Virus record (IMG/VR): IMGVR_UViG_3300018065_000054
Location: 1 to 31,224 of that record
Source of the DNA: a virus
Length of the DNA stretch: 31,224 nucleotides
Reading direction: 5' to 3' (one strand)
The translations under genes were made by a program, and so were the position numbers. This document shows, piece by piece, positions 1-31,224 of this stretch (position 1 is the stretch's first letter; each line of letters begins with the position of its first letter). The notes beneath the pieces were generated by a model. It did no database searches. It saw only the letters and a program-made list of their open reading frames with translations, and was not told the DNA's origin.

Positions 1-66
1 CGACACCTTCCTTCGAAGGATCACGGCGACCTCGTCAGGCGTGAGAAGCTGGCTGGTTTCGGTCAT
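1..66 (-). CDS. Helix-turn-helix protein, N-terminal fragment (runs off the left edge)
   Basis: Only the first 22 residues are inside the window. They include LLTPDEVAVILRRK, which resembles the first helices of excisionase/MerR-type HTH domains. The ATG at 66-64 overlaps the stop of the upstream HNH gene in an ATGA arrangement, so the two are probably translationally coupled. From position (HNH genes commonly precede terminase) it could be a small terminase subunit with an HTH N-terminus, or a small regulator. The fragment is too short to choose. Confidence 0.55.
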   Translation of the reverse strand, partial: MTETSQLLTPDEVAVILRRKVS

Positions 67-362
67 TTCTTTGATTCGAGCTTAGCGTGACAATCGGCGC
101 ACAGAGCCATCAGGTTGGAACGCGTGAATGCGAGATCCGGACGCTGCTCGATCGGTTTGACGTGATGCACCTGCTCTGATGGAACAGGACGATCGCCGTG
201 GTCTCCGAATGGATCAGCGCATATTGGGTGTTGCTGGCGGAATAACGTGCTGGTTCGTTTCCAGTTGCTCTTTCGCCGGATCGCCCTGGCTTGGGACTCA
301 TAAACCTTGATCGGCTTGCGTCCGTAGCTCTTGGCTTTATGAGTTGTTGGCGCTTTCGGCAT
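63..362 (-). CDS. HNH endonuclease
   Basis: A 99-residue protein with a basic N-terminal half and a C-terminal HNH domain. The catalytic pair H66-H67 lies in the EQVHHVKP motif, followed by N83 and H92 in SNLMALCADCHAK. C48 and C88/C91 look like remnants of the structural zinc site, although the first CxxC is incomplete. In HK97-like phages a small HNH protein next to terminase assists packaging-site cleavage by the large terminase subunit. The reading frame is open further upstream, but the ATG at 362 is preferred because it follows the stop of the beta-helix gene (364) directly and the upstream frame is antisense-like filler. It is nicking or double-strand DNase by family; specificity is unknown. 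Confidence 0.85.
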   Translation of the reverse strand: MPKAPTTHKAKSYGRKPIKVYESQARAIRRKSNWKRTSTLFRQQHPICADPFGDHGDRPVPSEQVHHVKPIEQRPDLAFTRSNLMALCADCHAKLESKK

Positions 363-363
363 A

Positions 364-1527
364 TCACAAGATACGATCCCCTTTTCTGTAAAAACCCATC
401 GTGCTTGGAGCTGCTGAAGATTTAGGTAGATACCAGCCCACGTTCGGTGCATTAACTCCAGAAAACACGGCTCGATCATATTCCAAAGCCCTACTGACTG
501 CGTAAGGGAGCATTTGAGAAGGCGGGTAAAATGCGCCGCCGGCATCATGCATGGTGAGTCCCGAGATAACCAGGCCGGTGTCGTTGTGCAGCAGAGGGCC
601 ACATCCCCAACCGTAAAGGTTCAATCCAGAAATGATGATGTTTGCGCCACTTAACAACATTGCGGCCTGTTTCCTTGCGCCACTATGAGGCCCCTCCAAC
701 TGACAATCCTGAAATCGTGGATCCGTAAGCCAAACATTTCCGGCGGTTGATTGCTTGGATGGATACCATTCCTCATTGACCGGAGGGCCATGCTTGATGC
801 CTACCAGCGCTCCATTATGCTGGAGGATCTTCGTGTCATGGATCCAAAGTCGATCTTGATTTTGCGCCAAATATATCGGCAACGATCCACCCAAAGCTTG
901 AATGACAATGTTGTCGATCGTCTGTTCGAACGGCCGAACGATCATTCCATCCACATTGGTTTGAGGCTCGACGTAAATGGCTATCGCGCCATCGGTTCGC
1001 GTCCCATAATCGATCGAATCTCTCAACACCCTGTCACCATCGCCATGGAAGCGCAGAAGCGTTCCCCATCTTGTCGGGCAGCTCACTTGGAAGCGCCCTG
1101 GCAATCGGGCCGTGTTTCGGAACCAATATTCGGGCTCGACACAAAGAATTTTGATAACAGGCATTGCTGCGCTTCCATGCCATCCAGGACCCGAGGGAGA
1201 TGGGTATTTTGCCCCCCAATAGTTTTCAGCTTTCATCCAGTATGGCTTTTGAAGAGCTTGCCCTTGACTGATGATGTCTTCCCACTCGTTGTCAACGTAG
1301 CCGTCGCCATCCCAGTCTTTCAGAATAAAGGTGAACTTCTCTGCATCGGATTTCGTTTTCGGAAGCTCCCCGAATTTGGTTTCGAGCTCCCCGAATTTGG
1401 TTTCCATCGCCTCGATGCGCCCCGGCAATTGCGCAATGGCCTTGAGTTCATCAGCAAGCTGCAGGAGCTCGCTCGCTTGGATTTGGACGGTGATGACCGC
1501 CATCATTATGGTCAGTATGGTTTTCAT
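364..1527 (-). CDS. Secreted protein with coiled coil, Ca-binding-like loop and predicted beta-helix
   Basis: A 387-residue protein. Residues 1-19 form a signal peptide (Lys, hydrophobic core, IQAS before the likely cleavage). Residues 20-58 are heptad-like and include ETKFGEL twice in tandem. Residues 71-83 (DWDGDGYVDNEWE) resemble an EF-hand or dockerin loop with acids at 71, 73 and 75; the usual acid at loop position 12 is a Trp flanked by Glu. Residues 150-390 show short repeated strand-turn units (NIVIQALGG, LWIHDTKI, NIIISGLNL, GLVISGLTM) typical of right-handed parallel beta-helices of the pectate lyase type. A phage protein exported by the Sec system is unusual. It could be a polysaccharide depolymerase, a surface adhesin or a lysogenic conversion factor. 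I see no clear catalytic motif. The start MKTIL at 1527 is chosen over 1554 because it yields the signal peptide. Confidence 0.75.
   Translation of the reverse strand: MKTILTIMMAVITVQIQASELLQLADELKAIAQLPGRIEAMETKFGELETKFGELPKTKSDAEKFTFILKDWDGDGYVDNEWEDIISQGQALQKPYWMKAENYWGAKYPSPSGPGWHGSAAMPVIKILCVEPEYWFRNTARLPGRFQVSCPTRWGTLLRFHGDGDRVLRDSIDYGTRTDGAIAIYVEPQTNVDGMIVRPFEQTIDNIVIQALGGSLPIYLAQNQDRLWIHDTKILQHNGALVGIKHGPPVNEEWYPSKQSTAGNVWLTDPRFQDCQLEGPHSGARKQAAMLLSGANIIISGLNLYGWGCGPLLHNDTGLVISGLTMHDAGGAFYPPSQMLPYAVSRALEYDRAVFSGVNAPNVGWYLPKSSAAPSTMGFYRKGDRIL
1364..1404. repeat. Two 20-bp direct repeats inside the beta-helix gene
   Basis: The 20 bases AGCTCCCCGAATTTGGTTTC occur at 1364-1383 and again at 1385-1404, a 21-bp period. 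They encode the duplicated heptad ETKFGEL, so gain or loss of a copy keeps the frame and lengthens or shortens the coiled-coil stalk by one heptad. Confidence 0.9.
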
Positions 1528-1531
1528 GGTG

Positions 1532-1801
1532 TTAAAATGGCACTTTGCCGTCATTTTCTTGTGGTTCGGATTGTGGTGTCTGTGATGCGTCCCAAATCTT
1601 CAAATTGCCAACGATTGGCCCTTTTTCGCCCCGTTTTCGCGCTTCTTTTCCGAGATCCTGGCAAACAAAATGTGTGTTGCCGTATTGGTCGGGGCCGTTC
1701 TTGTTTTCAAAGCAAACGAAGTCGCCGTATGTTCCGCGGTCGCCCTTGAAAAAGTATGCTTTCAAAAGCCTCGTGAGGTTGATTTTGAATGTGATTCTCA
1801 T
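1532..1801 (-). CDS. Conserved-looking hypothetical small protein
   Basis: An 89-residue protein that I do not recognise. The first 60 residues look folded, with alternating beta-type segments (MRITFKINLTRLLKAYFF, YGDFVCFENKNG, NTHFVCQDLG) and two cysteines that might pair or bind metal. The last 20 residues are polar and probably disordered. The start overlaps the stop of the DnaA-like gene (ATGA), and its stop lies 4 bases before the beta-helix gene, so it belongs to the replication operon. Size and position would fit a small DNA- or replisome-binding protein, but no motif proves this. Confidence 0.7.
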   Translation of the reverse strand: MRITFKINLTRLLKAYFFKGDRGTYGDFVCFENKNGPDQYGNTHFVCQDLGKEARKRGEKGPIVGNLKIWDASQTPQSEPQENDGKVPF

Positions 1802-2112
1802 GCTATCCTTTCGAATTCGAGCGCAACGCGCTTGTCAATTTGGGACTCGATGTCCTTCACTCGCTGGCGAAATTGTGTGTCAATCTCCATTAAATCCCTG
1901 GCCCGTGTGTAGGCGTAAATCGCGGCCTGCTTGGAGACGCCCAAACGATAGGCCGCATAGGCTGGCCCGCGCCTGATATAGCGCTGAATCAAATACAGTG
2001 TCAGAATTCGCGCCTCAGAAATTGGCGCCACTTTGCGTTGTCCAAGGATTTCTACTCCCTGGATTCGGTATGAATCCGCAACGCAATTTATGATTGGTTC
2101 GACGATGATCAT
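1798..2112 (-). CDS. Stand-alone DnaA domain IV-like DNA-binding protein
   Basis: 104 residues. Residues 10-90 follow the pattern of the C-terminal DNA-binding domain of DnaA: VADSYRIQGVEILGQRK (compare VAEYYGIKVSDLLSKRR), then ARILTLYLIQRYI for the conserved R..AMYLAREL helix. LGVSKQAAIYAYTRA lies where the GGRDHTTVLHACR signature helix-turn-helix is found. The AAA+ domains I-III of DnaA are absent, as expected for a phage protein of this size. The gene overlaps the DnaC-like loader by four bases. A plausible role is origin recognition that recruits the loader; alternatively it mimics host DnaA at its boxes or regulates transcription. The signature residues H and TT of true DnaA are replaced by Q and AA, so box specificity may differ. 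Confidence 0.75.
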   Translation of the reverse strand: MIIVEPIINCVADSYRIQGVEILGQRKVAPISEARILTLYLIQRYIRRGPAYAAYRLGVSKQAAIYAYTRARDLMEIDTQFRQRVKDIESQIDKRVALEFERIA

Positions 2113-2738
2113 GCTGACTGCCTCATGTGGTAGTCCTTTGTTTTTACAATCACGAACCGGTTCCCATCTCGAATAATTCGGCTTGAGATTCGGACATCGT
2201 TTTCAGCGATGGCTTGCATAGTGGCGTTGGCGGTCATTATGGTCCATTGATCCATCCGGCACCCAAGAAGTGTTGACAGCTTTTCACTGCTGAATTCCGT
2301 TTGCCTGTCGGCCCATACATCATCCAGATAAAGGAACGGCCAACGTTTCATGTCGTTGTATTGATCGTAAGCATTCCCGTCCCTGAGCTTGTCAACGAAG
2401 TCAGGCCAGTAGACCTTGCTCGGATAGTAATCAAGACCCGTGTGGTTGAAATTTGGGCGGTTCTGAACCCATCCCCAAATCCGGTCACAAATCATCGTTT
2501 TGCCTGCTCCACTGGTCCCCATAAAAGTTATCCAGTGGGGAGCCATTCCTGCTTTGATGGCGTTTGCCCAGTTGGCAGTGGTTCGGACCATTTCCTCGAT
2601 GCTGTAATCACCGAATGTTTCAACTCCAAGCCATTCAGCCCAGGTTTGAAGTGTCCCTTGTTTTTGGTGCATCGGGACAGCCTGATTGCCTTCAATCTGC
2701 GTCATGGCGCCCTTCAATGCTTGTTGAACTGTTTTCAT
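2109..2738 (-). CDS. DnaC-like AAA+ helicase loader
   Basis: 209 residues. Walker A is GTSGAGKT at 74-81 and Walker B is FLYLDD at 135-140. A sensor-1-like TAN lies at 169-171, and arginines at 183, 187 and 190 include the likely arginine finger (RISSRIIR). Length and order match the ATPase core of DnaC/IstB-type loaders, which deliver the replicative helicase to an origin. The N-terminal 60 residues would contact helicase or initiator. It sits in a tight operon between the DUF1376-like initiator (4-base overlap) and the DnaA domain IV protein, a complete phage origin-opening and helicase-loading set. No helicase gene is seen, so the host DnaB is probably used. Confidence 0.85.
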   Translation of the reverse strand: MKTVQQALKGAMTQIEGNQAVPMHQKQGTLQTWAEWLGVETFGDYSIEEMVRTTANWANAIKAGMAPHWITFMGTSGAGKTMICDRIWGWVQNRPNFNHTGLDYYPSKVYWPDFVDKLRDGNAYDQYNDMKRWPFLYLDDVWADRQTEFSSEKLSTLLGCRMDQWTIMTANATMQAIAENDVRISSRIIRDGNRFVIVKTKDYHMRQSA

Positions 2739-3607
2739 GGCCTTCCTGCCTGTTGTTGAGCGAATGCCTCGTAATCATCGGCGAGCCCTTCGTTGGCGGT
2801 GCCGGCGTTTCGATTCACAGCGTTGGGGTTCTTCTTTCCAGAGGGATGACTGCCATTGGCCTTCGCCTCCCTGGTTTTGGGTTTGCCTTCAGCCTCCCAC
2901 CATCGAATTTTTTTGATTGCGAAATGACGCCATTTCCGAATCTGCGTCCCCTTGATGATCCAGCCTGCGGATTCCATTGAATCGAACCAGTCTTCGGCGA
3001 TCCACTTGGGGCATCCATGCAGCTCGAAATACTCGACAACCTCATCAAGACCGTTCGGAAGGTCGATTTCGCAAGGGGTGTACGAACCCGTCAGCGGCTT
3101 CTTTTGGGTCTTGATGGTCTTGGCTTCTGGCTTCTGGCTTCTGGCTTCTGGTAATGCTTGACCATCCGTTGGTTTTTGCTTCACGCTTTGCTGAAGCAAA
3201 CTTGAAGCATTTGCTTCAGCACTTGCTTGACCATTTGGTTTACCTCTTGCTCTAGCGCTTGCTTGACCACCTGCTCGACCGGCGGCACGGCGCTTTTCAG
3301 ACACTTGCCCAAACTCTTGCCAGTCTTTTACCATTCGGTTGCTTCGAATCGTCCATGTGTCGTCATCGTTTTCAATCACCTCACCGACGCCACCATCCAA
3401 CAACTCTGTCACGAAGCTCGGGAATTCTACCGACGGAATTCCAAGGAGGCGTGACCATACGGGTTGGGTGTATGTGGCTTCACCGGGTGTTTGTGATTTT
3501 GAGAGACGACAGATAACGCGCATCCAAAGACCTTGCCCTTGAAGGGAGAGAGTGGCGGTATCTTCGAGCCAATCTGCGGTGTAGAATTTTAGATATGTGA
3601 ATCCCAT
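2735..3607 (-). CDS. DUF1376-like replication initiation protein
   Basis: 290 residues. The N-terminal 95 residues (MGFTYLKFYTADWLEDTATLSLQ onward) match the winged-helix pattern of DUF1376/YdaU-type phage replication proteins, which open with a phrase such as W...Y..D....T..LS....G.Y. A middle low-complexity linker of about 85 residues is rich in Ala, Gln, Lys and Arg and contains repeats. The C-terminal part (170-250) has helices and many tryptophans (WIAEDWFDSMESAGW, WRHFAIKKIRWW), like DnaD/DnaT-type domains that bind DNA and the loader. The start at 3607 is preferred over 3625 because MGFTYLKFY begins the domain and the ATG follows the preceding stop directly. The gene probably recognises or remodels the origin and recruits the DnaC-like loader encoded next. 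Confidence 0.75.
   Translation of the reverse strand: MGFTYLKFYTADWLEDTATLSLQGQGLWMRVICRLSKSQTPGEATYTQPVWSRLLGIPSVEFPSFVTELLDGGVGEVIENDDDTWTIRSNRMVKDWQEFGQVSEKRRAAGRAGGQASARARGKPNGQASAEANASSLLQQSVKQKPTDGQALPEARSQKPEAKTIKTQKKPLTGSYTPCEIDLPNGLDEVVEYFELHGCPKWIAEDWFDSMESAGWIIKGTQIRKWRHFAIKKIRWWEAEGKPKTREAKANGSHPSGKKNPNAVNRNAGTANEGLADDYEAFAQQQAGRP
3121..3151. repeat. 7-bp tandem repeat within the replication initiator gene
   Basis: TGGCTTC is repeated four times without mismatch (3121-3148), followed by TGG. On the coding strand it reads GAAGCCA and specifies the linker EARSQKPEAK. Because 7 is not a multiple of 3, slippage by one copy would shift the frame in the linker and remove the C-terminal domain. 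Degenerate GAAGCA and TTGCTTGACCA copies continue to about 3280. Confidence 0.95.
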
Positions 3608-3608
3608 A

Positions 3609-3860
3609 TCAATCCTCATCCACAAAAGATTGAACCTGTTTTTCGAGGTCTGAGACGCGATCGCTCAAACTGTCCGACAGGACGGCCAGGAGCTCCGCGC
3701 ATTTGACCTTGCGCAGGTCTCTCGAGCAGTGCTCGTTGATGGTTTGATAGATGACGCCAGAAACGGCTTTGACCAGCTCGAAAGAGGCCGAAAGCTCTTG
3801 GCGTTGCATGAAGTGTCTCAACTCGCTTGGGAGCCGAGACGGATCTGATATGTGCGGCAT
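3609..3860 (-). CDS. Small helical hypothetical protein, first gene after the structured RNA
   Basis: 83 residues, mostly helical. Residues 11-45 form one amphipathic stretch, and 55-80 (AELLAVLSDSLSDRVSDLEKQVQSF) form a likely coiled coil, so it may be a dimer. Two cysteines at 45 and 54. I do not recognise the family. The open frame continues upstream to 4112, but that part overlaps the structured non-coding block and has no coding character, so the ATG at 3860 (MPHISD) is chosen. Its stop touches the initiator gene start, making it the first gene of the replication operon. Confidence 0.6.
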   Translation of the reverse strand: MPHISDPSRLPSELRHFMQRQELSASFELVKAVSGVIYQTINEHCSRDLRKVKCAELLAVLSDSLSDRVSDLEKQVQSFVDED

Positions 3861-4108
3861 TGGTAGTGCCTTTCTTGGCCCGATTGTCCAGGCAAAAAGA
3901 CGACCGCTACCGGAAGGGACAATCCTGTCCTCTCGCAGCACCACCTGGTGAGAGTAATCCGATAGCGGTCGTGTTTTGTCGTTTTTGTAGCCATACGGTT
4001 GGTAGCCGTTTAGACAATTGGCAACTCGGCGATTGTCCACCGAGCTGACGGCAAACAAACACAGGGAGCCTCCAAAGTCAACGACCGAATTTGTATGGCA
4101 GGGTAAAA
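3861..4108 (-). ncRNA. Structured leader or small RNA candidate between rusA-like and replication genes
   Basis: 248 bases without a convincing gene but with dense pairing potential on the minus strand. In RNA order (4108 to 3861): an H-type pseudoknot at 4046-4012, a weak 4-bp hairpin at 4009-3995, an A-rich linker, then a 14-bp stem (arms 3972-3959 and 3913-3900). That stem closes two inner hairpins and is followed by CUUUUUG. The long stem is perfect only on the minus strand, where one position is a G-U pair; the plus strand has a C-A mismatch there. A 10-base direct repeat CGATTGTCCA occurs at 3881-3890 and 4030-4039. It could be an attenuator or riboswitch-like leader of the replication operon, a trans-acting RNA, or an origin with secondary structure. 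No known RNA family is recognised. Confidence 0.55.
3894..3972 (-). terminator. Terminator-like three-way stem with U-run
   Basis: The 5' arm ACGACCGCUAUCGG (3972-3959) pairs over 14 bases with CCGGUAGCGGUCGU (3913-3900), with one G-U pair. Directly after it comes CUUUUUG (3899-3893). Inside are a CUCU/CACC-GGUG/AGAG hairpin with a 5-base bulge (3954-3930) and a GGACA-GGAU-UGUCC hairpin (3930-3917); these share base 3930, so one loses a pair. The 45-base insertion is large for a simple terminator and suggests conditional control. Confidence 0.5.
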
Positions 4109-4531
4109 TCATGTGGCTTCAGTGATGGTGATCTTTACGCCGGGCTCTCGTTTTGTGGCCCAATATTTCGCGCTGTTGAGAACGGTGACCTGAGAGTCAT
4201 CTCCCCACACCTGAGCCTTGGAAAGCGCGTCCATGACCGCTTTGGCGAGGTTGTCGATGTCGGGTGTCTGGATGTGGCGTAAGGGTGAAGAATCCTTCAA
4301 AACAGCGGCGTGTCGTCCCGTTCGAAAATGGCTTTTGGGCCGCGGCATGAAAAACATCAGATTGAGAATGATCGGTCCTTGGATGGTTTTGATCTTGTGT
4401 TGCCTGGCGGCGATCGCGATGCGCGTGCGCCAAGCCTTGATCCCCTTGGCTGGGGTATAGACCCCGCCACGAACCGACCGTCGGGGCCTTGGTTGCGCAA
4501 CTGGATTTCCTTGGACCTGGAATGTAATCAT
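4109..4531 (-). CDS. rusA: RusA-family Holliday junction resolvase
   Basis: 140 residues, the normal length. The catalytic block PDIDNLAKAVMDAL is diagnostic. D91, D93, K97 and D112 (in WGDDSQV) reproduce the spacing of E. coli RusA D70, D72, K76 and D91. The N-terminal GNPVAQPRPR matches the family's dimer and DNA-contact strand. It cleaves four-way junctions symmetrically as a homodimer, resolving recombination or replication intermediates before packaging. It lies 7 bases downstream of a tiny membrane protein gene and is the last gene before the structured interval. Confidence 0.92.
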   Translation of the reverse strand: MITFQVQGNPVAQPRPRRSVRGGVYTPAKGIKAWRTRIAIAARQHKIKTIQGPIILNLMFFMPRPKSHFRTGRHAAVLKDSSPLRHIQTPDIDNLAKAVMDALSKAQVWGDDSQVTVLNSAKYWATKREPGVKITITEAT

Positions 4532-4538
4532 GGCTCTC

Positions 4539-4634
4539 CTATCCCCTCGTGAAGATCACCCAATACATCCACCAAGCTCCGAGCACGAAGCCAAGGATCA
4601 AACCGGCGATGAGAATGAAGTATGGATGTGTCAT
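4539..4634 (-). CDS. 31-residue single-span membrane protein
   Basis: A short frame with start ATG at 4634 and stop at 4539. It encodes MTHPYF, then a long hydrophobic stretch (about residues 5-27, with GLILGFVLGAWWMYWVIF) and a positive C-terminus TRG. Composition and the 7-base gap to rusA support a real gene, perhaps a small phage membrane peptide. No family is recognised and no function is implied. Confidence 0.6.
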   Translation of the reverse strand: MTHPYFILIAGLILGFVLGAWWMYWVIFTRG

Positions 4635-4678
4635 TTTACAATTGGTGAGGTGGTCTTGGACTCCACGCGGGCCACGCT

Positions 4679-4789
4679 TCAAAGTCTTCCGCCTGTTCCC
4701 TTGCAGTGATTCTTCGGGGCGGATGCGTCCATCCTTGCAAGCCCTAGCTGTCGTCTCAGCGCGTCATATGTTGGCCATGACTTTCCCAT
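4679..4789 (-). CDS. Possible 36-residue basic protein
   Basis: ATG at 4789 to TGA at 4679 encodes a basic peptide starting MGKSWPTYDALRRQLGLARM. It fills most of the otherwise empty gap 4635-4861, but a frame of this length could occur by chance. No family recognised. The rest of the gap shows nothing further. Confidence 0.35.
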   Translation of the reverse strand: MGKSWPTYDALRRQLGLARMDASAPKNHCKGTGGRL

Positions 4790-4861
4790 GTTTACTTCAC
4801 GGTTCGCGCAGGAAGGGCCTGCTCTGAATGACTCCGCTACTCATGGCCGTGTAAATGCCTT

Positions 4862-5647
4862 TTACCTGTAGACCGGCAAACCGGTTTCCTTGGCGATCTT
4901 TTCGATGATGTCCTTGGTCGCCTGCAAGACGACCTTTTCAGGATTTTTGACCTTCAGAACGAAGACCGGTTGAGCGTCGCGAACCTTGGCTTGAACCAAG
5001 ACAGTTGCCTCGTATTTCTCGTCCTCAGTCCAAATGGGTACCCTGATTGCGAGCTTGGCGGGTATTTCCGCGCCATCTGATCCGGTGACTTTCTGCTTGT
5101 AGGTGACCCGGCCAGTTTTATCGAACGACCGGCTGAAAGATTGGCATTCGCTACCTTCGCTCGCGGAGAGATCTTGGATCAACTCGATGAGGCTAGCGCC
5201 GTCTGGCTCGGTAATATCGTCGCCATGCTCTTGCAGGAATTCGATGAAACCGTCCTGGTTCAATTTCAAAGAATCACCCGCCCAAACATTCCATTCCGGT
5301 TGAAACGCAAGCTGACAAAAGAGCTTCCAGTCTCCCCACTGAGGGTTATCTGAAGTCGTCGCATTGAGATTTGTTTCTATCTTCAAGATCCCGGTCCTTT
5401 CAGGGCTGGCCTTAATGATAGACGAATCGCTTTTAAGCTTGTTCGTGCGCTCAATGAAGCTTGGAAGATGGTTGAACAACTCGTGGCCCCTGTTACGAGT
5501 TGGGCACTCCATCAAACACTCAAGGTCTTCTTTCGTTCCGTCCGGCGCAAGGTAATGAGGGACGCCTTGTATCTCGATGACCTCGCCTTTAGCGAGCAGC
5601 TTTCCAGCCTCTAAGGCGGCGGTGAATTCGATCTGGTTATTTTCCAT
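4862..5647 (-). CDS. DUF2303 (YfdQ-like) phage protein
   Basis: 261 residues. The motif VPHYLAPDGTKEDLECLMECPTR near the N-terminus, the SFIERTNKLKSDSS segment and the central WGDWKLFCQLAFQPEWNVW region follow DUF2303, a family of early-region phage proteins of unknown role seen also in E. coli prophages (YfdQ). The C-terminal half is rich in beta strands (VPIWTEDEKYEATVLVQAKV). The start MENNQ at 5647 is preferred to an upstream ATG at 5689, which would extend the overlap with the preceding gene. The 11-base overlap with that gene suggests they work or are made together. Confidence 0.75.
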   Translation of the reverse strand: MENNQIEFTAALEAGKLLAKGEVIEIQGVPHYLAPDGTKEDLECLMECPTRNRGHELFNHLPSFIERTNKLKSDSSIIKASPERTGILKIETNLNATTSDNPQWGDWKLFCQLAFQPEWNVWAGDSLKLNQDGFIEFLQEHGDDITEPDGASLIELIQDLSASEGSECQSFSRSFDKTGRVTYKQKVTGSDGAEIPAKLAIRVPIWTEDEKYEATVLVQAKVRDAQPVFVLKVKNPEKVVLQATKDIIEKIAKETGLPVYR

Positions 5648-5984
5648 TTGCTTCTTTCCTTTCTTCCTTTTCGTCATCCTTGATGACATCGAGTTTCATT
5701 TCCATTTGGTTGGGATCAGTGCGGCTTAAAGTGCCGCTCGGCGTCGCGTAAAAAACCGATGCCTTTTTGTCGGGCTTCGGCGTGGTGAGGTTGATTTCGT
5801 CCTCAAGAGTCACGGTGTCAGATTCGACGCCGGGCTTGAGGGGTTTCAGCTTCAGTGTGATGGTGATTTTTCCCGCCTTGTTGACGTCATGAACCGAATT
5901 GACAAGCTCGGAAAACTTTTCCTCCAGTTCCTCAATGAATGCGCCTTTGCGCTGTTGTTTTAATGTTTCAAGTAATGCGCTCAT
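5637..5984 (-). CDS. Conserved-looking early protein beside DUF2303
   Basis: 115 residues. Residues 1-30 form a charged helix (MSALLETLKQQRKGAF onward). Residues 38-90 are strand-rich (KITITLKLKPL, VTLEDEINLT), and the tail is very acidic and basic (DDEKEERKEANGK). Proteins of this layout commonly sit directly upstream of DUF2303, and the two frames overlap here. The function is unknown; a partner of the DUF2303 protein is plausible from the gene order only. Confidence 0.65.
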   Translation of the reverse strand: MSALLETLKQQRKGAFIEELEEKFSELVNSVHDVNKAGKITITLKLKPLKPGVESDTVTLEDEINLTTPKPDKKASVFYATPSGTLSRTDPNQMEMKLDVIKDDEKEERKEANGK

Positions 5985-5987
5985 GAT

Positions 5988-6344
5988 TCATGCGACTTTC
6001 TTCCAGACACGCGCCGGCGTCCGGTGTGCCCGTGGATTTTTGACATTGGCGAAACCAGACGGTCTGATGACCCCTTCCCGTCTCGCTCTTACAATGATCG
6101 CGCCCCATGCGCGTGCTGATGGAGGTTTTGGGAGTCCGTGAGACTCGGCCCATTCTCGCACGTCCTCGGCCATGAATTCTTTCCGAGGGAAGTCGACCAG
6201 AAACGCGAAGGCTTGATCGCTCCAACCGCGGCTGGTCCGGTCTGCATGTGCGGCGGCGCGGTTGATTCCCTCGTCGCGGAGCAGTCCGGAAATCTCCATT
6301 TGCTCGAACCCGGTCATGGATGTGGATCGTGCGGAAAGACCCAT
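5988..6344 (-). CDS. Winged-helix-like phage protein of unknown function
   Basis: About 118 residues. The stretch GWSDQAFAFLVDFP, then FMAEDVREWAESHGLPKPPSARAWG and AIIVRARREGVIRPSGF, is the pattern of a recurrent phage early protein with a small helical, probably winged-helix, fold. The C-terminus PRAHRTPARVW is typical of it. The gene begins within a few bases of the MazG stop (6347). An alternative ATG at 6317 (MTGFEQ) would remove 9 residues. It may bind DNA or modify a host replication factor; nothing in the sequence settles this. Confidence 0.65.
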   Translation of the reverse strand: MGLSARSTSMTGFEQMEISGLLRDEGINRAAAHADRTSRGWSDQAFAFLVDFPRKEFMAEDVREWAESHGLPKPPSARAWGAIIVRARREGVIRPSGFANVKNPRAHRTPARVWKKVA

Positions 6345-6346
6345 AA

Positions 6347-6787
6347 TCAAAACTCCTTGCCGTGCTTGTATGGCCGAGTTTGGTTGTATGCCAACTTGGC
6401 GACGAGAGCCCCGCCAACATCAAGATGGAACCCGCCGGCCATGTCCAAAATGCGGATGATGGTATCGGCCAGTTCGGCTTCGGCGCCGGAAAATTGAGGG
6501 ATCTTGTCATCGGGAGGATTGCCGTGACGCAATGCCTCAAGCGCTTCAGATACCTCGGAGTGGATCAAGGCGATGCATTCTGAATGGGTTCGGTTTTCGG
6601 GCCAGAAACCTTTTTCCCGGGCAGTGCTGTGAATAACCTCGATGAGATCATCGAAAACATCGCAATGAATCGATTTGGAAACTACCCCTCCAGATGAGAC
6701 GCAACCGCCGCCTCCTGGCTGAATATCTGGCGAGTCCACCATGACATTCCCCGAACTTTCCTGATTCGGTTGCGTGGTTTCGGGCAT
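6347..6787 (-). CDS. MazG-like nucleotide pyrophosphohydrolase
   Basis: 146 residues from the ATG at 6787. The all-alpha NTP-PPase domain lies at about 45-146: EVSEALEALR (78-87) supplies the first ExxE metal site and EAELADTIIRILD (103-115) the second E..D site. Enzymes of this type hydrolyse (d)NTPs or alarmones to monophosphates, and phage copies may adjust nucleotide pools or ppGpp during infection. The first 40 residues are low complexity and overlap another frame that is also open to 6682. Upstream (6847) or downstream (6742) starts are possible without touching the domain. Confidence 0.8.
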   Translation of the reverse strand: MPETTQPNQESSGNVMVDSPDIQPGGGGCVSSGGVVSKSIHCDVFDDLIEVIHSTAREKGFWPENRTHSECIALIHSEVSEALEALRHGNPPDDKIPQFSGAEAELADTIIRILDMAGGFHLDVGGALVAKLAYNQTRPYKHGKEF

Positions 6788-7119
6788 TGTCTCATTTCTT
6801 CCGGCGTGGGAAGGTGTCCGCTGTTGGCATTCGGTATTTCTTTGCATGTGATTTTCCCTAAAAGTTGATTGTTGAGTGATGTGATTGCTCGATGAGCCTG
6901 TTCAGGCGCCATGGGAAACTCGAGCGTCTCCCCGTCTTTGAACTGAATCGTGATCCCCTCGCTGCTCATGGAATAAGTCATCACCTGATCCGGATTGATC
7001 TCGGTTTTCCAAATCCTGATTATTTTCTTTTTTCCCTGCCGAACGAACATCGGATTCTTCCACAGGGACTTTGGGATCTTTGCCCCCTTGCGGGGCTTCG
7101 TTTTCAAAAGTGTTTTCAT
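6682..7119 (-). CDS. Hypothetical protein in heavily overlapping frames
   Basis: 145 residues. The first 90 residues look coding: a basic start (MKTLLKTKPRKGAKIPKSLW), then strands (KKIIRIWKTEINPDQVMTYS, ITIQFKDGETLEFP) and a helix (APEQAHRAITSLNN). The last 40 residues are basic and low in structure. The first 218 bases overlap the tail of the preceding gene and the last 106 overlap the start of mazG, each in a different frame. The function is unknown. The strand-rich KTEINPDQV...YSMSSEGITIQFKDG region might be a small beta domain. Confidence 0.6.
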   Translation of the reverse strand: MKTLLKTKPRKGAKIPKSLWKNPMFVRQGKKKIIRIWKTEINPDQVMTYSMSSEGITIQFKDGETLEFPMAPEQAHRAITSLNNQLLGKITCKEIPNANSGHLPTPEEMRQCPKPRNRIRKVRGMSWWTRQIFSQEAAVASHLEG

Positions 7120-7801
7120 CGTTATTGGGTTCGGGTTCTTCGTGGGCCACCACGCCAGTCATCGCCTCAAAGACGCGCTTGTAGAATTTGCGAGCGGCTT
7201 TGCCCAACATCCCGTCGACGCCGATGAATTCGTCCGTCTTCACGGGGATCTCGGCGGTAAGTTCGCCGGCGGTCTGGTTGATCTTCCAGGAGCACGAGCA
7301 TGGCACGATGATTCCCCCGTTCTTGCTGACGGGGACGCCCTGCTCCGGCTTCCACCACTTGAACCCCGGGAGTTTCTTAATGAGGTATTCCCAGCCGTTT
7401 CGCGTGATGTAGCAATTGCCGGCTATGATGTTGAACTGGTTGTTGACGTATTGGACGCCCTTCAAACATGCCTGCATACAGCAATCGCGAATCACCTCCC
7501 GAGGATATGGCTGAGGATTCGGATTGCGTTTTGTGGGTTTCTTTGGATCCTTGTCCGTGAGAAATCCAAACGGCTGATTCATCATCGGCATGATGACGTC
7601 GAGGATTTGATCGTCGAATGCCTGACGAAATTCCTGCATTGCTTGCGCGAGCAAGATCGCTTTCGACAGCGGCGCGTCCGGCGCGTTGGCCTGCAGGTAG
7701 AGTCCGTGCGCTTGCATCGCGACCTTCTCGAATCGATCAACCTTTAGTGCGATGGCCATTTCTCTTGACCTTTGGCGTTCTTTGGTGGATGTTTGGCTCA
7801 T
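6902..7801 (-). CDS. Possible RecT/Erf-like single-strand annealing protein
   Basis: 299 residues from MSQTSTKERQ at 7801. The centre (about 65-225) contains FNIIAGNCYITRNGWEYLIKK, then a strand-rich segment (IIVPCSCSWKINQT, LTAEIPVKTDEF) and GMLGKAARKFYKRVFEAMTG. This strand-then-helix layout with a G.FNIIAG.CYIT phrase recalls phage annealing proteins of the RecT/Erf group, and the neighbourhood (RusA, early region) fits. The last 75 residues are highly charged, probably disordered, and overlap another open frame. I could not confirm the family; it could also be an unrelated DNA metabolism protein. Confidence 0.45.
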   Translation of the reverse strand: MSQTSTKERQRSREMAIALKVDRFEKVAMQAHGLYLQANAPDAPLSKAILLAQAMQEFRQAFDDQILDVIMPMMNQPFGFLTDKDPKKPTKRNPNPQPYPREVIRDCCMQACLKGVQYVNNQFNIIAGNCYITRNGWEYLIKKLPGFKWWKPEQGVPVSKNGGIIVPCSCSWKINQTAGELTAEIPVKTDEFIGVDGMLGKAARKFYKRVFEAMTGVVAHEEPEPNNDENTFENEAPQGGKDPKVPVEESDVRSAGKKENNQDLENRDQSGSGDDLFHEQRGDHDSVQRRGDARVSHGA

Positions 7802-7840
7802 AATTTGTGGAGATTCGTTTCTTGCGTTTTTTCCTTTCAC

Positions 7841-7899
7841 GCCCCGGTTCGCCCCGGGGCTTTTTTGTTCCGGGGAGGCGTCGTGCCCTCCCCGGTTTT
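7841..7899 (+). terminator. Two tandem terminator-like hairpins facing the plus strand
   Basis: Hairpin one: GCCCCGG (7841-7847) pairs with CCGGGGC (7854-7860), followed by six T (7861-7866). Hairpin two: CCGGGGAGG (7870-7878) pairs with CCTCCCCGG (7887-7895), followed by TTTT. The T-runs follow only on the plus strand, although all neighbouring genes are on the minus strand. The CCGGGG arms of the two hairpins could also cross-pair. Confidence 0.7.
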
Positions 7900-7921
7900 C
7901 GTTGTATCTCTCAATTTGCTT

Positions 7922-8332
7922 TTACTGGGATTCCGCGTTGGCTTCCTTTCCTTTGGGGGTTTTCTTCGGTTTTTCCGGCTTGGTGGCTGGGCCGACACTG
8001 CTCGTGCCAGCCTTTTTGCCGGTGACGTCGGTGAGCTGGGCGGCCCAATGGTCACCGCCTGATTCCACGAATTCCAAAAGGCGATACGACTCGACAAGCA
8101 AAGCGGTCGCGATGCCGCGCCATTCGGGCTTGAGCCGAGCGATGGACTGCTGCGTCATGAATGCCCGACCGAACGGCCCCTGCTCGCAGTCGCGATACCA
8201 ACGGACCGATCCGTCTGCACGGGTAAGCTTGCTCAGGTGGATTTGGAGATCAGCGTTGCCGACTTTTTCGAAAGCGAACGATGCGCCTTTGTCATGCACC
8301 GTTCCTGTTTTTTGGATGAGTTCTGTTTGCAT
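7922..8332 (-). CDS. Hypothetical early protein
   Basis: 136 residues, unrecognised. The N-terminal part alternates strands and turns (TGTVHDKGASFAFEKVG, ADLQIHLSKLTRADGSVRWY). A helical middle follows (IARLKPEWRGIATALLVESYRLLEFV), and the C-terminal 30 residues are a Lys/Pro-rich disordered tail. It begins 5 bases after the stop of the small membrane protein gene at 8337, in the same early operon. The size and tail would suit a nucleic-acid-binding accessory protein, but this is only inferred from composition. Confidence 0.65.
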   Translation of the reverse strand: MQTELIQKTGTVHDKGASFAFEKVGNADLQIHLSKLTRADGSVRWYRDCEQGPFGRAFMTQQSIARLKPEWRGIATALLVESYRLLEFVESGGDHWAAQLTDVTGKKAGTSSVGPATKPEKPKKTPKGKEANAESQ

Positions 8333-8336
8333 TGAT

Positions 8337-8612
8337 CTATTGGATTGACTTGGAAAGTGGGCGGGAGAGCGGATGCTCCCCCGCCGTGTGGACCCGCTGG
8401 TTCTGGGAGTCAGGTCCGGGTTTGCCGGTGGCTTCAGGCAAAATTTCAGGAGATCTCAGGGCGTCGGCCTCGATCGATGGCAATTGAGCTTTGGCAAATG
8501 CAGATGCGGCGCAGGAGGCCAAAATTGCGATCAGCTCTACGCACATGAGCCCTTTAAGCGTTCCCGTCAAAAAGGCCGTGACGTGAAGGATGATGAGTAA
8601 AATGATAAACAT
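8337..8612 (-). CDS. Small membrane protein
   Basis: 91 residues from ATG 8612 (a TTG at 8621 is also possible). Residues 1-16 and about 22-42 (LMCVELIAILASCAASAFAKA) are hydrophobic, giving either two membrane spans or a signal plus one span. The remainder is polar and proline-rich and probably lies outside the membrane. No family recognised. The coding 3' end holds an 11-bp hairpin (8360-8385) just ahead of the next start. Confidence 0.6.
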   Translation of the reverse strand: MFIILLIILHVTAFLTGTLKGLMCVELIAILASCAASAFAKAQLPSIEADALRSPEILPEATGKPGPDSQNQRVHTAGEHPLSRPLSKSIQ

Positions 8613-8636
8613 GAGGATCAAACTTGATGATTTGTT

Positions 8637-8822
8637 TCAAAGGGATGGCGTCCTTGCGGCGTGATTGCGTTCCAATTGACGCTGGACTTTCTCAGGGTCA
8701 TAACGCCATTCGGTTCCAAACTTGAATCCGCTGATTTTTCCTTCCCGGGTAAACTTCCTGACCTGCCACTCGGAACACCCGATCATTTGGGCGATGTCCT
8801 TGGTTTTGGCGTACTTGATCAT
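8637..8822 (-). CDS. Excisionase/MerR-type helix-turn-helix protein
   Basis: 61 residues, almost entirely an HTH_17-type domain: YAKTKDIAQMIGCSEWQVRKF (the recognition helix follows IGCSE), then the wing GKISGFKFGTEWRYDPEKV. This is the usual size of phage excisionases and small regulators. The ATG overlaps the stop of the upstream RHH gene by four bases. It could direct excision together with the integrase at 12470-13555, but it is far from it and part of the early operon, so a transcriptional role is equally possible. Confidence 0.75.
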   Translation of the reverse strand: MIKYAKTKDIAQMIGCSEWQVRKFTREGKISGFKFGTEWRYDPEKVQRQLERNHAARTPSL

Positions 8823-9160
8823 GCCGATTCATCCTTTCTCACGACATTGACCGGTTTGCGAAACCATGTGCCGCGGCGAGGGCTCAGCTCGGCGGCGAAC
8901 GATTGCCACAGCACCAAGGCGCCCATGACGCAAATTCCAAAGCCCCTTAAACGCCGTTCGCGCCGGGTTGCCCGGTAACGCCTTGCGAGTTCCGGATCTT
9001 CCACAGTGAGCCCCTCGCCTATCAGGCGCCGGACCAATTGCCCCGTGCTGATACCTTCACGGAAGGCGAGCTTGCCCAGAATGGATCGTTCGCCCTCGAG
9101 CACATTGACAGAGAGATTGCACGTCCCTCCGCCGAGTGGGTTTGTGTTTGCTGAAGCCAT
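8819..9160 (-). CDS. Ribbon-helix-helix-like protein with a membrane span
   Basis: 113 residues. Residues 14-52 (CNLSVNVLEGERSILGKLA, then ISTGQLVRRLIGEGL) have the strand-helix-helix pattern of Arc/MetJ-type DNA-binding domains. A very basic stretch (RRYRATRRERRLR, 60-72) is followed by one hydrophobic segment (73-91) that looks like a membrane span. A DNA-binding domain anchored to the membrane is unusual. It is the first gene after a promoter-like motif at 9168-9203. Confidence 0.6.
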   Translation of the reverse strand: MASANTNPLGGGTCNLSVNVLEGERSILGKLAFREGISTGQLVRRLIGEGLTVEDPELARRYRATRRERRLRGFGICVMGALVLWQSFAAELSPRRGTWFRKPVNVVRKDESA

Positions 9161-9167
9161 AGCATTT

Positions 9168-9203
9168 TCTTAATAAGTGGTTCTTGTTGTGTTCTGGTGT
9201 TCG
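9168..9203 (-). promoter_or_regulatory. Shared leader motif, copy 1
   Basis: On the minus strand CGAACACC (9203-9196), 15 bases, then CCACTTATTAAGA (9180-9168), ending 8 bases before the ATG at 9160. The same two blocks with a 16-base gap precede the gene at 11850. The TATTAA element could be a -10 box, and the pair a promoter plus an activator or repressor site. The whole intergenic gap is only 54 bases. Confidence 0.5.
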
Positions 9204-9214
9204 CTTGAGTACAC

Positions 9215-9391
9215 TTACACCGGTTGTTTCAGTTTGGAGATTTTGCGCTTCACGATGCGGCTCATGTGCTCTCGCACAAAAGGCCCGGGCAGCTTTCCTT
9301 CGTGGGCGGCGAGGATTCGGATGTTTTGGAATTCATCCGGATAGAACATGATGTGACGTCGGTCTTGTTTTCGGCGGGAGGCTTTCTTCAT
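9215..9391 (-). CDS. 58-residue ribbon-helix-helix-like protein
   Basis: ATG at 9391, TAA at 9215. The basic start MKKASRRKQDRRH is followed by IMFYPDEFQNIRILAAHEG, GPFVREHMSRIVKRK: a strand, then two helices, as in Arc-type repressors. The size is typical. It is the most upstream gene of the leftward early region and starts 17 bases from the divergent gene at 9409. A likely role is transcriptional control of that divergent pair. Confidence 0.7.
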   Translation of the reverse strand: MKKASRRKQDRRHIMFYPDEFQNIRILAAHEGKLPGPFVREHMSRIVKRKISKLKQPV

Positions 9392-9408
9392 AAGTGAAAG
9401 GTGATTAA

Positions 9409-9660
9409 ATGGAAACAGTGCATTTGAATCTAAAATTCCTAGAGGATGTTGATGACAGTATCAGGATCTATGAACAAAAAGGCATCGATATGAAGAGCAT
9501 TCCGAGGGTTGGGGAATGTGTTTATCTCAATGATTACTACCACAGGGTGAAGGATGTGGTTTATGACGCAATTGGGATGAGTGTGACACTTCACCTTGGA
9601 CAATCAGCTCAAAGCGCAGAGGAATCTCGAAGCAAAGGCTATGGCCTTTGGAACTCTTAG
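9409..9660 (+). CDS. Small plus-strand hypothetical protein
   Basis: 83 residues, preceded by the SD-like GAAAGGTGA. The pattern METVHLNLKFLEDVDDSIRI, VGECVYLNDYYHRVKDVVYD and MSVTLHLG reads as a compact beta-rich domain, similar in layout to small cargo-type proteins that open with a strand, contain a VGD.VYL..... turn and end with VTL.L. The last 20 residues are polar. It is divergent from the RHH gene, and its 3' end overlaps an opposing frame (9527-9889). The function is unknown. Confidence 0.6.
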   Translation: METVHLNLKFLEDVDDSIRIYEQKGIDMKSIPRVGECVYLNDYYHRVKDVVYDAIGMSVTLHLGQSAQSAEESRSKGYGLWNS

Positions 9661-9889
9661 AATCATGTTCCGGATCAAGTCTGTGTTTCGAAAATGGCGA
9701 AAAATCAACAGAGGTGACCTTTTGAAGAACTTCTTCGGCGAGCAAATGAAGATCTGTTCCCGTTACGGCGCCGCCGCTGTTGGCTGCAAACCTGATAAGC
9801 CTTGCCCCCTCAATAATTTGGCCGAGTCCTTGAATCCCTTTGTCCATTCTGTCGTAAGGTCCTGTTTTGGGTTTTTGAGAGGCATCCAT
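9527..9889 (-). CDS. Hypothetical protein downstream of the methyltransferase
   Basis: 120 residues. The N-terminal 60 residues look coding, with a helix-rich core (GIQGLGQIIEGARLIRFAANSG, TDLHLLAEEVLQKV). The C-terminal half overlaps the plus-strand gene at 9409-9660 and looks less constrained. The start context (AAGATTATGGATG) is the same as at 11850. It follows the 33-residue frame and the methyltransferase on the same strand. No family recognised. Confidence 0.45.
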   Translation of the reverse strand: MDASQKPKTGPYDRMDKGIQGLGQIIEGARLIRFAANSGGAVTGTDLHLLAEEVLQKVTSVDFSPFSKHRLDPEHDSKSSKGHSLCFEIPLRFELIVQGEVSHSSQLRHKPHPSPCGSNH

Positions 9890-9952
9890 AATCTTGAAAA
9901 GTTTCTATTGATTTGAAAAAAAACGGTTACAAAGCCAAATATGTGGATCTCC

Positions 9953-10054
9953 TCAGTTTTCCAAGATAAAGCTGAGACGCAAACTTTCCTCCTGATTAGG
10001 AATTTGTTCTTGCCAGTCTGTGACCAATTTTAATATTGGATCCCGTGCACTCAT
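9953..10054 (-). CDS. 33-residue peptide coupled to the methyltransferase
   Basis: ATG at 10054 overlaps the methyltransferase stop (ATGA), and the frame ends at 9953. The peptide begins MSARDPILKLVTDWQEQIP and is acidic and probably helical. The exact stop/start overlap, the same device used throughout this genome, supports translation. No function can be assigned. Between 9889 and 9953 nothing is seen. Confidence 0.5.
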   Translation of the reverse strand: MSARDPILKLVTDWQEQIPNQEESLRLSFILEN

Positions 10055-11244
10055 TTTTCGAGAAGCTTTCTGGAAAAATTGCCCACCATGCGACCCATCG
10101 GCGGTGGGACCGCGTTGCCGATCAACCGGAAAGCGGTGCGTTTGTTACAGTCGAAGAAATAGTCATCAGGAAAACCTTGGATACGGGCAGCTTCGCGCAC
10201 AGTAAAAGGACGATGCTCGTTAGGATGGAGAAAAAGTTGAGCTTCTCCAAAACGCGTGTCGACAGTGCAAGACTTGTTATCCCACTGGAAACGGCGGTAT
10301 TTGCCGTTGAAACTATGACAAAGATCCAAATTGGAACCAACATAGCGCAGGTAACCTTTGCGAAGTAGCGATTTATAGAGAGAGCAGGTTTGCCCCTTGA
10401 ATTGCTTCCTTAGTCGAGCCACAGAAACGGGGTCGGCATCTCCAAAATCTCGTCTTCTTTCCTGCCTCCTGACGCGCATGATGAATTCCAACATTTTACA
10501 CTCTGCTGCAGTCGTTTTACCGAAGACCTCAGGGATATTCCATGTGTGGATTGAACGAGGCCCTCCCCGAACGTTGCTGAGTTTCTGTCCGGGGCCAATA
10601 CGGCAGGCAATTCGGTAATCTCGTGAACCGGATGTTAGTGGCTCGGGTTCATGATTCGGGGCGTTTTCGACACCGTTCAACACTTCATCTAATCGACCTT
10701 GTGGTTTGCTCTCAATCTGAAAGTCAATCTCCCGTCCAGTTCGCCAAGCGAAAAGAAGAAGTCGACTGCGGGTTTGTGGAAGGCCTATTTCGGCGGCATT
10801 GGCCTTTAATGTGTGGGTGCGATATCGTTTAGAGCGTAACTGCTCTTCCATTTCCTCCCAATACCTTCGATGCTTTCCGAATGCCGCCGCAGCAACGTTT
10901 TCGATAATAATGACTTTTGGATTGAGTTCGGATGCGATTCGTCCGGCAAGCGGAAGCAAATGATTGCGCTTATCAGCCAAATCCCTTTTGCCCACTGTCG
11001 AAAACCCCTGGCACGGAGGCCCCGCAATGACGATGCCGGGAGCTCTTGAAAATCTAGGAACGGTCTTTGTGAGATCGGCCTTCTCGGCCCTTGGGCATAC
11101 ATTCATCTTGTAGTGATCGACTGCATCTGAGCAATGGTCGTAGGCTTGTAGCGGAACAAAACCTTCTTCAATCAGGCCCAGATCAAAGCCCCCACAACCC
11201 GAAAAAAGACTCACGAAATGGTTGGATGTGTCATTTCGACTCAT
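10051..11244 (-). CDS. C5-cytosine DNA methyltransferase
   Basis: 397 residues, full length. Motif I LFSGCGGFD (13-21) binds AdoMet, motif IV GPPCQGFS (75-82) has catalytic C78, motif VI is ENV (115-117), motif VIII is QTRSRL (157-162), and motif X is GNAVPPPMG (about 376-384). The region between VIII and the C-terminal block, about 170-350, holds the target recognition domain. It methylates cytosine C5 in a sequence not deducible here. No restriction nuclease gene is adjacent, so it is probably a solitary phage enzyme that protects phage DNA or alters regulation. It is flanked by small genes of unknown role and begins 77 bases from a divergent plus-strand gene. Confidence 0.93.
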   Translation of the reverse strand: MSRNDTSNHFVSLFSGCGGFDLGLIEEGFVPLQAYDHCSDAVDHYKMNVCPRAEKADLTKTVPRFSRAPGIVIAGPPCQGFSTVGKRDLADKRNHLLPLAGRIASELNPKVIIIENVAAAAFGKHRRYWEEMEEQLRSKRYRTHTLKANAAEIGLPQTRSRLLLFAWRTGREIDFQIESKPQGRLDEVLNGVENAPNHEPEPLTSGSRDYRIACRIGPGQKLSNVRGGPRSIHTWNIPEVFGKTTAAECKMLEFIMRVRRQERRRDFGDADPVSVARLRKQFKGQTCSLYKSLLRKGYLRYVGSNLDLCHSFNGKYRRFQWDNKSCTVDTRFGEAQLFLHPNEHRPFTVREAARIQGFPDDYFFDCNKRTAFRLIGNAVPPPMGRMVGNFSRKLLEK

Positions 11245-11321
11245 ATTACAACGATTCAGTATGATGGATTCTTGATTGGCAAAACGGAATTCCGCATGAG
11301 AAAGGAGAAGAGCACGCCTTT

Positions 11322-11591
11322 GTGGTCGACTTGTTGGCCCTCGAACTGGTTGAGAGCGGTCTGGCTACTGCGTCAATCGCACCGAGGACACACGACGACC
11401 TGCACGATTCCATTTTGATTTCCTCCTTTCGCCCAACGACGGAGGGAAGACTGGCTTTGGACCGGTGGGAGGCTGAGTTGAGTTCAAGAACGTTTTGGGG
11501 TCGGTTAAAAACCTTCGGAATCCCGGTCCTTACATATGCCGTTGGCTTGGTTTCGCAAGTATTCATCAAAGTCGCATCATCTTGGTTTTGA
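11322..11591 (+). CDS. Small protein with C-terminal membrane span
   Basis: 89 residues from a GTG at 11322, with AAGGAGAAG about 12 bases upstream. Residues 1-55 are a helical soluble part (DLLALELVESGLATASIAP, LTxxGRLALDRWE-like segment TTEGRLALDRWEAEL). Residues 63-85 (LKTFGIPVLTYAVGLVSQVFI) form one membrane span. The frame is open upstream to 11265 without an ATG, so the true start is uncertain. It is divergent from the methyltransferase gene and runs tail-to-tail into the gene at 11566-11850. Confidence 0.5.
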   Translation: MVDLLALELVESGLATASIAPRTHDDLHDSILISSFRPTTEGRLALDRWEAELSSRTFWGRLKTFGIPVLTYAVGLVSQVFIKVASSWF

Positions 11592-11850
11592 ATTCCTGTT
11601 CATCATGAGAAGTCCCCGAAAATCCCAAGAGAACGTTTCGAGCCTCAAAAATGAATTTGAGAGCGGACTGCGAAACCGGCGTGTCTCGGATCGCAGTAGA
11701 GCAAGGATGGTCGGTGTATTGATCAGCCGGCCAGTTGAGCAATGCCTGGCATGCATCAAGCGCCTTTCCAAGCCGATCGTGGTAGTCTCTCAGATGCTCG
11801 TGTCCGATATACTTGATCCTCGCATCGATCGGTTTGGCGCCGGCATCCAT
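11566..11850 (-). CDS. Hypothetical protein upstream of the methyltransferase
   Basis: 94 residues. A helical core (YIGHEHLRDYHDRLGKALDA, SALKFIFEARNVLLGFSG) and no recognised motif. The start MDAG lies 3 bases after the AAGA end of a leader motif shared with the gene at 9160. The 3' end overlaps the opposing plus-strand gene by 26 bases. It is the first leftward gene after the repressor region, so it may be an early or accessory gene expressed with the methyltransferase. Confidence 0.5.
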   Translation of the reverse strand: MDAGAKPIDARIKYIGHEHLRDYHDRLGKALDACQALLNWPADQYTDHPCSTAIRDTPVSQSALKFIFEARNVLLGFSGTSHDEQEFKTKMMRL

Positions 11851-11852
11851 AA

Positions 11853-11889
11853 TCTTAATAAGTGGCGTGTTTGCGTGCTTGGGTGTTCG
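11853..11889 (-). promoter_or_regulatory. Shared leader motif, copy 2
   Basis: On the minus strand CGAACACC (11889-11882), 16 bases, then CCACTTATTAAGA (11865-11853), 2 bases before the ATG of the gene at 11850. The same pair lies before the early operon at 9168-9203. The position between divergent genes, next to the repressor, fits a phage promoter or operator. Confidence 0.5.
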
Positions 11890-11910
11890 GTTGTGACGTT
11901 GGGATGAAAG

Positions 11911-11948
11911 TAAATTAAGGTTTCCTTTTTGGCAAGAAATAAATTAAG
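11911..11948. repeat. 29-bp-spaced direct repeats at the repressor start
   Basis: TAAATTAAG occurs at 11911-11919 and 11940-11948, with similarity extending over 17 bases (14 identical). They straddle the TTG start of the Xre-type gene at 11929, so they could be operator sites for autoregulation. Confidence 0.55.
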
Positions 11949-12258
11949 ATTTTCTCCTACAAAATTCAGAATGGAGTGCGCACGCAAGAATGTGACGCAA
12001 TCCCAGGTTTCTGAAGCACTCTCTGTATCAACTGGTACACCGTCCAATTGGCAGAAAGGAAAGAGCACGCCAAGCGAGGAGACTATGGTAATGATCGCGA
12101 AGGCTTTATCATTGATTGCCTCTACAGGAGATGGGCCGACCTCAAAGCAAGCAAACGAGAACCAGATCGTCCTGCAGAAGAAGCAAACCGCCTCCGCCCG
12201 GAAGAAAGCCAGGTGGAAGACATCCGCCAGCGTGAGAAGCCGCCCAAAAAGCAATTGA
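11929..12258 (+). CDS. Xre-type helix-turn-helix repressor
   Basis: 109 residues from a TTG start. Residues 8-60 follow the HTH_XRE pattern: FSPTKFRMECARKNVTQSQV, SEALSVSTGTPSNWQKGKS (recognition helix with TGTPSNWQ), then TMVMIAKALS. TGDGP after the domain is typical of CI-like phage repressors. The C-terminal 40 residues are basic and lack the LexA-type peptidase, so induction would not be by classical self-cleavage. It is the only well-supported regulator on the plus strand, opposite to the lytic genes, as expected for the lysogeny repressor. An ATG start at 11971 would cut into helix 1, so TTG is preferred. Confidence 0.75.
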   Translation: MARNKLRFSPTKFRMECARKNVTQSQVSEALSVSTGTPSNWQKGKSTPSEETMVMIAKALSLIASTGDGPTSKQANENQIVLQKKQTASARKKARWKTSASVRSRPKSN

Positions 12259-12350
12259 AAGCCGATGGGAGCAATTGATTTTTCCGGAAATTGTTCTATT
12301 CTCAGCCCATGCATTCATCTACGGAACTTTCAAACAACAACGATTGACCC

Positions 12351-12524
12351 ATGTCGCCTCGAAAAGCAGCGAAACCAACGGAGAAGAAAGTGAAGGTGAG
12401 ATTCATGAATTTCCCCACTCCGTTCTCCATGTATTTTAATTGCTTTCGGATAATACGGGACAAGGATATTTACTTGTTCCCTAACCACTCCTCCGTTTGC
12501 TCCTTGGTCACCAGCTTTCGATAA
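12351..12524 (+). CDS. Doubtful 57-residue frame downstream of the repressor
   Basis: ATG at 12351 with a basic start (MSPRKAAKPTEKKVKVRF). The C-terminal 18 residues run antisense through the end of the integrase gene, which weakens the case. It occupies most of the 211-base gap between repressor and integrase, where the only other notable item is a perfect palindrome TTTCCGGAAA near 12283-12293. Confidence 0.25.
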   Translation: MSPRKAAKPTEKKVKVRFMNFPTPFSMYFNCFRIIRDKDIYLFPNHSSVCSLVTSFR

Positions 12525-13555
12525 TGCAGCAGCATTATATCCGCTGAATGCCCAAGCTGTTCAGTGGCCTTGTTCACCCCATAGGCGTTGTAGAAATGAG
12601 TCGCCGCCGTGTGGCGCAAAACGTCATTTGGCCAATTCTTGATCCCTGCAAGCTTTCGCACCGCCGGCGCGCGTTTTTTCCAGTTGGTTGTGAAATTCGG
12701 CTTGCGCTTCACCTTTGAGAGAATCCGGAATGCAGGTTCGTTGATCTCAACAATGCGGCGATCGCGTGTCTTCGCCACATCCGCGGAAATCGTGACACGC
12801 ATTCCCTCCAGATCGATCGCGCTCCATGGAAGCCTCCGGCATTCATCGGGACGGATCCCCAAAAACAGGGCAAGCCCGAGATAGGCCAGATAATCCGGAT
12901 CGATCTGCCGGGCGGCAATGACGAGTCGACGGCACTGCTCGACGCTCAAAATCTCCGGCTCCGGCATGCTGACCTGGATGGATTCCAGCTTTTCGACCGG
13001 GTTTTCATTCGCATAGCCTTGGCGCACCGCCCAGGCAAAGAACGTGTTCAGCCGCTTCTTGAAGGTTTGCTTTGACCAATCCGCCCCCCCTGTCCCATGG
13101 ATGAATGATCTGACATCGTTGGGCCCTATTTTCCCGACACTGTGATTTTCTCGTCCCTGAAGGAATCTGCGCAGCGATAAAGTGGCATTTTCGAGGTATT
13201 TGGGACGACGCCCAGCTTCCGCCTTCACTTCGAGGTATTCATCGACCGCGGAGGCAAGCGTCTTGGTGTCCAATTTGGCATGGTGCTCCTGGTAAAATTT
13301 CCAAACATCGGCAATCGAGACATCCTGATCATGCATTTCGCGTAGGCATTCCAGAATCACCCATTTGCGCCGGCTTTCAAGATCCGCCCAGGCATCACCC
13401 AGCGCCCGGCGTTCGTCTTCGATTTCGGCTCTGCGAGTGTTTGCTTGAGCTTTGGTGTCAAAGTAGCGTCGAACGCGCTTATGAGGCCCCATGCGGCCAA
13501 AATCGAGCTCAAACTTGATCCTGCCGTGCTTGGTGACTTGGCGAATCGTGGTCAT
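12470..13555 (-). CDS. int: Tyrosine recombinase (phage integrase)
   Basis: 361 residues. The N-terminal arm-binding region lies at 1-95, the core-binding SAM-like domain at about 98-185 (TLASAVDEYLEVKAEA, FKKRLNTFFAWAVRQG), and the catalytic domain at 200-361. Catalytic residues: R235 (GIRPDE), K262 (AKTRDRR), R314 (VLRHTAATH), H336 (GHS) and nucleophile Y345 (HYRKLV). The usual first histidine of the HxxR box is D311. It integrates and excises the phage genome at att sites and needs no metal. The promoter at 13562-13589 would start the transcript at or very near the ATG. It is flanked on both sides by phage genes. Confidence 0.95.
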   Translation of the reverse strand: MTTIRQVTKHGRIKFELDFGRMGPHKRVRRYFDTKAQANTRRAEIEDERRALGDAWADLESRRKWVILECLREMHDQDVSIADVWKFYQEHHAKLDTKTLASAVDEYLEVKAEAGRRPKYLENATLSLRRFLQGRENHSVGKIGPNDVRSFIHGTGGADWSKQTFKKRLNTFFAWAVRQGYANENPVEKLESIQVSMPEPEILSVEQCRRLVIAARQIDPDYLAYLGLALFLGIRPDECRRLPWSAIDLEGMRVTISADVAKTRDRRIVEINEPAFRILSKVKRKPNFTTNWKKRAPAVRKLAGIKNWPNDVLRHTAATHFYNAYGVNKATEQLGHSADIMLLHYRKLVTKEQTEEWLGNK

Positions 13556-13561
13556 GAATCC

Positions 13562-13589
13562 ATCATATTTGGTGGCATCTCGGTGTCAA
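13562..13589 (-). promoter_or_regulatory. Sigma-70-type promoter of the integrase gene
   Basis: On the minus strand TTGACA (13589-13584), a 16-base spacer, then TATGAT (13567-13562). The -35 box is a perfect consensus and the -10 box matches five of six. The expected start of transcription, about 7 bases after the -10 box, coincides with the A of the ATG at 13555, giving a leaderless or nearly leaderless mRNA. Confidence 0.7.
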
Positions 13590-13968
13590 CTTTTTTGGTG
13601 TTTTTCGCAACACGTCGCACCGAGTCATTTTAAGCAGTAACATGGCATAGAAATATGGTAAGCGATTTCAGGTGAATTATTTGTATTGGTTTCAATTCAT
13701 CTTGTTGGGTTTATACAGAATTCAAGCATAAAGCGCGGTTCCTTCCCGGTCGGGGTAGGTTGCCTTTGTTGTAACTGATACGTTGGAACATGTTGTGGAA
13801 ACCTTTAAAAAACGGTGTCGTCTCGTCGCCATGATTCGGAGTCCTAATAGAGCGGCCCGGAATGGAGGTTTGCCAGCGGTATGCAAAATCGGATCACTGA
13901 GCATGCAAATCTGGGGACCAACCTATGCCCAACCGGGTTTTTTGGATGCCCAACCGGAAAAACCGAAC
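13590..13968. other. Probable phage attachment region (attP), non-coding
   Basis: About 380 bases without a convincing gene between the integrase promoter and a terminator. The integrase-proximal part (13600-13730) is AT-rich. A 12-base direct repeat is found at 13925-13957. Phage attP sites normally lie in such a gap beside int. No tRNA gene or tRNA fragment is visible, so the core cannot be named. Confidence 0.45.
13925..13957. repeat. 12-bp direct repeats spaced by 21 bp
   Basis: ATGCCCAACCGG occurs at 13925-13936 and 13946-13957, a period of 21 bases (two helical turns), so a protein would bind both on the same face. Candidate integrase or excisionase arm sites, given the position next to int. 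Confidence 0.75.
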
Positions 13969-13996
13969 GCCGCCACCTCGCGGAGGAGGTGGCGGC
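13969..13996 (-). terminator. Terminator of the late operon
   Basis: GCCGCCACCTC (13969-13979) pairs with GAGGTGGCGGC (13986-13996): an 11-bp, GC-rich, perfect stem with a 6-base loop. On the minus strand it is followed after six bases by TTTTT. It lies 26 bases past the last gene of the structural block and separates it from the attachment and integrase region. Confidence 0.75.
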
Positions 13997-14022
13997 GCTG
14001 GCTGCTGGATTATGGCGTTGTT

Positions 14023-14496
14023 TCAGACTGCCTCTTCGAGGCTCAAATCCATGAGATCGATGAAAATTTCCAGGTCGTTGGGCGTGAATCCAGCTTGATC
14101 GAGCTGGGCGACCTCGTTTTCCCGTAGTTTGGGGAGAGTGAAGATTTCGACTTCGATCTCCTCCTTGGCTAGGGCGCTCCACTTATCGTTCCGAGTTTCA
14201 ATCTCCTTCCTGAACTCTTCGCGCGCGGTTTCCTTGGCCTTTCCTTTCGAGTCTTTGATTTTCTTGAGCAACTCTGCTTTGAGTGACTGCTCCCAGTCGC
14301 CCCAAATCTCGTTGATTTTTTCCTGAAGTGGCTCTAGCGCTTCCTTGATTTTGGTCGCTGTTCTGGAACATGCCCAAGAGAAGCGGATCGGGAGCGCGAA
14401 TTTCGCTTTCCTTGTGGACTGGTCGATTTCGCTGATGGAATGGATTGCGTTTCTGAGCAACAACGCCTTTTCAATGGTGATCTTTGCAGTTTTCAT
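14023..14496 (-). CDS. Coiled-coil protein, DUF1617-like
   Basis: 157 residues. Residues 1-110 are long charged helices (LQEKINEIWGDWEQ, AELLKKIKDSKGKAKETAR). The end (EEIEVEIFTLPKLRENEV, then FTPNDLEIFIDLMD) resembles the end of DUF1617, a family of short phage proteins near tail-fibre and lysis genes. It is the last gene before the terminator. A chaperone or accessory role for the fibre genes is possible but not shown. Confidence 0.55.
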   Translation of the reverse strand: MKTAKITIEKALLLRNAIHSISEIDQSTRKAKFALPIRFSWACSRTATKIKEALEPLQEKINEIWGDWEQSLKAELLKKIKDSKGKAKETAREEFRKEIETRNDKWSALAKEEIEVEIFTLPKLRENEVAQLDQAGFTPNDLEIFIDLMDLSLEEAV

Positions 14497-14513
14497 AGGT
14501 TTTCAATCCGCGG

Positions 14514-15206
14514 TCACGGGATGTGATCGCATAAAACTCGTGGACTCATGTGGGTGATTACTCCCAGCTCGTGCATCTGAAGGCCAAATTGCAGACAGGG
14601 CCCCCGGATGCATGTTCCTTCGAATCCGTAAATCCGGCACGATTGATCGGTTCCATCCTGGAATTCCAGTAATTCCATGACTTCCCGGGAGAGCATCAGA
14701 CAACCAAGCGGAGCCAGATGACTGATCGTCGGTTCGCGACGGAATTTTTTCGTACGAATATCCATGACCATATCGCCCAAAGGATGCGTGTCCGGATCTC
14801 CTTCTTTGATGACCCACGGAAAATGATAGTTCGAGAATTCGCCCTCTTCGTTGAAGGTTCCGGCAACCCATCGATCTGGGAGGATGGTTTGGCCGGACCG
14901 AATCGGATACCATCCACCGGCGGCGTCCGTCCCCATCTTCAGAAGTTGTTCAACCGTGTCCGGTGGCGGGACAACGTCAGAATCGATCCATAAGAAATGC
15001 GTGAAATCTTTTTTCAAAAGCTCTCCGCGAGCTTTATTCCGCGTGTGCGTGGAGTTGCGAGCAAGCCGGACAAAGTGGTCCTCGTTATCATGAATCGGCT
15101 CGCATTTTTGGACGAGCTTTGCATCTGCACTCAAGGCCATCACTGCCTCGGCTGTCTCCGGTCGGACTTGTCCCCCTGTCGGAATTATGACTGCAACTTT
15201 AGGCAT
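14514..15206 (-). CDS. GT-A glycosyltransferase
   Basis: 230 residues. MPKVAVIIPTGG opens the Rossmann-like nucleotide-sugar fold. TRNKARGELLKKDFTHFLWI leads into the D75-S-D77 metal-binding DxD motif, and later GCLMLSREVMELL matches the acceptor-side helix of family-2-like transferases. It would move a sugar from a nucleotide donor onto an acceptor. There is no membrane span, so the acceptor is cytoplasmic. Placed directly after, and overlapping, the tail-fibre gene (stop at 15199), it may glycosylate a virion protein, or it may alter the host surface during lysogeny. The upstream TTG at 15215 is less likely than ATG 15206. Confidence 0.8.
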   Translation of the reverse strand: MPKVAVIIPTGGQVRPETAEAVMALSADAKLVQKCEPIHDNEDHFVRLARNSTHTRNKARGELLKKDFTHFLWIDSDVVPPPDTVEQLLKMGTDAAGGWYPIRSGQTILPDRWVAGTFNEEGEFSNYHFPWVIKEGDPDTHPLGDMVMDIRTKKFRREPTISHLAPLGCLMLSREVMELLEFQDGTDQSCRIYGFEGTCIRGPCLQFGLQMHELGVITHMSPRVLCDHIP

Positions 15207-16035
15207 GTCGTGCAAGCGTCAACAACTTGTGATACGGCGGCATGTGGGATGAGCTTCCCGTATTTGCATTGGTGATTTTACTGACTGTAGTGCCGCCCCC
15301 TCCCCCACACGGTGAAACCTGGTGATTCGTGTAAGAAATGGTGTGCGTATGATTTTGCGTGGTGCTCGTGCTGCCGGCTGTAGTTGACGGAAGCAGAAAC
15401 TTATCAGTCAAATCTGGCAGGCTTCCCCCTTCGCACTTTGCCCAGGTCCCTGAAGGATAGCTCGCGCCGCTGATTCCCGTGTCGTAAAAAATGATACCGC
15501 CAATCGGGACAAACTCATCGTGATCATGATCATCATCCGCCTTGTCAGCCAATAGGAGATCCATCTCAGACTCCCGATAGTAGCGGTCATCATGATAATG
15601 CGTCGTCGGCGCCCTGGGATCGGTTAATCTGGAGTCATTACCCTTAACGACTTCATCGCTTGCCGCGTCGCCGCTTGATGGAACATCGAGGGCGGCGGCA
15701 GTTCCTGCGTCCGTTACATCCGAAAGCGTGTGCGTGTGAGAACTCGAAGCCTTACCAGCGAGCAAAGAATCCGTTTCGCTCTCAGTGTAGTAGCGGTCAT
15801 CATGATAATGCGTCGTCGGTGTCCTGGGATCCGTCAATCTGGAGTCATCCCCTTTGACAACCTCCCCGCTCGCAGCGTCTCCGGAGCTGGGGACATCATG
15901 CGAAGCGGCAGTTCCGGCATCAGTAATTTCAGAAAGATCATGCGTGTGCGAAACGTCTGACTTACCAGCAAGCAGCGTTGAGACTTCGCTCTTGGTGTAA
16001 ATGTGATCCAGATCAATTAAAACATCCAATCCCAT
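15199..16035 (-). CDS. Tail-fibre protein with collar-type receptor tip
   Basis: 278 residues. Residues 10-170 hold two 70-residue repeats rich in His pairs (SHTHDLSEITDAGTAA, THYHDDRYYTESE), typical of trimeric fibres in which HxH motifs bind metal along the axis. From 175 onward (FVPIGGIIFYDTG, GTWAKCEGGSLPDLTDKFL, QNHTHTISY, MPPYHKLLTLARHA) it follows the phage tail collar domain that ends many fibres. It lies 8 bases from the larger fibre gene and before the glycosyltransferase. Probably the distal, receptor-binding fibre part. Confidence 0.85.
   Translation of the reverse strand: MGLDVLIDLDHIYTKSEVSTLLAGKSDVSHTHDLSEITDAGTAASHDVPSSGDAASGEVVKGDDSRLTDPRTPTTHYHDDRYYTESETDSLLAGKASSSHTHTLSDVTDAGTAAALDVPSSGDAASDEVVKGNDSRLTDPRAPTTHYHDDRYYRESEMDLLLADKADDDHDHDEFVPIGGIIFYDTGISGASYPSGTWAKCEGGSLPDLTDKFLLPSTTAGSTSTTQNHTHTISYTNHQVSPCGGGGGTTVSKITNANTGSSSHMPPYHKLLTLARHA
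15533..15952. repeat. Two 210-bp repeats within the fibre gene
   Basis: The coding sequence is duplicated with a period of exactly 210 bases (70 codons). A 29-base block beginning TAGCGGTCATCATGATAATG is identical at 15581-15609 and 15791-15819, with scattered differences elsewhere. Recombination between copies would keep the frame and change fibre length. Confidence 0.9.
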
Positions 16036-16043
16036 AGCATTTC

Positions 16044-18497
16044 TTATCCGTTTGCGGCAGTCACAACGACCGTGTATTCGTTGAAGCTTGGGGCTGTGTT
16101 GAAATCAAGCGTGACCTGACTCGTCGAGTTCCGGGACACACCGCACAAAACGGTGTCATATGGTGAGTCGGTTCGGTAAACCTGCACGATCACATCGCGA
16201 GTCCCAAGCGAATGCGTGAACGTTAATGATGTGCTGGAGTCGTCCCCAATAGTGCCGCTCTTCACTCTTCCTGCTTCGGTTCCAAGACCAAGCACGCCGG
16301 AGCTGTAAGCGATTTCCGCGCTGTCTGCGGAGCTGATCGATCCTTGCGCTCTCGCGTTGGTAAAAAACAGATTCGTGACGCCTTCGGTCACGTCATCGCT
16401 ATCGCCTGTGCTGTTTCCAAGATCCAAAAGCTCGGAGGCTTCCAGGCCATCAACCATGTCCGCGTTGAGGTTGTCAATAAGCGTGGTGCTTGTGATAGAT
16501 ATTTCGCCGTTTTGGCTTATCTCAAAAAACGGACTGTCCGATTCGTGAGCGATTTTTAAACCGCCATCTCCAGCGTCTTGGAAAACGGCCCAATCTCGAT
16601 TGGATTGTTCATTTTTGAAAACAATTCCGCAATCCTGCCCTGTCGTGTCGTTGCCGCCATGGATTTTTATGATTGCCGCATTACTTCCCAACGCTGTGAC
16701 CCCACCATTGCTGCCGTCCATGTGTATCCTGGTTCGGCTCCCGTAAGTATTGTCGTAAACCTCAAAATTCGTAACAATGGATGTGGTGTCGCCGAATAAA
16801 ACATTGCCGGAAATATAAGCCGTGCCATTCACAGTTAAGGTGTGTGACCCGCTGTCTGTCCCAACGCAAAGCCGATTATTACTGTCATCCCAAAACAGGT
16901 TAGAATTGTCTTCTGTTAAATTCCCATCGGAACCCGCAAACGGAACTGAACCCTCTGTAAAAGATCCGTCCCACACAGTCGATGAAATAGTTCGTTTCTC
17001 AAGCACCCCTGAGTTTTCTGTGACTACGGAATTACTGGATGAACTGGCAAGTGAAGCGGCTAAGATTGCGTGATTGATTCGAACTTGATTCGAATTGTAA
17101 ACACCCTCTAAAACTACAGTCGGTGTATGCCCAGACCACTGCGTTATACCCCATCTAGGTTTTCCAGAATCCCAAGTGTCTAGCGATGCTCCGTAACCGG
17201 AAAGAAACCTTACTCGAACGCCGCCGAGCCCGTCTGACCCCCCCTGCCCTGAACCACCGGACGGCCCCGTTGCGTCAACCTTTGCAACAGGCGTAACATT
17301 TGCACCAACTATAATAGAGTTGGTTATTATTGATGATCCGACAACGTGCAATTCTGCGTTTGGGCTTGATTTACCCACACCCAAACGGTTTAAACTGGTG
17401 TTAAAAAACAGCCCTGAATTATCTTGAGTATAATCGCCAGAGGCACCAGCGAATATTACGGACCCCTGGGTGAACTGCGTGTCCGTCCCTGTGCCGCCGT
17501 TCGCCGTCGGCAGGACTCCAGTCACGTCTGCCGTGAGATCAAGCTCAGCCCAAAGCGGAGCGGTTGCGGTCCCATTGGATTTAAGAACCTTGCCGGAAGC
17601 AACCGCCGCCAGCATGCCGATGGATGAGGCTCCAGAAGCGTAAGGCAACGCGCCGACGGTATAGGATGCCGATTGCGCAAAGTGGAATGTCGTCCCGCTT
17701 TTCGCCATCCCGTTTCCGGCGGTGTAAGCGGTCGAGCCGGACGAGCGAGCAAAGGTCAAATCCGTAGTCCCAACGATGATTACCCCTGTGGTCGTCAGCG
17801 TGTAACCGCTGCCAGCGTTCGCGGTCCCTTCCTCAACAAACGTGGTCAGGCCACTCGTGACCTCCGCATTTTCATCAGCGTCAACCGACCGGCTCCAAGC
17901 TCCTGTTGAGCAAACATAGATTCCGTTCTCTGATCCCGTGCTCTGATCTTTGACGAGAACTCGGTCCCCGTCAGTCACGGACACGCCGTCAATGGTCTGC
18001 TCCCCGCTTAACGCGATGTCGGCGGTCGTCGCAGCCAGCACGGAATCCTTCCAATCCTGCCCCGCGGCGATTCCGTCCACGTAAGCTTTTGTCGCGGCGT
18101 GGTTGTCACTTGTCGGCGTGGCGACGGTAAGTGACCCCGAAGCGTCGCGAGTGGCCAATGTTGAAGCTGTCGCGGCCTCGGCGGCATGGTATCCGTCGGT
18201 GCGATCGGCATTAAGATTTGAAACGACACCATTCTTGCTGGAATGGACTCCAAATGGAACTGATCCGGAAGCCGGATTGTAGGTAAAAATTCCAGTGATG
18301 GTTTCATCTCCATCCTGGCGGAGCAGCGTGAAGATGTCTGTCCCGTCATATCCTTTGGTGCGTTTCGTAGTCGTATTGTGCCAATGCTGGGACGTAACAG
18401 GAGAGACGGGATCACTCGATACCGGGTCGAACATCACGTTCATGATCTTCGACGCTTGCTCGAAATCTAAATCGGTTTGAACTGGTGTTACTGGCAT
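16044..18497 (-). CDS. Large tail-fibre protein
   Basis: 817 residues. It starts with a short tail-attachment part. About 135-250 has the pattern TKAYVDGIAAGQDWKDSVLA, then IDGVSVTDGDRVLVKDQ and ENGIYVCSTGAWSR, a module frequent in tail fibres. Glycine- and serine-rich beta repeats follow (GVLPTANGGTGTDTQF, SGVLEKRTISS, NLFFTNARAQGSISSAD). The C-terminal 80 residues (LTFTHSLGTRDVIVQVYRT) form a small beta domain that also recurs in fibres. No chaperone peptidase domain is evident. It lies 4 bases from the tail tip gene and is probably trimeric, forming the shaft. Confidence 0.85.
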   Translation of the reverse strand: MPVTPVQTDLDFEQASKIMNVMFDPVSSDPVSPVTSQHWHNTTTKRTKGYDGTDIFTLLRQDGDETITGIFTYNPASGSVPFGVHSSKNGVVSNLNADRTDGYHAAEAATASTLATRDASGSLTVATPTSDNHAATKAYVDGIAAGQDWKDSVLAATTADIALSGEQTIDGVSVTDGDRVLVKDQSTGSENGIYVCSTGAWSRSVDADENAEVTSGLTTFVEEGTANAGSGYTLTTTGVIIVGTTDLTFARSSGSTAYTAGNGMAKSGTTFHFAQSASYTVGALPYASGASSIGMLAAVASGKVLKSNGTATAPLWAELDLTADVTGVLPTANGGTGTDTQFTQGSVIFAGASGDYTQDNSGLFFNTSLNRLGVGKSSPNAELHVVGSSIITNSIIVGANVTPVAKVDATGPSGGSGQGGSDGLGGVRVRFLSGYGASLDTWDSGKPRWGITQWSGHTPTVVLEGVYNSNQVRINHAILAASLASSSSNSVVTENSGVLEKRTISSTVWDGSFTEGSVPFAGSDGNLTEDNSNLFWDDSNNRLCVGTDSGSHTLTVNGTAYISGNVLFGDTTSIVTNFEVYDNTYGSRTRIHMDGSNGGVTALGSNAAIIKIHGGNDTTGQDCGIVFKNEQSNRDWAVFQDAGDGGLKIAHESDSPFFEISQNGEISITSTTLIDNLNADMVDGLEASELLDLGNSTGDSDDVTEGVTNLFFTNARAQGSISSADSAEIAYSSGVLGLGTEAGRVKSGTIGDDSSTSLTFTHSLGTRDVIVQVYRTDSPYDTVLCGVSRNSTSQVTLDFNTAPSFNEYTVVVTAANG

Positions 18498-18500
18498 AGG

Positions 18501-20723
18501 TCAGGACAGAAATGCAACGCCCGAGATTGCGGAATTGAATTCGAGCGTCGTGGTTGTTGTGTCGCCCTTTTGAATGTAACCAAAAACGGGCTTGTTGGCT
18601 GAGTTGTAAACGCGAATGTCTCCCGGCTCATAGCCGAGATTGTGATTGATGGTCCACGTCGTTGATGGAACCGCTTGCGTGTGCCGGTAGTTATAGGCTG
18701 ACGAGCTTGACGCCACGGTTGTTTCAGTGGCTGTCACCCAATCACTTTGGGCGCCGGTGGATGACTTGAATGCGATGCGGAAGTCATAGCTCGTCGATGG
18801 CACCAATTCCGCGATGATGTAATTGATGGAATCGCCCGTAAGCGTCGCGGACGTTTCAAATTCGCTGTCACTGGTCTTTTTCCACTGTATTAAAATCGAT
18901 CCGCCGACGATGACAAATTGATCAGTCGTTTGATCCCAAGTCACCTCCATGCCCCCAAGGGCGCGGCCTCCGGAGACTGGTGTTGCCGCAAAATTCGATG
19001 GCGCATCGACTGACCCGTCCGCAAGTTCCGGTTCGTCAGGGATTGTCCAAGACTGCTCATCGCTTCCGCTGGTCCAATCGTAAACGCTGCTGGCTTCCTC
19101 GGTGAGATTGAGGACCACATCGAGATTTCCTTTGTTCGGCTCAAGCATCCACCCATCCACACGATAGGTCTGGTTGTCGATATGGTAACGCGGCAAATCT
19201 ACTTTCACCGTTCGACCTGCCTGAGCCCTCAAAGCCTCGATGTTGCAGCGCAGCTCGAGCGATCGTTCCATTCTCCCCTGCTCCAGTGCAATTTTGGCGA
19301 TTCGCTGCGCCATTTGCGGAGTGCTGGTCGCCGGGAGATCCAAACCAATAATCAACTCTTCGCCGTCAGCCGTTTCATACGCAGAGTTCGTCACGGGCGG
19401 ATAATCAGCGGGATTCCACCGGTTCAAGTGGTTCATGAAAAACCCCTTCACGTAATTGTATCGATCCCGCTTGGATCGGCGCGGCTTGAAGCTGATCGGG
19501 CCGGAAAGGATGTCTTCGGTGACCGTGAATGTTGGCGTTTGGTAGGCGCCGGCATACATCGCCCACTTCCCGCCGATGTAACAAACCACACCCGCGAACG
19601 AATCCTTGAATTGTCGCATGATTTCCTCGGGGCTTTTGTCGAGGTTCACCACGCCGTTGAACGTGTATCGCAGTTCCTTCGCGGTGTAGGCGTGCTGCCC
19701 TGTTCCGTCATTGGTGATGGTGACCGGATCACCGTCCAATGTCAGCGAAACCTCGAACGCGTCCTTTGTCGCATTGACGACATAGTAATCCGTCCCGGTG
19801 TTCAGGCCTGCCGGAAGGGTTCCATCCGTCCCGAATCTGAGAATCTGCGAGTTGAACAATCCGTGCGGCGGGGTGGCTGGCGTGATCTTGTTGGCGTCGG
19901 TGGCATACTGCGTCGTGAACGTATCCGTCGCTTCAAGCGCAACTTGCTCGTCGCAAACATTCGCAGCCGCATCAAAAGCGTCATGATCAATTTCATTGGT
20001 CCAATCAACGTTGGGGCCGATGGTCGCCTGGCTGAGGTAATGCGCCAAACAGAGGGCTGGATTGGTGGTGTATCCCGTGGAGTCGGCTCGACCGTCGACA
20101 ACGTCATTGCGCCCCTCTACCACGGCCGACACGTTGGGCAGTCCGTTGGGAAAAATATTCGGATCGTGCTGAAGACGGATCGACAAGTAAGCGACCCCTT
20201 TCAACGTGTGCGCCGAGGTCCATTCATCGGAATCATTGACGAGGTCAGAGTCTGCAGTTTGGCTTGCGGATCCAAGATGCTTTCTGATGCGAACTTTGCC
20301 GGCCCATTTGCCCGTTCCTTCGTCATTCTCATCGAGACCGACAAGTTGATCGTCGAAGTAAATCTCAGGGATTGCTTTGATCGGCCCGTCGCAAAGCACC
20401 AGCACGAGGTAAAGGAATTTGTTGTCGGATGAGTTGTCGATATATGCCCAAATGCCGCCGATCCGCGTTCGGCCATAAACCACGCGCCGCGGAACGATAG
20501 CCTGCCTGATCATTACAATCTGAGACTGAGCATCGCTCAATGCAGCGGCCCTAGCCTTTTTGGCCTGGTTGTAATTGTGAACCGCAGAAGCGACGGTTCC
20601 CCCGACAAAAAATGCTGACCCAATACCTAAAGTCCAAGGACCGATCATTGGGCCAACAAACGGCACGGTGAGCAGTAGAGCCCCGCCGAGGATCTTCAAT
20701 AATTTGCTAAAAAAGCCTCCCAT
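18501..20723 (-). CDS. Tail tip protein (lambda J-like)
   Basis: 740 residues. The N-terminal 55 residues are hydrophobic and glycine-rich (ILGGALLLTVPFVGP). The J-like core follows (PRRVVYGRTRIGGIWAYID, LVLVLCDGPIKAIPEIYFDD, QTYRVDGWMLEP). A module of about 80 residues inserted around 268-350 (HGLFNSQILRFGTDGTLP, GLNTGTDYYVVNATKDAF) is a recurrent phage beta-domain. A fibronectin type III domain spans about 575-675 (APSNFAATP, then TSYDFRIAFKSSTGAQSDW). It forms the end of the tail and, with the fibres, contacts the receptor and leads DNA out. Position after the peptidase and before the fibres is canonical. Confidence 0.85.
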   Translation of the reverse strand: MGGFFSKLLKILGGALLLTVPFVGPMIGPWTLGIGSAFFVGGTVASAVHNYNQAKKARAAALSDAQSQIVMIRQAIVPRRVVYGRTRIGGIWAYIDNSSDNKFLYLVLVLCDGPIKAIPEIYFDDQLVGLDENDEGTGKWAGKVRIRKHLGSASQTADSDLVNDSDEWTSAHTLKGVAYLSIRLQHDPNIFPNGLPNVSAVVEGRNDVVDGRADSTGYTTNPALCLAHYLSQATIGPNVDWTNEIDHDAFDAAANVCDEQVALEATDTFTTQYATDANKITPATPPHGLFNSQILRFGTDGTLPAGLNTGTDYYVVNATKDAFEVSLTLDGDPVTITNDGTGQHAYTAKELRYTFNGVVNLDKSPEEIMRQFKDSFAGVVCYIGGKWAMYAGAYQTPTFTVTEDILSGPISFKPRRSKRDRYNYVKGFFMNHLNRWNPADYPPVTNSAYETADGEELIIGLDLPATSTPQMAQRIAKIALEQGRMERSLELRCNIEALRAQAGRTVKVDLPRYHIDNQTYRVDGWMLEPNKGNLDVVLNLTEEASSVYDWTSGSDEQSWTIPDEPELADGSVDAPSNFAATPVSGGRALGGMEVTWDQTTDQFVIVGGSILIQWKKTSDSEFETSATLTGDSINYIIAELVPSTSYDFRIAFKSSTGAQSDWVTATETTVASSSSAYNYRHTQAVPSTTWTINHNLGYEPGDIRVYNSANKPVFGYIQKGDTTTTTLEFNSAISGVAFLS

Positions 20724-20726
20724 ACT

Positions 20727-21212
20727 CTATTTGTGGCCAATACCCCAAACGATTTGACCGTGCTTATAGATTGAAACCAATTCGATCCCTTTGGATCCGA
20801 TGACGGCCGCTTCCGATCCGACGCATACCCCCATGAATTGATTCTTATTCACCTGGAGTAAAACAACGTCGCCTCGCTTAGCGGAATGCAGGCTTATTTG
20901 GGGGAACTCCTTGAACATTCCGAGGGTGAACTTTTTCATGCCGCCGTTGTCCTTTATGATCTTCGCCGCATCAGAAGCATTTTTGTATTTGCCTCGCCAA
21001 GGCTTGATGACGTCCACATCGATACCTAGCGCCCCGATAACTTCCGAAGCAAAAGTCATGCAATCAAGCTGCCCGCACTTGAGCGGAGTGTTGCGTTTGC
21101 CCTCAATGATGGCATTCAATCGAGTCTCCCAGCCTTCGGAACGTTTACGAACGCCAAAGGAATTGCCTGTCTGGGATGGTCGAGATGAATTCGAATCCTT
21201 TGTCTCCGGCAT
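20727..21212 (-). CDS. NlpC/P60-like tail peptidase (DUF6950-type)
   Basis: 161 residues. LKCGQLDCMTFASEVIGALG supplies the candidate catalytic Cys in the phrase usually WG..DC. A Tyr/Ala segment (YKNASDAAKIIKDNGGM) and SAKRGDVVLLQ (usually A..GDVV) follow. This order is that of DUF6950 and related papain-like peptidases. A conserved His is not obvious, although H154/H160 near the C-terminus may serve. It would cleave peptidoglycan peptides during genome entry, as part of the tail tip. The first 68 bases overlap the previous gene in another frame. Confidence 0.7.
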   Translation of the reverse strand: MPETKDSNSSRPSQTGNSFGVRKRSEGWETRLNAIIEGKRNTPLKCGQLDCMTFASEVIGALGIDVDVIKPWRGKYKNASDAAKIIKDNGGMKKFTLGMFKEFPQISLHSAKRGDVVLLQVNKNQFMGVCVGSEAAVIGSKGIELVSIYKHGQIVWGIGHK

Positions 21213-21705
21213 AAAGCTTTTGTTGATCTTGGTCGGTGTATCTGTGTTGTATGGGCCTGAGTTGATCGATCAGTCTTGATTCCGCATTGATAATGATTGA
21301 AGCCTTTTGTCCGTCGTCGCGGATTTCTCCGGTGTCCATAAGTCCGCCAAAGAATTTGAAAGGTGTTCCAACGATCGCTCCTGAACTGTTAAGAAAAGCG
21401 ATCCAAATACTGACATTATCACCTTGAAATGCATCCTCCACAGCGTCGCTGATCAGATCTGAATCAACCCCCGAAAAAGTGATCTTCACCCCATTAGCGC
21501 TTCCGTCGGTTTGTTCGGAAAATGCTGAGAATGACACGAATTTCCCTGTCCCGGTCCAAGTCTGGCTGTTCCAAGAAATCTCACCTTGCCCTGTCCATAT
21601 TCGGACGGTTCCCGTAGGAAACGCCATCTCAGCCAAACAAGCCGGACGCACAACCTGCTGTTGCACCTCCGTTACGACATCAGCATGTAGATCTCGCTCG
21701 CTCAT
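21145..21705 (-). CDS. Tail-tip hub protein (DUF2163/BR0599-like position)
   Basis: 186 residues, beta-rich. Pattern RPACLAEMAFPTGTVRIWTG, WTGTGKFVSFSAFSEQ, KITFSGVDSDLI, KFFGGLMDTGEI, ESRLIDQLRPIQHRYTDQDQQ. The last phrase is characteristic of a phage tail family found immediately before the NlpC-type gene. It is probably the hub under the distal tail protein. The overlap with the next gene (68 bases) is longer than usual here. Confidence 0.65.
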   Translation of the reverse strand: MSERDLHADVVTEVQQQVVRPACLAEMAFPTGTVRIWTGQGEISWNSQTWTGTGKFVSFSAFSEQTDGSANGVKITFSGVDSDLISDAVEDAFQGDNVSIWIAFLNSSGAIVGTPFKFFGGLMDTGEIRDDGQKASIIINAESRLIDQLRPIQHRYTDQDQQKLYAGDKGFEFISTIPDRQFLWRS

Positions 21706-22310
21706 ATGGCCTCGATCGCGTCAAATTGAAATCCCGCGCAAAGCTGGTTTCGGTCGTATTTGAGTGACGGCATCTCGATAACTCGAAAAATCCCCTTCGG
21801 GCCGGAAATGGTTAAAGGGTCATCGTCCCCAGGGGAACTGCGGAGCCCGGGCCAAATATCAAAGGTTGCGTTTCCCCCGACGTCGCTGTTTGCATCCTGC
21901 AGAACTCGGTAAAGGTGATTCCCCAACTGGAACCAATCCCCCGCTTTAAGGATGCCGGTCTCGCTGGGATCCCATCCATCAGTCACCAAGCTTTGGCCGG
22001 TCTGGCTTGCGCCATTTACCAATGGCGTTCCTCCAGCTCCACCGCTGGGCGCGCTGTCCAGTGATGGCGTCAACCAAAAGGTTCCTTCCAATCCATTCAA
22101 AGCCATAAACCACGCCTCCCAAGTTTTGGCCTGAGCCACGCGCATGGGTGCGATTTTGATGGTCGCCTCGAGACGTTTGCCGCCCCAGTCGTAAACCTTC
22201 AAGTTCTTGGAAAATGGCGATTCGCTGGAACTCACGCTGGATTCTTTCTTCCAGGTTATTTCGCTGATTCCTCCGGAGGTCGGAAAATTCAATGGATAGG
22301 TGATTGCCAT
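21702..22310 (-). CDS. Distal-tail-like structural protein
   Basis: 202 residues. MAITYPLNFPTSGGISEITW, LEATIKIAPMRVAQAKTWEAW and GTFWLTPSLDS match a group of siphophage tail proteins placed between the tape measure and the tip; a barrel-like N-terminal domain precedes a strand-rich half (FRVIEMPSLKYDRNQLCAGF). It probably forms the ring at the end of the tail tube. The upstream frame to 22376 is not used, because the MAITYP start fits the domain and follows the preceding stop by two bases. It overlaps the next gene by four bases. Confidence 0.65.
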   Translation of the reverse strand: MAITYPLNFPTSGGISEITWKKESSVSSSESPFSKNLKVYDWGGKRLEATIKIAPMRVAQAKTWEAWFMALNGLEGTFWLTPSLDSAPSGGAGGTPLVNGASQTGQSLVTDGWDPSETGILKAGDWFQLGNHLYRVLQDANSDVGGNATFDIWPGLRSSPGDDDPLTISGPKGIFRVIEMPSLKYDRNQLCAGFQFDAIEAI

Positions 22311-22312
22311 GA

Positions 22313-22576
22313 TCAGCCAAAAAAAGAACCGAGAATTCCGCCCAAGCCTCCTGCAGCCGACAATCCGGCAATCCATCCTTTGATGCTGGTGCGGTCAGTT
22401 TTCAGGCTTTTGAGATCTGATTCCAGGACGTCAAGACGTTCATCGAGGCGCTGCACCTGCTGCAACATTCCTTCCGCGCCAAGTCCGTTCCCTTGCAGAG
22501 CCGCGAGTACGTCCTGCAAGGTTTTTTCAATGCCTTGGATTTGGATGATGAGCTTGTTGACTTCGTCCTGGCTCAT
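22313..22576 (-). CDS. Coiled-coil protein with C-terminal membrane segment (XhlA/holin-like)
   Basis: 87 residues. 1-65 is a heptad-patterned coiled coil (LIIQIQGIEKTLQDVLAAL, LDERLDVLESDLKSLKTD), then a hydrophobic, glycine-rich segment (WIAGLSAAGGLGGILGSFF). This layout resembles XhlA-type accessory proteins and some holins, which anchor in the inner membrane. Lysis genes are otherwise not seen, so it is the best holin candidate, but inside the tail genes it could be structural. It has a good SD (AGAGGA). Confidence 0.5.
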   Translation of the reverse strand: MSQDEVNKLIIQIQGIEKTLQDVLAALQGNGLGAEGMLQQVQRLDERLDVLESDLKSLKTDRTSIKGWIAGLSAAGGLGGILGSFFG

Positions 22577-22586
22577 GAGTTCCTCT

Positions 22587-23432
22587 TTACTTCGTTCCTT
22601 CCACCGCAACGGTGACACCCGCGAAAAAGGCCGGCGTGCTGGTTCCTGTGATGGTGACGTGAGGGCGCACGTATTCCTTTAGAGCCTCCACGCTGAGAGT
22701 CAGCGATTGAAACGCAGCGGCCGCGTCGGTCACCTGAGTGAACGCGCCTCCGGAGACGTCCGTGAACGCGATTTCCTCGGTGTAGAATTCCCGAGAATCG
22801 TCGGCGTCCAGAGACCACGAAGTATTGTCATGACTGGCTGAGTTGCCGCCGCTGGAAAGTCCGCTATTGGTGCGCCACATGACATTGGCATCCGCGTCGG
22901 CGGTGTAATCACCTTCCAAAACGAGCCAATAAACCGTGGCATCGGAAAGGTCGACAGGGGTGGCGAATGTGAAGGTCACCCAAGTGTATGAAGTCGTCAC
23001 CTCCGAATCGATGTCGACGGTGTTTGACGTGGCGAGGGCGGTGCCGGCCGGACCGCTGGAATCTGCTTCGATTTTCGCGGTGAGCTTCTTACCCGCCGCG
23101 ATGCCGCTTGCCTTCTTGAGCGCGAGAGTCACCTTTTTGATGGAGGCGGCTCCGGACTTCGTGAAACTGGCGGCAAGCTTCACATTCGTGGTAGCCCCTT
23201 CGCGCAGTTCGGCGTCAACCGCTCCCGCCACAAGATAGGATTCCCCTCGAGCGATGTCGCCCTCTTGGAGTTTCACATCCAATGTCGGGGAGGAACCGGC
23301 TTCATTGATGGCTTGCAAGGTGAATTGCGATTCTCGGCCGTGGTACAGGGCGATTTGGAGATCTGCCTGGCCTCCTTCATTGGAGTCGAGGTATTTCAGG
23401 GCCGGGAGCAAGTTCAAGACGGTTGGCTTCAT
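22587..23432 (-). CDS. Minor structural protein with inserted beta-sandwich domain
   Basis: 281 residues. An N-terminal part (VLNLLPALKYLDSNEGGQA, SQFTLQAINEAG) and a C-terminal part (FQSLTLSVEALKEYVRPHVT, AGVTVAVEG) together resemble a phage structural domain. They are separated by residues 85-205 (KVTLALKKASGIAAGKKLTA, SYTWVTFTFATPVDLSDATVYWLVL cut here as separate phrases) that follow the pattern of a choice-of-anchor R type jelly-roll. The insertion may bind sugars or decorate the tail surface. It has a good SD (AAAGGA) and follows the tape measure. Confidence 0.6.
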   Translation of the reverse strand: MKPTVLNLLPALKYLDSNEGGQADLQIALYHGRESQFTLQAINEAGSSPTLDVKLQEGDIARGESYLVAGAVDAELREGATTNVKLAASFTKSGAASIKKVTLALKKASGIAAGKKLTAKIEADSSGPAGTALATSNTVDIDSEVTTSYTWVTFTFATPVDLSDATVYWLVLEGDYTADADANVMWRTNSGLSSGGNSASHDNTSWSLDADDSREFYTEEIAFTDVSGGAFTQVTDAAAAFQSLTLSVEALKEYVRPHVTITGTSTPAFFAGVTVAVEGTK

Positions 23433-23454
23433 GTGTGATGGTCCTTTCTATGAT

Positions 23455-26037
23455 TTACGATTGGAAAACTTGAGTGACGGTTCCGCCCCGCTGAACGAGG
23501 TCGATGAAATTGGTGATGAGTTCCTTGCCATGCTCGTTGAGCATTTCGGCGACCTGCGGCGCCTGGACTCCGGATTCAATGTTGTTGGTCTGGTGAAGGT
23601 GAACTTGGGTCAGCTTTTGTTCGCTCACCGCCTTTTCAATGACCTTGGTTTGGCGCGCGCTGGAAGATGCCGGCATCTGGACGGCCGGAGATTCCATCTT
23701 TGCCATGAACCGTTTGGATTGATCATGCGAGAAGATCGTCCCCTTGAAGTCTGGGACCATAATTTCTGGTCCTTTTTCACCAACAATGATCGGCTCACCA
23801 ACATTTGGCCGGCCTCCGGAGGCAAATCCAGGCAGAATGCTCTTGATGGCTTTGAAAATCCCGCCAAGCAGTCCGCCGCCGCCCCCCATACCGAGTCCGT
23901 CGCCAATCAACATCTTTCGAAGCTGAATCTTGGCGAGATCCTTGATGATGGAATCAACCAACCCCTTGAAACTGAATTTGCCATTCTCGACCAAATCATC
24001 GATCGAGCTTTCGATGTTCCTGTTCACGGCATACCATTGCTCCTGGACGGTCTGGATCTGGGAATTGATCTTGTCGATTTCCTTTTGATAATCCTCGCCG
24101 ATGTTCTCGAGCGATTTTCGAAATTCCTCCTGATCGATCGCTCCGGATTTGAGTTGCTCCCGCAGCTTGGCAACGGTTGCCGTGTATCGATCCGTGGCAA
24201 TAGTGATACTTCGAACCGGCTTTTCAGTGAGATCAAATTCCCGGGCGGTGTTCGCGATCGCCCGGTTAAAAGTGTCCTGAGTGATAACTCCGGATTCGTT
24301 GAGGCGGATCAGACGGTCAATTTCCGTCTGATACATTTCGGCGTTGGTGCGAGTGGCATTGAACACTTGCTGCGCCTCGCCAACCATTGCTTTCATGCGG
24401 TCAACGCCAGCGGTGAACTCATCCAATCCGATAACGTTTTCTTTGAGCTGGATCGAAAGGACTTCGAATTGCCGGCGAAAAGCGCTCAAGGCCTGAGTCG
24501 GCGCGTCCTGGATGTCTTTGATGGACTCGTCCAATGAATACTGAAGAGGAATTTCGATCGGGGGGATTTCAAGCGACCTGTCTTTGATCCGTTTCTCAAG
24601 GTCGGTGATTGCGGAATCCACATCCCCTTGAAGCCCTTGAATGCTCTCAATCAACTTCAATCCCGGGAAGCCTTTTTCGGACAGATTTTCAAGCTTGGCG
24701 GTCACCTCTTTGAACATCTCCCCGAAAGTGTCGCGCACCATGGCGATCGATCCCTCGGTTTGATCGCTCATAGCCCTGGACCAAGCCTCATCGATCTTCG
24801 CTGCCGCTCCTTCCACATCCCCCACAAGTCCGGAAATCTCGCGTTGAGCAGCAGCTCGCGAGTCCTGCAAGCGTCCGCTGAATTCATCAGCCGAAGCATT
24901 GAATGCGGTGAACATTCCACTGACCCCCTGCAAGCCCGGGACAACTGACAGCGCTTTGCCAAGGCTTGCAAACGTTTCTTGGAACTGACGCAGACGGGTA
25001 GTTGCCTCCTGAACGAAATCGATCAGGTAAACCTTGGCTCCATTGAAGGCTACCCTTGCAAATGTGTCGAAATTTTCAAAAGCAACCTTCGCGACTCCTT
25101 GGAACCCATTCAAAAGCTTGCGGGCTCCTTCGATGACGCTCGCGAAAGTGAATCCCACCGCAGAAATCGCCGCCCCCACCGCGTTTGCTCCAATCTGGAT
25201 GGCATGAAATGCGTTTTGAATGCCCGCCCCAATCCCAGCGATGAAATTCATTGAACTCTTGACAGCTTCACCCACCAAATCTCCGGACTTGGCCATATCC
25301 AGGAGCCGATTTGAGGCGAGTTCAATCAGCGGGGCCAATTCTACAGCCAACCGATTGGAGATCCCCTTGAATGCCTGACCAAGCTTGGTCATCGCATCGT
25401 TTGCCCGCTCCACTTTGATCGCATCGATGCGGGAGATGGACACGCCCAGTTGATCGAGTTCTTTTCGGGACGCTTCCAGTCCTTCACGCCCCATTTCAAG
25501 GGTATTGAGCAAACGCACCCCCTCTGAATCGAACAGCTTTTGAGTCAACCGGACGCGATCGGAGGCGTTCTCCACTTCCTTCATTGCATCCGCGATGGCC
25601 AGAAACTGCTCTTCGGTTCCCAGTGTGTTCAGTCGACTCGCTTCCAGACCAAGCTCGCGGATCGCATTGCGTGCCTCCCCTGTCCCTTGTGCCGCCTCCG
25701 CTATGCGGCGCGTCATCCGCTGGAGCCCCATATCCAACACTTCAGCCGAGGATCCACTCAGATCGGCGGCATGACGAAAGGCCTGCAAACTTTCTGTGGC
25801 AATCCCGAGCCGATCGGATGTCTTGGCCAGGTTATCAACTGCAGTGAGTCCTTTCTGGGTGGCGGCAACGATTGAGGCCGAGGCGACAGCAAGTGAAGCC
25901 GTCATGAGTCGGGAAATATCCTTCCCAGCCTGCTTGAGCTGCTTACCGGTCCTCCCCATGGCCTTGTCGATGTCCTTTTTCAGGTTCGTCGACGCGGCCC
26001 GAAGGTCCATGAAAACTGTGCCGATGTTGACTGCCAT
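23455..26037 (-). CDS. Tape measure protein
   Basis: 860 residues, the longest gene here. The start (IGTVFMDLRAASTNLKKDI) and long helical arrays with ALxxRLG-like repeats (TSDRLGIATESLQAF, DAIKVERANDAMTKLGQAF) are typical. Residues about 260-320 are hydrophobic (FIAGIGAGIQNAFHAIQIGA), as expected for the part that enters the host membrane. A glycine-rich stretch near 700-715 and the phrase FASGGRPNVGEPIIVGEKGPE are common near the C-terminal end of tape measures. It sets tail length, scaffolds the tube and helps DNA ejection. No lytic domain is recognised. Confidence 0.93.
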   Translation of the reverse strand: MAVNIGTVFMDLRAASTNLKKDIDKAMGRTGKQLKQAGKDISRLMTASLAVASASIVAATQKGLTAVDNLAKTSDRLGIATESLQAFRHAADLSGSSAEVLDMGLQRMTRRIAEAAQGTGEARNAIRELGLEASRLNTLGTEEQFLAIADAMKEVENASDRVRLTQKLFDSEGVRLLNTLEMGREGLEASRKELDQLGVSISRIDAIKVERANDAMTKLGQAFKGISNRLAVELAPLIELASNRLLDMAKSGDLVGEAVKSSMNFIAGIGAGIQNAFHAIQIGANAVGAAISAVGFTFASVIEGARKLLNGFQGVAKVAFENFDTFARVAFNGAKVYLIDFVQEATTRLRQFQETFASLGKALSVVPGLQGVSGMFTAFNASADEFSGRLQDSRAAAQREISGLVGDVEGAAAKIDEAWSRAMSDQTEGSIAMVRDTFGEMFKEVTAKLENLSEKGFPGLKLIESIQGLQGDVDSAITDLEKRIKDRSLEIPPIEIPLQYSLDESIKDIQDAPTQALSAFRRQFEVLSIQLKENVIGLDEFTAGVDRMKAMVGEAQQVFNATRTNAEMYQTEIDRLIRLNESGVITQDTFNRAIANTAREFDLTEKPVRSITIATDRYTATVAKLREQLKSGAIDQEEFRKSLENIGEDYQKEIDKINSQIQTVQEQWYAVNRNIESSIDDLVENGKFSFKGLVDSIIKDLAKIQLRKMLIGDGLGMGGGGGLLGGIFKAIKSILPGFASGGRPNVGEPIIVGEKGPEIMVPDFKGTIFSHDQSKRFMAKMESPAVQMPASSSARQTKVIEKAVSEQKLTQVHLHQTNNIESGVQAPQVAEMLNEHGKELITNFIDLVQRGGTVTQVFQS

Positions 26038-26038
26038 A

Positions 26039-26350
26039 CTACGAATTTATGATGGACGCCCACATGAGCAGCTTGGCTCGTATGACATCGTCCGGTTCAA
26101 TGGTCGCTTCTGTTCTGGTTCCATATTCGGGCATGAGGTCTGATTCCTTCAATTTGCCTCCATGGCACCGATAGACTGCGGCGGCTATCAGGGCTGTTCG
26201 TGCATCGTTGAGCTTTTGCTCAGCTATCCAAGACTTTCTGTAGTCCTGGGCGATGACTTCCAATTCGGCCGGCGTGAGAGTGTCGAAGGCCTCCCAAGGG
26301 ACTCCAAACTCTCGCGCCGCCCGCGCTTGTAAGACGATGAAGTCTCTCAC
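26039..26350 (-). CDS. Tail assembly chaperone, second frame
   Basis: 103 residues from a GTG at 26350. The sequence RAAREFGVPWEAFDTLTP and ELEVIAQDYRKSWI is of the lambda gpT/GT kind. It begins in a GTGA overlap with the first chaperone and ends one base before the tape measure. Many siphophages fuse the two by -1 slippage; here no slippery heptamer is visible and the overlap suggests coupled initiation instead. It probably helps coat the tape measure with tail subunits. Confidence 0.6.
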   Translation of the reverse strand: MRDFIVLQARAAREFGVPWEAFDTLTPAELEVIAQDYRKSWIAEQKLNDARTALIAAAVYRCHGGKLKESDLMPEYGTRTEATIEPDDVIRAKLLMWASIINS

Positions 26351-26616
26351 TCATCCGCGTCAGGTGATGCGGCCGACTCCTTCAAAGCCTTGACGACCTG
26401 CGGAATCGTCACGTATTGCGAGAGCTCCTTGGCCTTTTCGTCATCGATCCCAGGAGCCGCCCAGCGAATCCCGGCTTGCGCGATCCGCTGCAGGTTTTGC
26501 GGCTTGATTTCCGCCTCCTTCGCCTCCCCGTCTTCACCCATGAGATCGATGCCGAGGACATTCTTGATTTCCTTGAGCGCCCCAAAGGTGAAGAGCATGT
26601 TGATTGGGTCATTCAT
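26347..26616 (-). CDS. Tail assembly chaperone, first frame
   Basis: 89 residues. NDPINMLFTFGALKEIKNVLGID is the pattern of tail assembly chaperones (L.FdfnALceiE). The end is acidic (ESAASPDADE). It lies between the major tail protein and the second chaperone, as in lambda. It would prevent premature polymerisation of the tail tube. Confidence 0.7.
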   Translation of the reverse strand: MNDPINMLFTFGALKEIKNVLGIDLMGEDGEAKEAEIKPQNLQRIAQAGIRWAAPGIDDEKAKELSQYVTIPQVVKALKESAASPDADE

Positions 26617-26619
26617 GGA

Positions 26620-27084
26620 TTAAGCGTCGGGGTCATTGGTGTTATCGGGGGCGATTGTAATTCCCCCAGAGATCTCGAAGACAAGTTCGGCGGTCATCAT
26701 TCCTTCGGTAGGAAATTCATCAATTTTGAAGTTTTTGATGAATCCGGTGAAGAGGAATGACATCTTCTTGGTGCCATCCGCTTTGGATTTCACCGTCACA
26801 ATCCAAGTCGGGATCGCGGTGTTTGGCGTGCTGGCGGCGGTGTCCGTCACGTAAAGCATAATGTGATTAGTGTCCTGCGGATCAAAGGCGATTCGAACTG
26901 TCAGGTCTCCAGAATCCCAGATCCCGGCAAGCTTGGTTTTGACGGTGTCATCGTGCGTTGAGCTGTCGATCACCGCTCGACTGATGTCGATTCCCCCCAC
27001 GGAAATGACGCTGGCGATCTCGTTGGCAGCGGCAATGGTGGTTTTGTAGAGCTTAGCTCCAAATGTTGCGATTTTTTCTGGCAT
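26620..27084 (-). CDS. Major tail protein
   Basis: 154 residues. Strand-rich with IASVISVGGIDISRAVIDSS, a phrase common to siphophage tube proteins, and a C-terminal strand-rich end (GMMTAELVFEISGGI). Size and order (after the terminator, before the chaperones) are canonical. It forms the hexameric rings of the tail tube. Confidence 0.85.
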   Translation of the reverse strand: MPEKIATFGAKLYKTTIAAANEIASVISVGGIDISRAVIDSSTHDDTVKTKLAGIWDSGDLTVRIAFDPQDTNHIMLYVTDTAASTPNTAIPTWIVTVKSKADGTKKMSFLFTGFIKNFKIDEFPTEGMMTAELVFEISGGITIAPDNTNDPDA

Positions 27085-27094
27085 GATAGGTTCC

Positions 27095-27511
27095 TCAGTT
27101 GTTCGTTAATAGTGCTGTGAAATCGATGATCTCTTCGTTGGATTTCAGTTGTTCATTGTAAAAGTGGGTTCCGCCACTGCGGGCTATGTGACCAAAAGTC
27201 GTGTCTCCGGTGACTCCCGAATACCCTGAGAGCGCCGTGATGACCAGATCACGAAGCGCAATGCCCTGAACTCGCCCTCGAGTGTGGATGTGGATGGAGA
27301 ACTCAAGATCCTCCGCATTCTGATTGCCGTCGTGGGTTCGATACTCGCGATCGTCGTCCCCCTCGTTATCGAGCACGATATAAGGAAAGACCGGATCGTC
27401 CTTTACCTCGCCGTGAAGGAAAACTTTGCTTCCGACATTGCCTTCGCTTGTCACCGCGTTAACGACGAGCGTTCGAATGTCTTTGACGGCATTGGTCAGG
27501 CTCGAAGGCAT
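27095..27511 (-). CDS. Tail terminator / completion protein (DUF3168-type)
   Basis: 138 residues. VFLHGEVKDDPVFPYIVLDN with FSIHIHTRGRVQGIALRDLV and IIDFTALL matches the DUF3168 / gpU-like completion fold: P.pYi, then strands that end with F.v. It caps the tail tube and joins to the neck. Start/stop overlap of one base with the previous gene. Confidence 0.75.
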   Translation of the reverse strand: MPSSLTNAVKDIRTLVVNAVTSEGNVGSKVFLHGEVKDDPVFPYIVLDNEGDDDREYRTHDGNQNAEDLEFSIHIHTRGRVQGIALRDLVITALSGYSGVTGDTTFGHIARSGGTHFYNEQLKSNEEIIDFTALLTNN

Positions 27512-27981
27512 CAGATGACTCCTTTCTTTTTGAGCCGGTTCGCCGAAGTCTGAACGGCTCCCTTGATTTCCTTGGCGTAGATGGTGATCGCTTCGTCCTT
27601 GGTCGCCTCGAAGGCGGTTTCAAGGAAGTGCGATCCGGAGACCGCTTTACCGCTTGTGTGGGTAAACCCAAATTCCTTCAAGTGGGCAATATTGGCGGGA
27701 ATGTGAGTTTTGCCATCCACTTCGGCAGTCACTCGGCGATCGGGCCCAATAAATACCGCGACGCTTCCGTTCCGGTTGGTCTTCACCTTTCTCCGAAGCG
27801 ATTTCCGAAGCGTGCCGGTCCGCTCATCCTTTCGGGCTTCCTGTTTGGCAGCTTTGAGCATGGGCTTGGAAGCCTTCGTTAAAGCGATCCTCATGCCGCC
27901 GCGCTCAATCTTGCCGGCAATGGCGTTGAGATTGTTCGCGACCTGGCCAAATCCCTTGAATGTCGTCTCGATCTTAGGCAT
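27511..27981 (-). CDS. HK97 gp10-like neck protein
   Basis: 156 residues. A long N-terminal helix (NNLNAIAGKIERGGMRIALT) with AAKQEARKDERTGTLRKSL is the hallmark of HK97 gp10 (K..A...P..TG.LrkSi). HLKEFGFTHTSGKAVSGSHFL matches the E.Gt.....p..fl end. It connects head closure and tail terminator, probably as a ring. Its start overlaps the head closure gene by 8 bases. Confidence 0.88.
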   Translation of the reverse strand: MPKIETTFKGFGQVANNLNAIAGKIERGGMRIALTKASKPMLKAAKQEARKDERTGTLRKSLRRKVKTNRNGSVAVFIGPDRRVTAEVDGKTHIPANIAHLKEFGFTHTSGKAVSGSHFLETAFEATKDEAITIYAKEIKGAVQTSANRLKKKGVI

Positions 27982-28312
27982 CGGAGCTCCTTCTTTTGGT
28001 CAAAAGTTCGATCTTCTCCGGTCGTCCTCCCGGGATGGGTAGAACGGCTAGGATGTCGTATTCAGTGGAGCCCTCGACGACCTTGTCCTTGGGCGCAATC
28101 CCGCTCGTATTGGAGTTGAACCAAATGGTGAATTTTGTTTCGGTCTCCGATGCGATTTGCTGGGCTTGCTCGTATTCTTGGCCGCGCAGGTGCTTCTTTG
28201 CCGCCCATTCGGTGGCGACCGTGGACCATGATTCATCCTGCGCACCCATGGCATTTGGTGTGCGCGAAGGAGTCTGAATCACGATTTTGGTGTCCAGGTC
28301 GCCGGGGTTCAT
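27974..28312 (-). CDS. Head closure (head-tail joining) protein
   Basis: 112 residues. GDLDTKIVIQTPSRTPNAMG, then WSTVATEWAAKKHLRGQEY and TKFTIWFNSNTSGIAPKDKV, is the SPP1 gp16/Phage_H_T_join pattern (G.l..ri.i......d..G.....W......wA.i..l.g.E). It plugs the connector after packaging and docks the tail. ATGA overlap with the lipoprotein gene upstream. Confidence 0.9.
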   Translation of the reverse strand: MNPGDLDTKIVIQTPSRTPNAMGAQDESWSTVATEWAAKKHLRGQEYEQAQQIASETETKFTIWFNSNTSGIAPKDKVVEGSTEYDILAVLPIPGGRPEKIELLTKRRSSDA

Positions 28313-28833
28313 TTCAAAAAGTTGTTGATGATGGTGTTAATCATGTCCCAAGTGCCGTCAGCCCTTTGCTGCGACTTGAGGTCGGACTTGATTTCGTCAT
28401 CCGAATTCTTACCGTTTGGCGTTTTCTTCAGAGCGCGTCTAAACTGATCCGCAGCCCTAACGCCAGAGATCGCCGCCTTCTTCCATTTGCGGTTTCGAAT
28501 GCTTGTGTAAAGCAGGCCAAGCCCAACGATGCCCTCGCCCACAAGGCGCGCCCCAGGGAACGGCAACAGGCTTGATCCAGTCCGGACAATCTCGGCCGCT
28601 TCCGGTTTCAATTCGTGCTTGTAAACCACAGGCGGAAGGTTGGTCCGAATCATTTCATTCGGGTTGACTGGATTGGGGATCAAAACGTCACCGGTTCCGT
28701 CATTGACCGGTTCAGCGTTCTTGTGCTGCTCTGCAAGCTCGGGGTTGTCGGGCGTCTTGTCCGTGATCCATCCGTCAACGGTGGAGCAACCGATCAAAGT
28801 CGGGATGATTAAAATGAAGATGAAATTTTTCAT
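28309..28833 (-). CDS. Lipoprotein encoded among the neck genes
   Basis: 174 residues. A type II signal peptide: MKNFIFILIIPTLIG with lipobox LIGC, Cys at 16. The soluble part is polar. A second hydrophobic stretch (LVGEGIVGLGLLYTSI, about 110-126) is followed by RNRKWKK. By family, phage-encoded lipoproteins may block superinfection at the cell surface or serve lysis as spanins. The position between two neck genes, with ATGA overlaps on both sides, means expression with the late genes, which favours a lysis or assembly role over a lysogenic one. I do not recognise the family. Confidence 0.75.
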   Translation of the reverse strand: MKNFIFILIIPTLIGCSTVDGWITDKTPDNPELAEQHKNAEPVNDGTGDVLIPNPVNPNEMIRTNLPPVVYKHELKPEAAEIVRTGSSLLPFPGARLVGEGIVGLGLLYTSIRNRKWKKAAISGVRAADQFRRALKKTPNGKNSDDEIKSDLKSQQRADGTWDMINTIINNFLK

Positions 28834-29399
28834 GCCATTGGGACTTTGAAAGTTTGAATGATGGCCTTGATCCAGTCAGGGATTTGGCCTTCAGGTGATC
28901 GATTGGCATACCATTCGTTCACCAAGATCTTGATCGCGGATTTTAATGCCTCCGGAACGTCCGAGGCGTTGGATCCATATCCGGCGGTGTATGTGATTCG
29001 GATCGGCTCCGGAACGGTATCCGTGTCTGGAATATCTTCAAACCAGATCCCGCCGTCCTCGCCGGCGACCACATGATAGTTGCTCGTCGCGTATCCGGTT
29101 TGGAGAACTCCATCGATGTCGACATAATCGACCGAGGTGATTGAGATGACCTTTGGGCGAGGGAGCCGATAAATCTCCCCCGCCGTCAGGTCGTTTTTCA
29201 AGGAAACCTTCCAGGTCTGCGTGATCAGGCTTCGGCGTGTCCATTCCTCGATTAGCTCCCTTGCCGCGGCGCCAAGGGCAGCAATCAGCGAGTCATGGTC
29301 CGTATGAGTCACGCGCAAGAACGTCTTCAGCTCCGAGGCGGTCACAGGTTCCGCCCCGGGCGCTGAAGTGCGTTCAAGATTGACCCAGCGAATGTTCAC
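28830..29399 (-). CDS. Head-tail connector protein (gp6-like)
   Basis: 189 residues. EPVTASELKTFLRVTHTDHD with AAARELIEEWTRRSLITQTW is the clear signature of the HK97 gp6/SPP1 gp15 adaptor (lt..e.k.hlri..d.dD..i..l...A...ie..t.r). The C-terminal half includes IRITYTAGYGSNASDVPEAL, also typical. It forms the 12- or 13-subunit ring below the portal. Overlaps its neighbours by four bases. Confidence 0.92.
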   Translation of the reverse strand: MNIRWVNLERTSAPGAEPVTASELKTFLRVTHTDHDSLIAALGAAARELIEEWTRRSLITQTWKVSLKNDLTAGEIYRLPRPKVISITSVDYVDIDGVLQTGYATSNYHVVAGEDGGIWFEDIPDTDTVPEPIRITYTAGYGSNASDVPEALKSAIKILVNEWYANRSPEGQIPDWIKAIIQTFKVPMA

Positions 29400-29596
29400 T
29401 TCGACTTGGTTTCCTTTTTGGACTGGGACTTGGTTTCAGGCGGATTTTTGGACAGCGCGCCCGCAAGGGCGAGATCTTCCCAAACTTGCCCTCCGACGAT
29501 GTCCCTTTCGATCTTATCGCCTTTGAATCCGTGCTTGCCGGGTTTGATCACACAATCCCGCGTGAGATACGCAACTTGTTCTGCTTGTTTGCTCAT
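29396..29596 (-). CDS. Small protein between capsid and connector
   Basis: 66 residues. VAYLTRDCVIKPGKHGFKGD and WEDLALAGALSKN form a compact domain, ending in a Lys/Ser-rich tail. Such small proteins are common between capsid and connector genes in Gram-negative siphophages; the role is unknown, and a decoration or head-completion role is possible. The longer upstream frame overlaps the capsid gene and is rejected. Confidence 0.65.
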   Translation of the reverse strand: MSKQAEQVAYLTRDCVIKPGKHGFKGDKIERDIVGGQVWEDLALAGALSKNPPETKSQSKKETKSK

Positions 29597-29631
29597 AATG
29601 TGTAAAATTTGTCTTAATTTGGTGAGTTCGG

Positions 29632-30981
29632 TTAGATAACCGTGACAAGGTCCTTCGCGGCGGCGAACGATGCGACGCGGGACACCAATACGTCGTAAAA
29701 CGCAGCGATGTGCACCTGAGTGATGCCCTGATCCATCTTGAGGTATGGGTTTGGCACGATTTCGATGCCTCCCCACTGACCGATGATGAGATCGCGCCAG
29801 TTGCCAAAGATCATGGCCGAGAGGCTCGTTCCGGCGCCCTTGGTCAAGTTGGAAGGCACCACGTTGGAAGTCGCCGTCCGGTAGCCGTTCAGCGTGGAAG
29901 ATCCTTCAGGCCAGACGAATTGACCGGAACCGGCGTCCACTTTGGTTTCCTTCAGGGTGGTTTCGACCTTGCCGTTGGTGAAGTAACCAAGCGATCCCAT
30001 CAGGGCGTTGGCAACATCGACGTTGCCAGGCAGTCGGGTCACCGTGGTCCGGGCCGGCGCGCCGCCGTCGGTGCCGTGAGAGACCAGCGTGAGGCCGGAC
30101 GCATTCAAGACACCCGTAGGCTGTTCGCTGGAACCGGAACCATTGATGGCCATGCGCTCCATGCGCAGGGCGACCAGTTCGCCGAGGTGGTTACGAATCC
30201 ACGCCTCGATGGAATAGGCGTCCTGACGCAGCAATTTCTCCGTCACTTCGATGTAACCGGGCAAGCGTTTCGGGGAAATGCTCTTTTTGCTGGTGGTCGG
30301 GGTGATTTCGTCGGCCGCGCCAGTTTCGGATTTTTCCGTCGGCTCGCTGCCGGCGGTCATCACCGGGAAATCGACATCGCCGCGCAACCCGGTCAGCACG
30401 TTGGCTCCAAGGGCCCGAAGGTTGAGCGAATCAAGCAACACGTCGATGATGGGGCGCAGTTCGGTCGCGATGCGCTCGCCGCCGGCCCCATCGGACGTGG
30501 TCATGTCATTGCGGAAATACCGCGAGCCATGCTGCAAGACCACATTGGGGATCACGAGCGATCCCGCGCCATAGTCGACTTGATCGGCCTTGGCTTGGAT
30601 CAAGGCTTCCTGATGCATTTCGCGCTCGAGCCCATTCACGTCGCCGCGCCCCATCGCGGCCATGAGCACATTCATGACCCGATAATCCTTCAGATCGCGC
30701 TCTTCGCCATCGGAAAGGCCGTTGTTCGCGGGCGGTCCGGGAATGTGGCGATTGCCCACGGGCTGACGCAAGGATTCATCCAACTTTTGCTGGCCTTCCT
30801 GATTCTTCTTGTTCTGAAGGTGGATTTCGATTTCAGCGTCAAGCGCGTCGATTTCCTTCTGGATGGCGTCCAGTTGCTTCTTCAATTCTTCGGAAATACC
30901 ATCCGGATTTTCGTCAACAATCTTGTTGTATTTGGCCGAGGCGGCTTTCCGATCGTTTCGTAGTTTTTCGAGTCGGTTCAT
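29632..30981 (-). CDS. Major capsid protein (HK97 fold)
   Basis: 449 residues. Residues 1-75 form a charged coiled coil (KKQLDAIQKEIDALDAEI), the delta domain that acts as internal scaffold and is removed by the protease. The HK97-fold part begins at about 140 (ALIQAKADQVDYGAGSLVIP). It includes GDVDFPVMTAGSEPTEKSE, SPKRLPGYIEVTEKLLRQ, AINGSGSSEQPTGVL and FGNWRDLIIGQWGGIEIV, which are typical of this family. Start overlaps the protease stop (ATGA). No separate scaffold gene is needed. Confidence 0.95.
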   Translation of the reverse strand: MNRLEKLRNDRKAASAKYNKIVDENPDGISEELKKQLDAIQKEIDALDAEIEIHLQNKKNQEGQQKLDESLRQPVGNRHIPGPPANNGLSDGEERDLKDYRVMNVLMAAMGRGDVNGLEREMHQEALIQAKADQVDYGAGSLVIPNVVLQHGSRYFRNDMTTSDGAGGERIATELRPIIDVLLDSLNLRALGANVLTGLRGDVDFPVMTAGSEPTEKSETGAADEITPTTSKKSISPKRLPGYIEVTEKLLRQDAYSIEAWIRNHLGELVALRMERMAINGSGSSEQPTGVLNASGLTLVSHGTDGGAPARTTVTRLPGNVDVANALMGSLGYFTNGKVETTLKETKVDAGSGQFVWPEGSSTLNGYRTATSNVVPSNLTKGAGTSLSAMIFGNWRDLIIGQWGGIEIVPNPYLKMDQGITQVHIAAFYDVLVSRVASFAAAKDLVTVI

Positions 30982-31224
30982 CGTGTTTGCTTTATGGATT
31001 TGAGGTTGTTCAGTGCGATTTGCCGCCGGAAATGGTCGGCCGAGTAAATAGTTTTGGATTCCGCGTCCTTGGGGTTTTCTTTGGCGCCAGGAGCCTTGGC
31101 AAAAACGGAGAGATCGTATCGATTGGCCGGATCACCATCGGACTTGTCACCGACCGCATCCGCAAATCCTTGGTCAACGGCTTCGCCCGCCGTCATCCAA
31201 GTCTCATCGGCCATCATGTTGGCG
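30978..31224 (-). CDS. Prohead protease, ClpP-like, C-terminal fragment
   Basis: The final 81 or so residues of a protein whose start is beyond the right edge. ANMMADETWMTAGEAVDQGF is the standard C-terminal phrase of ClpP-type head maturation proteases (ET.mTA.EAv..GlaD). The catalytic Ser-His-Asp lie upstream, outside the window. The tail is polar and lysine-rich. It cleaves the scaffold domain of the capsid protein encoded next. Confidence 0.85.
   Translation of the reverse strand, partial: ANMMADETWMTAGEAVDQGFADAVGDKSDGDPANRYDLSVFAKAPGAKENPKDAESKTIYSADHFRRQIALNNLKSIKQTR

Follow-up and report, generated by a model that had tools for sequence, protein, structure and literature searches.

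A candidate terminator-like RNA element with a folded loop ahead of the replication genes of an environmental phage

Gene content and arrangement

The window analysed here is the whole of IMG/VR virus record IMGVR_UViG_3300018065_000054 (31,224 bases), and the phage is known from this one environmental genome. Integrase, HNH endonuclease, capsid and tail genes were found in the window, a gene content that fits a temperate tailed phage. A leftward block includes the DUF2303 gene, a rusA-like resolvase gene, a gene for an 83-aa protein, a primosomal/initiator-type gene, a DnaC-like helicase loader gene and a small DnaA-like gene (Table 1). The integrase gene, together with the repressor-like gene on the opposite strand, is consistent with a temperate phage whose early operon runs leftward. 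None of the scanned genes was recognised as coding for an antitermination protein. Two further features of the block are a possible 31-residue membrane peptide (MTHPYFILIAGLILGFVLGAWWMYWVIFTRG) on the minus strand immediately 5' of rusA (4539–4634), and a series of short tandem-like repeats (CTTCTGG and related units) within the initiator gene (3117–3250).

Table 1 Features of the window. Positions are those of the 31,224-base record.
Feature	Position	Strand	Description
Small gene, DnaA C-terminal-like helix-turn-helix	1798–2112	minus	PF08299, E 2.1e-5, below Pfam cut-off
DnaC-like helicase loader gene	2109–2738	minus	phrog_50, E 1.1e-8
Primosomal/initiator-type gene	2735–3607	minus	phrog_9327, E 3.2e-9; downstream of the element
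83-aa gene	3609–3860	minus	Unknown family; product predicted to be mainly helical
Open frame, 167 codons	3609–4112	minus	Includes the 83-aa gene; ATG overlaps the rusA stop as ATGA
Hairpin at ribosome site	3868–3901	minus	U-run pairs with AGAAAGGC, a possible ribosome-binding site of the 83-aa gene
Terminator-like element	3893–3977	minus	A-rich 5' flank, stem P1, two enclosed hairpins, tail CUUUUUG
Folded loop	3917–3953	minus	Hairpins P2 (CUCU...AGAG) and P3 (GGACA-GGAU-UGUCC); MFE and centroid agree
Rod domain	3990–4099	minus	110-nt imperfect hairpin closed by GCCAUAC/GUAUGGC, G-U pairs abundant
rusA-like resolvase gene	4109–4531	minus	phrog_140, E 3.5e-34; Pfam RusA, E 1.1e-27; upstream neighbour of the element
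Repressor-like gene	11929–12258	plus	
Second near-perfect helix	13966–13999	minus	Resembles a strong terminator of the classical type, with a 14-bp stem and a 6-nt loop followed by CGGTTTTT

Structure of the gap between rusA and the 83-aa gene

The stem P1 of the terminator-like element consists of 15 bp (3972–3958 paired with 3914–3900), 14 of them Watson-Crick pairs and one a U-G pair, at the position of which the plus strand has C-A. A previous, sequence-only reading had described arms of 14 bp that pair fully on the minus strand through one G-U and are mismatched on the plus strand; the pairing holds, while the length had to be corrected. On the minus strand, the minimum free energy (MFE) structure is a three-way junction that carries two hairpins; at -40.6 kcal/mol (z -4.32) it was more stable than any of 200 shuffled sequences. 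This fold and the sequence itself confirm that the arms enclose two hairpins and are followed by CUUUUUG, as had been claimed. The spacer of P1 measures 43 nt and is itself folded, and the U-run is short (one C, then five U). The inverted repeat has near symmetry and T-rich sequence on either side. Taken by itself, this 96-nt piece leaves the strand unfixed: its plus strand, which likewise runs into T-rich DNA, folds just as well (z -4.87). The argument for the minus strand from the lone U-G pair is weak for this reason.

Formation of the hairpin at the possible ribosome site of the 83-aa gene would compete with the two outermost P1 pairs. The ribosome-site match of this gene is only moderate (-3.2 kcal/mol), and in this phage such matches fail to tell genes from non-genes; masking of the site by the U-run is therefore no more than a possibility.

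The whole window was scanned for helices of at least 14 pairs, with no more than one G-U allowed and spacers no longer than 70. Only two were found, both on the minus strand and both with a T-tail, while the random expectation was 0.13 per strand and a helix with a T-tail occurred in none of 60 random sequences; the terminator-like character thus goes beyond chance. The second helix lies directly 3' of the gene at 14023–14496, as a terminator at the end of a unit would. The length of P1 by itself is unexceptional once wobble pairs are free, and genome-wide structure scans placed the element among the top few of the minus strand without its being unique, some of its equals lying inside genes.

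Upstream of the element lies the rod domain, absent from the sequence-only description. Its z-score was -4.65 on the minus strand versus -0.97 on the plus strand, hence it folds well as a minus-strand RNA only. In 130-nt tiles (400 shuffles) the rod gave z -3.8 to -4.0 on the minus strand, among the top few of 1,112 tiles but without being unique, as places just as strong occur at 7785 and at 28197, the latter inside a gene. The minus strand at 7785–7940, around the start of the gene at 6902–7840, is strongly structured (z -4.47, 400 shuffles). As the rod adds to the terminator-like stem, structure extends over all of the 252-nt gap that separates rusA from the 83-aa gene, with z -4.31 on the minus strand versus -1.98 on the plus strand.

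Within 157 bp, three copies of GGACAATC are present (3882–3889, 3917–3924 and 4031–4038), the minus strand carrying two of them and the plus strand the third, and the strand of the P3 hairpin is complementary to the other two copies. Nothing is concluded from the repeat, given that the word was chosen post hoc and that a 10-nt word recurring within 961 nt is close to what chance predicts.

Occurrence in related genomes

No homologue of the RNA segment was found in IMG/VR, GTDB genomes, phage records or Rfam. The segment remained unmatched in Rfam at the gathering and at a relaxed threshold, where one chance-level match fell outside it, and a covariance-model search of 66 loci and 367 genomes disclosed no relative. 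Protein queries comprised the initiator, loader, DUF2303, rusA, tail protein and 167-codon frame against viral contigs, the initiator and tail protein against genome contigs, several proteins against phage records, and the initiator against about 1,200 whole genomes; these searches returned protein relatives only, none of them with the RNA. One viral contig with 100% identity spans the structural genes and the terminase, not the RNA region. A pattern scan with the P1 core found two places, one of which is a run of core repeats, and both were discarded, as neither is accompanied by the shared replication genes.

The nearest initiator proteins found were from a Verrucomicrobiota sample (30–35% identity), the label being the phylum of the sample's centre genome, an Opitutaceae record. 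In two Verrucomicrobiota prophages rusA and the initiator gene are contiguous, without the segment of about 500 bp, and at one of the two loci an ATPase-type gene follows them. The segment is thus not general to rusA/initiator operons, and the RNA segment and the 83-aa gene would have been gained in this phage or lost in the prophages. Chlorobiaceae phage CV-1-33, with a similar gene order, has a 370-nt gap before its DUF1376 gene (z -3.12), in which a branched stem around two hairpins is followed by U-rich DNA (4480–4549 of that locus, L099). This structure has no sequence similarity to the window and other DUF1376-type initiators mostly lack a long upstream gap, so that the likeness may be a coincidence.

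Discussion

The element, known from a single sequence, is a structural prediction. We put at about one half the probability that the segment is an intrinsic terminator with a long folded loop inside the leftward early operon, which limits transcription of the replication genes and makes read-through necessary. The stem, T-tail, position, orientation and rod domain are shown by the sequence and its predicted folds, and we infer termination and its conditionality. In favour of this reading, the element is one of two near-perfect long helices of the window, both on the coding strand and with T-tails, and the other lies where a terminator at the end of a unit would be expected; its A-rich 5' flank, T-rich 3' flank and stability (z -4.32) point the same way. 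The fold, the gene annotation and the helix scan also support the earlier claim that it lies, in the direction of transcription, ahead of the 83-aa, initiator, loader and DnaA-like genes. Against it, the folded loop exceeds the usual size for an intrinsic terminator and the U-run is short, related prophages that share the gene order lack the element, the scanned genes include no recognised antitermination protein, and no homologue was found.

If termination occurs, the element would limit transcription of the 83-aa gene as well as of the replication genes, whose expression would depend on read-through. A simple scan for sigma-70-type sites found no minus-strand sigma-70-like promoter between 1500 and 10000, hence read-through seems needed. 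In the folding of partial transcripts, P1 formed once its 3' strand existed (14.6 of 15 nt paired), and no stable internal antiterminator appeared, the 5' strand of P1 pairing upstream over no more than 0.36 of its 15 nt, which makes a self-contained switch unlikely. The conditional behaviour proposed by the sequence-only reading is thus supported only indirectly, by the apparent need for read-through, and read-through would have to come from one of two sources. RNA polymerase could be modified by the phage or the host, as in lambdoid early operons, or ribosomes could restart at the ATGA after rusA, translate through the stem and hold it open. Alternatively, termination may simply be partial and constitutive.

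A tentative, rather improbable alternative is a free-standing or processed phage RNA of about 210–220 nt, made up of the rod and the three-way junction with the terminator as its 3' end, whose action could be in trans, or through binding to RNA polymerase or to a regulator. The sequence-only reading had already named a processed phage RNA, and the rod upstream adds to its case. The two domains are adjacent, do not overlap, are each strongly folded and fill the intergenic gap almost exactly, and the rod is confined to the minus strand; yet no promoter-like site, Rfam match or covariance-model relative was found, and a few coding places equal the segment in strength and strand asymmetry.

It is unlikely that the 167-codon frame is an ordinary protein gene and the structure incidental in its mRNA. 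The ATGA overlap with rusA resembles two other gene overlaps in the operon, and the 84 upstream codons are open, which occurred by chance in 3.9% of shuffles. A general coding classifier, trained on other phage and prophage loci, gave the frame an equivocal 0.47, which lies inside the span of scores for genuine genes of this phage (rusA, 0.20). On the other hand, codon usage of the upstream codons scored -0.154 bits per codon, lower than in any of the 94 gene windows (genes, 0.28, sd 0.12), and AlphaFold, whose run without an alignment makes this weak evidence, gave a mean pLDDT per ten residues of 29–46 for residues 1–100 and of 52–73 for residues 101–167. Codon usage and predicted structure thus argue against a protein in the first half of the frame. 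Moreover, the frame has no homologue in viral contigs or phage records, and a near-perfect stem with a T-tail is not expected by chance. A middle position is possible, in which the frame is translated mainly so that ribosomes keep the stem open.

We regard as quite improbable that the segment represents a new class of phage structured RNA of about 210 nt, with a G-U-rich rod and a three-way-junction terminator, controlling the replication genes in cis or acting in trans. Least probable of all is that the element bounds an inserted cassette of structured RNA and 83-aa gene as a transcriptional, possibly bidirectional, insulator: the 500-bp segment is missing between rusA and the initiator gene in the two prophages and the near-symmetrical inverted repeat has T-rich sequence on either side, but no recognised opposite-strand gene converges on the element, the terminator precedes rather than follows the 83-aa gene, and no cassette promoter was found.

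Intrinsic (Rho-independent) terminators occur inside early operons of temperate phages, for example the lambdoid phages. The element shares with these an inverted repeat that leads into a T-run, oriented along transcription and placed before replication genes, and its stable stem passes directly into a U-run on the transcribed strand. Unlike these, the short loop of about 3–10 nt is replaced by the 43-nt spacer with two hairpins, a rod lies upstream and no antiterminator gene was recognised. The phi29 packaging RNA is a phage RNA with a three-way junction, from which the element differs in its terminator-like tail, in the type of phage and in having no Rfam match. Riboswitch-like attenuators likewise place a branched structure beside a T-run, ahead of potentially regulated genes; the mutually exclusive terminator and antiterminator folds of such leaders are not found here, since no stable alternative antiterminator fold was obtained, nor is there a match to a known Rfam class. 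An RNA-based example of lambdoid antitermination is the HK022 put RNA, of about 70 nt with two stem-loops near the early promoters, which suppresses termination (PMC9378689). Like put, the element belongs to a structured RNA within the early operon of a phage, one with the potential to act on the polymerase that transcribes it. It departs from put, described as a pair of successive stem-loops spanning about 70 nt close to an early promoter, in having a closing stem and a T-tail and in lying about 8 kb from the repressor gene.

If the terminator reading is right, the element would be a gate between the recombination and replication genes in a phage without a laboratory model, and would exemplify a terminator in which the loop forms a folded domain with the potential to sense something.
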